Below, piece by piece: positions 1 through 64,000 of a DNA stretch of 64,000 nucleotides. The first letter of the stretch is position 1; every line of letters starts with the position of its first letter. The DNA is taken from assembly GCA_030262725.1 (NCBI GenBank), contig JAJSZS010000002.1, forward strand, positions 62,001 to 126,000, in the 5' to 3' direction. The position numbers and the translations under genes were made by a program. Source of the DNA: Candidatus Desulfofervidus auxilii (lineage in GTDB: Bacteria; Desulfobacterota; Desulfofervidia; Desulfofervidales; Desulfofervidaceae). The notes under the pieces were generated by a model. That model did no database searches. It had not been told where the DNA came from and saw only the letters and a program-made list of their open reading frames with translations.

Positions 1-129
1 GCTAAGACAAAAGAGATTTGGTATCATGGCTTTGCTAGCTATTCAAAAAATACACAAGCAAATCCCGTTATTGATGAGGATTTTAAAAACTGTTATAAGA
101 AATGGAAAAATAGAAAAATATCAAAATAG
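1..129 (+). CDS. C-terminal end of an unidentified protein (partial)
   Basis: An open frame enters the window at base 1 and stops at a TAG at 127-129, giving the last 42 residues of a protein whose body lies upstream. The visible tail is polar and ends in a Lys/Arg-rich stretch. I recognise no domain in it. It lies 60 bases before the ATPase gene on the same strand, so it could belong to the same accessory operon. It could equally be a chance open frame, because there is no upstream context. Confidence 0.45.
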   Translation, partial: AKTKEIWYHGFASYSKNTQANPVIDEDFKNCYKKWKNRKISK

Positions 130-189
130 TCATGGTTTGTGCTTGTAGAAGTTTTCAAGATAATGGAAGAAGAGAAAAGGGAGGTTTTA

Positions 190-1569
190 ATGAAAATCAT
201 AGGAGAAAATTTTGGTCCACTTATTAATTTTGATATAAAGATTAAGCCTTTTACTCTTTTTATAGGTCCAAATGCTTCTGGAAAATCCTATATTGCTTAT
301 CTTATATGGTGTCTTTTTAAAGTCGAACCTGATTTTGATGAATTAGATAAAATTTTACAAAATCATGTTAAAGATATAAAAGATACTAATTTGATCAAAA
401 ATATAAAAGATTTTCTAAAAAATATTTTTTACAATCCTGATCTTTTTTATGTCGAGCTAGAAGATCTACTTAAGGATACTTTTTCAATAAATGAAGTTAG
501 CGAACTTATACGGGAGGGAGCGGAAAAAGCTAAATTTGCTGTTACTAATGATAACGGGTCTGCGAAAATAAGCTTTAGCTTAACTAAAGAAAAAGGACTT
601 CAATTACAAAAAATAGAAGGAATAGAGGATAAAATTAAAAGTTTAGAAATAAAAACAAAAAGAATTATTAAAAACAAATCAGGGATTAAAGTGATATTGT
701 TAATGAACGGAGAAGAACTATATAGCTTAGACCTTCAGAGCTCAAAAGATATCTATGAACTCTGTAGATTTATACCTATTGCTTTTCAAGAAATTTTTGA
801 TGGGTATTTCCCTTATTTTGAAGTTCCGCTTCTTCCTGATGGAAAAGCAGGGCTCATGCGAGCACACTCAGCGATAGTCTATGCTTTAATGGAAAGGAAA
901 TGGAAGCAAGTTATTCCGTTAAATGCTGCTGATGCAGAATTTATGAGAGCTTTTGAAATTTTAGAGCCAAGAATAAAAAATAAAGAAATAGCTAATTTAG
1001 CTTCTTTTATAGAAGAGAAGATAAATGCTCAATTTTTATTGTATCGTGAACCTCCAAGATATGTTGTGAAGATAAGGGGATTAGAGATGCCTATTGAACG
1101 AGCTCCTTCAGGACATAGAGAAATAGCTTCATTTATTCTTGCGCTTAAATATGGGTTAGAAAAAAATACAATGCTTATTATGGAAGAGCCAGAGGCACAC
1201 CTTCATCCAGATGCACATTCTATAATAACAAGGGCATTAGCTGGCCTTTCCAAATTTAGTGATGTGCTGATAACTACACACAGTGTATACATTCTTGATG
1301 AGATAAGTAATTTGATCAAACTTAATGAACTAAACTCCATAGAGAAAAAAGAATTAGGTTATGAAGAATGGGAGGGAATTAAACCAGATGATGTAGGTGT
1401 ATATTTCTTTAGCTTTGATGGAAAAGTGAAATCTTTAGAAATTACTGAGGAAGGAATAGAGGAAAGTGGGCTTGATCAAGTAGTTCTAGAAATGGCAAAT
1501 GCTCATGCAAGGGTGGAAAGTAAATTTGAAAGTAAAAGAGTTTCTAAACAATATTCCACAAAATTGTAA
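190..1569 (+). CDS. SMC/OLD-like AAA family ATPase
   Basis: This 459-residue protein is an ABC/SMC-type ATPase of the kind found in OLD-like and other defence ATPases. The Walker A motif GPNASGKS is at residues 26-33. An ABC-like signature (PSGHRE) lies near residue 315, followed by a Walker B (MLIMEEPEAHLHPD) and an ITTHS switch histidine. The long middle part replaces the coiled coil. I start at the ATG at 190 because GGGAGG sits six bases upstream and the family begins at this point; a GTG at 139 is possible. It has no Toprim domain of its own. The next gene overlaps its 3' end and encodes a small nuclease-like protein, so the two probably form one ATPase-nuclease effector. A role in phage or plasmid defence is inference. 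Confidence 0.85.
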   Translation: MKIIGENFGPLINFDIKIKPFTLFIGPNASGKSYIAYLIWCLFKVEPDFDELDKILQNHVKDIKDTNLIKNIKDFLKNIFYNPDLFYVELEDLLKDTFSINEVSELIREGAEKAKFAVTNDNGSAKISFSLTKEKGLQLQKIEGIEDKIKSLEIKTKRIIKNKSGIKVILLMNGEELYSLDLQSSKDIYELCRFIPIAFQEIFDGYFPYFEVPLLPDGKAGLMRAHSAIVYALMERKWKQVIPLNAADAEFMRAFEILEPRIKNKEIANLASFIEEKINAQFLLYREPPRYVVKIRGLEMPIERAPSGHREIASFILALKYGLEKNTMLIMEEPEAHLHPDAHSIITRALAGLSKFSDVLITTHSVYILDEISNLIKLNELNSIEKKELGYEEWEGIKPDDVGVYFFSFDGKVKSLEITEEGIEESGLDQVVLEMANAHARVESKFESKRVSKQYSTKL

Positions 1570-1912
1570 ACACAAGAAAAGTTTAAAGAAGGACAATTGT
1601 CTAATATTGTGCTCTAAAGCAGATTTTATTATTGAACATGATAATTGTATTTCCTCAAGTGGTTGTGATGCAATTGCTATTGATTTTAATAATAAAAAGC
1701 TATACCTGATTGAAGTAAAGAAAGGAAGGTTTGATAGCAAAGATGCAAAGAGGGCAATAAAGCAACTTAATGAATGCATTGATTATTATGGTAAAAAATT
1801 AAAAGATTTTGAATTCAAACCCGTTATCCTTCGTGGTAACAAAAAGAGAATGGAAGGAAGTGCAAGGGAATTTTTAATTAGAAGAAAACATGAATTGAGA
1901 AAAAGAGGTTAA
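1499..1912 (+). CDS. small PD-(D/E)xK nuclease-like protein paired with the ATPase
   Basis: This 137-residue protein overlaps the end of the ATPase gene by 71 bases in another frame. It carries a candidate PD-(D/E)xK core: Asp57 in GCDAIAID, then a hairpin, then Glu72-Val-Lys74 in LIEVKKG. A helix follows with Gln89 and Tyr96-97, similar to the QxxxY element of RecB/Cas4-type nucleases. The N-terminus is Cys-rich (C23, C34, C38). The start is uncertain: ATG 1499 and ATG 1505 lie deep in the ATPase gene, while TTG 1526 follows a GGTGG sequence. Overlap and shared strand suggest translational coupling with the ATPase. I do not recognise a named family; the nuclease reading rests on the motif spacing alone. 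Confidence 0.65.
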   Translation: MLMQGWKVNLKVKEFLNNIPQNCKHKKSLKKDNCLILCSKADFIIEHDNCISSSGCDAIAIDFNNKKLYLIEVKKGRFDSKDAKRAIKQLNECIDYYGKKLKDFEFKPVILRGNKKRMEGSAREFLIRRKHELRKRG

Positions 1913-2114
1913 GACCTCTAATATTAAATTGTAGTGTAGATATTTCACTAAAGGCATAATGAATAAAAATTTTAATCCAAGAAAAAAGTAAAAGAAATCC
2001 TTAAAGAATTCAAGGAAAAGGTAAAATATATTCAGATTTAAATCTTAAAAGCGACATTGTTACTTGTTTTGATTATCTTTATGGAGTCTTTAAAACTTGG
2101 GAGCACTGTTTTTG
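1913..2114. other. gene-poor stretch with a possible coding remnant
   Basis: No intact gene is visible between the nuclease gene and the vapB gene (1913-2642). In this first part, the plus strand around 1988-2035 reads VKEILKEFKEKVKYI before a stop. That resembles the first helix of an MNT-type nucleotidyltransferase antitoxin, but the match is short and amphipathic helices are common. The rest of the stretch holds the separately listed toxin and antitoxin remnants. Confidence 0.3.
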
Positions 2115-2201
2115 ATGATTTATTTATTAAGGAAACGAGCAGAAGCGAAAAGATCGAATTATGCGGTAGTTGCTCCTGAAGCTTTAGCAATATTGCGATG
2201 A
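2115..2201 (+). pseudogene. possible antitoxin tail upstream of relE remnant
   Basis: A 28-residue open frame on the plus strand ends in a TGA that overlaps the ATG of the RelE-like remnant (ATGA, 2198-2201). That overlap is the usual arrangement of an antitoxin stop and toxin start. The remaining sequence is Ala- and Arg-rich and too short to assign to an antitoxin family. I read it as the end of a decayed antitoxin gene, with low certainty. Confidence 0.3.
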
Positions 2202-2309
2202 AATATAGATTTACTCGTCGCTTTGAAAAAGCTTATGCTCAATTGCCAAGATGTTAAAGGTTTGTTTGATAAGAAATTAAACCAGTTTCTTTTGCAGAGG
2301 AAAAAATAG
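2198..2309 (+). pseudogene. frameshifted RelE/ParE-type toxin remnant
   Basis: From the ATG at 2198 the frame reads MKYRFTRRFEKAYAQLP, a classic RelE-family beginning. It then stops near 2255. Shifting by one base at about 2250 restores the family pattern (DVKGLFDKKLNQFLLQRKK) up to a TAG at 2307-2309. The C-terminal half of a normal toxin of roughly 85-95 residues is missing. The gene is therefore both frameshifted and truncated and cannot make an active toxin. Confidence 0.6.
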
Positions 2310-2579
2310 GTGATATTTGACCTTGCTTTATGTCTTCTGATGCTTCTTTTTCTGCTTCCTGTCATTCTTTTGTCCAAAAATAAGCTTGCTCAGGATCTAT
2401 GATTTTTATCTCAATTACATCATCTTGACACGTAATTTTTACATATTTCCCAGGTATAAGATTATACTTTTTTCTTATTTCAGCAGGAATTATAATCTCC
2501 CCTTTTTGCCTCCCAAGCTCAACAACTTCCTAAATCCCTTATCAATAAACTTCTTGCCAAAGCCATTTGGAAATTCCAT
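2310..2579 (-). pseudogene. AbrB/MazE-type antitoxin remnant with frameshift and nonsense codon
   Basis: The minus strand from the ATG at 2579 reads MEFPNGFGKKFIDKGFR. After one base is lost near 2529-2531 it continues as VVELGRQKGEIIIPAEIRKK and YNLIPGKYVKIT, which is a SpoVT-AbrB swapped-hairpin DNA-binding domain. A TGA at 2364-2362 then interrupts the frame where a Trp (TGG) would fit, and EAEKEASEDIKQG continues beyond it. One frameshift and one nonsense codon make this a decayed antitoxin. It meets the RelE remnant tail to tail. The opposite-strand open frame at 2386-2595 is its shadow. Confidence 0.65.
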
Positions 2580-2585
2580 AAGTTT
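2545..2585. repeat. imperfect direct repeat, copy 1
   Basis: A 41-base segment matches 3307-3347 at 36 of 41 positions. It covers the start region of the decayed AbrB-type antitoxin on the minus strand. The second copy lies just beyond vapC, so the two copies flank the vapBC pair. Confidence 0.6.
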
Positions 2586-2642
2586 CTTAATTTGACTTAA
2601 TTTCAGCTTTCTTTTATTATTAGGAACAGGTTTTAACAAAAC

Positions 2643-2858
2643 ATGAACATAAAGAGATTAAGTATGAAAGAAATAAGAGTAGATAAACACCTTAAACTTA
2701 GGGCAGATTTAATTAAAAAGGCTAAGGAAATTCTTAAGACTAAAACTGAGAGTGAAACAGTGGAAAAGGCGCTTAGTTTTATAGTGGCAGAGGCAGAAAT
2801 ACGGCAGGTTATTCGGAAAATGAAAGATATTGGAGGGGTTGAAGAAGTTTATGATTAA
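2643..2858 (+). CDS. vapB: VapB-type antitoxin
   Basis: This protein of 71 residues has the layout of short VapB antitoxins: a basic N-terminal strand and helix (IRVDKHLKLRADLIKKAKE) for DNA binding, then a helix with TESETVEKALSFIVAEAE, then a short acidic tail that would bind the toxin. It overlaps the PIN-domain gene by 8 bases, so the two are translationally coupled. An ATG at 2664 is an equally good start and would remove seven residues. The antitoxin should neutralise the adjacent VapC and repress its own operon. Confidence 0.75.
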   Translation: MNIKRLSMKEIRVDKHLKLRADLIKKAKEILKTKTESETVEKALSFIVAEAEIRQVIRKMKDIGGVEEVYD

Positions 2859-3276
2859 AGTGATTTATGATACTGATGTGTATATTAATTGGATGCAGGG
2901 AAAGGTTCCGGATACCCTAATGTTTAGAGAAGGTGAATTTATTTTTATCAGTAGTATAGTCATTATGGAACTTCGGGTAGGCGCTTTTACTAATAGGGCT
3001 ATTTCAGCAATAGAAAGGCTTTTTGAAACAGCTATTAAAACAAGTAGACTCATAATACCAACAACTCAAGATTACCTTAAAGCTGGAGAAATTCTGAATC
3101 TTTTAAGAATAAAAAAAGGTTATGATATTAAAGGAGCCTCTCATATTACCAATGATGTATTAATTGCCATCACAACTAGACGTATTGGAGGCATCTTACG
3201 TACTTTTAATAAAGCTGATTATGAAGCTATAAGTACATTTTTAGATTTTAAGTGGGAAGTTATGCCTTCTATGTAA
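2851..3276 (+). CDS. vapC: PIN-domain ribonuclease toxin VapC
   Basis: The product is a 141-residue PIN-domain RNase, the normal VapC length. Acidic metal ligands are visible in order: Asp7 (IYDTD), Glu40 (IVIMEL), Asp102 (NDVLIA) and Asp123 in TFNKADY. VapC toxins cleave RNA, usually tRNA or rRNA, in a magnesium-dependent way until bound by VapB. I start at ATG 2851, which overlaps the vapB stop and follows GAAGAAG; a start at 2830 would add seven residues with no family support. The pair appears intact, unlike the toxin-antitoxin remnants upstream. Confidence 0.85.
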   Translation: MIKVIYDTDVYINWMQGKVPDTLMFREGEFIFISSIVIMELRVGAFTNRAISAIERLFETAIKTSRLIIPTTQDYLKAGEILNLLRIKKGYDIKGASHITNDVLIAITTRRIGGILRTFNKADYEAISTFLDFKWEVMPSM

Positions 3277-3306
3277 GTATTGACCAGTGCTAAATAAAAT
3301 ACTTAT

Positions 3307-3347
3307 ATAAACTTCTTACTAAGGCCATTTGGAAATTCCGTGAGTTT
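3307..3347. repeat. imperfect direct repeat, copy 2
   Basis: This copy of the 41-base repeat (36 of 41 positions identical to 2545-2585) encodes TEFPNGLSKKFI on the minus strand before a stop. That matches the start of the decayed AbrB-type antitoxin. It shows that a second antitoxin gene, or a duplication, once existed here. Confidence 0.55.
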
Positions 3348-3415
3348 TTGAAATTTGGAACAGGATTAAGCACTATAAGGAATATGCCAAAGCGGCTTTT
3401 AGAAAGATAAACGGA

Positions 3416-5614
3416 TTATTCAGGTTTCAAAATTAAGCCAGCCAGAGGTGGAAGGGTAAGGGATACAGAATAGGGAAAACCATGGGCATGTATGGATTCA
3501 GCTTTAATCTTTCCTAAGTTTCCAAGATTGCTACCACCATAGTATTCTGAATCACTATTAAAGATTTCTAAATAAGTTTTTAATTCTGGTACACCTATGC
3601 GATAATTAAAACGAGGTACAGGTGTAAGATTTAATACACAAATGAGATATTCTTTACCTGCTCTTCTTATATAAGAAAAAACAGAATGATTGTTATCATG
3701 ACAGTCTATCCATTGAAAACCACTTGGAGTATGATCTTCATACCAAAGAGGTGGATTTTCTAAATAAATTTTTCCTAAGTCTTCAAAAAATTTAGAAAAT
3801 TTTTTTCTATCAGGATCTTCTAAAAGATGCCAATCAATAGAGCTAAGATAATCCCATTCTTTTTCTTGTGCTATTTCATTTCCCATAAATACTAGTTTTT
3901 TCCCAGGATGTGTATACATATAAGTGAAAAGTGCCCTTAAATTAGCTAATTTTTGCCATTTATCACCTGGCATCTTTTGATAAAGACTACCTTTACCATG
4001 AACTACTTCATCGTGAGAAAGGGGCAAGATAAAATTTTCTGTATAAGCATAAAGCATAGAGAAAGTCATTTGATTATGATGCCATTTTCGATAAATGGGG
4101 TCTTTACTAAAATAAAAAAGTGTATCATGCATCCATCCCATATTCCATTTAAAGCCAAAACCAAGACCACCTAAATATACAGGTCTAGAAACACCAGGCC
4201 AAGCTGTAGATTCTTCTGCAATAGTAAAACAACCAGGACATTGTTGGTAAACCTCTTTATTTAATTCCTGTAAAAAGGCAATTGCTTCAAGATTTTCATT
4301 CCCTCCATATTTATTTGGGATCCATTCCCCAGGTTTACGACTATAATCTAAATATAGCATAGAGGCTACTGCATCTACCCTTAAACCATCAATGTGATAT
4401 TCTTTTAACCAAAAAAGTGCATTGGCAATAAGGAAATTTTTTACCTCAGTGCGAGCAAAATTAAATATTAATGTATGCCAATCTGGATGTTCTCCTAAAC
4501 GTGGATCAGCATATTCATAAAGAGCAGTACCATCAAAAAAACGCAAACTATAATCATCTTTTGGAAAATGACTTGGTACCCAATCTAAAATCACACCAAT
4601 CTTATGTTGATGACAATAATCTACAAAATAACGAAAATCATCTGGATTTCCATAACGGCTCGTTGGGGCATAATATCCACTTACTTGATAACCCCAAGAG
4701 GCATCATGGGGATGTTCCATAATTGGTAAAAGCTCAATGTGAGTAAATCCATATTTCTTTATATGACTAATAAGTTTTGGGGCAATCTCTCTATAATTTA
4801 AAAATCTATTTTTCTCCCCCCTTTGCCAAGAACCAAGATGCACTTCATAGATATTTAAAGGAGAATGATAAATATTTTTTTTAATCCTTTCTTTCATCCA
4901 ATCTTTATCATTCCATTGATATTTATTTAAGTCCCAAACAATACTTGCATTTTTTGGTCTTAACTCCATATAAAAGGCAAATGGATCAGTTTTTATTCTT
5001 AAATCACCTGATTTTGTTTTTATTTCATATTTATATAAAATGCCTTCTTCTAAATCTGGAATAAATATCTCCCATACACCACTATCTCCTAAGACCCTCA
5101 TAGGATAAATTCTTCCATCCCAATGATTAAAATCACCAATCACACTTACCCTTAACGCATTTGGTGCCCAAACAGCAAAAGAAATACCTTTTACACCATC
5201 ATGTATCATAGGATGAGCACCAAGCTTTTTATAAATTTCAAAATGGCGTCCTTCTCGAATTAAATATAAATCCAATTCTCCTAAAGTAGGTAAAAATCGA
5301 TATGGGTCCCTCCTTTCCCAAATATTTCCATTTGAAAAGTAAAAACGTTGAATGTAATCAAAAGGCCATTTTTTATTTTTTATAAGAACAGCAAATAATC
5401 CATTTGGATGTATTTTTTCCATAGGTATTTCTTTTCCATCTAAAAGAAGTTTTGCCTGTATAGCATCAGGATGATAGGCACGAATAATAACCCCATTTCT
5501 ATTTGGATGTCCTCCTAAAATATAATGAGGATCTTGATGTTCTCCTTTTATTAATTTTTCTATATCTTCTTGAGAAATACCAAAAAGAAAGTCATCTTTT
5601 ATAAATAACTCCAT
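3416..5614 (-). CDS. glgB: 1,4-alpha-glucan branching enzyme (GH13)
   Basis: GlgB makes alpha-1,6 branches in glycogen by cutting and transferring alpha-1,4 chains. The 732 residues fit the two-carbohydrate-module type: an N-terminal CBM48-like part (about 20-110), a second CBM48 (about 140-230), the GH13 barrel (about 255-620) and a C-terminal beta domain. The catalytic triad is visible as Asp414 (GLRVDAV), Glu467 (IAEES) and Asp535 ([12 protein letters not shown]). The start ATG lies inside the end of parB (16-base overlap), so translation is coupled to a chromosome segregation gene. No other glycogen gene is in the window. Confidence 0.95.
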
Positions 5615-6438
5615 TTTTCTCCAACAATGGTTTCAAGAAGTTGGAATAGTCCTTCTTCAGAGTAAAAAACAATTTCAATAACCCCTCCTTTTTTTCTTGG
5701 GGTGATCTTTACCTTTGTTCCTAAAAATTCTGTAAGTTTTTCAGCAACTTCTGAATAAATAGGATGCAATTTTTTCTTTTTTGATGTTTTTAATGTTTTT
5801 GCCCTTTTTTCTATTGCTCTAACTGAAAGGTTTTTATTTATGATTTCCTCTCGTAAAGCTAATTGTTGTTCTAAAGGTAAGCCAAGAAGGGCACGTGCAT
5901 GACCCATAGTAAGACGTCCTTCAACTAAGTCCTTTTTAATAATATCTGGTAATTGTCTAAGACGTAAAAAATTGGCAATAGTTGTTCTGTCCTTTCCTAC
6001 TCTCTTTGCTATTTCTTCTTGTGTAAGATGAAATTCTTTCATTAAACGATAATATGCTTCTGCTTCTTCTATTGGAGTAAGATCCTCTCGTTGTATATTT
6101 TCTATTAAAGAGAGCTCTAATAGCTCTGCTTCTGAAATATTTTCACGCACAATAACAGGCACTTCTTTTAAACCTACAGCCAAAGCTGCTTTAAGCCGTC
6201 GCTCTCCTGCAATTAGCTCATAACCATCATCTTTAGGTGTAACAAGAAGGGGTTGTAAAATACCTTTTTCTTTTATAGAGACCATAAGTTCTTGAAAAGC
6301 TGAATCATTTGTATCAATATTCTCCCTGGGTTGGAAACGATTGGGATAAATTTTTTCTATAGGGCAAAGAAAATAATCTGGTGTTTCTGTATCACCAAAT
6401 AAGGCATTAAGTCCTCTGCCCAATCTTTTCTTAACCAT
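5599..6438 (-). CDS. parB: chromosome partitioning protein ParB
   Basis: ParB is the CTP-dependent clamp that loads at parS sites and spreads along DNA to build the segregation complex moved by ParA. The 279 residues show the ParB N-terminal CTPase domain with GERRLKAA at 78-85 and ENIQRED at 113-119. A helix-turn-helix follows ([20 protein letters not shown], 138-157), then a C-terminal dimer domain. The N-terminal [13 protein letters not shown] is the segment that contacts ParA in this family. It overlaps parA by 8 bases. A near-consensus parS site lies just upstream of parA at 7243-7258. Confidence 0.95.
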
Positions 6439-7201
6439 GTTTTGCTCCTTGACGTTTTAAAAATTCCTCTGCTAATTGTCTATATTGCTTAGCACCATTA
6501 CATTTAGCATCATAAAGAAAAATGGGTAAACCATGACTTGGCGCTTCACTTAAACGGACATTACGAGTAATGATAGTATCAAATGTATAATTTTTAAAGT
6601 GTTTTTTTACCTCTTTTTCTATTTGATAAGAAAGAAGATTCCGACGATCAAACATTGTTAAAAGGAATCCTTCTATTTTTAAAGATGGATTAAAACGCTG
6701 TTTGACCATTTTAATAGTTCTAAGTAAACGGGTTAAACCTTCTAAGGCATAATATTCACACTGAACAGGTATCAATACAGTATCAGCTGCTGTAAGAGCA
6801 TTAAGAGTGAGAATACCAAGAGAAGGTGGACAGTCTAAAAAAATAAAATCATAATCAGACTTCAATAGAGAAATATATCTATTTAAATAACTTTCACGTT
6901 TACTCACATTTGCAAGCTCTATTTCAATACCAGCTAAATCAGGATGTGCAGTAATACAATGCAATTGTTTAAAACAAGTAGTTTTTATAGCATTTTTAAT
7001 AGAAATTTTTCCAATAAGAATTTCATAAAGATTTAAACCATTTTCAGTAAGTCCAAGACCACTAGTAGCATTTCCTTGTGGATCACAATCAACTATAAGC
7101 ACTTGTTTTTGGTATAAAGTTAAACCTGCTGCTAAATTTATTGCTGTTGTAGTCTTACCTACCCCACCTTTTTGATTAGCAATAGCAACAACCTTGCCCA
7201 T
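6431..7201 (-). CDS. parA: chromosome partitioning ATPase ParA (Soj)
   Basis: ParA is a deviant Walker ATPase that binds nucleoid DNA as an ATP dimer and is released by ParB, moving origins apart. The 256 residues begin with the diagnostic deviant Walker A motif KGGVGKTT (11-18). The switch Asp lies in LIVDCDPQGNATSG and the Walker B in DFIFLDCPPSLG. No Shine-Dalgarno sequence precedes the ATG at 7201; a -10-like element ends seven bases before it, so the mRNA may be leaderless. The first gene of the parA-parB-glgB operon. Confidence 0.95.
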   Translation of the reverse strand: MGKVVAIANQKGGVGKTTTAINLAAGLTLYQKQVLIVDCDPQGNATSGLGLTENGLNLYEILIGKISIKNAIKTTCFKQLHCITAHPDLAGIEIELANVSKRESYLNRYISLLKSDYDFIFLDCPPSLGILTLNALTAADTVLIPVQCEYYALEGLTRLLRTIKMVKQRFNPSLKIEGFLLTMFDRRNLLSYQIEKEVKKHFKNYTFDTIITRNVRLSEAPSHGLPIFLYDAKCNGAKQYRQLAEEFLKRQGAKHG

Positions 7202-7208
7202 TATTCGT

Positions 7209-7237
7209 CAAATACCATATTCTCTTTTATTAGGCAA
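7209..7237 (-). promoter_or_regulatory. candidate parA promoter
   Basis: On the minus strand TTGCCT (7237-7232) is followed after 17 bases by TATTTG (7214-7209). The parA ATG begins seven bases after the -10 element, so the transcript would have little or no leader. The elements are only moderate matches to the consensus, but the position and the missing ribosome binding site support the call. The parS site borders the -35 element. Confidence 0.45.
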
Positions 7238-7242
7238 GAAAA

Positions 7243-7258
7243 TGTTTCATGTGAAACA
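7243..7258. promoter_or_regulatory. parS centromere site
   Basis: The 16-mer TGTTTCATGTGAAACA differs from the widely conserved parS consensus TGTTTCACGTGAAACA at one central base, and flanking AA/TT extends the palindrome. It lies immediately upstream of the parA promoter, so ParB bound here could both nucleate the partition complex and repress parAB. A parS next to parAB usually marks proximity to the replication origin. Confidence 0.88.
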
Positions 7259-7290
7259 TTTTAAGAATTATACCTATATTTTTTGATTTT

Positions 7291-8166
7291 TTAATTGGTA
7301 AGGTAAATAAAATCTCCTATTTTAGACTCAATCTTACCAGATGATGTGGGAATGACAGTAAGGTATGAGGTAGGTAATCGACGGTATGCTCTTTCTGGAA
7401 TACCAAATTTATATATAATATGTCCTTTACCTGTTAAAACCAATAAATGTTTATTAGGATGCTTTTTAAGATATTCTGCGATTGTCTCAGCCATAGTTTC
7501 ATCCCAAACACATTGAGCTTCATAAAAATAATTAAATTTTTTTTCCTTTATTTCTTCAAATGCTTTATGTCTTTCAAATTCTCTCTTAACAAATTCTTGA
7601 TGTTCTTGATTTGTTAAATCAATTTCCTTAGCAATATATTCTTTTTCACCTGGTAAAAGTGAATTAAGTCCATAATTAGCCACTTTTTTGACTAATCCAG
7701 GCGGAGCATTTAATGCAATAAGTGGGATTTTTTCTTCTCTAGCAAACCAAAAAATATCTCGATAATATGAAAAATCGTGTCCCCACAATTTTTCCCATTC
7801 AAGCTGATTTAGCAATTCTTCTTCAGTTATTTCCCCTGCTATCCAACGATCCAATACCTTTTGACGACTACGCATTACCATCTCTAATCCAATTGCTAAT
7901 TCTATACCCCTTTCTAAAAGTGCTTTAGCAACTTTTAATTGAAAAAGATGGTCTGTTTTTCTACCATGACGTTCACCCAAATAAACTATTTGCACATTTG
8001 TTAAATATGTAATAAAATCTTCCCACAAAATAGAATTCATAGTTTTTGTTTCAACAATTGTTTGCGGAGCAAAACATATTTTTCCTTCTTTTAAAGAATA
8101 AAGACATACTTGAGTAGCGCATCCAAAACAAAGGATAAATAAAAGAAAAAATTTTTTAATTTCCAC
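7291..8166 (-). CDS. ChaN-family (DUF399) lipoprotein-like protein
   Basis: This 291-residue protein belongs to the ChaN/DUF399 family of haem-binding, Tiki-like fold proteins; their in vivo role is poorly known. The family start is clear in IVYLGERHGRKTDH, followed by a conserved GLEMV block. Other family marks are RDIFWFAREEKIPLIALNAP and the C-terminal LVLTGKGHIIYKFGIPER. A hydrophobic N-terminal segment ends at Cys16 (FILCFGC), a weak lipobox, so export and lipidation are likely. It overlaps the end of the pmbA gene by 11 bases and closes the suf-to-chaN gene run. Confidence 0.8.
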   Translation of the reverse strand: MEIKKFFLLFILCFGCATQVCLYSLKEGKICFAPQTIVETKTMNSILWEDFITYLTNVQIVYLGERHGRKTDHLFQLKVAKALLERGIELAIGLEMVMRSRQKVLDRWIAGEITEEELLNQLEWEKLWGHDFSYYRDIFWFAREEKIPLIALNAPPGLVKKVANYGLNSLLPGEKEYIAKEIDLTNQEHQEFVKREFERHKAFEEIKEKKFNYFYEAQCVWDETMAETIAEYLKKHPNKHLLVLTGKGHIIYKFGIPERAYRRLPTSYLTVIPTSSGKIESKIGDFIYLTN

Positions 8167-9487
8167 TAACTTGCACCCCTTCTATCAAAACACTAGGGGA
8201 ACCACAATTGCCAAAAAATTCTAAATCATTACCAATAGCTACAATTTTTTTAAACAAATCTATTATATTTCCTGCAATAGCAATGCTTTTAACAGGAAAC
8301 AGCCTATTTCCTCCCTCAATCCAATATCCAGCTGCCCCTACTGAAAAATCACCAGAAATAGGATCCGCTGTATGCATACCAAGTACATCAGTAATAACAA
8401 GTCCTTTATCTAATGTTTTTAAAAGTCTTTCAAAACTTAAATCATGTGGCTTTAAATAAAGATTAGTTATTTCTACTTTAGGTGGTGCTTCAAGACTCAT
8501 ACGTCCAGCATTACCAGTTGATTTTTTATCTTCTTTTGCTGCTGTATAACTATCATAAAGGAATCCTTTAATTGTGCCATTTTCTACAAGTATTGTTCTT
8601 TGCTGTGGTATACCTTCATCATCACATGGGCGAGTGGCATAACCATTAGGGTAAAGACCATTATCATAAATATTTACAAGATTTGACATGATTTTTTTTC
8701 CAAGATGTGGAGCTAAAAGCGATTTTCCTTTTTGTACTTCATCAGCAAGAAAAGAAGAACTCAAGATTTGAAGAATTTCGCTCATTACACGATTTGTAAA
8801 AATAGCATTAATCTTTTGTGTAGCAATGGGTTTCCCTCCTAAAGCATCAGCAGCTAATTGCGCAGCTTTTTTACCAATAATTTCTGGATTTAAATTATTA
8901 AAAAATGGGTTAAAAGCATAATGCCACCCCATTTCTGCTTCGCCTTTTTCTTCTGCCATTACTAATACACTTCCGCTAAAAAGTGTGCGTTTATAGGAAA
9001 AATTTAGACCATGATGATTAGCAATAAAAATTTGTGCAGCCATTTCTTGAAATTGAGAATGGCGAACTTTTTTAATGCAGGGTGCATAATCTTTTGCAGC
9101 CATTTCCATTGTTAAAGCAAAATCTATTTTTTTAGAAAGAGATAAATTTTCTATTTCTTTATCATAAACAGAAACTATAGGGTAATTTCCTATAAAATTA
9201 GGGAAATTTAAAAATGGATCAGGAGTTGTTACTTGTGCGCTAGAAATTGCTTGCTTTATTAAATAATCAATTGTACTTTCTGTAATCTCCGTAATATAAG
9301 CAAAACCCAATCGTCCTTCACAAATTATTCTTAAACTTATTCCTCTGTTTTCAGCAACATTTAATAACTCCACCTCTTTATCTTTTACATCAATTATTGT
9401 TCTTTTTACATTTATTGCGTAAATTTCATAATTTTTTATTCCTCTTTTTTCTATTTTTTCTTGACATAACTTTATCCACTTATTCAT
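8156..9487 (-). CDS. pmbA: TldD/PmbA-family metalloprotease subunit (TldE-like)
   Basis: PmbA (TldE) pairs with TldD to form a heteromeric metalloprotease that trims modified peptides. This 443-residue protein has the family fold but lacks the HExxxH zinc motif of TldD, which identifies it as the E-type subunit. Family marks include ENRGISLRI and GRLGFAYITE near the N-terminus and SGDFSVGAAGYWIEGG near the C-terminus. A tldD partner is not in the window and must lie elsewhere if the complex forms. It overlaps the acetyltransferase gene upstream by 8 bases and chaN downstream by 11, indicating one transcript. Confidence 0.88.
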   Translation of the reverse strand: MNKWIKLCQEKIEKRGIKNYEIYAINVKRTIIDVKDKEVELLNVAENRGISLRIICEGRLGFAYITEITESTIDYLIKQAISSAQVTTPDPFLNFPNFIGNYPIVSVYDKEIENLSLSKKIDFALTMEMAAKDYAPCIKKVRHSQFQEMAAQIFIANHHGLNFSYKRTLFSGSVLVMAEEKGEAEMGWHYAFNPFFNNLNPEIIGKKAAQLAADALGGKPIATQKINAIFTNRVMSEILQILSSSFLADEVQKGKSLLAPHLGKKIMSNLVNIYDNGLYPNGYATRPCDDEGIPQQRTILVENGTIKGFLYDSYTAAKEDKKSTGNAGRMSLEAPPKVEITNLYLKPHDLSFERLLKTLDKGLVITDVLGMHTADPISGDFSVGAAGYWIEGGNRLFPVKSIAIAGNIIDLFKKIVAIGNDLEFFGNCGSPSVLIEGVQVSGN

Positions 9488-9950
9488 TTTTAAACTCCCA
9501 AATCATAGAAATTTCATCACATAAATCAGGATACTTAGGGCAACGAATACAATCTGCCCAAATTTTATGTGGAAGAGATTCTTTTTCTATTTTCTTAAAT
9601 CCCAATTGTGAAAAAAAATTAGGTTTATAAGTAAGAGTAAAAACACGAAAAATACCAAGAGAAACTGCTTCTTGTAAACAGACTTGTACTAAATGTTTAC
9701 CAATACCTTGATGCTGATATGCCTCTTTTACTGCTAAAGACCTGATTTCAGCTAAATTTTCCCAAAAGATATGAAGTGCACATATACCTATTACTTCATT
9801 TCCTTGACGACAGACAAAAAAATCCCTTAAAAATTCATAAATTTCGCTTAAAGGTCTTGGTAAAAGCAAACCCTTTTTACCGTAATAAGTCAAAATTTCA
9901 TAAATTATCTTTGTATCTTTTATTTTTGCCTTCTCAAAAATATAATTCAT
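9480..9950 (-). CDS. argA: short ArgA-like GNAT N-acetyltransferase
   Basis: A 156-residue single-domain GNAT acetyltransferase of the short N-acetylglutamate synthase type, the enzyme that starts arginine synthesis in many anaerobic bacteria. Acetyl-CoA binding is seen in IRSLAVKEAYQHQGIGKHLV. The tail with FFSQLGFKKIEKESLP and a Cys-rich KIWADCIRCPKYPDLC is typical of this ArgA-like branch. The assignment to acetylglutamate synthesis is from family resemblance, since no arg genes are nearby. It overlaps pmbA by 8 bases. Confidence 0.78.
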   Translation of the reverse strand: MNYIFEKAKIKDTKIIYEILTYYGKKGLLLPRPLSEIYEFLRDFFVCRQGNEVIGICALHIFWENLAEIRSLAVKEAYQHQGIGKHLVQVCLQEAVSLGIFRVFTLTYKPNFFSQLGFKKIEKESLPHKIWADCIRCPKYPDLCDEISMIWEFKNE

Positions 9951-9953
9951 ATT

Positions 9954-10469
9954 TTATAATCGGGAAAAAATTTCTTTAAAATTTGGAATTTCGCTAATTT
10001 TTAAGCGTAAGGGGAGATCTAAGTGATATTTCTTTACAAAAAGATAATTTATGCTAGCTAGAATTTTATTCATAAGATCCAAATTTAATACATATTCAGA
10101 AGGAAGGGCATTGAGATCATATTTTGAAAAGTTTTTAGGACAGACAGTAATTAAAGGATAACCTTCTTTTTCACCTTCTCGACTCCAAAGAGGGTATCCT
10201 TGAGTACGGCAGATAAGGGGACGAAAGGAATATGCAAGACAAAGATTTTCTTTTAAAAGTGGACACTTTCCTGATTCTTTCTCTATTGACTTAGGCCAAC
10301 CTTGCCAGAGATAATAAGCTTCAATAGGAAAAATACCAAATTCTTGCTGGCAACAATCAGTACAGCCAACTTGACAATGGATTTCAGATCCAAATTTTTC
10401 CTTTACTCTTGCAAGAAAAGCTTCTACCTTATTTACTAATTTAAGATAATCAGCAAGTATTTCAAACAT
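9954..10469 (-). CDS. YkgJ-family cysteine cluster protein
   Basis: This 171-residue protein matches the YkgJ (CxxCxxCC-type) family, thought to bind zinc or an Fe-S cluster; function unknown. The Cys block is VGCTDCCQQEFG near residues 34-45, followed by CPLL, LCLAY and RPLICRTQGYPLW. It begins two bases after the sufB stop, so it is part of the same transcript, and a metal or cluster-related role would fit this neighbourhood. Confidence 0.8.
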   Translation of the reverse strand: MFEILADYLKLVNKVEAFLARVKEKFGSEIHCQVGCTDCCQQEFGIFPIEAYYLWQGWPKSIEKESGKCPLLKENLCLAYSFRPLICRTQGYPLWSREGEKEGYPLITVCPKNFSKYDLNALPSEYVLNLDLMNKILASINYLFVKKYHLDLPLRLKISEIPNFKEIFSRL

Positions 10470-10471
10470 AG

Positions 10472-11689
10472 TTACATCACATCTTTTTCTGTAACTTCAA
10501 TAGCCTTATCTAACTCTGCCTTAAGTTCTGGAGGTAATCCCTTTATATCTACACGTAAAAATCCTCTTACAATAAGAGAAGTCGCTTCAGTTTCACTTAA
10601 TCCACGAGCCATAAGATATTCAATTTGATCCTGAGCAATTTTGCCTACTGCTGCCTCATGTGACATCTCTACACCACCTACATGCCCTTCAAGCTCTGGG
10701 ATGGCATGAATAATACCTTTTTCACCTAAAATAAGACCTTTACATTCAAGATGTGCCTTAATACCAGGAGCCTCTCCGATAAGATGACCACGAGCAATGA
10801 TTGTGCCACCAGTAGTAATAGAACGAGAAATTACTTCTGCTCGACAACCTTCCTCTTTTAGAAATACTTTTGTTCCTGTATCTAAATGGGAACCTTCAGG
10901 AGCAAGAAGAATATTATTAAATTCAGCTCTTGCATCTTTTTTTAGATATACAGTGGGAAAGGTCTGTAAATCAGCAACTTTTTTTAATAAAATATAATTT
11001 GAAACAAAAGTACCACCTTCTTCTACAATAATTCCTGTACGCGGTCTAATTGCCATTTCCTCTGCCCAGTTATGTATCATTGTAAAAATGCAAGTTGCTC
11101 CTTTTTTAATAAAAAACTCTGAAATCCCCAAATGTAACCCTGTACGTATTCGATGGGAAGCAGCGCAACCAGTAATTAAATTTAACTCTGAACCTTCTTC
11201 ACAAATAATGATGTTATGTATAGATTGAATAAGACCTTCTTGGGACATAAATAAACATGCTTGTAAGGGAAAAGCAGTTTTGACTCCAGGCAATACCCTT
11301 ATAAAATAGCCATGTTTTTGGTAAAGAGCAACATGAGCTGTATATTTATCCATATCTACAGATAAAGCTTTCCACCAATATTCTTTAAGCCACTCATATT
11401 TAGCTAATGCCTCTTCTATACTCAAAATCTCAACACCTTCTTGTGCCACTTCATAATGTACTACTGAATGATCTATTTGAAAATAAGAACCTCCTCTTTC
11501 CTTTCCTTCAGGTTCAATACCTGTTTCTAACATTTTTTTTTGCTCTTCTTCTGATAGATGTGAGATTTCTGAAATAGACAATTTTTCTGCCTCTTGCCTA
11601 AATGTTTCTATATTTATATCTTGACCATAAACTGCCTTTTTATTTATGGCTTTTTCTGCTTTTTCTCTAATTTCCTTCAGCTCATTCAT
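10472..11689 (-). CDS. sufB: SufB/SufD-family Fe-S cluster scaffold
   Basis: This 405-residue SufBD-family beta-helix protein is the scaffold on which Fe-S clusters are built with the SufC ATPase. Conserved late segments are HLECKGLILGEKG and ELEGHVGGVEMSHEAAVGKI, with the Cys, Glu and His residues expected at the assembly interface. I start at ATG 11689 because AGGAGG lies five bases upstream; longer frames to 11776 run into sufC. It overlaps sufC by 8 bases. Only one SufBD protein and no sufS, sufU or sufE is present, which fits the minimal two-gene SufBC-type (SMS) system of anaerobes. Confidence 0.92.
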   Translation of the reverse strand: MNELKEIREKAEKAINKKAVYGQDINIETFRQEAEKLSISEISHLSEEEQKKMLETGIEPEGKERGGSYFQIDHSVVHYEVAQEGVEILSIEEALAKYEWLKEYWWKALSVDMDKYTAHVALYQKHGYFIRVLPGVKTAFPLQACLFMSQEGLIQSIHNIIICEEGSELNLITGCAASHRIRTGLHLGISEFFIKKGATCIFTMIHNWAEEMAIRPRTGIIVEEGGTFVSNYILLKKVADLQTFPTVYLKKDARAEFNNILLAPEGSHLDTGTKVFLKEEGCRAEVISRSITTGGTIIARGHLIGEAPGIKAHLECKGLILGEKGIIHAIPELEGHVGGVEMSHEAAVGKIAQDQIEYLMARGLSETEATSLIVRGFLRVDIKGLPPELKAELDKAIEVTEKDVM

Positions 11690-12461
11690 GCAAACCTCCT
11701 GGTAAACAGGCACAACGCACACACTCTTCATATCCTCTTTCACTAATAAATCTAAATATTTCATATGGATTACCACTACAGACTAATTTTCCATCAATAA
11801 GAACATGTCCTTTATCTGCTCCTACATAATTTAAAATCATCCCTGTGTGGGTAATAATAAGACCAGATTTTTGTCTCCGTTTTTTTACTAATACCCGAGA
11901 TTCTTGTGGCCCAACTTTTAATCCATCTCTTTCAAGAATTATATTAATTATTCGACCAATAAGTGCTATATTTTCCATATCTACACCAGACTCAGGTTCA
12001 TCTAATAGGAGTAAATCTGGCCACTGTGCCCACAATTGTAAGAGTTCTGACCGTTTTATTTCTCCTCCTGAAAAACCTACATTTAAATCCCTTTCTAAAA
12101 ATTCAGTCAAATTTAATTCTTTAGCCATAGCAAAGATGTTCTTATCCTTTGTCTTACAAATTTCTACTAATTCAGCAAGTTTTACACCTGGAATACTAGG
12201 TGGACGTTGAAAAGACATTCCCATGCCTAAACGAACACGTTCATTTACTGGCAAAGAAGTAATGTCCTGACCTTTAAATAATATTTTTCCAGAAGTTATG
12301 TGATAATTAGAAAATCCCATAATGGCCATAAGAAGTGTGGTCTTTCCAGAACCATTTGGTCCAAAAAGACAATGTACTTCTCCTGCTTTAATTTCCAAAG
12401 TTAGTCCTCTAATAACTTCTTTCCCACCAACTTCCACATGCAGATCCTGAATGCAGAGCAT
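11682..12461 (-). CDS. sufC: Fe-S assembly ATPase SufC
   Basis: SufC is the ABC-type ATPase that drives conformational changes in the SufBD scaffold during Fe-S assembly. The 259 residues show Walker A GPNGSGKTT (34-42), signature FSGGEIKRSE, Walker B LLLLDEPESGVD and the family ending in the ERGYEECVRC region. The stop overlaps the sufB start by 8 bases. It is the first gene of a minus-strand run sufC-sufB-ykgJ-GNAT-pmbA-chaN, divergent from fmdB across 154 bases. An insertion of basic residues (RVLVKKRRQ) before the H-loop is present and seen in some SufC homologues. Confidence 0.93.
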   Translation of the reverse strand: MLCIQDLHVEVGGKEVIRGLTLEIKAGEVHCLFGPNGSGKTTLLMAIMGFSNYHITSGKILFKGQDITSLPVNERVRLGMGMSFQRPPSIPGVKLAELVEICKTKDKNIFAMAKELNLTEFLERDLNVGFSGGEIKRSELLQLWAQWPDLLLLDEPESGVDMENIALIGRIINIILERDGLKVGPQESRVLVKKRRQKSGLIITHTGMILNYVGADKGHVLIDGKLVCSGNPYEIFRFISERGYEECVRCACLPGGLHE

Positions 12462-12615
12462 CTTTTCCTCACTATTACAATTTTAAAGCATTGAACCACT
12501 TTTGACTTAAAAAATCAATATTAAAAACAAAAAATTTATTCAGGAAAATAATTGCCCTCTTGCCTATTTGATTTAAAATGTTTAGAAAATACCAATCAAC
12601 TAAAGGAGGTAGGTT

Positions 12616-12828
12616 ATGCCTATCTATGAATATGTATGTGAAGATTGTGGAGAAAGATTTGAATGTTTGGTCTTTGGTAATGAGAAAATAAGTTGTCCAA
12701 AGTGTAAAGGGGAAAATTTAAAAAGATTGATTTCTGGCTGTAACTTTAGTTTTGGTTCAGGAAGTACAAAGAGTAATACTTCAATTAGTTCTAGCAGTAG
12801 CTGTGCTACCTGTTCAGCTACAAGTTGA
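12616..12828 (+). CDS. FmdB-family zinc ribbon protein
   Basis: A 70-residue protein with the FmdB/CxxC_CxxC_SSSS pattern: MPIYEYVCEDCG, then ISCPKCKGENLKRLIS, then a Ser-rich tail ending in Cys-containing SCATCSATS. The two CxxC pairs should bind one zinc. The family is called a putative regulator, but its role is not established. A strong AAGGAGG precedes the ATG. It is the first gene of the fmdB-hemC-cobA/hemD run. Confidence 0.88.
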   Translation: MPIYEYVCEDCGERFECLVFGNEKISCPKCKGENLKRLISGCNFSFGSGSTKSNTSISSSSSCATCSATS

Positions 12829-12854
12829 GCCACTTGCCGTTAGGAGGGCTCTGG

Positions 12855-13784
12855 ATGAGCCCTAAAAAAATAAGGATTGGCACACGCGGAAGTATTCTTG
12901 CTTTAAAGCAAACTGAGTGGGTAGTAGATCAATTAAGATCAATTTATGATGTAGAAGTTGAGATTAAAATTATAAAAACAAAAGGGGATAAAATTCTTGA
13001 TGCTCCATTGGCACGCATTGGTGGAAAGGGCTTATTTGTAAAAGAAATTGAAGATGCATTATTAAAAGAAAAGATAGATTTAGCTGTTCATAGTCTTAAA
13101 GATATACCTACTATTTTACCAAAAGGATTGTGTTTAGGAGCAATTACTGTAAGAGAGGATCCAAGGGATGCTATTATTACAAAAGAGAATATTCCATTTA
13201 AAGAATTACCAAAAGAAGCTACAATTGGCACAAGTTCTTTAAGACGTCAAGCACAATTATTACATTTTAATCCTAATTTCAAAATTATTCCCTTAAGGGG
13301 TAATGTTGATACAAGGTTAAGAAAATTAAAAGAGCAAAATTTAGATGCTATTATCCTTGCTAGTGCTGGTTTAAAGCGTCTTGGACTTGCTGATAAAATT
13401 ACTGAATATTTGCCATTTGATATAATTTTGCCTGCTATTGGACAAGGTGCCTTAGGGATTGAGATTAGGGAAGAAAAAAAATGGCTTGAATTTGTTGCTC
13501 CTTTAAATCATACCCCTACTGCATTAGCTATTAATGCTGAAAGGGCATTTTTAGAAAGTTTAGGTGGGGGATGTCAAGTACCAGTAGCAGCTTATGCTAT
13601 TTGTAATGAAAATAAAATAAAGATTACTGGTATGATTTCTGATACAGATGGTAAGAGATTCTTTAAACATACAATTGAAGGGCTAGCTAAGGATGGAAAA
13701 AAATTAGGTAGAGAATTAGCACAGATTCTTCTCAAACAGGGAGGAAGGGAGGTTTTAACTGAGATTTATGGAGAAAAAAGGTAA
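12855..13784 (+). CDS. hemC: hydroxymethylbilane synthase
   Basis: HemC joins four porphobilinogen units into hydroxymethylbilane on a dipyrromethane cofactor. The 309 residues show the family start RIGTRGSILALKQTEW, the substrate-binding GTSSLRRQAQ and the cofactor-attachment Cys in LGGGCQVPVAAYA. I use the ATG at 12855, which has AGGAGGG seven bases upstream; a frame from 12825 is open but lacks family support. It ends 17 bases inside cobA/hemD, so the two are coupled and feed the product straight to uroporphyrinogen III synthesis. Confidence 0.95.
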   Translation: MSPKKIRIGTRGSILALKQTEWVVDQLRSIYDVEVEIKIIKTKGDKILDAPLARIGGKGLFVKEIEDALLKEKIDLAVHSLKDIPTILPKGLCLGAITVREDPRDAIITKENIPFKELPKEATIGTSSLRRQAQLLHFNPNFKIIPLRGNVDTRLRKLKEQNLDAIILASAGLKRLGLADKITEYLPFDIILPAIGQGALGIEIREEKKWLEFVAPLNHTPTALAINAERAFLESLGGGCQVPVAAYAICNENKIKITGMISDTDGKRFFKHTIEGLAKDGKKLGRELAQILLKQGGREVLTEIYGEKR

Positions 13785-15303
13785 AGTTTATTTAGTTGGA
13801 GCAGGCCCAGGTGACCCAGGATTACTCACTTTGAGGGCAAAGGAAGTATTAGAAGAAGCAGATGTCATTGTCTATGATTATTTAGCTCATCCAGAAATTT
13901 TAGAATTTGCTAAAAAAGCTGAAAAAATTTATGTAGGAAAAACAGCTGGCAAACATACACTTCCTCAAAATGAAATAAATCAACTTCTTATTGATAAAGC
14001 AAAGGCAGGAAAAACAGTAGTAAGACTTAAAGGTGGTGATCCTTTTATTTTTGGCAGAGGGGGAGAAGAAGCAGAAGAATTGGTAAAAGAAGGGATTCTT
14101 TTTGAAGTTGTACCTGGAGTAACTTCAGCCATTGCTGTTCCTGCCTATGCAGGTATACCACTCACTCATCGGGCATATGCATCCTCTGTAGCCTTTGTTA
14201 CTGGACATGAAGACCCTAAAAAAACTGATTCAGCCATTCATTGGGAAAAATTAACAAAAGGAGTTGATACATTAGTATTTCTTATGGGAGTAGGAAGACT
14301 ACCTATTATTGTTGAGGAACTTTTAAAACATGGTCGTTCTCCAAATACGCCAGTAGCTATTATTCGTTGGGGAACATTGCCTGAACAAGAAACAATTATA
14401 GGGACATTAAATGAAATTGTGGATAAGGCAGAAAAAAAAGGTATAAAACCACCAGCTATTATTGTTGTTGGTGAAGTGGTAAGATTAAGAGAAAAACTTA
14501 ACTGGTGGGAAAAAAAACCTCTATTTGGGAAAAAGATACTTATTACAAGAACGCAAGAACAAGCAAGTGAAATGGCAAAAATGCTGCGTATATTGGGTGC
14601 CAAATGTTATGTAGTACCTACTATTGCTATTGTTCCACCATTAAACTGGGAACCATTAGATAACGCTATTGCTCAATTAAATAAATATGATTGGTGTCTT
14701 TTTACTAGTGTAAATGGAGTAAAGTATTTTCGCCAACGTTTAGAATCTTTAGGTAAAGATGTGAGGGTTATGAATAGTGTAAAAATTGGTGTTATTGGTG
14801 AAAAAACAGCTCAAGCTTTAAAAGAATGGGGAATTTTCCCGGATCTTATGCCTAAAGAATTTCGAGCCGAAGCTTTAGCTGAAGCTTTAAAAGAAACAGG
14901 CATTAAAGGTAAAAAAATTTTATTAGCTAGGGCAGAAAAAGCAAGAGATATTTTACCAGAGGAATTAAAAGCAGCTGGTGCAGAAGTAGATATTATTCCT
15001 GTTTATAGAACTGTTTTGCCTAAAGAGAAAAAAGAAGATATTAAAAAAATTTTTAAAGAAGGTATAGATATTATTGTTTTTACTAGTTCTTCAACTGTAA
15101 AACATCTTGCAGCTCTCATTGAACCTAAAACACTTTCTGAATTATTAAAAGATGTAACTATTGCTTGTATTGGGCCAGTTACTGCTAAAACACTTTCTAA
15201 TTTTGGCTTAAAAACACATATTATGCCAACTACCTATACTATTAAAAGCTTGATCGAAAAAATAGTTCAATGGGAGATAACATCGGATTTTAACATAGCA
15301 TAA
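13768..15303 (+). CDS. uroporphyrinogen-III methyltransferase/synthase fusion (CobA-HemD)
   Basis: This 511-residue fusion first closes hydroxymethylbilane to uroporphyrinogen III (HemD, about 250-505) and then methylates it to precorrin-2 (CobA, about 1-245). The SUMT motifs are YLVGAGPGDPGLLTLRA near the start and GGDPFIFGRGGEEAEEL near residue 90. The HemD half begins at GKKILITRTQEQASEMAKML. The domain order is the reverse of the reaction order, as in other anaerobe fusions. It supplies sirohaem, cobamides and possibly haem by the sirohaem route. Its 3' end overlaps the convergent M23 peptidase gene by 37 bases. Confidence 0.94.
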   Translation: MEKKGKVYLVGAGPGDPGLLTLRAKEVLEEADVIVYDYLAHPEILEFAKKAEKIYVGKTAGKHTLPQNEINQLLIDKAKAGKTVVRLKGGDPFIFGRGGEEAEELVKEGILFEVVPGVTSAIAVPAYAGIPLTHRAYASSVAFVTGHEDPKKTDSAIHWEKLTKGVDTLVFLMGVGRLPIIVEELLKHGRSPNTPVAIIRWGTLPEQETIIGTLNEIVDKAEKKGIKPPAIIVVGEVVRLREKLNWWEKKPLFGKKILITRTQEQASEMAKMLRILGAKCYVVPTIAIVPPLNWEPLDNAIAQLNKYDWCLFTSVNGVKYFRQRLESLGKDVRVMNSVKIGVIGEKTAQALKEWGIFPDLMPKEFRAEALAEALKETGIKGKKILLARAEKARDILPEELKAAGAEVDIIPVYRTVLPKEKKEDIKKIFKEGIDIIVFTSSSTVKHLAALIEPKTLSELLKDVTIACIGPVTAKTLSNFGLKTHIMPTTYTIKSLIEKIVQWEITSDFNIA

Positions 15304-16547
15304 TTAAAGGATTTTTCTAATAAACAGCGAAGATAATTCATTTGTTTTTTAAAAGTATTAAGATATTTAGGAGGTAATGGTTTTACAGGTGGTGATTTAA
15401 ATTTTAAATAATTTACAAATTTATTATCAACAAGAAAACGAAAATCTAAATGTGGACCAGTGGCAAGTCCTGTTGAACCTACATATCCAATCACTTGCCC
15501 TTGTTTAACTCTGCTTCCCACTTTTAACCCTTTGGCAAAACGGCTAAGATGTCCATAAGTACTAACATAGCGATGAGTATGTCTGATTTTGATAAATTTA
15601 CCATAATCTCCTTTCCAACCCATATAAATAATCTTCCCATCAGCTACTGCTTCAACAGGAGTACCTATAGGAGCAGCATAATCTATACCTAAATGAGGGC
15701 GAATAATACCAAGGATTGGATGTAAACGATGATAAGAAAAGTGAGAGCTTATTCGTTTATATCGTAAAGGAGATTTTAAAAATGCCTTACGTAATGGTCT
15801 TCCTTCTGCATCATAATATTCAATTCGGCCATCAGGGGTTTTAAAATAATAGGCTTCAAATAATTTTCCTTTATTTAAAAATTGAGCAGCTAAGATACGT
15901 CCATAACGTAAGAATTTTCCATCGATATAAATTTTTTCATAAATAAAACGATACTTATCACCAGGACGGATATCAATAAAAAAGTTTATATCCCAAGAAA
16001 AGATGTCTGCTAATTCTAAACCCAATTCAGGATCAATTTCATTTTCTAATATTGAGGCATAAAGGTTTGTTTTTATTTCTCCTTCTATTTTATCAAGAAA
16101 TGTATAAGTAGGTATTTCTTTAACCCATAGAGCAATACCAAAAGGTGTTAAAGTAAAAATATAATTTTTTTCTGGTGAAGGTGAAAATATTAATTGTTTT
16201 AATGCTTTATGCTCAAAAACCAATTTTAACTGATCCCCAGGTTTTATTTTATTTAATGGAAAAACTTTTTTAAAACTTTGAGCCAGTTTATAAGAAAGAT
16301 ATGATGGAATTTCATAATTTTTCATTAATACTTGTAATAAGGTTTCATTTTTTTTAAAAGAATACTTAATAACTTGAATATTTTTTAATTCTTTTTGTTT
16401 CCAGCTAAAATAATCAAAACTTGTTGGAGTGATTGTAGATTGTGAGGTCTTATTTTGAAAGTAAATAAATAGTACAATAATGGATAGAAATAAGAAAGAA
16501 AAGATATGTTTCAAATTTTTCCTCAAAGGAGAAAAAAGGGCAGGCAT
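15267..16547 (-). CDS. membrane-anchored M23 peptidase
   Basis: A 426-residue periplasmic peptidoglycan endopeptidase-like protein: an N-terminal membrane segment (about 14-31), a LysM/OapA-like region, then the M23 domain at about 285-400. Zinc motif one is HLGIDYAAP. The second motif reads GPHLDF rather than the common HxH, so one ligand position is Asp; this needs care but similar variants occur in the family. The ATG at 16547 lies inside a strong terminator-like hairpin. A TTG at 16514 with GAGG six bases upstream may be the real start and would keep the anchor. No activity is shown by sequence alone. Confidence 0.85.
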   Translation of the reverse strand: MPALFSPLRKNLKHIFSFLFLSIIVLFIYFQNKTSQSTITPTSFDYFSWKQKELKNIQVIKYSFKKNETLLQVLMKNYEIPSYLSYKLAQSFKKVFPLNKIKPGDQLKLVFEHKALKQLIFSPSPEKNYIFTLTPFGIALWVKEIPTYTFLDKIEGEIKTNLYASILENEIDPELGLELADIFSWDINFFIDIRPGDKYRFIYEKIYIDGKFLRYGRILAAQFLNKGKLFEAYYFKTPDGRIEYYDAEGRPLRKAFLKSPLRYKRISSHFSYHRLHPILGIIRPHLGIDYAAPIGTPVEAVADGKIIYMGWKGDYGKFIKIRHTHRYVSTYGHLSRFAKGLKVGSRVKQGQVIGYVGSTGLATGPHLDFRFLVDNKFVNYLKFKSPPVKPLPPKYLNTFKKQMNYLRCLLEKSFNYAMLKSDVISH

Positions 16548-16558
16548 GAGACCTGCCC
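16538..16558 (-). terminator. rho-independent terminator after ppaC
   Basis: On the minus strand GGGCAGG, a seven-base loop, CCTGCCC and then TTTTTT form a textbook intrinsic terminator eight bases after the ppaC stop. It also contains the ATG of the first possible M23 start, so the hairpin may limit both transcription into and translation of that gene. Confidence 0.85.
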
Positions 16559-16566
16559 CTTAAGAG

Positions 16567-17493
16567 CTAAATTTCAGCAAATGCCTTTTCTAAAGGTGGT
16601 ACTACTTGCTTTTTACGGCTCATAACCTTTTCTAACCAAACAGACTTTTCCTTTAAAGGAATACCAAAAGCCTTTTCTACTACAGCAGGTTCATCAGTAA
16701 CTACAAGCAATTCCGTTGCTTCTTTCATTATATCTGTTAACATGAGAAAAACACTATGTCTTTGAGCTTCCTCTTTTACTTTTTTCATCTCTTCATAAAT
16801 AGAATCCTTTATATCAGCCAAAAGAGACAGGTCAACTATTTCTATTTGACCAACACCTACCTTCTTTCCAGACATCACATAATCTTTAAAATCTCTAAAA
16901 ATTAAATCTCTTGGAGTCTTTCCAGCAATGTCTGATTTAGCTTTAAACATCTCCATAGCATAAGCCTCAATATCTTCAATTCCCGCAATCTTAGCTAATT
17001 CTTTTGCTCTTTCTTTATCCTCATCTGTAGTAGTAACTGATTTAAACATAACTGTATCACTTAAGATAGCAGATAACATAATTCCTGCAATCTCTTTTGG
17101 AATTTCAATCCCAAAATAATCATAAAGTTTCTTTATTATAGTACAGGTGCAACCAACAGGCATAGCTAGGAAGAAAATAGGGTTAGGTGTAGTAATGTCA
17201 CCAATCTTATGATGATCTACAATTTCAACAACTTCAGCCTTATCAAAATTGTCTGGTGCCTGTGTTGTTTCGCTATGATCTACAATAATAAGCTTCTTAC
17301 CAGTTGCATCTGTCATTAACTCAGGTACTGGTATGCCAAATTTCTTTAAGACAAAATCAGTTTCAGTATTTAGTTCCCCTAACCTTGCTGGTACTGCATC
17401 TACTCCAAGCTTTTTCTTTAATTCAGCATAGGCAATAGCTGCACATATACTGTCAGTATCCGGACTTTTGTGACCAACTACATATACAGGCAT
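16567..17493 (-). CDS. ppaC: manganese-dependent inorganic pyrophosphatase (family II)
   Basis: A 308-residue DHH-family enzyme that hydrolyses pyrophosphate and so pulls biosynthetic reactions forward. Metal ligands are visible in VGHKSPDTDSICAAIA near the N-terminus, in LIIVDHSE and in the DHH motif VEIVDHHKIGD. The C-terminal SRKKQVVPPL carries the family's substrate-binding RKKQ. There is no regulatory CBS insert, so it is the simple form. AAGGAGG precedes the ATG. Transcription starts from a near-consensus promoter and ends at a strong hairpin just after the stop. Confidence 0.95.
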   Translation of the reverse strand: MPVYVVGHKSPDTDSICAAIAYAELKKKLGVDAVPARLGELNTETDFVLKKFGIPVPELMTDATGKKLIIVDHSETTQAPDNFDKAEVVEIVDHHKIGDITTPNPIFFLAMPVGCTCTIIKKLYDYFGIEIPKEIAGIMLSAILSDTVMFKSVTTTDEDKERAKELAKIAGIEDIEAYAMEMFKAKSDIAGKTPRDLIFRDFKDYVMSGKKVGVGQIEIVDLSLLADIKDSIYEEMKKVKEEAQRHSVFLMLTDIMKEATELLVVTDEPAVVEKAFGIPLKEKSVWLEKVMSRKKQVVPPLEKAFAEI

Positions 17494-17545
17494 TTTTCCC
17501 TCCTTAAAAACTTATTTTTCTAAAATAATCGCAAAAATCATTGTT

Positions 17546-17574
17546 TTTCTAACACATAATCTATACTTTGTCAA
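17546..17574 (-). promoter_or_regulatory. ppaC promoter
   Basis: On the minus strand TTGACA (17574-17569), 17 bases, TAGAAA (17551-17546). It lies about 50 bases upstream of the ppaC ATG with a good ribosome binding site in between. Confidence 0.7.
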
Positions 17575-17662
17575 GTATTTTTTAATCACAAAATCCGATT
17601 GATTTTTGTTAAAAGAAGACATTTGGAAGAAAAGGATGAATCCCTTTGGCATTTGTCCATTC

Positions 17663-17691
17663 TTGACACATTAGGGAAAATCCTTTAGTTT
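17663..17691 (+). promoter_or_regulatory. candidate fusA promoter with near-leaderless transcript
   Basis: TTGACA (17663-17668), 17 bases, TAGTTT (17686-17691), then the fusA ATG at 17701. Transcription would begin only a few bases before the start codon, and no Shine-Dalgarno sequence is visible. The -35 is perfect, the -10 weak. Confidence 0.45.
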
Positions 17692-17700
17692 CAAGATTTA

Positions 17701-19731
17701 ATGCGAGGTTATAATATAAAACGAGTACGCAATATTGGAATTATTGCCCATATTGATGCAGGTAAAACGACTATTTCTGAACGTATTCTATATTATACTG
17801 GCAAATCTCATAAAATAGGTGAAGTTCACGATGGTCAAGCTATCATGGATTGGATGCCTGAAGAAAAAGAAAGAGGCATTACTATTACTTCAGCTGTAAC
17901 AACCTGTTATTGGCGGAATCATGAGATTCATCTGATTGATACTCCTGGGCATGTAGATTTTACTATAGAAGTTGAGCGTTCTTTAAGGGTATTAGATGGA
18001 GCTATTGGTGTTTTTTGTGCAGTAGGTGGGGTAGAACCACAATCAGAAACAGTTTGGCATCAAGCTGATCGTTATCGTGTGCCAAAGATTGCCTTTGTTA
18101 ATAAAATGGATAGGATTGGTGCAGATTTTTTTGGCACTGTAAATCAAATGGTAGAAAAATTAGGAGCAAATCCTCTAATCCTTCAGCTCCCTCTTGGTAC
18201 AGAGCAAAATTTTAAAGGTGTGATTGACCTTTTACAGATGAAAGCCATTATTTGGCATGATGAAACTTTGGGTGCTACTTATGAAATGATAGAGATTCCG
18301 TCTGAATATGAAGAGATTGCCAAAAAGTATCGAGAAGAACTTTTAGAAAAAGTGGCAGATATAGATGAGCATATTATGGAACTCTATTTAAATGAAATTT
18401 CTATCTCTTTAAATGATTTAAAACAGGCTATCAGAAAAGCGACTTTAGAACTTAAACTTGTACCTGTATTATGTGGAGCTGCTTTAAAAAATCGAGGGAT
18501 TCAACCTCTATTGGATGCTATTGTAGATTATCTTCCTAGCCCTTTAGATATTCCTCCTATAAAGGGTGATAATGCTATTACAGGTAAGTCTGAAATGCGT
18601 CCTCCAGATGAAAAAGCTCCATTTTGTGCATTAGCTTTTAAAATCATGTTAGAACAGGGGAGGAAATTGACTTTAGTAAGAGTATATTCAGGGAAAATAA
18701 AAATAGGGGAAGAGGTATATAATCCAAGACAGAAGGTTACTGAACGAATTGCCCGTATATTTAGATTACATGCTGATAAAAAAGAAAGGATGGAAGAGGT
18801 AAAAGCTGGAGATATTGTTGCCTTTGCCGGTTTAAAACATGTTACTACAGGGGATACTTTATGTGATAAAAATCAACCTATTATTCTTGAACCTATGGAT
18901 TTTTATAAACCTGTAATTTCTATTGCTGTTGAGCCTAAAACTAAGGAAGATGCTGAAAAGGCTGTTTTTGGTTTAAATAAATTAGCTGAAGAAGACCCAA
19001 CTTTTCAAGTAAAAATTGATGAAGATACAGGTCAAACTATTATTTCAGGAATGGGTGAATTACATTTAGAAATTATTATTTCCCGTTTGAAAAGAGAATT
19101 CCATGCCTGCGTAAATACTGGCAAACCACAAGTAGTTTATAGGGAAACCATTACACAGGAAGCAATGGGTGAGAAGATTTTTAGAAAAGAGCTTGGAACA
19201 AATATTCATTTTGGTCATGTGAAAATTAAAGTAAGACCATTAGATCGTGGGATGGGAATTAAGTTTAAGCGTACTATTTCAGAAACAGAAATACCGTCTC
19301 ATTTTTGGCCTGCTATTGAAGAAGCTTTAGAAAACATTTTACATCAAGGAGTAATAGCTGGTTATCCTATGACAGATATAGAAGTGGAGCTTTGTGGAGG
19401 AAGTGTTGAAGAACATGCAACAGAATTGGGTTATCGAGTAGCTGCTTCTCAAGCATTAAAAGAAGCATGTGAGAAGGCAACACCAATTCTACTTGAACCT
19501 GTGATGAAACTTGAGGTAGTTTTACCTGATGAGTATTTGGGTGAAGTAATAGGTGATATTAATAGTCGTAAAGGATTAGTAGAAACTATTGAAAGGAAAG
19601 GGAAAGTAACAATTGTTACAGCGATTGTGCCATTATCTCAAATGTTTGGTTATTCTACAATTTTGCGTTCTTTGACACAAGGACGTGGCTCTTTCACTAT
19701 GCAATTTTCACACTTTGATAAAATAGAATAG
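17701..19731 (+). CDS. fusA: translation elongation factor G (second-type)
   Basis: EF-G moves tRNAs and mRNA through the ribosome after peptide bond formation. The 676 residues begin with the G1 motif AHIDAGKTT (16-24), followed by switch [10 protein letters not shown] and FVNKMDR. The domain II-V order is complete, ending in the [12 protein letters not shown] and [20 protein letters not shown] blocks. It stands outside a ribosomal protein operon and is somewhat short, which suggests an EF-G paralogue rather than the str-operon copy. The window cannot settle this. No ribosome binding site precedes the ATG. Confidence 0.92.
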
Positions 19732-19761
19732 TTGATTTATTTTTCTGAAAGTTGTAATAAT
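19732..19761 (+). promoter_or_regulatory. candidate gatB promoter with near-leaderless transcript
   Basis: TTGATT (19732-19737) is followed by AATAAT (19756-19761; 18-base spacer). The gatB ATG is at 19769, so a transcript from here would start within a base or two of the ATG. The 37-base gap after fusA also allows read-through. Confidence 0.45.
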
Positions 19762-19768
19762 AGTCACC

Positions 19769-21202
19769 ATGAAATATGAAGCTATTATTGGACTTGAAGT
19801 CCATGCTCAACTTTTAACAGAAAGTAAAATTTTCTGTGCTTGTTCTACAGAATTTGGTTCACCACCCAATACTCATGTCTGCCCTATCTGTTTAGGCATG
19901 CCAGGAGTTTTACCAGTACTTAATAAGCGAGTAGTAGAATTTGCATTAAAGATGGCCTTGGCTACCCATTGTCGGATTAACCGTTACAGTGTATTTGCTC
20001 GTAAAAATTATTTTTACCCTGATTTACCGAAAGGCTACCAAATATCTCAATATGAACATCCTTTGGCTGAAGACGGTTGGGTGGAAATAGAAGTAAATGG
20101 AAAGAAAAAACGCATTGGTCTTATCCGTATACATATGGAAGAGGATGCAGGCAAACTTATTCATGACCCAATAAGACCTATAAGTTATGTAGATTTTAAC
20201 CGCACAGGTGTACCTTTAATTGAAATCGTTAGTAAACCAGACATCCGTACTCCAGAAGAAGCAGTAGCTTATCTTAAAAAGTTGCGTAATATTTTACGTT
20301 ATTTAGGTATTTGTGATGGGAATATGGAAGAAGGTAGTTTTCGCTGTGATGCCAATGTTTCAGTAAGACCATTTGGTAGTGAATCATTTGGGGTTAAAAC
20401 AGAATTAAAGAATATGAATTCATTTAAACATGTTCAAAGAGCATTAGCTTATGAAATTGAACGACAAATAACTATTTTAGAACAAGGAGGTGAGATTGTT
20501 CAAGAAACTCGGCTTTGGGATGAAACAAAAGGTGTTACTCGTTCTATGCGAGGTAAAGAGGAAGCTCATGACTATCGTTACTTCCCAGATCCAGATTTAG
20601 TCCCAATAATAATAGAAGAAAGTTGGATAAAAGAAATAGAAAAGGCATTACCAGAGCTTCCAGATGCCAAAAAGGAAAGATTTATGAAGGAATATGGCCT
20701 ACCACCTTATGATGCAGAAGTATTAACATCTGCTAAAGAATTAGCTGATTATTTTGAATCAGTTGTAAAGGAAAATGTAAATCCTAAAATGGCTAGCAAT
20801 TGGATTATGTCAGAGCTTTTAGGGAAATTGCATCAAGATAAAAAGGATATCACACAATGTCCGGTAAGTCCAAAGCATATGGCTGAATTAATCCAATTGA
20901 TAGAAAAAGGCACTATTAGTGGTAAAATTGGTAAAGCTGTTTTTGAAGAAATGTATAATACTGGAAAGTCACCACAAAAGATTGTTGAAGAAAAAGGATT
21001 AATGCAAATTACTGATGAAAATATTTTAAGGAAATTAGCAGAAGAAATTATTGCTGCCAATCCAAAACAGGTAGAAATGTATCGTGCAGGTAAGGAGAAG
21101 ATTCTTGGTTTCTTTATAGGAGAAATGATGAAAAAAACGAAAGGGAGAGCCAATCCTCAACTGGCTAATAGGATCTTTAAAGAGTTATTGCAAAGTAGTT
21201 GA
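19769..21202 (+). CDS. gatB: Asp-tRNA(Asn)/Glu-tRNA(Gln) amidotransferase subunit B
   Basis: GatB is the kinase subunit of GatCAB, which converts Glu-tRNA(Gln) and Asp-tRNA(Asn) to the amides. The 477 residues start with the family signature [18 protein letters not shown]. Zinc-binding Cys are at CSTEFG and [10 protein letters not shown]. The [12 protein letters not shown] and [13 protein letters not shown] blocks and a C-terminal YqeY-like domain ending in GRANPQ are present. The gltX gene in this window makes the mischarged Glu-tRNA it needs. No Shine-Dalgarno is seen. gatA and gatC are elsewhere. Confidence 0.96.
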
Positions 21203-21246
21203 CGGAAATAGAGATTTTTGTTATCAAAGGGCACTAAAAGTAAAAA

Positions 21247-21393
21247 ATGGGAAGACATAAAAAAATTGAACGGCGCCGAGAGATAGAAAGGCGAAGGAGG
21301 AGGCGTTTAAAAAGACTAAAATTAAGAGCCAAAGGGCTCTTACCACCTCCGGAGCCACAGGTAAAAAAAGAAACAAGTAAGGAGGAGTCATAA
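21247..21393 (+). CDS. small Arg-rich basic protein before rpmH
   Basis: A 48-residue frame between gatB and rpmH encodes a protein with 20 Lys or Arg residues. A helical run of Arg (REIERRRRRRLKRLKLRAKG, 11-30) is followed by a Pro-rich, acidic tail (LLPPPEPQ, then KEE). It resembles small basic DUF6800-like proteins in composition, but I cannot confirm that. It ends six bases before the rpmH ATG and its last codons contain the AAGGAGGAG that could serve rpmH. It is probably real because of this packing and its strong composition. An RNA- or ribosome-binding role is a guess. Confidence 0.6.
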   Translation: MGRHKKIERRREIERRRRRRLKRLKLRAKGLLPPPEPQVKKETSKEES

Positions 21394-21399
21394 AAGAGG

Positions 21400-21540
21400 A
21401 TGAAAAGGACTTACCAGCCACACATTAAGAGGGGCAAGAGGGTGCATGGATTTCGGGCCAGGATGAAGACAAAAGCTGGTCGTAAGATTTTAAAACGGCG
21501 CCGGGCAAAAGGGAGAAAAAGACTTACAGTTTTTAGTTAA
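21400..21540 (+). CDS. rpmH: 50S ribosomal protein L34
   Basis: A 46-residue bL34: [18 protein letters not shown], a middle with [22 protein letters not shown], ending TVFS. The sequence is diagnostic. It sits in the conserved rpmH-rnpA-yidD-yidC-jag order, five bases before rnpA. Confidence 0.97.
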
Positions 21541-21545
21541 AATGC

Positions 21546-21890
21546 ATGAAATTATTTGGGTTTTCCAAAAGGGAACGTATTCGGCGCCAAAAAGAATTCC
21601 TGGCTGTTTTAAAGAAAGGAAAGAAGTGGCAAACTTCCCATTTTGTGATTTTTTTAAAGCCCAATACTCAATCATGTACGAGATTAGGTATTAGAGTAGG
21701 ACGTGATGTAGGGAAGGCAGTGAAAAGAAACCGAATAAAACGATTGATACGAGAATTTTTTCGGTTACACAAATACGAATTACCAGTTGGACATGATGTG
21801 GTAATTATGGTAAAAAAAGATGCAACTTCTTTAAGTTACCATCAAGTATGTAAAGAATTATCTCAAGTTTTATGTCAGAGAAAAAGATGA
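21546..21890 (+). CDS. rnpA: ribonuclease P protein component
   Basis: RnpA helps the RNase P RNA bind pre-tRNA leaders. The 114-residue protein carries the family's RNA-binding signature [17 protein letters not shown] and the earlier FVIFLKPN and [11 protein letters not shown] segments. It follows rpmH by five bases. Its TGA overlaps the preferred yidD start (ATGA). Confidence 0.95.
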
Positions 21891-22096
21891 AAGTATTTAT
21901 CATTTTTTTGATAAAGCTTTATCAAAAAATATTTTCTCCTTTTATCCCATCCTCTTGCCGTTTTTATCCCTCCTGCTCAAATTATGCTATAGAGGCCATT
22001 AATCGCTATGGCCTCTTAAAAGGAGGGTTAAAAACGCTCTTACGTGTGGCTAGGTGTCATCCTTTTCATCCTGGTGGATATGATCCTGTAAAATAA
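21887..22096 (+). CDS. yidD: membrane protein insertion efficiency factor YidD
   Basis: YidD is a small membrane-associated protein that assists YidC-dependent insertion. The 69 residues contain the family core [20 protein letters not shown] and [20 protein letters not shown], then [15 protein letters not shown] choose ATG 21887, which overlaps the rnpA stop, since the family starts there; ATG 21872 would add five residues. It precedes yidC by 18 bases. Confidence 0.94.
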
Positions 22097-22114
22097 AATT
22101 TGTTTGGAGAAGAT

Positions 22115-23704
22115 ATGGCTTATCGAGCGCTTTTAGCATTTGTGCTTTCTTTATTGGTGATTGTTATTTTTAATTATTTCTTTGCTCCTAAACCTCCTGT
22201 TAAAAAAACATTAGAAATAGCAAAGTCTGTTGAGAAAAAAGAAGTAAAGCAAATAAAAGAAATCAAAAAAGAAGCACTTATTTATCCAGAGGAGAAAGCT
22301 AAAGGATTAGGAAGAGAGATTATAGTTTCTACACCACTTTATAAAGTAATTTTTTGTGAAAGAGGAGCAAGAATAAAGGGATTTATACTTAAGAAATATC
22401 GTCAAACTGTTGATCCATCTTCTTCACCTCAAGAAATCATTTTTAGCAAAGCTCCATATTTACCTTTAGGAATACGTTTCTTACAACAAAAGATCTCTTT
22501 AAATAACTTGTTATTTAAAGCAAATAAAATTCATTTAAATGTATCAAAAAAACCTCAAACTTTAAACTTTGTAGCAGAATTAAATGGATTAAATGTTCAG
22601 AAACAATTTGTATTTTATCCAGATGATTATCGCATTGATTTTTATTTAAAATTTTTAAATAAAAGCAACAAACCATTTCAAGACAATGTCTCTATAATAT
22701 TAGCAAATCAATGGTTAAATAAAACAAAATATGGCTTTTATGGTGGAGTTGCCTTTATAAATAAAAAGTTTGAAGAGATAAAGATGAAAAAAATAAAGGG
22801 GGAGGTGATAAAGACAGGAGAACTTCTTTGGGCAGGTTTAAGTGATAAGTATTTTACAACACTTATTATTAATCCTGAAGAAAAAAAAGGCACTTTTATT
22901 CTTCAGAAAAAAAAGGACACTTTACTAGGAGAATTGATAATACCACCGATAGAAATAAAACCTAATGAAGAAAAAACAATTTCTTTTTTGCTTTATTTTG
23001 GGCCAAAGGAGATAAAAAGGCTTAAAAAATTAGGGTTTCATCTGGATAATGTGGTTCAATTTGGTTTTTTTGCTCCATTAGTTAAAATATTATTATATGC
23101 ACTTAATTGGTTTTATAAATTTACTCACAATTATGGTATAGCTATCATTTTGCTCACTATTGTTATAAAAATTCTCTTTTGGCCTCTTACTCACAAAAGT
23201 TTTAAATCTATGCAAGACTTACAAAAGTTGCAGCCCCATATTGCTAGAATTAGAAAACAATACAAAGATGATAAAGAGGCGTTAAATAGAGAATTGATGA
23301 ATCTTTATCGCACTTATAAAGTGAATCCTTTTGGAGGATGTCTTCCTATTTTTCTACAAATCCCAGTATTTTTTGCATTATATAAGCTTCTCTTACATGC
23401 TATTGAATTAAGGCATGCTCCATTTATTACTTATTTGCCATTTACTAAAAAAATCTGGTTAGCAGATCTTTCAGCTAAAGATCCATATTATATTACACCT
23501 ATTTTAATGGGTATTTCAATGGTTGTACAACAAAAGATGACGCCAAGTAGTTTAGATCCAAAACAGTCAAAATTCATGTTGCTTGTACCTATATTTTTCA
23601 CTTTCCTTTTCTTGAATTTTCCTTCAGGTTTAGTGCTTTATTGGTTAGTGAACAATATTCTTTCCATCATTCAACAATTTTACATTAACCGAAAAATTAA
23701 ATGA
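22115..23704 (+). CDS. yidC: membrane protein insertase YidC
   Basis: YidC inserts and folds inner-membrane proteins. The 529 residues have an N-terminal transmembrane helix (about 5-22), a large periplasmic beta domain (about 55-320) and the conserved core of five helices from about 340 on. Family segments include YGIAIILLTIVIKI, PFGGCLPIFLQIPVFFALY and FLNFPSGLVLYWLVNN. The periplasmic domain marks it as the Gram-negative type. I start at ATG 22115 with GGAGAAG upstream, not the in-frame TTG at 22100. Its stop overlaps the codons before jag. Confidence 0.95.
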   Translation: MAYRALLAFVLSLLVIVIFNYFFAPKPPVKKTLEIAKSVEKKEVKQIKEIKKEALIYPEEKAKGLGREIIVSTPLYKVIFCERGARIKGFILKKYRQTVDPSSSPQEIIFSKAPYLPLGIRFLQQKISLNNLLFKANKIHLNVSKKPQTLNFVAELNGLNVQKQFVFYPDDYRIDFYLKFLNKSNKPFQDNVSIILANQWLNKTKYGFYGGVAFINKKFEEIKMKKIKGEVIKTGELLWAGLSDKYFTTLIINPEEKKGTFILQKKKDTLLGELIIPPIEIKPNEEKTISFLLYFGPKEIKRLKKLGFHLDNVVQFGFFAPLVKILLYALNWFYKFTHNYGIAIILLTIVIKILFWPLTHKSFKSMQDLQKLQPHIARIRKQYKDDKEALNRELMNLYRTYKVNPFGGCLPIFLQIPVFFALYKLLLHAIELRHAPFITYLPFTKKIWLADLSAKDPYYITPILMGISMVVQQKMTPSSLDPKQSKFMLLVPIFFTFLFLNFPSGLVLYWLVNNILSIIQQFYINRKIK

Positions 23705-23715
23705 TGGAGGCAGCG

Positions 23716-24393
23716 ATGGAAACCTATGAATTTGAAGGAAAAACAGTAGAGGATGCCATTAATAAAGCATGTGAAACTTTAAAAGTTAAAAGAGAAGATT
23801 TGGAAATAGAGGTTATTTCTGAAGGGAAAGCTGGCATTTTTGGATTAGTAGGGTTAAAAAAAGCTAAAATCAAAGTAAACTTTAAAAAGACTAAAGAAAA
23901 GGCAATCGAACTTGCTCGTGAAATGCTTGAAAAATTGTTATCCTATTTTCCAATGCCTACAAAAATTGAAACAGAAATAACTGAAAAAGAAGTTAGATTT
24001 AACATTATTGGAGATGGTTCAGGAATATTGATTGGAAAGCAGGGACAAACACTTTCTGAACTTGAACATCTTTTCCAAAAAATGGTACAAAAACAATGGA
24101 AGGGTGTATTGCCTGTAAGAATTGTATTAGATGCAGAGGGGTATCGCAAAAGACGAGTAAATAGTTTGATAGAATTAGCTAAAAAACTTGCAGCAAGAGT
24201 AAAGAAAACAGGAAAAGTATTTTCCACTTCTCCTTTACCTGCTTCAGAAAGAAAGATTATTCATTTAACATTACAAAAAGATAAACAAGTAAAAACAGAA
24301 AGTGTAGGAGAAGGAGAATTAAAGCGAGTCAATATTATTCCATTGCAACGGAAGCATACTAGATGGCAGCCACAACAAACGAATAAGAGCTAA
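23716..24393 (+). CDS. jag: RNA-binding protein Jag/KhpB
   Basis: Jag (KhpB) is an RNA-binding protein linked to cell shape and division. The 225 residues comprise the Jag_N domain (about 1-50, EFEGKTVEDAINKACETLKV and GIFGLVG), a KH domain (about 75-145, with IGKQGQTL) and an R3H domain (about 150-210). The start at ATG 23716 has GGAGG five bases upstream. The gene usually next in this cluster (mnmE) is not here; a convergent gene overlaps the jag stop by four bases. Confidence 0.92.
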   Translation: METYEFEGKTVEDAINKACETLKVKREDLEIEVISEGKAGIFGLVGLKKAKIKVNFKKTKEKAIELAREMLEKLLSYFPMPTKIETEITEKEVRFNIIGDGSGILIGKQGQTLSELEHLFQKMVQKQWKGVLPVRIVLDAEGYRKRRVNSLIELAKKLAARVKKTGKVFSTSPLPASERKIIHLTLQKDKQVKTESVGEGELKRVNIIPLQRKHTRWQPQQTNKS

Positions 24394-24686
24394 AGTTTTT
24401 TTAATACAGATTGAACTTTATCTTCTATAGTTGCAGTTTTGTCACGGCGGTCGTCTATTTTTATAAAGGTAACAACACGCTTGATCTCATTTTTGAAACA
24501 AGCTTCATGCATTTGGCGTATAATTGATAAAATTACATCTAAATCTCCTTCAATAACAGTACCCATAGGTGTAATTTCATATTTTAAACCACTTTTTTTC
24601 AATACTTCAAGACTAGCTACAACATAATCGCCTACACTAGGAGTGGATGTTCCCAAAGGGATAACGCTAACTTCAACAATTGCCAT
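24390..24686 (-). CDS. MTH1187-family thiamine-binding-like protein
   Basis: A 98-residue ferredoxin-like protein of the MTH1187/YkoF group: VEVSVIPLGTSTPSVGDYVV, then GLKYEITPMGTVIEGDLD, then RVVTFIKIDDRRDK. Family members bind thiamine or related small ligands; the role is not known here. It is convergent with jag (4-base overlap) and lies nine bases from the HhH glycosylase gene, so it probably ends the gltX run. Confidence 0.88.
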   Translation of the reverse strand: MAIVEVSVIPLGTSTPSVGDYVVASLEVLKKSGLKYEITPMGTVIEGDLDVILSIIRQMHEACFKNEIKRVVTFIKIDDRRDKTATIEDKVQSVLKKL

Positions 24687-24694
24687 TTTTTACC

Positions 24695-25363
24695 TCACTC
24701 AAAATTTTTTAAAGGACATTTTTTACAAATAGGCTTTGGACGACAATAATTTTTCCCAAGTGCAACAAAAAGGGCATGGTATTCATTAAATAATGCTTCA
24801 TCTTCTGGTAAATGATTTATAAAAAAAGCCCTTATCTCTTCATAATCATATTCTTCTGGTATAAGATTATGTCGAGATAAAATTCTTTTTGTATAAGTAT
24901 CTACAACAAAGGTAGGTTTTTTGCCTGCATAAAGAAGGATACTATCTGCTGTTTCAGGACCAATGCCTGGAATTTTAAGAAGTTTTTGTCGAATTTTTTC
25001 TACATCTTCTTTAAACATTTTTTCTAAGCTTCCTTCATATTCTTCAAAAAGAAATTTAAGAAAGTTTTTTAAACGTTTGGCTTTAATATTAAAAAATCCA
25101 GCTGGACGAATGAGCTCTTTTAGATAAGAATAAGGTAATTCAAAAAGTGCTTTTGGTGTCAATACATTTGCTTTTTTCAAATTATTAATAGCTTTTTCAA
25201 CATTTTTCCAATTAGTATTTTGAGTAAGAATAGCTCCAACAATAATTTCAAATGGTGTTTCTCCTGGCCACCAATGTTGAGGCCCAAATGTGTTATAAAG
25301 AATATGAAAAATTTCCATAAGTTTTTGACCAATAAAAGTGGTTGGAAATCCTTTATAATTCAT
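24695..25363 (-). CDS. endonuclease III-related HhH-GPD DNA glycosylase
   Basis: A 222-residue HhH-GPD base-excision glycosylase. The family shape is clear: IIVGAILTQNTNWKNVEKAI, the helix-hairpin-helix IPGIGPETADSIL and the catalytic Asp in FVVDTYTKRILSRH. Endonuclease III has a Lys in the hairpin (GxGxKTA); here it is Glu, so a monofunctional glycosylase of the MagIII type is more likely. The C-terminal Fe-S loop has Cys in YCRPKPICKKCPL but the fourth Cys is absent: the protein ends seven residues after the third. It overlaps gltX by 11 bases. Substrate unknown, alkylated purines possible. Confidence 0.82.
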   Translation of the reverse strand: MNYKGFPTTFIGQKLMEIFHILYNTFGPQHWWPGETPFEIIVGAILTQNTNWKNVEKAINNLKKANVLTPKALFELPYSYLKELIRPAGFFNIKAKRLKNFLKFLFEEYEGSLEKMFKEDVEKIRQKLLKIPGIGPETADSILLYAGKKPTFVVDTYTKRILSRHNLIPEEYDYEEIRAFFINHLPEDEALFNEYHALFVALGKNYCRPKPICKKCPLKNFE

Positions 25364-26756
25364 ATTGCTTATTTAAAAGATTAATTCCTTTTTTCAACCT
25401 CTCTATTACTCTTTCCTTTCCTAGTACTACCATTATTTCAAATAAACCAGGGCTAACTGTACGTCCAGTTAAAGAGACCCTGATTGCCTGTGCAAAATTT
25501 CTTGGTTTTAATCCATACTTTTCTTGAATATTCCTAAATGTTTTTTCTAATTTTAATTCATCTAATACAGGCATCTCTATAATAGCACTTAACATCTCTT
25601 CTAAAGCAGGTTTTATTTCTGGTATTAAAAATTTTTCCACTGCCTTAGAATCATATTTGGGTTCTGGTAGGAAATAAAAATCTGCCATTTCTGCCATTTC
25701 TTCTAATGTTTTTGCCCTTGTATTTAAAGTCCTTACTACTTTTATAACATAATCTTTAGGAGTAGGAGGATAATTCTTTTTATTCAAAAAAGGTATAAGA
25801 AGCTCAGCTAAATTTTCATCTTTTAATTCTTTAATATAATGAGCATTAAGCCAAAGGAGCTTTTCAAAATTAAATATTGCTGGTGATTTGCCTATCCGAG
25901 AAATGTCAAATTTTTCAATTAACTCCTCAAGACTAAAAATTTCTTGATCCCCATAAGACCAACCTAAACGTACTAAGAAATTTACTAATGCCTGTGGTAA
26001 AAAACCTTTTTCTCTATATTCCAAAATAGATGAAGCACCATGTCTTTTGCTCAATTTGCTTTTGTCTGGCCCTAAAATCATAGGAACATGAGCAAATTGA
26101 GGAGGTTTATAACCTAAGGCTTGATAAAGCTGTAATTGTTTTGGTGTATTATTAATATGGTCATCACCACGGATTACATGAGTAATACCCATTAATGCAT
26201 CATCTACAACAACGACGAAATTATAAGTAGGAGTACCATCACTACGTTGAATAATCCAGTCATCAAGCTCTGCATTGTTAAAGATAATTGGCCCATGAAT
26301 TAAATCATTTAATATTGTTTCTCCTACAAGATTGCTTTTAAAACGCACTACTGCCCCAGGCTTAGGTGGCAGATTTTTATAACGACAAGTGCCATCATAA
26401 CGGGGTTTTTTCCCTTGAGCCAATGCTTTTTGCCGCTTTCTTTCTAATTCCTCTGGTGAGCAATGACAATAATATGCCTTTCCTTCAGAAAGAAGACGTT
26501 CAATATGTTCTTTATAAATATTTAATCTTTCTGATTGAAAGTATGGCCCTTCATCCCAGTTAAGTCCAAGCCACTTTAAACCTTCTATGATATCTTCCAC
26601 ATATTCTTTTTTAGAACGAACCTTATCTGTATCCTCAATCCTTAAAATAAATTTTCCTTTATGATGACGGGCAAAAAGCCAATTAAATAATGCTGTTCTT
26701 GCTCCACCAATATGAAGATAACCTGTAGGACTAGGGGGAAAACGAGTTATAATCAT
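25353..26756 (-). CDS. gltX: glutamyl-tRNA synthetase
   Basis: GltX charges tRNA(Glu), and probably tRNA(Gln) for GatCAB. The 467-residue class I enzyme has the HIGH-type motif PSPTGYLHIGGARTALFNW at the start and the KMSKS-type KLSKRHGAS about residue 240. A Cys-rich insert (YYCHCSPEELERKRQ, then DGTCRY) is near 110-140. Memo is coupled upstream (ATGA overlap at 26753-26756) and the glycosylase overlaps downstream by 11 bases. Confidence 0.96.
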   Translation of the reverse strand: MIITRFPPSPTGYLHIGGARTALFNWLFARHHKGKFILRIEDTDKVRSKKEYVEDIIEGLKWLGLNWDEGPYFQSERLNIYKEHIERLLSEGKAYYCHCSPEELERKRQKALAQGKKPRYDGTCRYKNLPPKPGAVVRFKSNLVGETILNDLIHGPIIFNNAELDDWIIQRSDGTPTYNFVVVVDDALMGITHVIRGDDHINNTPKQLQLYQALGYKPPQFAHVPMILGPDKSKLSKRHGASSILEYREKGFLPQALVNFLVRLGWSYGDQEIFSLEELIEKFDISRIGKSPAIFNFEKLLWLNAHYIKELKDENLAELLIPFLNKKNYPPTPKDYVIKVVRTLNTRAKTLEEMAEMADFYFLPEPKYDSKAVEKFLIPEIKPALEEMLSAIIEMPVLDELKLEKTFRNIQEKYGLKPRNFAQAIRVSLTGRTVSPGLFEIMVVLGKERVIERLKKGINLLNKQYEL

Positions 26757-27556
26757 TTTACAATAATTCCGGCATATCCAACCACTTGATTAAGATCACC
26801 TGTAATATCACCTGAGGTAGCATAATTTATAAGCTCTGCTTTTTTTGCCCCAAGAGCAATAGCAGTAATGAGCATAACTGTAGTAGGGATTACACCACAC
26901 ATAGTAATATGTTCTGCAATAACAATGTCATAAAGATCATTAGGATTAAGAGAAAGTATTTTATCAATAGCTAATTTATCTTTCTTTTTTGCTATCTCAT
27001 GTGATTCATAATGGGTCATATCGCTGCTTGCTATAATAAGCACAGGCTTTCCATAACTTTTTATTGCCCTAGCCAAACCATTGCCTAACAATTCACATTT
27101 ACTATAAAGGGTATGAGCGAGCACAATAGGAACAAAGCTAAAATCTTTTTTTAGATATTGCAAAAATGGCAATTGAACTTCAATTGAATGTTCAAAACGA
27201 TGAGCATATTCATCTATAGTAAAAAGTCTTTCTTCTTTTAAAATTAAATTGGCAAGCTCTTCATTAATTGGAACTTCACCAAATGGTGTAAGCCAACTAC
27301 CTTTATTCATAACAGCAAAGGCATCCCCCATTCCTGTATGATTAGGACCAATTATAATTGCCGTATCTGGTATAATTATCCTTCCATAAACTTCTCCTGC
27401 TACTTTACCACAAAATACATAACCAGCATGAGGTACCATTATTCCAATAACTTCTGTCTTCTTTAATCCTTTTGGTATATATTCTTCCATATAATCACGT
27501 AATACATCTGGCTCATATGGATAAAATTGACCAGCAACAATAGGCTTTCTTATCAT
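26753..27556 (-). CDS. AmmeMemoRadiSam system Memo-family protein
   Basis: A 267-residue Memo (AMMECR1-associated protein B) homologue. The family core is readable: MIRKPIVAGQFYP, VPHAGYVFCGKVAGEVY, IGPNHTG, HSIEVQLPFLQY, PIVL and ASSDMTHY. His and Asp residues in these motifs form the metal site in the family. It is often encoded with AMMECR1 and a radical SAM protein; neither is adjacent here. I start at ATG 27556, with AGGAG upstream, not the GTG one codon earlier. The reaction is unknown. Confidence 0.9.
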   Translation of the reverse strand: MIRKPIVAGQFYPYEPDVLRDYMEEYIPKGLKKTEVIGIMVPHAGYVFCGKVAGEVYGRIIIPDTAIIIGPNHTGMGDAFAVMNKGSWLTPFGEVPINEELANLILKEERLFTIDEYAHRFEHSIEVQLPFLQYLKKDFSFVPIVLAHTLYSKCELLGNGLARAIKSYGKPVLIIASSDMTHYESHEIAKKKDKLAIDKILSLNPNDLYDIVIAEHITMCGVIPTTVMLITAIALGAKKAELINYATSGDITGDLNQVVGYAGIIVK

Positions 27557-27614
27557 CACAAACTCCTTTTATTTTTGAAAAACTATAACATAGTCATAAT
27601 TTTAGAGCAAGAAA

Positions 27615-28442
27615 TTATTCTAGTCTTGGGTCAAGGGCATCCCTTATAGCTTCACCTAAAAGATTATAAGCAAGAACCGTTAAAAGTATAGCTAGACCTG
27701 GAAAGACAGAAAGCCACCAGGCTATCTCCAAATTATCCTTTCCAGCAGTCAACATATTACCCCAACTAGGAGCTGGTGGCTGTACACCAATACCTAAAAA
27801 ACTCAAAGCAGCCTCTGTAAGAATAGCTCCAGGAATACCCAAAGTAGCTGAAACAAGAATAGGGGCAATAGCATTAGGTAAAAGATGAACTAAAATAATG
27901 CGAATATCACTTGCCCCTATAGCTTTAGCAGCTAATACAAATTCTCTTTCTTTAAGGCTTAAAAATTCAGCACGTACCAATCTAGCCACACCCATCCAGC
28001 TAGTTAAGCCAATCACCACCATTATATTCCAAATACTTGGTTCTAAGAAAGCGATAACAGCTAAGATGAGAAAAAAACTGGGGAAACAGAGCATAATATC
28101 TACTAATCTCATTATTATAGCATCTATAATTCCTCCATAATATCCAGCTAAAGCACCAAAAAAAGTGCCAATAATAACTGCAATGCCTACAGCAACAAAT
28201 CCCACTTTAATAGAAATCCTTGTTCCATAAATCAGACGCGAAAGTACATCTCGACCAAGCATATCTGTGCCTAAAGGATGGGCTTTTGAAGGAGGTAAAA
28301 GCACTGCCTTTGTATTAACTTCCAATGGGTCATAGGGAGCAATCCAAGGGGCAAAAAATGATATGAAAAAAAGGAAAAGAAGAAAAATAGCAGAAATTAT
28401 ACCTAATTTGTTATTTAAAAATCTTTCCCAAAATTTATACAT
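27615..28442 (-). CDS. dppC: dipeptide/oligopeptide ABC transporter permease (DppC/OppC type)
   Basis: A 275-residue inner-membrane permease with about six transmembrane helices and the DppC/OppC N-terminal extension (PYDPLEVNTKAVLLPPS, then HPLGTDMLGRDVLSRL). The EAA loop is visible as VLAAKAIGASDIRIILVHLLPN. It begins one base after the dppB stop. The operon here has no substrate-binding protein or ATPase, so these must be encoded elsewhere; the substrate may be a peptide, nickel complex or other oligomer. Confidence 0.93.
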   Translation of the reverse strand: MYKFWERFLNNKLGIISAIFLLFLFFISFFAPWIAPYDPLEVNTKAVLLPPSKAHPLGTDMLGRDVLSRLIYGTRISIKVGFVAVGIAVIIGTFFGALAGYYGGIIDAIIMRLVDIMLCFPSFFLILAVIAFLEPSIWNIMVVIGLTSWMGVARLVRAEFLSLKEREFVLAAKAIGASDIRIILVHLLPNAIAPILVSATLGIPGAILTEAALSFLGIGVQPPAPSWGNMLTAGKDNLEIAWWLSVFPGLAILLTVLAYNLLGEAIRDALDPRLE

Positions 28443-28443
28443 T

Positions 28444-29421
28444 TTACTTTCCTACCCTAATTCTTGGGTCTACTAAGGCATAACTTATATCAGCAATTAA
28501 ATTGCCAAGTAGTGTCAATACTGCACCAATAACAAGACATCCCATAATCGTAGGATAATCTCTGGACATAACACTGGCATAAAATAATTGACCCATTCCA
28601 GGAATAGCAAAGATAGACTCAAAGATAACACTACCACCAATTAATCCTGGCACAGAAAGACCTAAGATGGTGATAACAGGTAAAAGGGCATTCTTTAAGG
28701 CATGTTTGTAGATTACTGCTTTTTCAGGTAAGCCTTTTGCCCTAGCAGTAAGTATATAATCTTGCCTTATTACCTCAAGCATACTGGCACGGACAAATCG
28801 AGAAAGACCTGCTAAACCACCAAAGGCAGAGACAAAAACAGGTAAGATTAAATGTTTAGTTAGATCTAAAAACTTGCTAAAAGGGTTTAGTGTTTCATAG
28901 TTTAAAGATTTAAGACCTGAAAGTGGTAGCCATCCTAATTTGATGCCAAAGAGCATCATAAGTAAAAGTGCAAGCCAAAATCCAGGTGTAGCATATCCAA
29001 TAAATACAATTACTGTTGTTATTTTATCAAAAAGGCGACCATGTTTGACAGCAGCTATTACTCCTAATGGAATAGCAACAATAAAGATAAGAAACATAGA
29101 AAGTAGATTAATGGTAATGGTTATAGGAAGACGCTCTTTGATTTTCTCCCAAACAGGTCTTCCATCAGGAGAAAAACTACGACCAAAATCTAGCTTAAGT
29201 AACCTTTTTAACCAAAGCCAGTATTGTTCATAAAGTGGTTTATCTAAGCCATAAAGCTTTTTTAATTTTTCTTGAAATTCTGGAGAAACCTTTGGATTAA
29301 ATTCAGTATAAATATCCACAGGACTGCCTGGAGCAAGATGGATCACAATAAAAGAGATAAGTGTGATACCTAAAAATAAGGGGATCATAAAAAGAAGACG
29401 CTTTAATAGATAGAAAAGCAT
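28444..29421 (-). CDS. dppB: dipeptide/oligopeptide ABC transporter permease (DppB/OppB type)
   Basis: A 325-residue DppB-type permease: [20 protein letters not shown] first helix, periplasmic loop with [17 protein letters not shown], then the conserved [20 protein letters not shown] and [15 protein letters not shown] in the EAA region. It forms the channel with DppC. The start overlaps the end of the selenoprotein gene by 19 bases, so the transporter and the redox-active-family gene are linked. Confidence 0.93.
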
Positions 29422-30092
29422 CCTTTTATATCTTTACAAAATAAGCTTCCTGTTTTCTTTTTGAAATCAACAGCAATTTTATGAGATTTAATCATAGAGA
29501 AAACATTTTGCAAGGGGATTGGCCATTTGTTTTCTAAAAGACTTACATTCATAATTTTTAATATAACAATACCACAAATATCAAATGTATAAGCAAGACC
29601 ACCCTCAAAGACCTTAGCAGCTCTTTGCAAAAAATATGGCAATTTTTGAGGTAAATAGCAGCTAGGAGATATAGTTAAATTTTTTGGTTTATCTATTGAT
29701 AAATTTTTTACCCAAAGTGCAGTTTTCCCCACTATTTCAAGACAGAGTCTTTTTCTTTTAATAAATTTTTTTAATTCATAAGGATGCCAGTTTAAAGAAC
29801 CTATTAAGTCTTTGCAAAAGGTATAGCCAAACTCTAATTCAAAATTTCTTTTTAAGATACGTACAGCTATAAGATTTTCTGGATATGGTAATAAAAATCC
29901 TAAAGCAAATGCACCACCTAAAAGCGCCCCACAAGTTAAACGCATGCCAGCCAATCCACCTCCAAATCCACCACTTGCACTTAAAATTAAATGCATTGTT
30001 TTTTTATCAAAAGCTAAACTAGCCTTAATGACTGCCTGACTTCATGTATAACCAAGGCGCATATAATGTCTTGCAGCTTCCAAAGGACTCAT
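29403..30092 (-). CDS. C_GCAxxG_C_C family selenoprotein (Sec at in-frame TGA)
   Basis: The reading frame runs 229 residues from ATG 30092 if the TGA at 30044-30042 is read as selenocysteine. Its ATG overlaps the birA stop (ATGA), which fixes the start. The TGA lies in LGYT[Sec]SQAVIKA, the place where this putative redox family has its first conserved Cys (usually NCAQAVL). The other three follow: Cys54 in CGALLG, Cys93 in FCKDLIG and Cys117. A second, degenerate stretch with FCKDIKGC fills residues 130-229. A SECIS-like hairpin follows the TGA. Without recoding, translation would start at 29996 and miss the conserved Cys. Family members are often near transporter genes; here dppBC follow. 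Function unknown. Confidence 0.85.
30007..30031 (-). promoter_or_regulatory. SECIS-like hairpin for selenocysteine insertion
   Basis: Ten bases after the TGA the mRNA can fold as UCA, bulged UU, AAGGCTA, loop GUU, UAGCUUU, UGA. The upper stem is seven perfect pairs (one G-U), the lower three. The bulged U and the GU in the apical loop are the two features SelB needs in known bacterial SECIS elements. The loop G is 23 bases after the TGA, within the usual range. Confidence 0.72.
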
Positions 30093-31024
30093 CTCAAATG
30101 AATACAATCTCCAGCAAAAATACTTTTTAAAGATCCTTCTGAAGTTTTTATTAAAAGAGCACCATAGGCATCAATATCTATTGCCTTACCTATTATTTCT
30201 CCATTTATTGTTATAACTTTCACTATCTTATTTAAAGTAGCAGAAAGCCTTTTCCATTCTTCTAATAAATCAGCTTTATTTAATAAAGCTTGAGTCTCTT
30301 TTAACTCTTCCAACAAAGAATAGAAAAAACTTTTTCTATCAACTTCTTTTCCTAATATTTCTTTTAGGGAAATTGCCGTTTCTTCTTGTTTAGAGATAAT
30401 GTTATTTACATTTATACCTATTCCCAAATTAACATAATTTATTTTATCTATCTCTGCATCCATCTCAGCTAAAATACCACATATCTTTTTACCATTAACT
30501 AAAACATCATTAGGCCATTTCAATTCTGCCTTTAAATTAAAAAGCTTTCTGATTGTCCTTGCTACAGCTATTGAAGCCATCAAATTTATTCTTGGAGCAT
30601 ATAAAGGAGTAATTTTTGGTCTTAAAATAACAGTAAAATAAATTCCACCTTTTGAAGAAAGCCATTTTCTGCCCAATCTTCCTTTACCCTGAGTTTGAGT
30701 TTCTGCAATTATGATTGTCCACTCCTTTGCTCCCTCTTTAGCCATTTTTCTAGCAATATTCATAGTTGAATCAAGTTCATTGAAATGGAAAATTTTTTCT
30801 TCCCAGCCAGGAAACTCATAAGGAAGTAATAAATCAGGAGAAGAGATTAAACGATAACCTTTTTGTGAAGCATCTATTATATAACCATCCTGTTGTAAGT
30901 TGCGAATATGTTTCCAGACAGAAACTCTTGAAATACCCAATTTTTTACTTAAAAATTCACCAGAAACATATTTAGGATTTTCTTTTAAGAATTTTAAAAT
31001 CTTTTGTCTTGTTTTTTTAACCAT
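30089..31024 (-). CDS. birA: biotin-protein ligase with N-terminal repressor domain
   Basis: BirA activates biotin with ATP, attaches it to carboxyl carrier proteins, and through its helix-turn-helix represses biotin genes. The 311 residues show an N-terminal winged helix (SGEFLSKKLGISRVSVWKHI), then the ligase core with TQGKGRLGRKWLSSKGGIY (biotinyl-adenylate loop), LKWPNDVLVNGKKICGIL and IGINVNN. I start at ATG 31024; TTG 31027 precedes it. It overlaps the radical SAM gene by 8 bases and its TGA overlaps the selenoprotein ATG. Confidence 0.95.
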   Translation of the reverse strand: MVKKTRQKILKFLKENPKYVSGEFLSKKLGISRVSVWKHIRNLQQDGYIIDASQKGYRLISSPDLLLPYEFPGWEEKIFHFNELDSTMNIARKMAKEGAKEWTIIIAETQTQGKGRLGRKWLSSKGGIYFTVILRPKITPLYAPRINLMASIAVARTIRKLFNLKAELKWPNDVLVNGKKICGILAEMDAEIDKINYVNLGIGINVNNIISKQEETAISLKEILGKEVDRKSFFYSLLEELKETQALLNKADLLEEWKRLSATLNKIVKVITINGEIIGKAIDIDAYGALLIKTSEGSLKSIFAGDCIHLR

Positions 31025-31931
31025 CAAAAAATTTACCTTGATATGTATCTTTTTCCTCTAATGTATTCTTAATTAAATTAAGTGTTTCTCTTTTTCTCAA
31101 TGACCAATCTGGAGCAACAAGCTCTTCTGGTCTTGGATCACCCATAAGTCTTTGGACAACAATATCTTTTCTGAGTCTTTCAAGACAAGAAACCAAAATT
31201 TCAATAAATTCTCTTTGCTCAAGAGGTCTATATTTTCCTTCACGATATAATTTTTCCATAAGTGTACCTTTTACTATATAAAGATGATGAAATTTAATAC
31301 CATGTATTGGAAGCTTAGATAAAGCATCTACTGTTGCTAACATATCCTCTTTTGATTCCCCAGGGAGTCCTAAAATAATATGGACACAGATAAGTATATT
31401 TCTTCCTGTTGTTATCTCTATTGCTTTTAAGAAATCTTCATAAGTGTGTCCACGTCGAATAAATTCTAATGTACGATTATGAATAGACTGCAATCCATAT
31501 TCTATCCAAACATGATATTTATCTGTATAACTTTGGATCAATTTTAAGATTTCTTCATCCACACAATCAGGTCTTGTACCAATAGCAAGTCCAATTATGT
31601 CAGGGTCAGAGACTGCTTCATCATAAATGGTTTTAAGCTTATAAATTGGTGCATAAGTATTGCAAAAGGATTGAAGATAGGCAATAAATTTTTTTGCTTT
31701 AAACCTTTTTTTTAAAAAAATTTTCCATTGTTTTATTTGCTCACTAATAGATATACCTCTTGCATAAGCTCCAGTACCAGAACCATAAGGATTGCAGTAA
31801 ATACATCCTCCCTTTCCTTTTGTGCCATTTCTTGTAGGGCAGGTAAGCCCTGCATCAAGAGGGATTTTATGGACACGACAACCAAATACTTTTTTAAAAA
31901 AGGAATTTAAAGAATAGTAACGTTCTCTCAT
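31017..31931 (-). CDS. TIGR01212/YhcC-family radical SAM protein
   Basis: A 304-residue Elp3-like radical SAM protein of the YhcC/TIGR01212 family. The three cluster Cys have the family's wide spacing: LTCPTRNGTKGKGGCIYC. Other marks are AYLQSFCNTYAP, GTRPDC, WIEYGLQSIHN, the HIILGLPGES block and the C-terminal QRLMGDPRPEELVAP. The N-terminus FGCRVHKIPLDAG is also typical. The cluster should bind SAM for radical chemistry. Family function is unknown, perhaps RNA modification by analogy with Elp3. It sits between nrdD and birA, eight bases after the former. Confidence 0.9.
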   Translation of the reverse strand: MRERYYSLNSFFKKVFGCRVHKIPLDAGLTCPTRNGTKGKGGCIYCNPYGSGTGAYARGISISEQIKQWKIFLKKRFKAKKFIAYLQSFCNTYAPIYKLKTIYDEAVSDPDIIGLAIGTRPDCVDEEILKLIQSYTDKYHVWIEYGLQSIHNRTLEFIRRGHTYEDFLKAIEITTGRNILICVHIILGLPGESKEDMLATVDALSKLPIHGIKFHHLYIVKGTLMEKLYREGKYRPLEQREFIEILVSCLERLRKDIVVQRLMGDPRPEELVAPDWSLRKRETLNLIKNTLEEKDTYQGKFFDG

Positions 31932-31938
31932 AAAATAT

Positions 31939-34026
31939 TTAAATGATTTTGTAAGTCTTCCGCATCTTGAATTCTGTTTGTTTACCTTTATTCCATTGAC
32001 TTACTGGTCTTAAATAACCTACACTTCGAGAAAAAACTTCACAAACTGTTCCACAAGTGGGGCACTTATCAAATTTTCCTTTCAAATAGCCACATCTTGG
32101 ACAGATAGAAAATGTAGGAGTAATAGTAAAGTAAGGCAATTTATAATTTTCTACAACTTTTTTTATTAATTGTTTCACTGAATCAATATCAGGTAATGAT
32201 TCTCCTAAAAATATATGCAATACTGTTCCTCCTGTATATTTACTTTGAATTTCATCTTGTAGTTCCAAAACCTCAAATACATCGTCAGTATAATTTACTG
32301 GTAATTGAGTAGAATTTGTATAATAAACACCACTTCCTTCACCTTGAGTAATAATATCAGGGAATTGTTCTTTATCCAAAAGGGCTAAACGATGGCAAGT
32401 ACTTTCTGCTGGAGTAGCTTCTAAATTATAACTGTTTCCTGTCTCAGCTTGAAACTTAAGCAATTTTTCTCTTATAAAATCAAGTACTTTAATAGTAAAA
32501 GCAATCCCTTTTTTATCAGCAATTGTGCAGCGAAAAGGTTTAAAATTAAGCAATGCTTCATTCATACCCAAAATGCCAATAGTAGAAAAATGATTTTTCC
32601 AATAATTTCCAAAACGTTTTTTTATATCCCTTAAATAATGGCGAGAATAAGGATAAAGTCCCATTTCAGTAAATCTTTCTATGACCTTTCTCTTTATCTC
32701 TAATGCCTCCTTTGCCATAAACATAATGTCTTCAAGGCGGTCAAAAAATTCTTTTTCTGTCTTTGAAAGATAGCCAATTCTTGGCATATTAATTGTGATT
32801 ACGCCAATTGAACCTGTTAAAGGATGTGATCCAAACAAAGCTCCACCTCTTTTTTTAAGTTCATTTAAGTCAAGTCTTAAACGACAACACATGCTCCTTG
32901 CATCCTCTGGGCGCATATCAGTATTAACAAAATTGGCAAAATAAGGGATACCATAACGTCTTGTCATCTCCCAAATAGATTTATAATGCTCATTTTCCCA
33001 TTCAAAATCTTTTGTAATGTTGTATGTAGGAATAGGAAAGGTAAAAGGTCTTCCTTTTGCATCCCCCTCAGTCATTACTTCAGCAAATGCCTGATTAAAT
33101 ATATCCATTTCTTTTTGAAATTCTCCATAAGTAACATTTTTTAATTCTCCACCAATAATGACAGCTTCATTTTTCATAAAATCTGGCACTTTTAGATCCA
33201 AAGTAATATTTGTAAAGGGGGTTTGAAAACCTGTGCGTGTGGGAATATTCATATTAAATAAAAACTCTTGCAATGCCTGTTTAACTTGTTTGTAATTTAA
33301 GCCATCGTATCTGATAAATGGGGCAAGATAGGTATCAAAATTTGAAAATGCCTGTGCACCAGCAGTTTCTCCTTGTAAAGTAAAAAAGAAATTAACTATC
33401 TGACCTAAAGCAGTGCGGAAGTGTCTAGCTGGTTTAGATTCTACTTTTCCTGTAACTCCACCAAATCCAATCATTAATAAATCTTTTAAATCCCAGCCAC
33501 AACAATATGCACCAAGAAAATCTAAATCATGGATATGAAAATCACCCTGATGATGGGCAGAGGCAATCTCTTTTGGATAAATCTGAATAAGCCAATATTC
33601 TGAAATAGTTTTCCTTAAAATATAGCTATTTAATCCTTGTAATGAAAAAGCCATATTGGAATTTTCCCTAACAAGCCAATCAGATTGTGTTAAATACTCT
33701 TGGATTAATTTTATTGGGTCTAAAAGTTTCCTTATCTCTCTTAATTGATGATGTTGATGACGATAAATAATATAAGCCTTAGCAATCTCATATAAGCGGT
33801 TATCTACAAGAACAAATTCTACAATATCTTGGATTTCCTCTACTTCTGGCAATTTTTTCTCATCATATTGTTTTTCAAGTATCTCAATGACTTGTTTAGC
33901 TAATTTTTGAGCAAGCAAATAATCATCTTTGCCTACTGCTTTTATAGCCTTATAAATTGCCTGAGTAATCTTTTCTGGATTAAAAGGTTCTATTCTTCCA
34001 TCTCTTTTTATAATGCTTTTAAGCAT
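31939..34026 (-). CDS. nrdD: anaerobic ribonucleoside-triphosphate reductase
   Basis: NrdD is the oxygen-sensitive class III reductase that makes dNTPs under anaerobic conditions using a glycyl radical. The 695 residues contain an N-terminal ATP-cone (about 1-90), the barrel with CCRLRLDLNELKKRGG, a zinc site (CPRCGYLKGKFDKCPTC) and the C-terminal glycyl radical motif RSVGYLRPVSQWNKG. The radical Gly is in RSVGY. Its start codon overlaps the nrdG stop by one base (TAATG), so activator and reductase are coupled. Confidence 0.96.
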   Translation of the reverse strand: MLKSIIKRDGRIEPFNPEKITQAIYKAIKAVGKDDYLLAQKLAKQVIEILEKQYDEKKLPEVEEIQDIVEFVLVDNRLYEIAKAYIIYRHQHHQLREIRKLLDPIKLIQEYLTQSDWLVRENSNMAFSLQGLNSYILRKTISEYWLIQIYPKEIASAHHQGDFHIHDLDFLGAYCCGWDLKDLLMIGFGGVTGKVESKPARHFRTALGQIVNFFFTLQGETAGAQAFSNFDTYLAPFIRYDGLNYKQVKQALQEFLFNMNIPTRTGFQTPFTNITLDLKVPDFMKNEAVIIGGELKNVTYGEFQKEMDIFNQAFAEVMTEGDAKGRPFTFPIPTYNITKDFEWENEHYKSIWEMTRRYGIPYFANFVNTDMRPEDARSMCCRLRLDLNELKKRGGALFGSHPLTGSIGVITINMPRIGYLSKTEKEFFDRLEDIMFMAKEALEIKRKVIERFTEMGLYPYSRHYLRDIKKRFGNYWKNHFSTIGILGMNEALLNFKPFRCTIADKKGIAFTIKVLDFIREKLLKFQAETGNSYNLEATPAESTCHRLALLDKEQFPDIITQGEGSGVYYTNSTQLPVNYTDDVFEVLELQDEIQSKYTGGTVLHIFLGESLPDIDSVKQLIKKVVENYKLPYFTITPTFSICPRCGYLKGKFDKCPTCGTVCEVFSRSVGYLRPVSQWNKGKQTEFKMRKTYKII

Positions 34027-34709
34027 TATTCTCTTACCTCACAGAATTTAACAAATTTTTTTGCTTTTTCTTTTAAAAAAGCAATTTCAGAGCGAGATAA
34101 TGGGTGCAAATGTGAACAATCTTTAAGAGTATTTTCTAAACGACATACTTGCAAATAATATCTTTTTGCACCTTCAATAAGCTTAAAAATTTTTTCAAAA
34201 TCTTCTTTATTTAAAGCAGGATAAAGTGTTGTGCGAAATTCATAATTAGGGAATTTTTTTATAATCCTTATAGATTCAAGAATTTTTTTTATATCTACTT
34301 TTACTCCTACCACTTCTTCATATCTTTCTAATGGTGCCTTTATATCCATAGCAATATAATCTATTGCTTTTTTTTCAATGCATTTAACAATTACCTCTGG
34401 TAAAGCACCATTTGTATCAAGTTTTATTAAAAAATTCATTTCTTTTATCTTTTTCATATATTCTATTAAATCAGGCTGTATTGTAGGCTCTCCTCCACTA
34501 AAGACTACTGCATCAATAAATCCTTTTCTTTTTTTAAGATAAGATTCAATTTCAGAAAAAGGAATAGGAGGTGGAAAATATTCTTTTAATATAAGAGGGA
34601 GATTATAACAATATGCACAACGAAAATTGCAACCAACAGTAAAAATAACACTGCATATTTTTCCTGGATAATCAGAAAGACTAAATTTTTCAAATCCACC
34701 TATATACAC
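34026..34709 (-). CDS. nrdG: anaerobic ribonucleotide reductase activating protein
   Basis: NrdG is a radical SAM activase that generates the glycyl radical on NrdD. The 227 residues begin GGFEKFSLSDYPGKICSVIF. The CxxxCxxC cluster motif is VGCNFRCAYCYNLPL, and FSGGEPTIQPD and MDIKAPLE follow. It is somewhat longer than E. coli NrdG, in the TIGR02495 style. It starts one base after the purD/purE fusion gene on the minus strand and overlaps nrdD. Confidence 0.94.
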   Translation of the reverse strand: MYIGGFEKFSLSDYPGKICSVIFTVGCNFRCAYCYNLPLILKEYFPPPIPFSEIESYLKKRKGFIDAVVFSGGEPTIQPDLIEYMKKIKEMNFLIKLDTNGALPEVIVKCIEKKAIDYIAMDIKAPLERYEEVVGVKVDIKKILESIRIIKKFPNYEFRTTLYPALNKEDFEKIFKLIEGAKRYYLQVCRLENTLKDCSHLHPLSRSEIAFLKEKAKKFVKFCEVRE

Positions 34710-34710
34710 T

Positions 34711-37136
<2,426 letters not shown>

Positions 37137-37261
37137 AATTACCTCCTTTTTAATTGCTTATTGCTTATTAACGTTTTAAATAATTTAAGTCAAGTCTTAG
37201 CTTACTTGACCAATAGTGTCTTCAACTTACTCAAGTGGCGTGCTTCCTCCACAGGCAAAGG

Positions 37262-37981
37262 CTACTGTAAAAGTATCTTAGCATCTTCTTTAAGTAGTTC
37301 GGCTATCTTGCGTTTTTCCTCTTCATTTTTTGAGAGACGTGGCACAGAGCCTGTTGGATGGGGTATACCTATTATTCCATTTACATAAAAGTCTTTGAAC
37401 TTAAAGGATTGATATAATCTATATAATCTATTACTTGGTTTGGATGAACGATAATCAATCATTAATTGACTTGTTTCCTGGTTTAGAATTTTTAACAGTC
37501 TCTCAAGAACACTGAAGGCTTCACAGAATATTACTCGAGGTTTAGCCACTTCAATGAACTCCTTAATCCTTTTCTCGCAAAAAGATTCAATTTCTTTTTT
37601 TAGATTGGCTTCAATTTCGTTCCATTGCTTCTCACCTTTACTTCGGAAGAAATTCAGGTTTGTTTTTACCGATTGCTTTAATTCTTGTTCAAGGCCGGCT
37701 TTTTCAAAAATGTACCTCATTGTCTTTGCCAAGAGGTAATTTTCTTTAAAATATTCATGCTCAAGTGGTATTTTTGAGTCTCTTGTTTCATCAAAACAGC
37801 TTTCATCTCCTCCAGGATTGATTCCGATTAACATGAATTGTGGATTTTGGCTGACAGGAGAATAAAATACACTAAAACCAGATTTCCAAAGAGAAGAATA
37901 CTCGGGATACTTGTCTTGTAGCTCCTTCCAATACCTTTGAACATTATCAAGTATTTCTTTAGCTTTTTCAAAAACATCCAT
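37262..37981 (-). CDS. uncharacterised protein with UDG-like motifs
   Basis: A 239-residue protein I cannot name. The segment FMLIGINPGGDES and the late GIPHPTGSVPRLSKNE fall where uracil-DNA glycosylase-fold proteins have GxxPG and HPS motifs, with VIFCEAFSVLERLLKIL between. The catalytic Asp of standard UDGs is not visible. It may bind a base or nucleotide rather than cleave it. It has its own 220-base upstream region and is separated from purH by 125 bases, so it is probably monocistronic. Expression and function are open. Confidence 0.6.
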   Translation of the reverse strand: MDVFEKAKEILDNVQRYWKELQDKYPEYSSLWKSGFSVFYSPVSQNPQFMLIGINPGGDESCFDETRDSKIPLEHEYFKENYLLAKTMRYIFEKAGLEQELKQSVKTNLNFFRSKGEKQWNEIEANLKKEIESFCEKRIKEFIEVAKPRVIFCEAFSVLERLLKILNQETSQLMIDYRSSKPSNRLYRLYQSFKFKDFYVNGIIGIPHPTGSVPRLSKNEEEKRKIAELLKEDAKILLQ

Positions 37982-38190
37982 TTCTCCAAGCCTCCTTATA
38001 CATTTTATATTTTATGCTTTTTAGCATAGGAATTCCATAAGGGCAATTCCACAAACACACAAAAAATTGAATAATTGTAAGAACAGGAGAATGCAAACTC
38101 CAGGAAGGTGGATCACCATTGTCAAGATAGAAAATTATATGGTAGTGTGATACATGAAAATTTGTGCACTCTGGTAGGAAAAATCATATT

Positions 38191-38235
38191 ATGAAAAAGA
38201 AATTTGGTTTTAGCGGTTGCCCTCTTTATGAATAA
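38191..38235 (+). other. possible 14-residue upstream reading frame
   Basis: A short ATG frame (MKKKFGFSGCPLYE) begins 37 bases before the permease start and its TAA overlaps that ATG in another frame (ATGAATAA, 38228-38235). It could couple translation of the permease, which lacks a clear ribosome binding site. It may also be chance. Confidence 0.25.
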
Positions 38236-39640
38236 CCTAAAGAAAGTAATTACTTGGTATGAGCTATTAGCTATAGGAGTAGGTGGTATTTTAGGTACTA
38301 GTTGGGTTTATTTAAATACAAAGTTTTATGCTGAATATGGACCAGGTAGTGTAATCTTTGGTTTTTTTATAGCTACTGTTATAGCAACATTTGTTTCTTT
38401 TTCTTATGCAGAGTTAGGGTCTGCATTAAAAAGGGAAGGGGGAGAAATTGTATTTGCCTACGCAGCTTTTGGTTTAAAAGGTGCATTTATTGCAGGATGG
38501 TCATTATTTACTGCTTATACTACCTGTGTATGCTTTTATGTGCCAGCAGCAGGCTATCTTTTTGATTGGTTTTTCCCAAAGCTTAATACTATTAAACTTT
38601 GGACAATTGCTGGAACACCTGTATATTTGCCCAGTTTATCCCTTGGCATTTTTCTTGTTATCTTTTTCTTTGCCTTAAATTATAGAGGTGTTAAATTAGC
38701 CACTTTACCTCAGTTCTTTATGACTTCTTTATTATTAGGACTTGGCATAATACTGTTTTTTATAGCTATAATTTATGGCTCATTTCATAATATAAAACCT
38801 CTTTTTTTAAAAAATCCTTTAAAATACACAGTACGATTTGCTCTTTTAGCTATGACTTATTTAACAGGCTTTTCTACATTGACTATGCTTGGAGAAGAAA
38901 GTGCTGTAGAGGAAAGGATGTTTGGAAAAGTTATTGTATTATCAATAATTATAGCTGGTCTATTTTATATCATCATGATGAGTGGTGGTGCTATATTATT
39001 TCCTTGGCAAAAGACCATAGAATTGGAAAAGGGAATGATTGATGAATTTTATCTTCTTTTTAAACCTTTAGGAATAATAGCTTGGTTTATCTCACTTTTG
39101 GGTATGCTTACTAGCTTAAATGGCCTTATGCTAGCTGCTTCAAGGACAATCTTTGTTATGGGAAGGGCTGGTATAGTGCCTATTTCTTTTTCTTTTATTC
39201 ATAAAAAATATAAAACACCTAAAAATGCACTTATATTTGTATTAATAATCGCTATAATCCTTGGCATGCTAGGTAAAAAAGCTCTAATTTGGTTTTTAGA
39301 TATTGGCGGGATAAGTATAGGTATAGCATGGATATTATGCGTATTATCGGCACTAAAATTACGTAAACAAAATCCAAACCTTAAAAGACCTTATAAAGCT
39401 CCATTTATATTTATTATCTCTCCTATATCCTTATTAATAGTAACTTTAATATTTATTGTTTCTCTTACACCAAAAACACCTTTAAGCCTTAACTGGCCTT
39501 ATGAATACAGCATATTATTTATATGGTTTATTTTAGGAATAATTATGTATTTATTTTCTAAAAAAAGATGGAAAAATCTAAATGAAAAGGATATTGCTAA
39601 AGAATTGTTAGGTGAATATTATAAGTCAATAATGGGTTGA
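38228..39640 (+). CDS. APC-family amino acid permease
   Basis: A 470-residue membrane protein with about 12 transmembrane helices and the APC start WYELLAIGVGGILGTSWVYLN. It has a conserved SFSYAELGSALKREGGEIVFA and a middle AASRTIFVMGRAGIVPISFSFIHKKY. It should import an amino acid or amine with protons or by exchange; the substrate is not readable. I use the ATG at 38228 since the family begins there. It has no strong Shine-Dalgarno. selB follows 40 bases later. Confidence 0.88.
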   Translation: MNNLKKVITWYELLAIGVGGILGTSWVYLNTKFYAEYGPGSVIFGFFIATVIATFVSFSYAELGSALKREGGEIVFAYAAFGLKGAFIAGWSLFTAYTTCVCFYVPAAGYLFDWFFPKLNTIKLWTIAGTPVYLPSLSLGIFLVIFFFALNYRGVKLATLPQFFMTSLLLGLGIILFFIAIIYGSFHNIKPLFLKNPLKYTVRFALLAMTYLTGFSTLTMLGEESAVEERMFGKVIVLSIIIAGLFYIIMMSGGAILFPWQKTIELEKGMIDEFYLLFKPLGIIAWFISLLGMLTSLNGLMLAASRTIFVMGRAGIVPISFSFIHKKYKTPKNALIFVLIIAIILGMLGKKALIWFLDIGGISIGIAWILCVLSALKLRKQNPNLKRPYKAPFIFIISPISLLIVTLIFIVSLTPKTPLSLNWPYEYSILFIWFILGIIMYLFSKKRWKNLNEKDIAKELLGEYYKSIMG

Positions 39641-39680
39641 AAAGTACATTTTATGAGATAAAATCCAAAAGAGGCCTTCC

Positions 39681-41588
39681 ATGAAACCCATTATTTTAGG
39701 CACAGCTGGACATATTGATCATGGGAAAACACAGTTAATTAAGGCTTTAACAGGTATAGATACAGATAGGCTTAAAGAGGAAAAAGAACGTGGTATTACT
39801 ATTGAATTAGGCTTTGCCTTCCTCAATTTACCAAATGGTCAACTCCTTGGTATTGTAGATGTCCCAGGACATGAAAAATTTGTCCATCACATGGTGGCTG
39901 GAGCTGCTGGAATGGATTTGGTTGCTTTAGTAATTGCAGCAGATGAAGGAGTTATGCCTCAAACAAAGGAACATTTAGAAATTTGTTCTCTTTTAAAAGT
40001 AAAACGTGGGCTTGTTGTGATTACCAAAATAGATATTGTTGAACCTGAATGGCTGGAACTTGTTGAGGAAGATGTAAAAGAATTCTTAAAAGGTACATTT
40101 TTAGAAGGGGCACCAATAGTTAAAGTTTCTTCAATAACAGGTGAAGGGATCCCTGATCTAATAAAAACTTTAGAAAAGCTTGTTACAGAAGTAGAACCTA
40201 AACCTAGTACTGGTCTTTTTCGTTTACCAATTGATCGCGTATTTACTATAAAAGGCTTTGGCACTGTAGTAACTGGTACAGCTATTGGTGGAAGTGTGAA
40301 AATAGGAGATACACTTATGATTTATCCTTCAGAAAAAAAAACAAAGGCTCGCAATATTCAAGTACATAATAAAGATGTTTCTCAAGCATTTGCTGGACAA
40401 AGAACTGCTATAAATCTTCAGGGCTTAGAAAAAGAAGAAATCAATCGAGGGGATATAATTGCTCCACCTGATACACTTATACCCTCATTTATGCTGGATG
40501 CCTTTTTAGAAATATTACCAAGTGCTCCAAAATCGTTTAAAAATCGCGCTTTAGTAAGACTTCATCTTTATACAGCCGAAATTCCAGCACAGACTGTTAT
40601 TTTAGATAAAGATGAATTAAAACCAGGTGAAACTGGTTATGTGCAGTTTCGATTAAAAAAACCTGCTGTTGCCTTACCTGGAGATAGATTTGTTATTAGA
40701 AGTTATTCACCGATAATAACCTTAGGTGGAGGCATAATATTACACCCTACACCAGCTAAACATAAAAGAATGCGTGAAGAGGTAATATCAAATCTGAAAT
40801 TATTAGAAAAAGGGAAGATAGAAGAACGCATCCTTGCCCATTTAAAAGAAGCAAGATACAATGGTCTTACTTTTAAAAATTTACAAATTTTTTTGAATGA
40901 TTTTTCTGAAAATTTAATAAATATCCTTGAAAATTTAACAAAAAATAAAAAGATTTATTTAATACATAAAGAGACAGCATTGTATCTTCATGCCCATTTT
41001 GTAGAAGAATTAGAAAAAAGAATTGTTTCTTTCTTAAAAGAATTTCATCAAAAAAACCCACTTTTACATGGCATTTCAAAGGATGAATTAAAAAGTAAAT
41101 TTTTGCCATTTCTTAAGGAAGAAGTTTTTTCCTTTCTTATTCACCATTTAGAGAGGAAAAATATTATAGTTTTAGAACAACATCTTTTAAGATTAAAAAC
41201 TCATACCATTTCCCTTACTTCTAAAGAAAAAACATTAAAAGAAAAAATTTATCATTATCTTATTGAGTCAGGTTATACTCCACCATCACCTCAAGAATTA
41301 GCTAAAAAATTAAATGAAAAAGAAGAAAAAATAAATCATTTATTGCGTCTTTTAGTTGAGGAGGGAAAAATAATTAGAGTAAAAGAAGGTTTTTATTTTG
41401 AAAAGAAACTTATTGAGACTTTAAAAGAAAAACTTATAAATTATTTAAAACAAAAAGAAACTATTACACCTTCTGAGTTCAAACATTTGACTAAAGCTTC
41501 ACGAAAATATAATATTCCACTTCTAGAATATTTTGATAGTTTAAAACTGACTATTCGCTTGGGTGATAAACGAGTATTAAGGAATTAA
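39681..41588 (+). CDS. selB: selenocysteine-specific elongation factor SelB
   Basis: SelB carries Sec-tRNA(Sec) to ribosomes stalled at UGA when a SECIS hairpin is present. The 635 residues have the EF-Tu-like GTPase (GHIDHGKT at 10-17, DVPGH at 60-64, TKID at 115-118) followed by domains II-III. From about 400 on are winged-helix domains, ending in SRKYNIPLLEYFDSLKLTIRLGDKR, which bind the hairpin. Its presence supports reading the TGA at 30044-30042 as Sec. It lies between the APC permease and valS; selA, selC and selD are not in the window. Confidence 0.95.
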   Translation: MKPIILGTAGHIDHGKTQLIKALTGIDTDRLKEEKERGITIELGFAFLNLPNGQLLGIVDVPGHEKFVHHMVAGAAGMDLVALVIAADEGVMPQTKEHLEICSLLKVKRGLVVITKIDIVEPEWLELVEEDVKEFLKGTFLEGAPIVKVSSITGEGIPDLIKTLEKLVTEVEPKPSTGLFRLPIDRVFTIKGFGTVVTGTAIGGSVKIGDTLMIYPSEKKTKARNIQVHNKDVSQAFAGQRTAINLQGLEKEEINRGDIIAPPDTLIPSFMLDAFLEILPSAPKSFKNRALVRLHLYTAEIPAQTVILDKDELKPGETGYVQFRLKKPAVALPGDRFVIRSYSPIITLGGGIILHPTPAKHKRMREEVISNLKLLEKGKIEERILAHLKEARYNGLTFKNLQIFLNDFSENLINILENLTKNKKIYLIHKETALYLHAHFVEELEKRIVSFLKEFHQKNPLLHGISKDELKSKFLPFLKEEVFSFLIHHLERKNIIVLEQHLLRLKTHTISLTSKEKTLKEKIYHYLIESGYTPPSPQELAKKLNEKEEKINHLLRLLVEEGKIIRVKEGFYFEKKLIETLKEKLINYLKQKETITPSEFKHLTKASRKYNIPLLEYFDSLKLTIRLGDKRVLRN

Positions 41589-41603
41589 TGAGAGGTGTTT
41601 AAA

Positions 41604-44264
41604 ATGGGTACTAAGCTATTAGAAAAGGGTTATAATCCAGAAAAGGTAGAAAAAAAATGGTATCAACATTGGATAGAAAAAGGTTTATTTAAAGCTAATT
41701 TAAAAGAGAAAAAGAAAGTTTTTTCCATGGTTATCCCTCCACCAAATGTTACAGGCTCTTTGCATATGGGACATGCTTTAAATGTAACATTACAAGATAT
41801 TCTTGCCCGTTATAAAAAAATGGATGGATACAATGTACTTTGGGTGCCTGGCACTGACCATGCCGGTATTGCCACTCAAAATGTAGTAGAAAAACAGCTA
41901 AAAAAAGAAGGGCTTACTCGTCACGATTTAGGTAGAGATGGATTTATTAAACGAGTTTGGAAATGGAAAGAAGAATATGGTCATCGCATTATTAATCAAT
42001 TAAAGAGATTGGGATGTGCTTGTGATTGGAGCAGAGAACGTTTCACTATGGATGATGGATTTAGTGAAGCTGTAAGAGAAGTATTTATTCAACTTTATAA
42101 AGAAGGACTAATTTACCGAGGTGATTATATTATCAATTGGTGTCCAAGGTGTCAAACAGCATTAGCAGATTTAGAAGTTGAGCATGAAGAAAGAGAAGGT
42201 GCCTTTTATTATATACGTTATTTAAGGGCTGATGGAAATGGATATATTACAGTCGCTACAACCAGACCTGAAACCTTACTTGGTGATACAGCTGTAGCTG
42301 TACATCCAGAAGATGAAAGATATAAAGATTTGGAAGGAGTAAAAGTTATTATACCAGTAGTCAAAAGAGAAGTGCCTATTATTTTTGATGATTTTGTTGA
42401 TAAAGAATTTGGTACTGGAGCACTTAAAGTGACACCTGCTCATGATCCCTATGATTTTGAAATAGGTCGTAAGCATAACTTACCTTTAGTGAAAGTAATA
42501 GATGAAACAGGAAAAATGACAGAAGAAGCAGGCCCTTATGCTGGCTTAGATAGGTTTGAATGTCGAAAAAAAATCTTAATTGATCTTGAAAAACAAGGTC
42601 TTTTAGAAAAAATAGAGCCTATTAAACATAGTGTAGGACATTGTTATCGTTGTAAAACTATTATTGAGCCATTGGTTTCGAAACAATGGTTTGTAAAAAC
42701 AAAGCCCTTAGCAGAACCAGCTATAAAGGCAGTAAAAGAAGGTAAAACACGTCTAATACCAAGTGGTTGGGAAAAAACATATTATGAATGGATGACAAAT
42801 ATTAGAGATTGGTGTATTTCTCGACAGATCTGGTGGGGTCATAGGATTCCCGCTTGGTATTGTAAGGAGTGTGGAGAAATCATTGTAGAAAAAGAAAAAC
42901 CATCAAATTGTCCAAAATGCAAATCAGAAAAAATTATACCTGAGACAGATGTTTTGGATACTTGGTTTAGCTCAGCTTTATGGCCGTTTGGAACTTTAGG
43001 TTGGCCAAAAGATACAGAGGAGTTGAAAATATTTTATCCTACTTCTGTTTTAGTAACAGGTTTTGATATCCTCTTTTTCTGGGTAGCAAGAATGATGATG
43101 ATGGGACTCCATTTTATGAAAGAAGTCCCATTTTATGATGTCTATATTCATGCACTGGTAAGGGATGAGAAAGGAGAAAAAATGAGTAAGACTAAAGGAA
43201 ATGTCATTGATCCCTTAGATATGGTAGAAAAATATGGAACAGATGCCTTAAGATTCACTTTAGTTTCATTGGCAGCCCAAGGGAGAGATATACGGCTTTC
43301 AGAAAAAAGGATAGAGGGTTATCGCCATTTTATTAATAAAATTTGGAATGCAGCCCGTTTTGTTTTAATGAATCTTGAAGAAGATACTATGCCTATAGCT
43401 GAACCAAAAAATTCAGTTGATAAATGGATTTTAAGCCGTCTTCAAACAATAATTAAAAAAGTAAGAAATAACCTAGACAATTATGATTTTGATAAAGCTG
43501 CTTATATTCTTTATCACTTTTTCTGGCATGAATTCTGCGATTGGTATTTAGAATGGATAAAGCCTGTTCTTTATCAACCTAAAACAATTGAAGAAAAAAA
43601 GATCACTCAAGGAGTGCTTTTATATACCTTAAGTGAAATCCTAAAATTGCTCCATCCTTTTATTCCTTTTGTAACAGAAGAAATTTGGCAATATTTACCT
43701 CATACAAAAGAAAGTATTTTCAAAGAAGAATATCCAAGACCAGTCACTGAACTTGAAGATAAAATTGCAGTGGAAGAAATGGAAACCATGATTGGTCTTG
43801 TAAAGACTATAAGAAATATGAGAGGAGAATTGAATGTTTCTCCTAGTATAAAAATTGAAATTATTATTTCCCCACCCAATGAAGGTATTTTAAGATGGAT
43901 TCAAAAACATGAAGAACCTATTTGTCGTTTAGCTGGTATTAAAGAGATGAATTTAAGTATAAAGGCAAAAAGACCATCTTATGCAGCTGCTAGTGTCTGG
44001 GAAGGAATAGAAATTTATATGCCACTTAAAGACATCCTTGATTTACATGCTGAAGAGAAACGTTTAAATAAGGAGATAGAAAAATTAGTTGAAGAACTTG
44101 CCTTTGTTACCAAAAAACTAGCAAATAGAGAATTTTTAAATAAGGCACCAAAAGCTGTTGTAGAAAAAGAGCATGAAAAGGCAAAAATTTTAGAGGAGAG
44201 ACTTCAAAAACTTAAAGCAAATTTAGAAAGGGTAAGAAATATCCGCCAAGAAATACAAGATTAA
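41604..44264 (+). CDS. valS: valyl-tRNA synthetase
   Basis: ValS charges tRNA(Val) and edits threonine. The 886-residue class I enzyme shows NVTGSLHMGHALN (HIGH type), the CP1 editing domain with TRPETLLGDTAVAVHPED, a zinc-like CPKCKSEK element, GEKMSKTKGN and a C-terminal coiled coil (EEKRLNKEIEKLVEELAFV). I choose the ATG at 41604 with GAGAGG upstream; an in-frame GTG at 41595 precedes it. It begins 15 bases after the selB stop and its end overlaps the convergent proC by four bases. Confidence 0.96.
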   Translation: MGTKLLEKGYNPEKVEKKWYQHWIEKGLFKANLKEKKKVFSMVIPPPNVTGSLHMGHALNVTLQDILARYKKMDGYNVLWVPGTDHAGIATQNVVEKQLKKEGLTRHDLGRDGFIKRVWKWKEEYGHRIINQLKRLGCACDWSRERFTMDDGFSEAVREVFIQLYKEGLIYRGDYIINWCPRCQTALADLEVEHEEREGAFYYIRYLRADGNGYITVATTRPETLLGDTAVAVHPEDERYKDLEGVKVIIPVVKREVPIIFDDFVDKEFGTGALKVTPAHDPYDFEIGRKHNLPLVKVIDETGKMTEEAGPYAGLDRFECRKKILIDLEKQGLLEKIEPIKHSVGHCYRCKTIIEPLVSKQWFVKTKPLAEPAIKAVKEGKTRLIPSGWEKTYYEWMTNIRDWCISRQIWWGHRIPAWYCKECGEIIVEKEKPSNCPKCKSEKIIPETDVLDTWFSSALWPFGTLGWPKDTEELKIFYPTSVLVTGFDILFFWVARMMMMGLHFMKEVPFYDVYIHALVRDEKGEKMSKTKGNVIDPLDMVEKYGTDALRFTLVSLAAQGRDIRLSEKRIEGYRHFINKIWNAARFVLMNLEEDTMPIAEPKNSVDKWILSRLQTIIKKVRNNLDNYDFDKAAYILYHFFWHEFCDWYLEWIKPVLYQPKTIEEKKITQGVLLYTLSEILKLLHPFIPFVTEEIWQYLPHTKESIFKEEYPRPVTELEDKIAVEEMETMIGLVKTIRNMRGELNVSPSIKIEIIISPPNEGILRWIQKHEEPICRLAGIKEMNLSIKAKRPSYAAASVWEGIEIYMPLKDILDLHAEEKRLNKEIEKLVEELAFVTKKLANREFLNKAPKAVVEKEHEKAKILEERLQKLKANLERVRNIRQEIQD

Positions 44265-45058
44265 CCACCTAGGGTTTGAGCATGTTTTGTAGCTTTTTCT
44301 ACTGTTTCTATTAAAATTCCTCTAAAACTATTTTTTTCTATAACATGAAGACCAGCAATAGTTGTTCCTCCAGGTGAACTAACCATATCTTTTAACTGTG
44401 CTGGGTGCCATCCTGTTTCCTTAAGCAATTTAGCAGTACCAAAAACTGTTTGTAAAGCCAATTTTAAAGCAATATCGCGAGGTAACCCCATCTTTACTCC
44501 TCCATCTGCTAATGCTTCTATAAACACAGCCACATAAGCAGGACCACTTCCACTTAAACCTGTTACTGCATCCATCCATTTTTCTGGTACAATAACTGTG
44601 TCTCCAATGGCTTCAAAAAAAGATTTAGCTATTTTTAAATGTTCTTCTGTTGCCCAAGTACCTTGAGTTAAAGCACTCATAGCTACTAAGGCAATAGCTG
44701 GTGTATTGGGCATAACCCTTATTACTGGAACTTCCTTTGGCAAATATGTTTCTAAAAAACGTGTAGTAATGCCAGCAGCAATAGAAATGAGTAAATGATT
44801 TTTTGTAAAAACTTTTTGTATTTCTTCAAGAACTTTTTGTACATCTTGTGGCTTTACGGCAAGGATTATAACTTCACATTGTTTTACAAGCTCTATATTA
44901 TTTTTTAAAATTTTTACCTTATATTTTTTTTCTAAATAATTTAATCTTTTTTCTCTTAAATCTGAAACACAAATTTCATTTGCTCTAACCTTTTTTGCTT
45001 TAATTAACCCTTTAATTATTGCCTCACCCATAACACCACCACCAATAAAACCAACCAT
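44261..45058 (-). CDS. proC: pyrroline-5-carboxylate reductase
   Basis: ProC reduces pyrroline-5-carboxylate to proline with NADPH. The 265 residues start with the Rossmann motif FIGGGVMGEAIIKGL, then ILAVKPQDV, VRVMPNTPA and the conserved C-terminal VTGLSGSGPAYVAVFIEALAD and MVSSPGGTT segments. A strong GGAGGGGAA precedes the start. It converges on valS with a four-base overlap. Confidence 0.95.
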   Translation of the reverse strand: MVGFIGGGVMGEAIIKGLIKAKKVRANEICVSDLREKRLNYLEKKYKVKILKNNIELVKQCEVIILAVKPQDVQKVLEEIQKVFTKNHLLISIAAGITTRFLETYLPKEVPVIRVMPNTPAIALVAMSALTQGTWATEEHLKIAKSFFEAIGDTVIVPEKWMDAVTGLSGSGPAYVAVFIEALADGGVKMGLPRDIALKLALQTVFGTAKLLKETGWHPAQLKDMVSSPGGTTIAGLHVIEKNSFRGILIETVEKATKHAQTLGG

Positions 45059-45224
45059 ATTTCCCCTCCTTTTAAAATTTCCTCCGATGTGTGATAACGT
45101 AAAAAGTATTTTGTTTCAACTGGATAAAAACGTTTAAACGTTAACGTCCTATATCCGAAGTTTCAAGCGATAGCAAAGCATGGGTGATAGCCCCAAAATA
45201 AGTGAAAGCGAAAGTCAGGGGCAG

Positions 45225-45986
45225 TTAATATACTTGATTGTTTCTCCTATTTAAAAGATAATGGATAAATTCTTCTATTTCATCTATAAATTTAATTCTC
45301 TTAAGAAGCTCATGAAAATCATCTCGGTTACCGTATTTCTTTTCGTAGGTTCCTATCAGTCTATCATATTTTTCTGGGTCTGTTATAAAAGTATAATCAA
45401 CCACATGTAAAAGAATATAACGATTTGTCTCTGTTCTTAACTCGTTATCTTTATCCGTAGTTACAAAAACTAACTTTATTTCTGTCATATTTCTTCTTTT
45501 TTCAAGCTCCCTTTTCCAAAAAGCTGTTTCTGTTAATCTTTCTCTTAGACTAGTTTTGCATGATAAAATGGCTATTACTGAATTGGTCTTTTTCTTAATT
45601 ATAAGAATATCTACATCCGGAAAAATATCACACCAGTTTCTGATGGCTATTTGGTCTTTATGTAGAATTAAGGCTTCTTCCCCAATCATGACTGTAATCT
45701 TATCTCTTAACATTTTGTCATTTTTCACAATATTTTGTATATATTTAAAAACAGCATATTCATATAATGAACCCTTACAAGTTTTCCATGCTTGATCTTG
45801 ACTTCTTTGATTTGGGTAATATCTTCTAAGGATATTCCGGAGGCTATTTTCAGCTAATGAATCAAAATTTTTGAGCGCCTCCAATAAATTTCCTTGGAAT
45901 CTGCTCATTACTATATCATCGTAACCTTGTTTTAGTACTTCCAATACCTCTTTTTTACACTTAAATCCTCGTCTCACTTTAATCAC
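45225..45986 (-). CDS. type II restriction endonuclease, possibly BsaWI/CCGG-family
   Basis: A 253-residue probable type II endonuclease coupled to the methyltransferase. The active-site candidate is IFPDVDILII, then about 20 residues later ILSCKTSLRERLTETAFW. That SCK plus downstream Glu resembles the arrangement in the CCGG-recognising family (SxK followed by Glu), including BsaWI-type enzymes. The target site cannot be read from sequence; W/CCGGW or a related site is a guess. It starts at a GTG, overlapping the methyltransferase gene by 8 bases, which lets protective methylation come first. Confidence 0.72.
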   Translation of the reverse strand: MIKVRRGFKCKKEVLEVLKQGYDDIVMSRFQGNLLEALKNFDSLAENSLRNILRRYYPNQRSQDQAWKTCKGSLYEYAVFKYIQNIVKNDKMLRDKITVMIGEEALILHKDQIAIRNWCDIFPDVDILIIKKKTNSVIAILSCKTSLRERLTETAFWKRELEKRRNMTEIKLVFVTTDKDNELRTETNRYILLHVVDYTFITDPEKYDRLIGTYEKKYGNRDDFHELLKRIKFIDEIEEFIHYLLNRRNNQVY

Positions 45987-46851
45987 TCCATAACTTTTTC
46001 TGGTATATATTTGCTTCCTTTATCAATCTATTTTTAGCTAATTTACAATAATTTTTGTCTATCTCCACCCCTATTCCTTTTCTATTCAGCAATGCACATG
46101 CAATTAAAGTACTTCCACTTCCTAAAAATGGGTCTAATACAGTATCACCTACAAAACTGAAAAGCTTAATACATCTTTTGGGCAATTCAACAGGAAAAGG
46201 GGCAGGATGTCCAACTTTTTTCTTACTCTCTCCTGAAAATGTCCATAAACCATTAGTCCATTCCATAAATTCATTCCTTGTTATATCAGATTTTCCATTT
46301 CTTATTTTCTGCCACTTTTCTTTATAGAAGATAATAATAACCTCTACAGGAGCAATTACATAGGGTGCCCTTGCACTAAGCCAAGAACCCCAAGCGGTTC
46401 TTCTTGATATATTCCCTTCATTCCATATTATAGTTGAAAAATATTTCCAGCCTACTTTTTTAGCAATATTCACTATATCAGCATAAACAGTTTGAAATCC
46501 TGCTCCTTTTCTACCTTTGCTTTTATCCAAGGGTATATTTAGGCATATTCTCCCATCTGTTTTTGTCAAAGTAAATGCTTTTTTCAACCATTTTTCTGTA
46601 AATTCAAGATATTTTTCATAAGGAATATCATCTTGAAATGAATTATAATGAATATCTACATTATATGGAGGAGAAGTTATTATTAAATCAATTGAATTTT
46701 TCTTAATCAAATTTGTTGTTAAGAAATCATCATGAATTATTTTAATATTCCCTTCTTTTGTTTCAAAAAATATTTTCCTTTCTTTGGTTTTCAGTTCCAT
46801 GTTGTCTGTATTTGCTTCTATCTTTATATTTCTTCCTTCTATTTCATTCAT
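45979..46851 (-). CDS. DNA methyltransferase, beta class (probably N4-cytosine)
   Basis: A 290-residue amino-methyltransferase of the modification half of the restriction pair. The catalytic motif LIITSPPYNVDI comes before the SAM-binding DPFLGSGSTLIA, the beta-class order. An SPPY catalytic motif is common in N4-cytosine enzymes, which would suit a CCGG-type site. It lies upstream of the endonuclease with an 8-base overlap. The first 25 residues are not family-like, so the true start may be the internal Met18. Confidence 0.85.
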   Translation of the reverse strand: MNEIEGRNIKIEANTDNMELKTKERKIFFETKEGNIKIIHDDFLTTNLIKKNSIDLIITSPPYNVDIHYNSFQDDIPYEKYLEFTEKWLKKAFTLTKTDGRICLNIPLDKSKGRKGAGFQTVYADIVNIAKKVGWKYFSTIIWNEGNISRRTAWGSWLSARAPYVIAPVEVIIIFYKEKWQKIRNGKSDITRNEFMEWTNGLWTFSGESKKKVGHPAPFPVELPKRCIKLFSFVGDTVLDPFLGSGSTLIACALLNRKGIGVEIDKNYCKLAKNRLIKEANIYQKKLWSD

Positions 46852-47186
46852 AGCGACTACCCCCGATTACGCCTAACTTAGTTATATCTACACTTTTAGT
46901 GCTGATATAATTCCATTTGGGGGTGATTTGCCACCTCCTTTATTAAGACTTATGATATTGGACTAATTTCTTATCTTTTTGTGGACGCTTAACCTCATAA
47001 ATAAAATTTTAAAGCCATCTTCTTAATTAACTCATTTTCTGCCAAATTTAGCATCATCTAACATCTCTGGTCAACAGTTTAATAAATTCAAAATTTCTTT
47101 ATGTCTATGGGATTAAAGGTCACCTTTTCACACTGCCAAGAAAATTTAGATTGACATAAAATTGCTTTATTACTTAAAATACTACT
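46852..47186. other. divergent intergenic region with hairpin and promoter
   Basis: These 335 bases separate the minus-strand restriction-modification genes from the plus-strand signalling cassette. At 46919-46938 GGGGGTG, six bases and CACCTCC form a GC-rich hairpin that could act in the methyltransferase leader. No clear gene is seen. A strong promoter for the plus strand is listed separately. Confidence 0.6.
47151..47180 (+). promoter_or_regulatory. promoter of the HDOD/GGDEF cassette
   Basis: TTGACA (47151-47156), 18 bases, TAAAAT (47175-47180). The predicted start of transcription falls at about 47187, which is the GTG start codon of the first gene. No ribosome binding site is present, so the transcript is probably leaderless. 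Confidence 0.68.
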
Positions 47187-47507
47187 GTGAAGGTATGTAT
47201 TCCTATTGAAAAAGCCCAACCTGGTATGAGATTGGCAGAGGATATTAGCAATGTCACTGGGATGATCCTTTGCCGTCAAGGCACTATCCTTACAGAAACA
47301 CTTATTGAGAGGCTTAAAAATGCAAATGTAGAAAAATTAATAATTGAAGAATTTATTTCAGAAGAGGAAGCAAGAAAACAATTTGAAGAAAAAAAGATTT
47401 TAATAAATAAAGCATTTGCTAATAAATCTTCTCCTTCTATGCAGATGCTTAAAGAAGTATTCCTCAAGTTCTGGGAGGAAAAATATCTAATAAATGTCAG
47501 CAAATGA
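47187..47507 (+). CDS. stand-alone DUF3391-like domain protein
   Basis: A 106-residue protein with the pattern found at the start of many HD-GYP phosphodiesterases: KAQPGMRLAEDISNVTGMIL, LCRQGTILTETLIERLKNAN, and VEKLIIEE. Here it stands alone, without the HD-GYP domain, upstream of an HDOD gene (14-base overlap). It is probably a signalling adaptor. The start is a GTG at 47187, with no Shine-Dalgarno and a promoter that would initiate about there. Confidence 0.7.
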   Translation: MKVCIPIEKAQPGMRLAEDISNVTGMILCRQGTILTETLIERLKNANVEKLIIEEFISEEEARKQFEEKKILINKAFANKSSPSMQMLKEVFLKFWEEKYLINVSK

Positions 47508-48336
47508 AAAAATTTCAAAGGAAGCTTTAAAAGAAAAGGTTTTAGAAAAATTACCTACTTTACCAAAAGTAGTGCAAGAAGCTTGGAAATTGATGGAAAG
47601 GCCTAATGTTTCTCCTGAACTTATTAGTGAAGTGATTGGCAAAGATATTACTCTTACTGCTAAAATACTTCGGCTTATAAATTCCCCTTTTTATGGATTT
47701 CCTAACCGAATTGGCTCGTTAAAACACGCTATCATTCTTTTAGGTTTTAACACCATTAGAGGATTATTAATTAGCAGTGTACTTTTTGGTGAAATTACTC
47801 CTCCGCTTATGCGTATTTGGGAACATGCTTGTGAATGCGCTACTACTGCTGGTATTATTGCTAGACAACTCAATTATAAAGAGGCAGATGAAATTACAGT
47901 TGCTGGGTTATTACATGATATGAGCAAAGTAGTTTTAAAGGTCTATTTGCCAGAAATTGATGCTAAAATAGAAATTGTAAAACAAAAATCTCTATGTCTT
48001 GATTATGAAGCTGAAAAAGAGGTTATGGGATTTGCCCATGATGTTATTAATCTTTGGTTAGCTGAACAGTGGCATTTTCCTCCTAGTCTTACAGAAGCTT
48101 TAGCTTATCATCATACTGTGGAAAAGGCTAAAAAATATCCCCAATTTGCAGCTATTATTAATTTAGCTGATGTACTCATACATGTCTATCGCTTAACACC
48201 TGGTATGGAGGTTATTCCTGAAATTCATCCAAAAACATATGAAATTTTAAATATCTTTCCTGATTTTCTTTTTGAAATTATAAGAACTATGGATAGAACT
48301 TTATATAATCTTGAATGGAGAATAGATGAAAAATAA
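47494..48336 (+). CDS. HDOD domain signalling protein
   Basis: A 280-residue HDOD protein. The family core is LEKLPTLPKVVQEAWKLM, VIGKDITLTAKILRLINSPF, SLKHAIILLGFNTIRGLLIS and an HD-like helix GLLHDMSKVVL. The domain usually senses or relays signals with unknown ligand; catalytic activity is not expected. It overlaps the preceding gene by 14 bases and the REC-GGDEF gene by 11, so the three make one unit. Confidence 0.9.
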   Translation: MSANEKISKEALKEKVLEKLPTLPKVVQEAWKLMERPNVSPELISEVIGKDITLTAKILRLINSPFYGFPNRIGSLKHAIILLGFNTIRGLLISSVLFGEITPPLMRIWEHACECATTAGIIARQLNYKEADEITVAGLLHDMSKVVLKVYLPEIDAKIEIVKQKSLCLDYEAEKEVMGFAHDVINLWLAEQWHFPPSLTEALAYHHTVEKAKKYPQFAAIINLADVLIHVYRLTPGMEVIPEIHPKTYEILNIFPDFLFEIIRTMDRTLYNLEWRIDEK

Positions 48337-49258
48337 TAAAGCTTTTTTGTTTATTTCCGAAAAAGATAAAAATTTTTTAAAAAATTGCTTAAAGGAGCTC
48401 GGATATCAACCACAATTTTGCGAAAAAGAAATCTATTTTTTAGAAAAACTTTATGCTTCACCACCAAATCTTATTATTTTAGATTTAGATTGTAATTCAT
48501 CTTTTTTTGAAACTATTAAAATAATTAAAAGTTCTCCTATTTTTTTAGAAGTTCCCCTTATTGTTTTATGTTCTTTAGAAAAATTAGAAAATATCAATTG
48601 GGAAGATATAAATCTAGATGATTTTCTTGTTAAACCTTTTAAAAAAATAGAGTTTATAAAACGTCTTGATTTAGCAAAAATTAGAGCTTCTCGTATCTTG
48701 GATGCAAATCCTTTAACTAAACTTCCTGGCAATACAACAATTATTTCTAAAATTCAACAACTTATTGCTCGCAATCAAGACTTTGCTTTAGGGTACGTAG
48801 ATTTGAATCATTTTAAAGCTTATAATGATAGATACGGTTTTGTGCGAGGAGATGAGGTAATAAAGCTTCTTGCTCGAATAATTACAAATGTAATTAGCAA
48901 TATTCCAGGAGAGACATTTGTTGGTCACATTGGGGGCGATGACTTTGTCTTTATTGTTCCGCCAGAAGAAGCAGAAAAAGTAGCTAAACAAATTATTGAA
49001 TATTTTGATCAAATTATACCTTCTTTTTATGATCAAGAAGATAGAAAAAAAGGAATTATTATTTCAAAAGATAGAAAAGGAAACTTACAAAAATTTCCCC
49101 TTATGACACTTGCCATTGCTATTGTGCGCAATTGGGGGAATTATCGTCTTAAACATTATGGTCAAGCAATAAAGGTAATTACAGAATTAAAAAAATGGGC
49201 TAAGAAGGATCGAAGTAAAAGTACTTATGTTATGGAACGTCGGTCATCTCCTGAGTAA
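48326..49258 (+). CDS. degenerate REC plus GGDEF domain protein
   Basis: A 310-residue response regulator-like protein: a receiver-like N-domain (about 1-115) with the phosphoacceptor region LIILDLDCNS, then a GGDEF domain (about 130-300). The active-site motif reads GGDDF rather than GGDEF (GHIGGDDFVFIVP), a change that often still allows c-di-GMP synthesis. The inserted IISKDRKGNLQKF is unusual. It may make c-di-GMP or only bind GTP. It overlaps the HDOD gene and comF. Confidence 0.85.
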   Translation: MKNNKAFLFISEKDKNFLKNCLKELGYQPQFCEKEIYFLEKLYASPPNLIILDLDCNSSFFETIKIIKSSPIFLEVPLIVLCSLEKLENINWEDINLDDFLVKPFKKIEFIKRLDLAKIRASRILDANPLTKLPGNTTIISKIQQLIARNQDFALGYVDLNHFKAYNDRYGFVRGDEVIKLLARIITNVISNIPGETFVGHIGGDDFVFIVPPEEAEKVAKQIIEYFDQIIPSFYDQEDRKKGIIISKDRKGNLQKFPLMTLAIAIVRNWGNYRLKHYGQAIKVITELKKWAKKDRSKSTYVMERRSSPE

Positions 49259-49973
49259 TAAAGTGTCAAATCTATTAGACTTCTTTTTTCCTTGTCTTTG
49301 TCCTAGCTGTGGTCAAAAAGTAGAAAGAGAAACTCTTTTTTGCTCAGATTGTTTTTCTTCTTTAAAATTTATTACTCCACCTTTTTGTTATATTTGTGGT
49401 CGCCCTTTTACTATTAGAGATTTATCCAGCCATATTTGTGGTAATTGTCTAAGAAAAAAACCTTTCTTTAAAGCAGCTAGAGCTGTTTTTAGCTATACTG
49501 AGCCAGTAAAAAAAGCAATTATTCAATTTAAGTTTCAAAATAATACAGATTTAGCTAGTTTGTTTGTTAAAGAAATTTTATTTCACCTAAAAGATTTTAT
49601 TGAAAAAATAGATCCAACATTAATAATACCTGTTCCTCTTCATTTAAAAAGACTTCGAGAAAGAGGATATAATCAATGTCTTTTACTAGCTAAAAAAATA
49701 GCAAAAGTTTTAGATGTTCCTTGTGATTTTAAAGTTTTAAAAAAGATAAAAGCTACACCACCTCAAGTAGGTCTTTCTTTGGCTGAAAGATATAAAAATA
49801 TAAAAGGGAGTTTTGCTGTTATTAAACCAGATTATATAAAAAAGAAGAGAATATTACTTATTGATGATGTCTTTACTACAGGTAGTACTGTTAATGAGTG
49901 TGCTAAAATATTAATGAAGGCAGGAGCAGAAGGTGTATGGGTAATTACATTGGCGAGGACGACTGAGTTTTAA
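49227..49973 (+). CDS. ComF family phosphoribosyltransferase-like protein
   Basis: A 248-residue ComFC/GntX protein: N-terminal Cys pairs (LCPSCGQ, CSDC, CYICGRPF, CGNC) that should bind zinc, then a type I phosphoribosyltransferase domain with PVPLHLKRLRERGYNQ and PRPP loop LLIDDVFTTGSTVNE. Homologues act in natural transformation or DNA uptake, but a general role is unknown. The start overlaps the GGDEF gene by 32 bases; a GTG at 49263 just after the stop is an alternative. It is followed by rfaE2. Confidence 0.88.
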   Translation: MLWNVGHLLSNKVSNLLDFFFPCLCPSCGQKVERETLFCSDCFSSLKFITPPFCYICGRPFTIRDLSSHICGNCLRKKPFFKAARAVFSYTEPVKKAIIQFKFQNNTDLASLFVKEILFHLKDFIEKIDPTLIIPVPLHLKRLRERGYNQCLLLAKKIAKVLDVPCDFKVLKKIKATPPQVGLSLAERYKNIKGSFAVIKPDYIKKKRILLIDDVFTTGSTVNECAKILMKAGAEGVWVITLARTTEF

Positions 49974-49986
49974 GATAGGGATAATC

Positions 49987-50469
49987 ATGAGCAGGGATAA
50001 GATCATCTCATGGGAGCAACTTAAAGAAGAAGTGAAAAAATGGCAAACATCTGGTTTAAAAGTAGTTTTTACTAATGGTTGTTTTGATCTTTTGCATATT
50101 GGTCATATCCGTTATCTTCAGGCTGCAAAAAATTACGGTGATAAACTTATTGTGGCAATAAACAGTGATCGTTCTGTAAGAGAAATAAAGGGTGAAAGGC
50201 GCCCTATTATCTCAGAAAATGAAAGGGCTGAAATAGTAGCTGCTTTAGCCTGTGTAGATAGAGTGGTAATTTTTGATGAACCTACACCACTCTCTTTAAT
50301 CAATTTTTTGCAACCAGATGTATTGGTAAAGGGTACGGACTGGCCAGAAGAAAAAATTGTTGGTAGAGAAGTAGTTTTGGACAAAGGTGGTAAGATTATA
50401 AGAATACCCATTGTTGAAGGAATTTCTACAACAGAAATTATCAAAAAGATCCTTAAAAGATATAAATAA
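49987..50469 (+). CDS. rfaE2: heptose-1-phosphate adenylyltransferase (RfaE2/HldE C-domain)
   Basis: A 160-residue nucleotidyltransferase that makes ADP-D-glycero-D-manno-heptose for lipopolysaccharide cores. The CTD-type motif TNGCFDLLHIGHIRYL (HxGH), then VAINSDRSVREIKGERRPI and a C-terminal ISTTEIIKKI are present. It lacks the kinase half, so a separate RfaE1 is expected. It suggests a Gram-negative outer membrane. Convergent with the DUF47 gene with two bases between. Confidence 0.93.
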   Translation: MSRDKIISWEQLKEEVKKWQTSGLKVVFTNGCFDLLHIGHIRYLQAAKNYGDKLIVAINSDRSVREIKGERRPIISENERAEIVAALACVDRVVIFDEPTPLSLINFLQPDVLVKGTDWPEEKIVGREVVLDKGGKIIRIPIVEGISTTEIIKKILKRYK

Positions 50470-50471
50470 AA

Positions 50472-51134
50472 TCACCTAGCTATCATTACTCGCATAATAT
50501 CAGCTGCATTTTCAGCATGATCAGCAATGTCGCCAATATATTTTGTTGTTTCAAGGAGATGATGAAGAGTAAGACAATCAACTTTTAAATTAAAAACTGC
50601 TTTAATTATTCCTTGAGCAATCTGGTCAGATTCCCATTCTTTCTGTCTTACTTCTCTAATCTTTTTTATCACTAAATCTTTATCCCTCTTGATAAAACCG
50701 ACTGCTCTAGGCATAAGATAAACGGCTTCACTTAAAATTAAAACAGCTTCAATACAGACATCTAACAAATTTTTAAAGTCTTGCTTGATTTCTTTAAGTA
50801 CAACTCCTTGCTTAAAAGTAAGCCACACTACTGTGTCTTCTGCACTATCTAAAATATGATCAAGTTCTTTAATTAGAGAGAAAAATTGAAACTTATCCAC
50901 CGGCATAAATACACCACGAGGAAGGCTATTTCTAATTTCTCTTTTCATATCATCTGCTTCATGTTCAATTCGACTTACTTTTTCAGAAAATATTTCAAAT
51001 TGTCTGTAGTCCTCATCTACATAAGCATGAAGTGCTAGCTTAAGCGTTTCCATACCTTCTTTTATTTTATCAGTAAAAGGAAGTAATTTTAAAAATGGGC
51101 AACTCACAAATGTATGTAAGCCTGGAACACGCAT
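50472..51134 (-). CDS. DUF47/PhoU-like phosphate transport regulator
   Basis: A 220-residue helical protein of the TIGR00153/DUF47 family, related to PhoU. It is the usual partner of PiT transporters and is encoded nine bases after the pit gene. Helical segments with EHEADDMKREIRNSLPRG and IKELDHILDSAEDTVV fit the family. It likely controls transport activity. How it senses phosphate is not known. Confidence 0.9.
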   Translation of the reverse strand: MRVPGLHTFVSCPFLKLLPFTDKIKEGMETLKLALHAYVDEDYRQFEIFSEKVSRIEHEADDMKREIRNSLPRGVFMPVDKFQFFSLIKELDHILDSAEDTVVWLTFKQGVVLKEIKQDFKNLLDVCIEAVLILSEAVYLMPRAVGFIKRDKDLVIKKIREVRQKEWESDQIAQGIIKAVFNLKVDCLTLHHLLETTKYIGDIADHAENAADIMRVMIAR

Positions 51135-51143
51135 CTTTATCTC

Positions 51144-52373
51144 CTAGGTGAAAATATTTAACAATATTTTAAACACTAGCATACCTGTTATTGCTACAAT
51201 AGGCAAGGTGATTAACCAATAAAGAATAATTTTAAATATAATTTTCATATCTACTGCTTCAAAACCTTTTGCCAAACCTATACCAATAACAGCCCCAACA
51301 GCTGCATGAGTAGTAGATACTGGTAGACCCAGTTTAGAAGCAAGAAGAATAGTTGTCGCTGTACCTACATCTATAGAAAATCCTCTTGTATTAGTTAACT
51401 CAGTAATTCTAAATCCTACTGTCCTTATAACTCTATGACCAAAGGTAATAATACCAAGAGCAATACCCAAACCACCATATGCTAAAAGAGGGATAGGAAT
51501 GGGTACTTTAGCTCCTACATGTCCTGTTTTTATAAATAAATAAATAACAGTAAGAGGCCCCACAGCATTAGCCACATCATTTGCACCTTGACTTAAAGCA
51601 ACATAACAAGAAGTAAAAATTTGAAGTTTTCTAAATACTTTTTCTACATGATTGTTTCTTTGTTTTTTCATCCAATTGCGGATGAGCCGTCGTCCGACTA
51701 AAGCGCTTAAAAAAGCAATACCTGAAGAGATAAAACAGCTATAAAGTGTATTTATATTCATTCTTTTACCTAATGGTGTCTTTAGAAGAAATGACATACT
51801 GACAATAAACATAGCTAAGCTAATAAAAAAAGGTCCTATTTCTGTAAGTTTTTCTGGATCCTCTTTTTCCAAAACAGTTTTACGAATAATTATAAATAAA
51901 AAAAATCCTAATATTCCACTGAAAAATGGAGAGATTATCCAGCTTGCTATTATCCCTATTACCTTTGCCCAATTCACAGCATAAAAACCACCAGCAACAA
52001 TGCCTACTCCCAATAAAGATCCAACGATAGAATGAGTACTAGAGACAGGCATCTCCATCCAAGTAGCAATAAAAACCCAAAGACTAGCTGAAAAAAGAGC
52101 TGAAAAGGAACCAATAATAATAAATTCAGGATGGGCAGAGAAGGCTTCAAATGGTATTATTCCCTTACGAATAGTTTCAGCCACATGACTGCCAATAAAG
52201 GTAGCCCCAATAAAGGTAAGAAGACTAGCGATAAACATTGCCTGTCTAATGGTAATAGCACGGGCACCAACGGCAGAAGCCATGGAATTAGCTACATCAT
52301 TTGCCCCAAGATTCCAAGCCATGGCAAATCCTAGAATAAAGCCACCTATAAGGAAAAAAAGAGAATGTTCCAC
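51144..52373 (-). CDS. pit: PiT family inorganic phosphate transporter
   Basis: A low-affinity phosphate permease of about ten transmembrane helices. The two family repeats are visible: NLGANDVANSMASAVGA near the start and SQGANDVANAVGPLTV in the second half, with the signature Asn-Asp pairs and STHAAVGAV. I choose the GTG at 52373 (409 residues), since GGAGG lies five bases upstream; the frame is also open to a TTG at 52385. Promoter TTGACA-TAACAA lies upstream. DUF47 is coupled behind it. Confidence 0.94.
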   Translation of the reverse strand: MEHSLFFLIGGFILGFAMAWNLGANDVANSMASAVGARAITIRQAMFIASLLTFIGATFIGSHVAETIRKGIIPFEAFSAHPEFIIIGSFSALFSASLWVFIATWMEMPVSSTHSIVGSLLGVGIVAGGFYAVNWAKVIGIIASWIISPFFSGILGFFLFIIIRKTVLEKEDPEKLTEIGPFFISLAMFIVSMSFLLKTPLGKRMNINTLYSCFISSGIAFLSALVGRRLIRNWMKKQRNNHVEKVFRKLQIFTSCYVALSQGANDVANAVGPLTVIYLFIKTGHVGAKVPIPIPLLAYGGLGIALGIITFGHRVIRTVGFRITELTNTRGFSIDVGTATTILLASKLGLPVSTTHAAVGAVIGIGLAKGFEAVDMKIIFKIILYWLITLPIVAITGMLVFKILLNIFT

Positions 52374-52392
52374 TTCCACCTCCAAACGGGTT

Positions 52393-52420
52393 TTGTTAAC
52401 ATTATTTTATTTTTTGTCAA
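52393..52420 (-). promoter_or_regulatory. pit promoter
   Basis: On the minus strand TTGACA (52420-52415), 16 bases, TAACAA (52398-52393). The start of transcription would be about 12 bases before the GTG at 52373, with room for its ribosome binding site. Confidence 0.5.
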
Positions 52421-52437
52421 GTAAAAATTAAATATTC

Positions 52438-52466
52438 TTGACTTTTTTAAAATAGCCATCTATCCT
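52438..52466 (+). promoter_or_regulatory. aldolase gene promoter
   Basis: TTGACT (52438-52443), 17 bases, TATCCT (52461-52466), followed by AAGGAGG and the TTG start at 52488. Leader about 15 bases. Divergent from the pit promoter. Confidence 0.55.
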
Positions 52467-52487
52467 TAAGAAAAAAGGAGGTAAGCC

Positions 52488-53870
52488 TTGTTTAAAGATA
52501 TTAGGACTCTTAATGAAACGCTGACAAGAATATCTTATTGGGAAAAGGATGGTTTAATTGTTACAGATGTTGCTACTTTAAGAGATAAAATTATTGATGA
52601 ACTTGTATATACAGCTGTATTTGCTGAAGATATTACTTTAAAAAATGCAGCTAGATGGAGTATCAGAGCTTTAGCACTTGCCTTAGACATCATCCCATCT
52701 TCTATTCATGAGCTTTATATGGCTATTGGAAGGAAAGAAATTGGTGGTTTTACAGTGCCTGCTGTGAATATTCGTGGGATGACCTATGATGTAGTTCGCC
52801 AAATATTTAAACTTTCAAAAAAAGAGGCAATTGGTCCATTTATTTTTGAGATTGCAAAAACAGAAATTTCTTATACTGATCAACGGCCAGCAGAATATGC
52901 TTCATGTATACTTGCAGCAGCTATTAAGGAAGGATATAAAGGCCCTGTTTTTATTCAAGGAGACCATTTTCAATTTAGTCGAAGAAAATTTTCTGAAGAT
53001 CCTGAAGCAGAACTTGAGTCAATAAAAATACTTACCCAAGAAGCTATAGAAGCAGGCTTTTTTAATATTGATATTGATGCTTCTACTTTAGTAGACTATA
53101 GTCGTCCTACTTTGATTGAACAACAGAAGGAAAATTATGAATATACAGCTAAACTTACTAATTTTATCAGAAAAATTGAACCAAAAGGGATAACTATTTC
53201 TATAGGTGGAGAAATTGGTCATATTGGAGGCAAAAATTCTACAGTAGAAGAATTTGAAGCCTTTATGGAAGGATATTTAAATACATTAAAACAATTTGGT
53301 GAAATGCCTGGAATAAGCAAAATTAGTGTACAAACAGGCACTTCTCATGGTGGCATTCCCTTACCTGATGGTACAGTTGCTAAAGTAAAGCTTGATTTTG
53401 AAGTACTAAGAAGTATTTCCAAAGTAGCTAGAGAAAAATATGGTCTATCAGGGGCGGTTCAACACGGTGCTTCTACTTTACCTGATGAATTATTTGATAA
53501 ATTTCCTGAAGTAGGAACTGCTGAAATCCATCTTGCTACTGGTTTTCAAAACATTATTTATGAATATTTACCTGAAGACATTCGTCAAGAAATCTATGAA
53601 TATCTTAAGACCAATTTTAAGAAAGAATGGAAAGAAGGTCTCACTGAACAACAATTTATTTATAAAACAAGAAAAAAGGGATTTGGCCCATTTAAAAAGA
53701 CCTTATGGGAATTGCCAAAAGAAGTGAAAGAAAAAATCTTAAATGAATTATACAAAAAATTCTATCTTATTTTTCAAAAATTAAATGTTTTTCAAACCAA
53801 ATCTTATATCGAAAAATACATTTCACCTTTAAAGGTAAACCTTCCCAAACCAGCAGGTTTATTAGAATAA
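52488..53870 (+). CDS. class II aldolase-like protein (fructose-bisphosphate type)
   Basis: A 460-residue class II aldolase-type TIM barrel. Zinc-ligand candidates are visible: GDHFQF, a late HIGGK block (IGGEIGHIGGKNSTVEE) and AVQHGAS. SISKVAREKYGLSGAVQHG and TAEIHLATGFQ complete the barrel. The N-terminus (about 1-90) and the C-terminal tail are longer than in the standard 305-residue FBP aldolase. It may cleave fructose or tagatose bisphosphate or another ketose phosphate; the substrate is not clear. TTG is the likely start because AAGGAGG lies six bases upstream. Confidence 0.75.
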   Translation: MFKDIRTLNETLTRISYWEKDGLIVTDVATLRDKIIDELVYTAVFAEDITLKNAARWSIRALALALDIIPSSIHELYMAIGRKEIGGFTVPAVNIRGMTYDVVRQIFKLSKKEAIGPFIFEIAKTEISYTDQRPAEYASCILAAAIKEGYKGPVFIQGDHFQFSRRKFSEDPEAELESIKILTQEAIEAGFFNIDIDASTLVDYSRPTLIEQQKENYEYTAKLTNFIRKIEPKGITISIGGEIGHIGGKNSTVEEFEAFMEGYLNTLKQFGEMPGISKISVQTGTSHGGIPLPDGTVAKVKLDFEVLRSISKVAREKYGLSGAVQHGASTLPDELFDKFPEVGTAEIHLATGFQNIIYEYLPEDIRQEIYEYLKTNFKKEWKEGLTEQQFIYKTRKKGFGPFKKTLWELPKEVKEKILNELYKKFYLIFQKLNVFQTKSYIEKYISPLKVNLPKPAGLLE

Positions 53871-53897
53871 AGTTTTTTAGAGCAGTAAAAAAACTTT
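53869..53897. terminator. AT-rich inverted repeat after aldolase gene
   Basis: AAAGTTTTTTA and TAAAAAAACTTT flank a six-base loop right at the aldolase stop. The stem is almost all A-T, so termination would be weak, but it may work in both directions between the aldolase and the convergent tRNA transcript. Confidence 0.35.
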
Positions 53898-53923
53898 AGA
53901 AAGAACTAATTTTTTAAAAAATC

Positions 53924-53999
53924 TGGTGGGCCGTGCAGGACTCGAACCTGCAACCTACGGATTAAGAGTCCGTTGCTCTACCAGTTGAGCTAACGGCCC
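53924..53999 (-). tRNA. trnK: tRNA-Lys (anticodon CTT)
   Basis: The minus strand of these 76 bases folds as a tRNA: GGGCCGT acceptor, D arm with AGCTCAACTGGTAGAGC, anticodon stem ACGGACTCTTAATCCGT with CTT, and T arm GCAGGTTCGAGTCCTGC. The 3' side is ACGGCCC, discriminator A and a genomically encoded CCA. It decodes AAG. It sits ten bases upstream of surE on the same strand, so the two may share a transcript. Confidence 0.97.
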
Positions 54000-54009
54000 T
54001 GTTTAAAAT

Positions 54010-54807
54010 TTAAATTATGTCTTTATTCCTGTCAAGCATTGTGTTGTTTATTTTAATAAAAGGTGTGTTTCTAAGTTGTTCTAAGGTATGGTAATTGGTT
54101 AGGTCATGGTGGATGGGAGTAATAGAGATCATCCCTTGTGTTAAAGCATAAATATCAGTATCTGGTTCTGGTTCATAAAGAAAACCATCTCCAGCTTCCC
54201 AATAATAAACATGATGCCTTGGATCAATCCTTTTTTCAAAACGATCTCGTAAAGGTATAGTAGCTTGACGGGTGAAGGCTATTCCTTTTATTTTTTCTAA
54301 AGGAAGGGCAGGAATATTAACATTTAAGCAAACTCCTGGTGGCAATTCTAATTTAGGTAATTTTTCTGCCAGAATATATGCAAATGTAGCTGCTATTTTA
54401 AAATCAGGTCTAGTATAAGCGTCCAAAGAAATTGCCATAGCTGAAATACCTAAAATAGCTGCTTCAGTTGCTGCAGAAACTGTGCCTGAATAAAGCACAT
54501 TTATGCCTACATTTGGGCCAGCATTTATCCCAGAGATTACTATATCAGGAGGTGGGGAGATTAATTCATTAACTGCAATCTTTACTGCATCAGCAGGTGT
54601 GCCACTTACAGCATAACCGTAAAAAATTCCATTGCGATAAATTTCTTTTACCCTTAAAGGATAACTTAAAGTAATGGCATGACCAACAGCACTTTGTTCG
54701 TTTTCTGGAGCAACAATAAAAACTTCATGGTCTTTTTTAAATATCTCATAAAGAGCATAAAGACCCTGAGCATAAATGCCATCATCATTAGTAAGGAGTA
54801 CTCGCAT
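54010..54807 (-). CDS. surE: 5'/3'-nucleotidase SurE
   Basis: SurE dephosphorylates nucleoside monophosphates in a metal-dependent way and is linked to stationary-phase survival. The 265 residues begin MRVLLTNDDGIYAQGL, with Asp8-Asp9 and the later VAPENEQSAVGHA, SGINAGPNVG and YSGTVSAATEAA metal-site loops. The end is IHHDLTNYHTLEQL. It starts one base after the DUF4139 stop and ends 11 bases before the tRNA-Lys. Confidence 0.95.
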   Translation of the reverse strand: MRVLLTNDDGIYAQGLYALYEIFKKDHEVFIVAPENEQSAVGHAITLSYPLRVKEIYRNGIFYGYAVSGTPADAVKIAVNELISPPPDIVISGINAGPNVGINVLYSGTVSAATEAAILGISAMAISLDAYTRPDFKIAATFAYILAEKLPKLELPPGVCLNVNIPALPLEKIKGIAFTRQATIPLRDRFEKRIDPRHHVYYWEAGDGFLYEPEPDTDIYALTQGMISITPIHHDLTNYHTLEQLRNTPFIKINNTMLDRNKDII

Positions 54808-54808
54808 T

Positions 54809-56194
54809 TTAATCCCTCACTCTTACTAAATAATTTAATTTTTCTTTACTACCTGGTGGTACTGTAATAAGGAATTGAAGCTCATGGGCACTTATTTTTT
54901 GATAAGGGGCTGAAGCATTTACTACCTTCCAATCTCCTGGTACCTCTTCCAAAACGGTAATTTCAACAGGTGTTTCTTTATTGTTATTAAAAGTGATTTC
55001 CCAACCGATTTCATAAGTATTACTTGTTAAGCGACGATAAATTATTTGCCGACGAGTTGCTGTAATATCAAATGCTATACCCATATTGAGTTTTATTTTT
55101 TCTTTTATAGGTATTGATTCTATTTTATCTTCTCCAATGAATATTAAATTTCCTTCTATGTTCCTTTGATAAACTCTTACTTTTCCTGGTGGAAGCGGTA
55201 TTCCCAAATTATGTTTTGAATCATTAACAGTTTCAAGATATACTTGAATTTTATCTCTAGTAATAGGGACATCATAATAAGAACGATAGTAATAACTAGA
55301 ACCTCGATAAATGAATTTTTCTTCAATGAGAATATCTTCTTTTCTCAGGAATTGTACTTGTTTTTTTTGTTTGTCCTCTAATTCAAGAGGATAAGGAAGG
55401 GTGTAAAGATGATATTCAAAAAATGGTTTCTCTTCTATTTTTTCCTCTTTAAAAGTTTTACGATAAAGTAATGGTGCTTGAACCTTATGAATTTCCCCAG
55501 CAATAAGTATTACTTGCGCATGATGAAAAGTTGCACCACTTTCATTGTTAATAGTAATCCAACTAATTAAATTTCCTTTTTTCCTTTCAGTTAAAATTAG
55601 TACATAATTAGTTTGCCAATTCATATTTTGTGTAATATAGGAAAGCTGAATCAGTTGCTCTTGTTCTTCATTATTGCTAATGTGACATAACAAAGTGGGA
55701 TTTGGAAAAAACTCATCAGGTAATTTTGGTAATATGAGCTGACCAGGGCATGGCATATATATTTCACCATTTATACTGCAAACTATGTTCTCTTTTGAAT
55801 TTAAAAGAATAGCTTCTACTAATTCTCTTTGTTTGGTATATGGATTTTCAAAATAAACCTTTATTGGTTTTCCTATATATTTTTTTAAAAGATTTTTCGG
55901 TGTGATTAAATTATAGTGATAATTCAAAGAAAATATTTTAAAATATTGAGGTGAAGAAATAGATTCTATCACTATGCTTTCTGGTTCAATTTTGTTTGGA
56001 ATACCCTCTATTTTTAAATCATACTCACCTATAGGAATTCTTAACCTTCTTATTTCTTTCACTAAAGCAAAATTTTGATTATAAATTACAATTTGGACTG
56101 CTTCTCTATCATTAGAAGTGGTTTTAAAAATTGTCTGAGCGATTGATTGATTAAAAGAAAATAAAAAAAATGTGATGATTAAAATATACTTCAT
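54809..56194 (-). CDS. exported DUF4139 domain protein
   Basis: A 461-residue secreted protein. A signal peptide (MKYILIITFFLFSFNQSIAQ) precedes a beta-rich chain, with the DUF4139 domain at about 185-455 (ENPYTKQREL, then QMNWQTNYVL-like segments and GIAFDITATRRQI). The function of the family is not known; it is usually outer-surface or periplasmic. I use ATG 56194 because GGAGGAAA precedes it. A Tyr-rich loop (RGSSYYYRSYYD) is unusual. Confidence 0.8.
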   Translation of the reverse strand: MKYILIITFFLFSFNQSIAQTIFKTTSNDREAVQIVIYNQNFALVKEIRRLRIPIGEYDLKIEGIPNKIEPESIVIESISSPQYFKIFSLNYHYNLITPKNLLKKYIGKPIKVYFENPYTKQRELVEAILLNSKENIVCSINGEIYMPCPGQLILPKLPDEFFPNPTLLCHISNNEEQEQLIQLSYITQNMNWQTNYVLILTERKKGNLISWITINNESGATFHHAQVILIAGEIHKVQAPLLYRKTFKEEKIEEKPFFEYHLYTLPYPLELEDKQKKQVQFLRKEDILIEEKFIYRGSSYYYRSYYDVPITRDKIQVYLETVNDSKHNLGIPLPPGKVRVYQRNIEGNLIFIGEDKIESIPIKEKIKLNMGIAFDITATRRQIIYRRLTSNTYEIGWEITFNNNKETPVEITVLEEVPGDWKVVNASAPYQKISAHELQFLITVPPGSKEKLNYLVRVRD

Positions 56195-56266
56195 GTTGGT
56201 TTCCTCCAAATTATGATTAATATTTCTTTTAAAAAAATATAGATTTCTCGATAGATAGATAAAATA

Positions 56267-57670
56267 TTACTGAGTTTCAGAATCATGAGACCAGTTTTCA
56301 AAAGTCTCATCATATTCTACTTTTAAATTTTCAAAGGAGGTAAATTTATCTAAAAAGGCTAATTTTACTTTACCAATAGGACCATTTCTATGCTTTCCAA
56401 TAATAACTTCAGCAATTCCACGGTTAGGATTGTCTTCGCGTCGATTATATACTTCATCTCGGTATAAAAAGACAATCAAGTCTGCATCTTGTTCTATTGC
56501 GCCAGATTCTCTTAAATCTGCTAAGCGAGGTCTTTTATCTTCCCTTTCTTCTACACGACGATTTAATTGTGAAAGGGCTACAACTGGTACATTGAGTTCT
56601 TTAGCTAAAGCTTTTAAAGAACGAGATATTTCAGAAATTTCTTGTTCTCTTCTTTCTGCACGTCCTTTTCCCTTCATCAATTGGAGATAATCAACAATAA
56701 CTAAACCAATATTGTGTTCTGATTTTAAGCGTCTAGCCTTTGCTCGCAATTCAAGGATTGAGATGGCTGGTGTATCATCAATAAAAACTGGGGCTTCGGA
56801 TAAAAGGGTAGCTGCCTCAGTTAATAATTGCCAATCATGGTCTGCCAAAAAACCAGAGCGGAATTTTTGAGTATCTACTTTTGCTTCAGCACAAAGCATA
56901 CGGATTGCTACTTGTTCTTTAGACATCTCTAAAGAAAAAACAGCTACAGGTATTCGATGTTTAATAGCAGCATTGGCAGCAATATTAAGGGCAAAGGCTG
57001 TTTTACCCATGCTAGGACGTCCTGCTACAATAATTAAATCTGCTGGTTGCAAACCAGAAGTAAGTCTATCAAAATCTGTAAAACCTGTAGGTACTCCAGT
57101 AATATAATTACCTTTTTGCGAAAATGACTGTAGAGTTTCAAAAGTATCTTTAATAATATCCTTTAAAGGGAAATAAGGTGTTTGGATACGTTGTCCAGCT
57201 ACTTCAAAAATTGCTCGTTCAGACCTATCTAATATTTCTTCTACATCATCTGTAGAAGAAAGACACTGTTCAATAATCTCTGAAGCACAGGCAATAAGTT
57301 TTCTCAAAATAGCTTTTTCTTTAACAATTTTAGCATAATAGGCAATATTAGAAGCAGTAGGAATAGCTTCTACTAATGAAGCTAAGTAAGTAGCACCACC
57401 AATTTCTTCTAATTCTCCCTTATTTTGAAGATATTCACTTACAGTAACTAAATCTATTGGCTGATTTTGTTCAAAAAGCTCTAAATAGGCTCGAAAAATT
57501 TTTCTATGAGTATCTCTATAAAAGTCTTCATCTTTTATTGTTTCCAACACTTGATAAAGGGCTTCATTGTCAATGAGAATTCCACCTAAAACAGCTTGTT
57601 CAGCTTCAAGATTATGTGGTAAACTTTTTTGAAAAAAATCAATATTTTTAACTTTTGTAGCTACTTTCAT
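56267..57670 (-). CDS. dnaB: replicative DNA helicase DnaB
   Basis: DnaB is the hexameric helicase that unwinds DNA ahead of the fork. The 467 residues have the N-terminal dimer domain (SLPHNLEAEQAVLGGILID), linker and a RecA-like ATPase with Walker A GRPSMGKT at 217-224. Walker B is VIVDYLQLMKG, and H4-like and DLRESGAIEQDADLI segments follow. No intein is present. It starts one base before the rplI stop end and is read from the rpsF promoter, a conserved bacterial order. Confidence 0.96.
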   Translation of the reverse strand: MKVATKVKNIDFFQKSLPHNLEAEQAVLGGILIDNEALYQVLETIKDEDFYRDTHRKIFRAYLELFEQNQPIDLVTVSEYLQNKGELEEIGGATYLASLVEAIPTASNIAYYAKIVKEKAILRKLIACASEIIEQCLSSTDDVEEILDRSERAIFEVAGQRIQTPYFPLKDIIKDTFETLQSFSQKGNYITGVPTGFTDFDRLTSGLQPADLIIVAGRPSMGKTAFALNIAANAAIKHRIPVAVFSLEMSKEQVAIRMLCAEAKVDTQKFRSGFLADHDWQLLTEAATLLSEAPVFIDDTPAISILELRAKARRLKSEHNIGLVIVDYLQLMKGKGRAERREQEISEISRSLKALAKELNVPVVALSQLNRRVEEREDKRPRLADLRESGAIEQDADLIVFLYRDEVYNRREDNPNRGIAEVIIGKHRNGPIGKVKLAFLDKFTSFENLKVEYDETFENWSHDSETQ

Positions 57671-58114
57671 TTAGGCTCCTACTACTTTTATCTTCAAAAA
57701 TGCCTGAACTTCAGAATGTAATTTGATAGGTATCTCATACTCTCCTATACGTTTGATAGGTTCTTCTAAAAGTATTTTCTTTTTGTCTAAAGTTATTCCT
57801 TTTTCTTCTAATGCTTTCACAATATCCATAGAAGTTACGGATCCAAAGATTTTTCCTTCTTCTCCTACTTGTTTTAAAATTTCACAAGTAATAGTTGCTA
57901 ATTTAGCTGCTAAAGCTTCAGCTCTATGTTTTTCCCTTTCCCGTTTTCGCAAAAGTATTTTTCTTTCTTCTTCAATAGCTTTTATATTTTTATGTGTTGC
58001 AGGAATGGCCTTCTTTTGTGGAATAAGATAATTTCGTGCATAACCATCTGCTACCTCTACTAAATCGCCCATTTTACCTAATGAAGGAATATCCTCCCTC
58101 AGAATCACTTTCAT
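57671..58114 (-). CDS. rplI: 50S ribosomal protein L9
   Basis: A 147-residue bL9: VILREDIPSLGKMGDLVEVA and DGYARNYLIPQKKAIPAT in the N-terminal domain, then a long basic helix (KILLRKREREKHRAEALAAK) and the C-terminal GKIFGSVTSMDIVKALEEKG. Conserved order with rpsR and dnaB. Confidence 0.97.
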   Translation of the reverse strand: MKVILREDIPSLGKMGDLVEVADGYARNYLIPQKKAIPATHKNIKAIEEERKILLRKREREKHRAEALAAKLATITCEILKQVGEEGKIFGSVTSMDIVKALEEKGITLDKKKILLEEPIKRIGEYEIPIKLHSEVQAFLKIKVVGA

Positions 58115-58128
58115 TTTTTTCCTCCATT

Positions 58129-58380
58129 TTATCTATGGCCAATGGTAGTATAAGGTAAAAGGGCAAGATGACGTGCTCTTTTAATAGCTAAAGTAAGTTG
58201 TCTTTGGTGTCTGGCACAATTGCCAGAGATGCGTCTAGGAATGATTTTGCCTCTGTCTGTAATAAATTGTCTTAAGACATCTACATTTTTATAAGAAATT
58301 TTAAGATTTGGATCAGCACAAAATCTACAAAATTTACGTCTAACATAAAATTTCCTTTTTGTAGCATTATTTGTAGTCAT
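58129..58380 (-). CDS. rpsR: 30S ribosomal protein S18
   Basis: An 83-residue bS18 with the family core [20 protein letters not shown] and [20 protein letters not shown]. The CRFC pair and a later Cys suggest the zinc-binding version. It lies between rpsF and rplI. Confidence 0.97.
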
Positions 58381-58398
58381 AAAATCACCTCCTTATTT

Positions 58399-58731
58399 TT
58401 ATGCTGCTTTTACTTCTATTTGAGAGCTATCAATCTCTTTTTTAGATGTTTTAAAACTTAGAAATCTTATAATACGGTCATCTATTTTAATGTTTCTTTC
58501 TACTTCCTCAATAGTTTCTGGTCTTCCATAATAATGGAAAACAGCATAATAGCCTTTTCTTTTATGTTTTACTTTAAAAGCCAAAGTTTTAATACCCCAT
58601 TTTTCTATCTCTTTAACTATTCCATTATGCTTTTTTATAATTTCTTCAAATTTTGATAATACTTTTTCTATTTCTGCTTCAGAAAGTTCTGGGTCTAATA
58701 CTATTACTGTTTCATATTCCCTCAGCTTCAT
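58399..58731 (-). CDS. rpsF: 30S ribosomal protein S6
   Basis: A 110-residue bS6: YETVIVLDPELSEAEIEKVL, KHNGIVKEIEKWGIKTLAFK and KRKGYYAVFHYYGRPETIEE. GGAGGGGAGG precedes the start. It heads the rpsF-rpsR-rplI-dnaB operon. Confidence 0.97.
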   Translation of the reverse strand: MKLREYETVIVLDPELSEAEIEKVLSKFEEIIKKHNGIVKEIEKWGIKTLAFKVKHKRKGYYAVFHYYGRPETIEEVERNIKIDDRIIRFLSFKTSKKEIDSSQIEVKAA

Positions 58732-58757
58732 CCTCCCCTCCTTATCAAAACCCGATT

Positions 58758-58786
58758 TGTATATTATGCTTGTTCTTCTTTGTCAA
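58758..58786 (-). promoter_or_regulatory. rpsF operon promoter
   Basis: On the minus strand TTGACA (58786-58781), 17 bases, TATACA (58763-58758). It lies 27 bases upstream of the rpsF ATG, leaving a short leader with the ribosome binding site. Confidence 0.75.
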
Positions 58787-58874
58787 GCCAATTAAATACA
58801 TCATCTCTAAAAAACTATTTCCTGTCAAGTTTTTAAATCTTGAGTAGCAGTTTGAAATATGTTAAAAAGTTTTT

Positions 58875-60233
58875 ATGGAAGAACTTTCTCTTTTTTCTGT
58901 TCCACGCCCACACATTTATACTGTTAGTGAATTAACTGAAGCCATAAGGCAAATTCTTGAAACTGAATTTCCTTTTGTTTGGGTAGAAGGAGAAATTTCT
59001 AATAGCCGCTGTCCCCTTTCTGGTCATTTTTATTTCACTTTAAAAGACGATAAGGCACAAATTTCTGCTATTTTATTTAAAAATCAACGGCGCTTACTTC
59101 ATTTTGAACCAGAGGACGGACTTAAAGTTATTTGTCAAGGTCGTATTACTGTTTATCCTCCTCATGGTAATTACCGTCTAGTTGTAGAATATTTAGAGCC
59201 AAAAGGTTATGGTGCATTACAGTTAGCTTTTGAGCAGTTAAAGAAAAAACTTAGCAAAGAGGGGCTTTTTGATCAAGCTATAAAAAAGCCCCTTCCTGTT
59301 TTACCTAGACGCATTGCTGTTATTACTTCTCCTGTTGGGGCAGCTATTAGAGATTTTTTACGTATTTTATTTAAAAAATCTCAAAATATTCATGTTTTTA
59401 TTTATCCTGTCAGAGTACAAGGAGAGGGGGCAGCAAAAGAAATAGCACAGGCAATCTTTGATTTAAATCGTTTAGGATGGGCTGAATTGATTGTTCTTAC
59501 TCGTGGTGGTGGTTCATTAGAAGATCTTTGGGCATTTAATGAAGAAATTGTAGCTAGAGCTATTCATGCCTCACATATTCCTATTATCTCAGCTATTGGT
59601 CATGAAGTAGATTTTACTATTTCAGATATGGTTGCCGATATAAGGGCAGCCACACCAACAGCTGCGGCAGAGATGATTGGAAAAAAGCAAGAAGAGTTTG
59701 GAATTTTTCTTGAGGATATTTATAAAAGGATGATTCAGACTTTTAAAAAACAATTAGAGACATCAAAATTACATATTGAACATTTTTTAAATCGCTTAAG
59801 ACGACCTCAACTTATAACTTATCGTTTGCGTTTAGATGAACTCACACAAACTCTTTTGCGTTTACAACAACATGCTCAGGAAAGGCGCTATACTATTTTA
59901 AAAAATTTAATGGAAAGACTTCTTCTTTGTCATCCTAAACGTCAGCTTCAAAAATATAGTGAAATTTTTTCTCAGAAAGAAAAAGAGATTATTTTACGTT
60001 ATAAGCACCTTTTATCTCGTAAAAAGCAAACATTGCGAGAAATGGAACAAAGATTAAATGCATTAAGCCCCCTTAATGTTTTAAAACGTGGTTATGCATT
60101 AGCCTTTAGTTTCCCTGAAAAAAGGCTTATTAAATCTGTAAATCAAGTTAATTTAGGAGAGAAAATGCTTATTAAATTAGCAGATGGTGAAATAAGAGCA
60201 AAAACGGAGGAAAAATATGACACTTCCTTTTGA
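58875..60233 (+). CDS. xseA: exodeoxyribonuclease VII large subunit
   Basis: XseA degrades single-stranded DNA with XseB. The 452 residues show an OB-fold N-terminal domain (YTVSELTEAIRQILETEF, VWVEGEISNSRCPLSGHFYF) and the conserved PRRIAVITSPVGAAIRDFLR, LTRGGGSLEDLWAFN and ADIRAATPTAAAEM segments. A long coiled C-terminus follows. It has no clear Shine-Dalgarno. Its end overlaps xseB by 17 bases. Confidence 0.95.
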   Translation: MEELSLFSVPRPHIYTVSELTEAIRQILETEFPFVWVEGEISNSRCPLSGHFYFTLKDDKAQISAILFKNQRRLLHFEPEDGLKVICQGRITVYPPHGNYRLVVEYLEPKGYGALQLAFEQLKKKLSKEGLFDQAIKKPLPVLPRRIAVITSPVGAAIRDFLRILFKKSQNIHVFIYPVRVQGEGAAKEIAQAIFDLNRLGWAELIVLTRGGGSLEDLWAFNEEIVARAIHASHIPIISAIGHEVDFTISDMVADIRAATPTAAAEMIGKKQEEFGIFLEDIYKRMIQTFKKQLETSKLHIEHFLNRLRRPQLITYRLRLDELTQTLLRLQQHAQERRYTILKNLMERLLLCHPKRQLQKYSEIFSQKEKEIILRYKHLLSRKKQTLREMEQRLNALSPLNVLKRGYALAFSFPEKRLIKSVNQVNLGEKMLIKLADGEIRAKTEEKYDTSF

Positions 60234-60465
60234 AGAAGCTATAAAACGTTTAGAAGAGATTGTTAAAAAGTTAGAGGCAGGTGAAATTCCATTAGAAGAA
60301 TCTTTAAAACTATTTGAAGAGGGAATGAATCTTATCCGTTATTGTCAGCAAAAGCTTGATGAAGTAGAAAAAAAGGTAGAATTACTTGTAAAAAATGAGA
60401 GAGGAGAGTTTGAAACAAAACCTTTTAATCCTGAGTCAAGTCTTACTGATACACAGGTAGAGTGA
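60217..60465 (+). CDS. xseB: exodeoxyribonuclease VII small subunit
   Basis: The 82-residue partner of XseA: LPFEEAIKRLEEIVKKLEAG, EIPLEESLKLFEEGMNLI and a basic tail. AACGGAGGAAAA before the ATG is a strong ribosome binding site inside xseA. The TGA overlaps the next ATG (TGATG). Confidence 0.95.
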   Translation: MTLPFEEAIKRLEEIVKKLEAGEIPLEESLKLFEEGMNLIRYCQQKLDEVEKKVELLVKNERGEFETKPFNPESSLTDTQVE

Positions 60466-61361
60466 TGGAATTTGATTTAAAGACGTATTTAGAAGAAAAA
60501 AAGGCAATAGTAGAAACAGCATTAGAGAATTATTTAGCTCAAGAGGGAGGAGTTTATCAAGAGATACTTGAGGCAATGCGATATACCCTTTTTGCTGGTG
60601 GAAAGCGTTTACGTCCTATTCTTTGTCTTACAGCCTGTAAAGTAGTTGGAGGAGAAGAAGAAATAGCTTTACCAATTGCCTGTGCTTTAGAAATGATTCA
60701 CACTTATTCTCTCATTCATGATGATTTACCAGCTATGGATAATGATGATTTTCGTAGGGGTAAACCCACAAGTCATAAAGTATTTGGTGAAGCTATGGCT
60801 ATTTTAGCTGGTGATGCTTTGCTTACACAGGCATTTTATTTGCTTTCACATCCCAGTTTATTGGAAAAAATAAGTGCAGATCGTTTGTTAAAAGTAATCA
60901 ATATTATTGCTACTGCTGCTGGTTATAAAGGGATGATTACTGGTCAAGTAATGGATTTAAAGGCTACTGGACAGAAAATAAATATGGAAACTTTAGAAAA
61001 TATGCATAGACATAAAACAGGTGCTCTTATTATTGCTTCAGTAAAAAGTGGTGCAATTATTGGTGGAGGCAGTTTTTCAGAAATAAAAGCTCTTTCTGAA
61101 TATGCTCATCAGATTGGTCTTGCTTTTCAGATTGTAGATGATATTTTAGATGTAGAGGGAAATTCAAAAGAAATGGGAAAAATGGCAGGTAGTGATGAAG
61201 CAAAACAAAAAAGTACTTATGTGAGTTTATTAGGTTTGGAAAAGGCAAAAATGGCAGCGGAGAATTGTATTAAAAAGGCTATTGAAGCCTTAAAAAATTT
61301 TGATAAAAAGGCTGATCCTTTAAGAGCCTTAGCTTATTATATCAAGGAGAGAAAAAAGTGA
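60465..61361 (+). CDS. ispA: short-chain polyprenyl (farnesyl) diphosphate synthase
   Basis: A 298-residue prenyl chain synthase that adds isopentenyl units to make geranyl or farnesyl diphosphate. FARM and SARM metal motifs are visible: [10 protein letters not shown] and later [11 protein letters not shown]. The [14 protein letters not shown] and [15 protein letters not shown] blocks are typical, and so is [14 protein letters not shown]. Start ATG 60465 overlaps the xseB stop. Its stop overlaps the GTG of dxs (GTGA), so the isoprenoid enzymes are coupled. Confidence 0.93.
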
Positions 61362-63280
61362 TTTTAGAAAGGATAAATTCTCCTGCTGATTTAAAACATT
61401 TAAGTATAAAAGAATTAAAAGAATTAGCGCAAGAAATACGTCAAACAATCATTGAAACAGTATCAAAGACAGGAGGTCATTTAGCCCCTAGTTTAGGGGT
61501 AGTAGAGCTTACTTTGGCTTTACATTATGTTTTTGATACACCAAAAGATAAGATTATTTGGGATGTAGGGCATCAAAGCTATGCTCATAAGCTTATTACT
61601 GGTCGTCGTGATAAATTTCATACCTTACGACAACATGGTGGTTTAAGTGGTTTTCCTAGACGTGAGGAAAGCCCTTTTGATGTTTTTGGTACAGGACATG
61701 CAAGTACTTCTATTTCAGCTGCTTTAGGAATGGCTATAGCTCGTGATTTAAAAGGCGAAAAACACCGTGTAATTGCTGTTATTGGTGATGGTGCAATGAC
61801 AGGTGGACTTGCTTTTGAAGCCTTAAATCACGCAGGTGAATTGGATAAGGATTTAATTGTTGTTTTAAATGATAATACTATGTCTATCTCTCCTAATGTA
61901 GGTGCTATTTCTAGATTTTTAAGTCGTAAGCTTACTAGTCGTTCATTTCGTCGTTTTAAAAAAGAAATAGAAAAACTCTTTTTATCTTTACCAGCTGGTG
62001 AAAGTTTGCTTCAGTGGGCAAAACGCAGTGAGGATTCATTTATGAGTTTTTTTACTCCAGGTATGTTATTTCTTGCCTTTCATTTTGATTATCTTGGTCC
62101 TATTGATGGCCATAATTTAGAAAAACTTATTAAGACATTTTTACATGTTAAAGAAAGAGAAGGGCCAATACTTGTACATGTCTTAACAGTAAAAGGAAAG
62201 GGATATAAACCTGCAGAAAAAGACCCAACAGCATTTCATGGTATTGGGAAATTTAGTCTTGTTCCAGAAAAAACAAATAATTTAAAAGATACACGTACTT
62301 ATACACAAGTTTTTGCTGAAACACTTTTAGAATTAGCTGCTAAAGATGAAAGAATTGTGGGTATTACAGCCGCCATGCCTGAAGGTACAGGTCTTTCTTT
62401 ATTTAAAGAAAGATTTCCTGAAAGATTTTTAGATGTAGGTATTGCTGAGGAGCATGCTGTTATATTGGCAGCTGGTATGGCTGCTGCTGGTTTACGTCCA
62501 GTAGTAGCTATTTATTCTACATTTTTGCAAAGAGCATTTGATCAAATCATTCATGATGTATGCTTACAGAAATTACCTGTAGTTTTTGCTATAGACAGAG
62601 CTGGTATTGTTGGTGAAGATGGCCCTACCCATCATGGCACATTTGACCTTTCTTATCTACGCTTAATCCCAAATATGGTAGTAATGGCTCCAAAAGATGA
62701 AAATGAACTTCGACATATGTTAAAGACAGCTTTAGAATATGAAGGCCCTATTGCTTTGCGTTATCCTAGAGGTAGAGTAGTTGGTGTATCATGTGATGAG
62801 CCTTTAAAAACTTTATCTATTGGAGAAGCAGAGGTATTGGTAGAGGGAGAAGATATCCTTATTCTTGCTATTGGACAAGTAGTAATACCTGCTCTTGAGG
62901 CTGTAAGTCGTTTACAATCTGAAGGTTTTTATCCTGCCCTTATTAATGCTCGTTTTGTTAAACCATTAGATGAGGATTTAATTAAAAGAATGGCACCAAA
63001 TTTTAAAGCTATTATTACAATAGAAGAAAATGTCCTTTTTGGTGGATTTGGAAGCGCTGTGCTTGAAATTCTTTCTGATTTAAAAATATTTACACCTGTC
63101 TTTAGAATAGGTTTGCCTGATGTCTTTATTGAACATGGCCCACAATCACTTTTGCGTAAAAAATATGGTCTTGATGTTGAAGGAGTTTATCAAATAGCAA
63201 AGAATTTATTTTTAAAATATGGGACAAAAAGTAAGATTAGACAAGTTGCTTTTGGAAAGAGGTTTAGCAAAGAGTCGTGA
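61358..63280 (+). CDS. dxs: 1-deoxy-D-xylulose-5-phosphate synthase
   Basis: DXS condenses pyruvate and glyceraldehyde-3-phosphate with thiamine diphosphate to start the non-mevalonate isoprenoid route. The 640 residues have [20 protein letters not shown], the TPP loop [18 protein letters not shown] with [13 protein letters not shown], and [15 protein letters not shown]. It begins at GTG 61358, overlapping the ispA stop; no better ATG exists. Its last 62 bases overlap tlyA. Confidence 0.96.
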
Positions 63281-63968
63281 AAGGGCAAAGGCTTTAATCC
63301 TTTGCGGTCAAGTATTAGTAAATAAAAAAGTTATTGATAAAGCAGGTACTTTAGTAGATGTTACTTCTTTAATAGAACTTAAATCTCCTGATCATCCTTA
63401 TGTTAGCCGGGGAGGGATTAAGCTTGAGGCAGCAATTAAAAATTTTAATATAAATTTAAAAGATAAAATTGCTTTAGATGTTGGTGCTTCTACAGGTGGT
63501 TTTACTGATTGCCTTTTAAAACATGGGGCAAAAAAGGTCTATGCTGTAGATGTAGGTTATGGTCTTTTAGACTGGAGATTGCGTCAAGACAAAAGAGTTA
63601 TATTAATTGAACGTCAAAATATACGATATTTACCAAAGGAAAAAATTCCTGAACCAATAGATATTGCTACTGTTGATGTTTCCTTTATTTCAGTAAAAAA
63701 AGTTATACCAAAAGTGACAGAGTTTTTAAATCCTAAAGGAGAAATAATTATTTTGATAAAACCTCAATTTGAAGTAGGAAGAGAAAAAGTAGGAAAAGGG
63801 GGCATTGTGAGAGATGAAGCAATAAGACAGGAAGCAGTAAAAGAAATAGTCAATTTTTGTAAAAAACTTGGTTTTCATATAATAGGAGTAATACCATCAC
63901 CTATCTTAGGAGCAAAAGGTAATCAAGAATATCTTGCCTATGGCAAAAAAGGAGGAAATAATGCGTAA
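63219..63968 (+). CDS. tlyA: TlyA-family RNA 2'-O-methyltransferase
   Basis: A 249-residue S4 plus FtsJ-type methyltransferase. S4 is [20 protein letters not shown] (about 5-60), and the Rossmann domain starts [20 protein letters not shown] with [16 protein letters not shown]. Catalytic Lys-Asp-type residues are in [11 protein letters not shown] and IKPQFEVG. TlyA homologues methylate 16S and 23S rRNA. It overlaps dxs by 62 bases in another frame and runs into the next gene by 8 bases. Also called hemolysin A in older databases, an unsupported label. Confidence 0.9.
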
Positions 63969-64000
63969 AGACCGATTGATTCAAGAAAAAATTCATGACC
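63961..64000 (+). CDS. start of an unidentified downstream gene (partial)
   Basis: An ATG at 63961 with AGGAGG upstream opens a frame reading [13 protein letters not shown] before the window ends. It overlaps tlyA by 8 bases, in the same close packing as the genes before it. Thirteen residues are too few to name it. Confidence 0.6.
   Translation, partial: MRKDRLIQEKIHD

What the first reader, a model, noticed from the sequence alone, without database searches (positions are those of the whole stretch)
39681..41588. selB and a selenoprotein in the same 64 kb
A complete SelB with GTPase and C-terminal winged helices is encoded about 10 kb from the TGA-containing gene. This shows the organism reads UGA as selenocysteine and supports the recoding claim independently of the protein alignment. 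selA, selC and selD were not seen, so selB is apart from its usual partners.
Basis: partly seen in the sequence, partly recalled or inferred. Interest (0 to 1): 0.5.

Follow-up and report, generated by a model that had tools for sequence, protein, structure and literature searches.

The report
Ordinary selenocysteine factor, complete scattered pathway
This bacterium has a normal gene for the factor that inserts selenocysteine at certain stop codons, the rest of the pathway lies elsewhere in its genome, and a nearby gene appears to use that code, so the find is sound but ordinary.

Summary
Window 39681-41588 (+) encodes a complete 635-aa SelB: TIGR00475 392 bits, cut-off 242, with GTPase, beta-barrel and winged-helix domains. 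In 33 aligned homologues that column is Cys in 25 and UGA in 8. Three more UGA genes were found: formate dehydrogenase, SelD itself and a FlpD/MvhD subunit. Hairpin evidence is good for SelD, mixed for the other two and weak for the window gene. The genome shares a family with bins named Ca. Desulfofervidaceae. selB apart from selA is not odd here: 6 of 66 genomes with both have them within 10 kb. SelB alone does not prove selenocysteine use: one relative has SelB and tRNA-Sec but no SelA hit. Verdict: correct observation, ordinary biology; C_GCAxxG_C_C is already a listed selenoprotein family.

The parts
39681..41588 (+). selB, selenocysteine-specific elongation factor, 635 aa: GTPase (res. 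4-168), domain 2 (194-261), SelB beta-barrel (281-359), winged helices (450-505, 587-633)
   Evidence: TIGR00475 392 bits, cut-off 242; Pfam domains; solved SelB 5lzb aligned over residues 5-634
29403..30092 (-). selenoprotein gene: C_GCAxxG_C_C family redox protein, 229 aa with TGA read through; ATG at 30092-30090 overlaps the TGA stop of birA (30091-30089)
   Evidence: PF09719 82.2 bits, E 4e-23; DNA read; birA by PF03099 and PF02237
30042..30044 (-). in-frame UGA, inferred selenocysteine (residue 17), at the family's first Cys
   Evidence: alignment column of 33 homologues: 25 Cys, 8 UGA; DNA checked
30006..30032 (-). candidate bacterial SECIS hairpin with a 3-nt loop that starts 22 nt after the UGA (weak in this gene)
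   Evidence: -7.1 kcal/mol; 6 of 179 control Cys codons of the window do as well; z -1.62 against shuffles of 48 nt, z -0.48 for 101 nt
41595..44264 (+). valS (name given by eye from the translation), directly downstream of selB; the same kind of gene lies 1.9-3.5 kb from selB in relatives G004 and G001
   Evidence: ORFs

Best explanation
The gene is an orthologous bacterial SelB in a bacterium with a complete selenocysteine pathway whose genes lie on separate contigs. [quoted passage not shown] SelB-GTP binds Sec-tRNA-Sec and, through its C-terminal winged helices, a hairpin just 3' of the UGA, and delivers Sec there. Targets found here are the C_GCAxxG_C_C protein 9.6 kb away, a formate dehydrogenase with a TAT-like leader (by eye), SelD itself and a FlpD/MvhD subunit. 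Shown: intact genes and UGA inside conserved motifs. Partly shown: hairpins at the right distance. Inferred: expression, Sec insertion, SelB-hairpin binding.
For: SelB complete. tRNA-Sec 76.7 bits, ARAGORN anticodon tca, on contig C19. SelA 637.7 bits on C16, no stops. SelD 385.1 bits on C5 with one in-frame TGA, at KASG[U]AAK. FdhA on C1 with one TGA, in ARI[U]HSATVAALAE. FlpD/MvhD on C15 with TGA in VGG[U]HLGECHY. C_GCAxxG_C_C column 25 Cys and 8 UGA of 33. For the own FdhA, SelD and MvhD, 1 of 179 control Cys codons has as stable a hairpin at that distance.
Against: The hairpin of the window gene is weak: 6 of 179 controls as good, z -0.48 over 101 nt with 61 of 200 shuffles as good, z -1.62 over 48 nt. 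Against shuffles of 48 nt, FdhA (z -0.84) and MvhD (z -1.38) are also unremarkable and G001's gene is not better than chance (z 0.19); only SelD stands out (z -2.95). FdhA scored below the TIGR01591 cut-off (207.8 of 666 bits in its best piece). The genome is in 72 contigs, so distances between the sel genes are unknown. No expression or protein evidence. The 33-row alignment was made with U written as C, which helps that column to align.
Confidence: 0.95

Rival explanations
1. The TGA in the C_GCAxxG_C_C gene is a plain nonsense mutation or sequencing error (pseudogene), and selB serves only formate dehydrogenase and the other selenoproteins.
For: The SECIS-like hairpin of this gene is weak (6 of 179 controls as good; z -0.48; z -1.62).
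Against: The TGA sits exactly at the Cys column; G001 (another genus) and G005 (another family of the order) have TGA at the same codon, as do 5 more distant homologues; the frame after it is intact and in PF09719.
Confidence: 0.03
2. The sel genes are contamination of a metagenome bin and the organism does not use Sec.
For: The genome is in 72 contigs, contamination estimate 1.44%.
Against: SelB lies in the middle of a 202 kb contig (C2:101690-103582) near the same kind of gene (valS, by eye) as in relatives G001 and G004; it is 71% identical to the SelB of three family members and 65% to a fourth; UGA genes lie on four contigs, C1, C2, C5 and C15.
Confidence: 0.01
3. UGA is read here as another amino acid (for example Cys by a selC*-type tRNA, or Ser) rather than Sec.
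For: selC*-like tRNAs with a second SelB occur in three family members.
Against: G000 has one SelB over the cut-off; the eight best of its 20 tRNA-Sec hits hold one tRNA-Sec and no Cys anticodon (12 weaker hits, 38.4 bits or less, not looked at); SelA and SelD are intact apart from SelD's own UGA; the relatives' selC*-like tRNAs have a GCA anticodon, for Cys codons, not UGA.
Confidence: 0.01

Closest known systems
Bacterial SelB (TIGR00475; solved SelB chains 5lzb and 4zu9)
   Same: Whole length, domains, GTPase motifs
   Different: Nothing that matters; selB stands beside valS and not beside selA
C_GCAxxG_C_C selenoprotein family (PF09719), listed in the review PMC9312934 (table passage seen)
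   Same: UGA in a member of this family; here at the first conserved Cys
   Different: The protein here carries a second, diverged PF09719 stretch after the first and its start overlaps the end of birA
selC*/selB* tRNA-Cys system (review PMC7609411, passages seen)
   Same: Present in relatives G002, G003 and G004: a long tRNA with GCA anticodon and discriminator U next to a second SelB (anticodon of G002 read by eye)
   Different: Not found in the window's own genome

Membership tests
bacterial SelB (TIGR00475) | score over the curated equivalog cut-off over the full length | tested here: met
   392.4 bits, cut-off 242.25, residues 4-634
bacterial SelB (TIGR00475) | translational GTPase domain with intact motifs | tested here: met
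   PF00009 123.3 bits; GHIDHGKT, DVPGHE, TKID seen in the translation (motifs recalled)
bacterial SelB (TIGR00475) | C-terminal winged helices that bind the SECIS hairpin | tested here: met
   PF09106 60.4 bits, PF09107 68.4 bits; RNA binding itself not tested
selenocysteine-decoding trait | tRNA-Sec with UCA anticodon | tested here: met
   RF01852 76.7 bits, anticodon tca; discriminator G by eye
selenocysteine-decoding trait | SelA and SelD | tested here: met
   637.7 bits and 385.1 bits, both over cut-off
selenocysteine-decoding trait | genes with in-frame UGA at a Cys/Sec position of their family | tested here: met
   C_GCAxxG_C_C by alignment; FdhA, SelD and MvhD by motif, the Sec positions recalled
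selenocysteine-decoding trait | SECIS hairpin 3' of the UGA | tested here: inconclusive
   against 179 control codons FdhA, SelD and MvhD stand out (1 of 179 each), the window gene less (6 of 179); against shuffles only SelD does
selenocysteine-decoding trait | selenium in the protein | not testable with these tools
   needs labelling or mass spectrometry
C_GCAxxG_C_C family (PF09719) | score over the Pfam cut-off with the TGA read through | tested here: met
   82.2 bits, cut-off 27
selC*/selB* system | second SelB beside a Cys-type long tRNA in the same genome as the window | tested here: not met
   one SelB over the cut-off in G000; no Cys anticodon among the eight best of 20 tRNA-Sec hits

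The most novel reading that the evidence does not exclude
Within one bacterial family the decoding of Sec and Cys is in flux: some members add a second elongation factor (selB*) with a tRNA-Sec-shaped tRNA-Cys(GCA), while G001 keeps tRNA-Sec, SelB and a UGA at the C_GCAxxG_C_C cysteine but has no detectable SelA, so its UGA would have to be decoded by an unknown Sec synthase or as another residue.
Probability: 0.1. Interest if true: 0.6.

Novelty: new member of a known kind. Interest (0 to 1): 0.15.

Why it matters
It makes it very likely that the TGA gene in this window is a selenoprotein gene and not a pseudogene, so gene callers that stop at the UGA will lose it, and FdhA, SelD and MvhD likewise. 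For biology it adds one more lineage to the known set of Sec-using anaerobes. The family's mixed sel gene sets (a second SelB in three members, no SelA hit in one) may be worth a look; the window's own system is ordinary.

Tried and rejected
I fetched six stretches that cover 14 of the 19 and 8 of the 12 hits and scanned them for read-through frames. That found the FlpD/MvhD UGA; in two more frames (L149:920-3325, L146:7862-8356) the TGA lies before a plausible later start and I took them, by eye, as 5' extensions. The hits on C1, C4, C6, C8 and C13 were not looked at. So Sec in HdrA is not excluded.

A second formate dehydrogenase-like gene on C11 has no TGA in the matched parts.

Other read-through frames in 190,179 bases of G000 (window plus fetched stretches, 8.4% of the genome, chosen around hits and so no random sample): besides the four genes, the frames listed were shadows of longer genes or 5' extensions, by eye; L016:5361-5924 and L016:657-902 are only partly shadowed and I left them unassigned.

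The stop count of the genome search undercounts for PF09719, because the profile begins at the cysteine: 5 genes listed with 'none' have TGA directly before the matched part.

SelA pieces below the cut-off in G031 and G053 were dropped; that of G016 was kept, and G016 counts as 'near' because of it. G049 counts as 'near' through its second SelB. Five genomes with SelA have no SelB over the cut-off (G014, G017, G038, G043, G064). The second SelBs of G010, G034, G049 and G076 were not looked at.

In one search the loop had to start 17-25 nt after the codon, so the distance is set by the test; and the controls come from the window, so they are a fair yardstick for the four own genes only, not for the seven genes of other, often more G+C-rich genomes.

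Papers: PMC9312934, PMC7609411, PMC8762117, PMC5330540 and PMC8124441 were seen as passages found by search terms. PMC5330540 says that in genomes with unusual tRNA-Sec the selC gene was with few exceptions close to selA and selB, which is not what I see in this phylum. Two primary papers on such systems are not held. Searches for Desulfofervidus with selenocysteine or selenoprotein gave 1 and 0 papers, and one with formate dehydrogenase 15; these were seen as listings only.

Full report
What is there. The ORF at 39681-41588 (+) is an intact SelB of 635 aa: TIGR00475 392.4 bits against a cut-off of 242.25, the Pfam GTPase, domain 2, SelB beta-barrel and two winged-helix models, and an alignment over residues 5-634 with a solved SelB (5lzb; E. 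coli by recall). It is 71% identical to its counterparts in three family members, 65% to that in a fourth and 63% to that of G005 of the same order.

The missing partners. The window lies in a genome of 2,268,002 bases in 72 contigs, 99.99% complete. tRNA-Sec is at C19:4757-4850 (76.7 bits, cut-off 47; ARAGORN tRNA-SeC, anticodon tca). SelA is at C16:22348-23694 (637.7 bits, no stops). SelD is at C5:37264-38190 (385.1 bits, one in-frame TGA); a weaker SelD-like hit below the cut-off is at C2:134172-134858, outside the window.

The UGA genes. Read through the TGA, the 229-aa protein scores 82.2 bits. Its ATG (30092-30090) overlaps the TGA stop of birA (30091-30089), so this start lies 16 codons before the UGA. 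I aligned it with 32 homologues: G001, G005 and the 30 loci returned for the best matches, which found matches in 47 of 79 genomes. The column of the UGA holds Cys in 25 and UGA in 8 of the 33; the eight UGA codons were checked in the DNA. U was written as C for the alignment, which favours that column. Three more UGA genes are in G000: FdhA with ARI[U]HSATVAALAE, SelD with KASG[U]AAKLSP and a FlpD/MvhD subunit with VGG[U]HLGECHY. FdhA is below the cut-off of TIGR01591 but matches the three molybdopterin oxidoreductase models of Pfam. The review PMC9312934 lists C_GCAxxG_C_C, FdhA and SelD as bacterial selenoproteins, and FrhD/MvhD/VhuD as selenoproteins of archaea (passages).

Hairpins. One search asked for a hairpin whose loop starts 17-25 nt after the codon; one was found at all 11 UGA sites tested (four in G000, seven in homologues), with starts at 18-24 nt. 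Against 179 Cys codons of window genes scored in the same way, FdhA, SelD and MvhD are each matched by 1 control and the window gene by 6. For the homologues the numbers are 0 or 1 of 179 in six and 17 in G001, but these genomes differ in composition from the controls. Against shuffles of their own 48 nt, only SelD stands out (z -2.95); the window gene has z -1.62, MvhD -1.38, FdhA -0.84, the G001 gene 0.19. Over 101 nt the window gene has z -0.48. The SECIS evidence is thus supportive for SelD and weak for the window gene.

Is selB unusually placed? Of 79 genomes (own and relatives), 70 have a SelB and 71 a SelA over the cut-off, 66 both. In 15 of the 66 they are on one contig, in 6 within 10 kb. 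For the other 51, the own genome included, contig breaks leave the distance open. Separate sel genes are at least common among these relatives. In the window selB is followed directly by valS; in G004 and G001 valS lies 1.9 and 3.5 kb from selB (name by eye).

SelB is not proof alone. G001, G010, G047 and G073 have SelB without a SelA match. G001 is one contig of 2.54 Mb, 99% complete, has tRNA-Sec and the UGA in C_GCAxxG_C_C, yet neither the SelA profile nor the G000 SelA protein at E up to 10 found anything. One search had no positive control; the same profile found SelA in 72 of 79 genomes. I could not tell gene loss from an assembly or masking gap.

Second SelB in relatives. G002, G003 and G004 carry a second SelB, 36-40% identical to the first ones, beside a long tRNA with GCA anticodon and discriminator U (ARAGORN missed the G002 tRNA, read by eye). 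This matches the selC*/selB* system described in the review PMC7609411 (passages), which gives selB* for Syntrophobacterales and Desulfobacterales. In the own genome I found neither.

Verdict.

Noticed in passing
G001 (loci L108, L119, L120): Single-contig family member with SelB, tRNA-Sec(UCA) and a UGA at the C_GCAxxG_C_C cysteine but no SelA match.
   Followed up: partly
L121:3794-5833, L122:5646-7722, L123:6503-8592 (G003, G002, G004): Second SelB (36-40% identical to the first) beside a tRNA-Sec-shaped tRNA with GCA anticodon and discriminator U: a selC*/selB* pair in the window's family. G001 has such a tRNA (L112) but one SelB over the cut-off.
   Followed up: partly
L001:1501-1598, L108:1497-1594: One acceptor-stem pair of tRNA-Sec (the eighth, by eye G.G) is flagged non-standard by cmscan in G000 and G001; by sequence the same in G003 and G004.
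   Followed up: no
L145:551-1309 (-), G000:C15: FlpD/MvhD subunit with an in-frame UGA, near FAD-oxidoreductase (HdrA-like) frames in which the scan found no UGA.
   Followed up: partly
L016:9790-12166 and L128:9632-12146: A cluster that looks like two YedE-type transporters plus two other genes (names by eye) lies near selD in G000; in G001 a similar cluster follows directly after the tRNA-Cys(GCA) of the selC* type.
   Followed up: no
window 29424-29630 (-): A second, diverged PF09719 stretch in the same protein (24 bits, below cut-off).
   Followed up: no
window 45225-46851 (-): Two adjacent genes that look by eye like a DNA methyltransferase (TSPPYNVDI) and a restriction-type partner.
   Followed up: no
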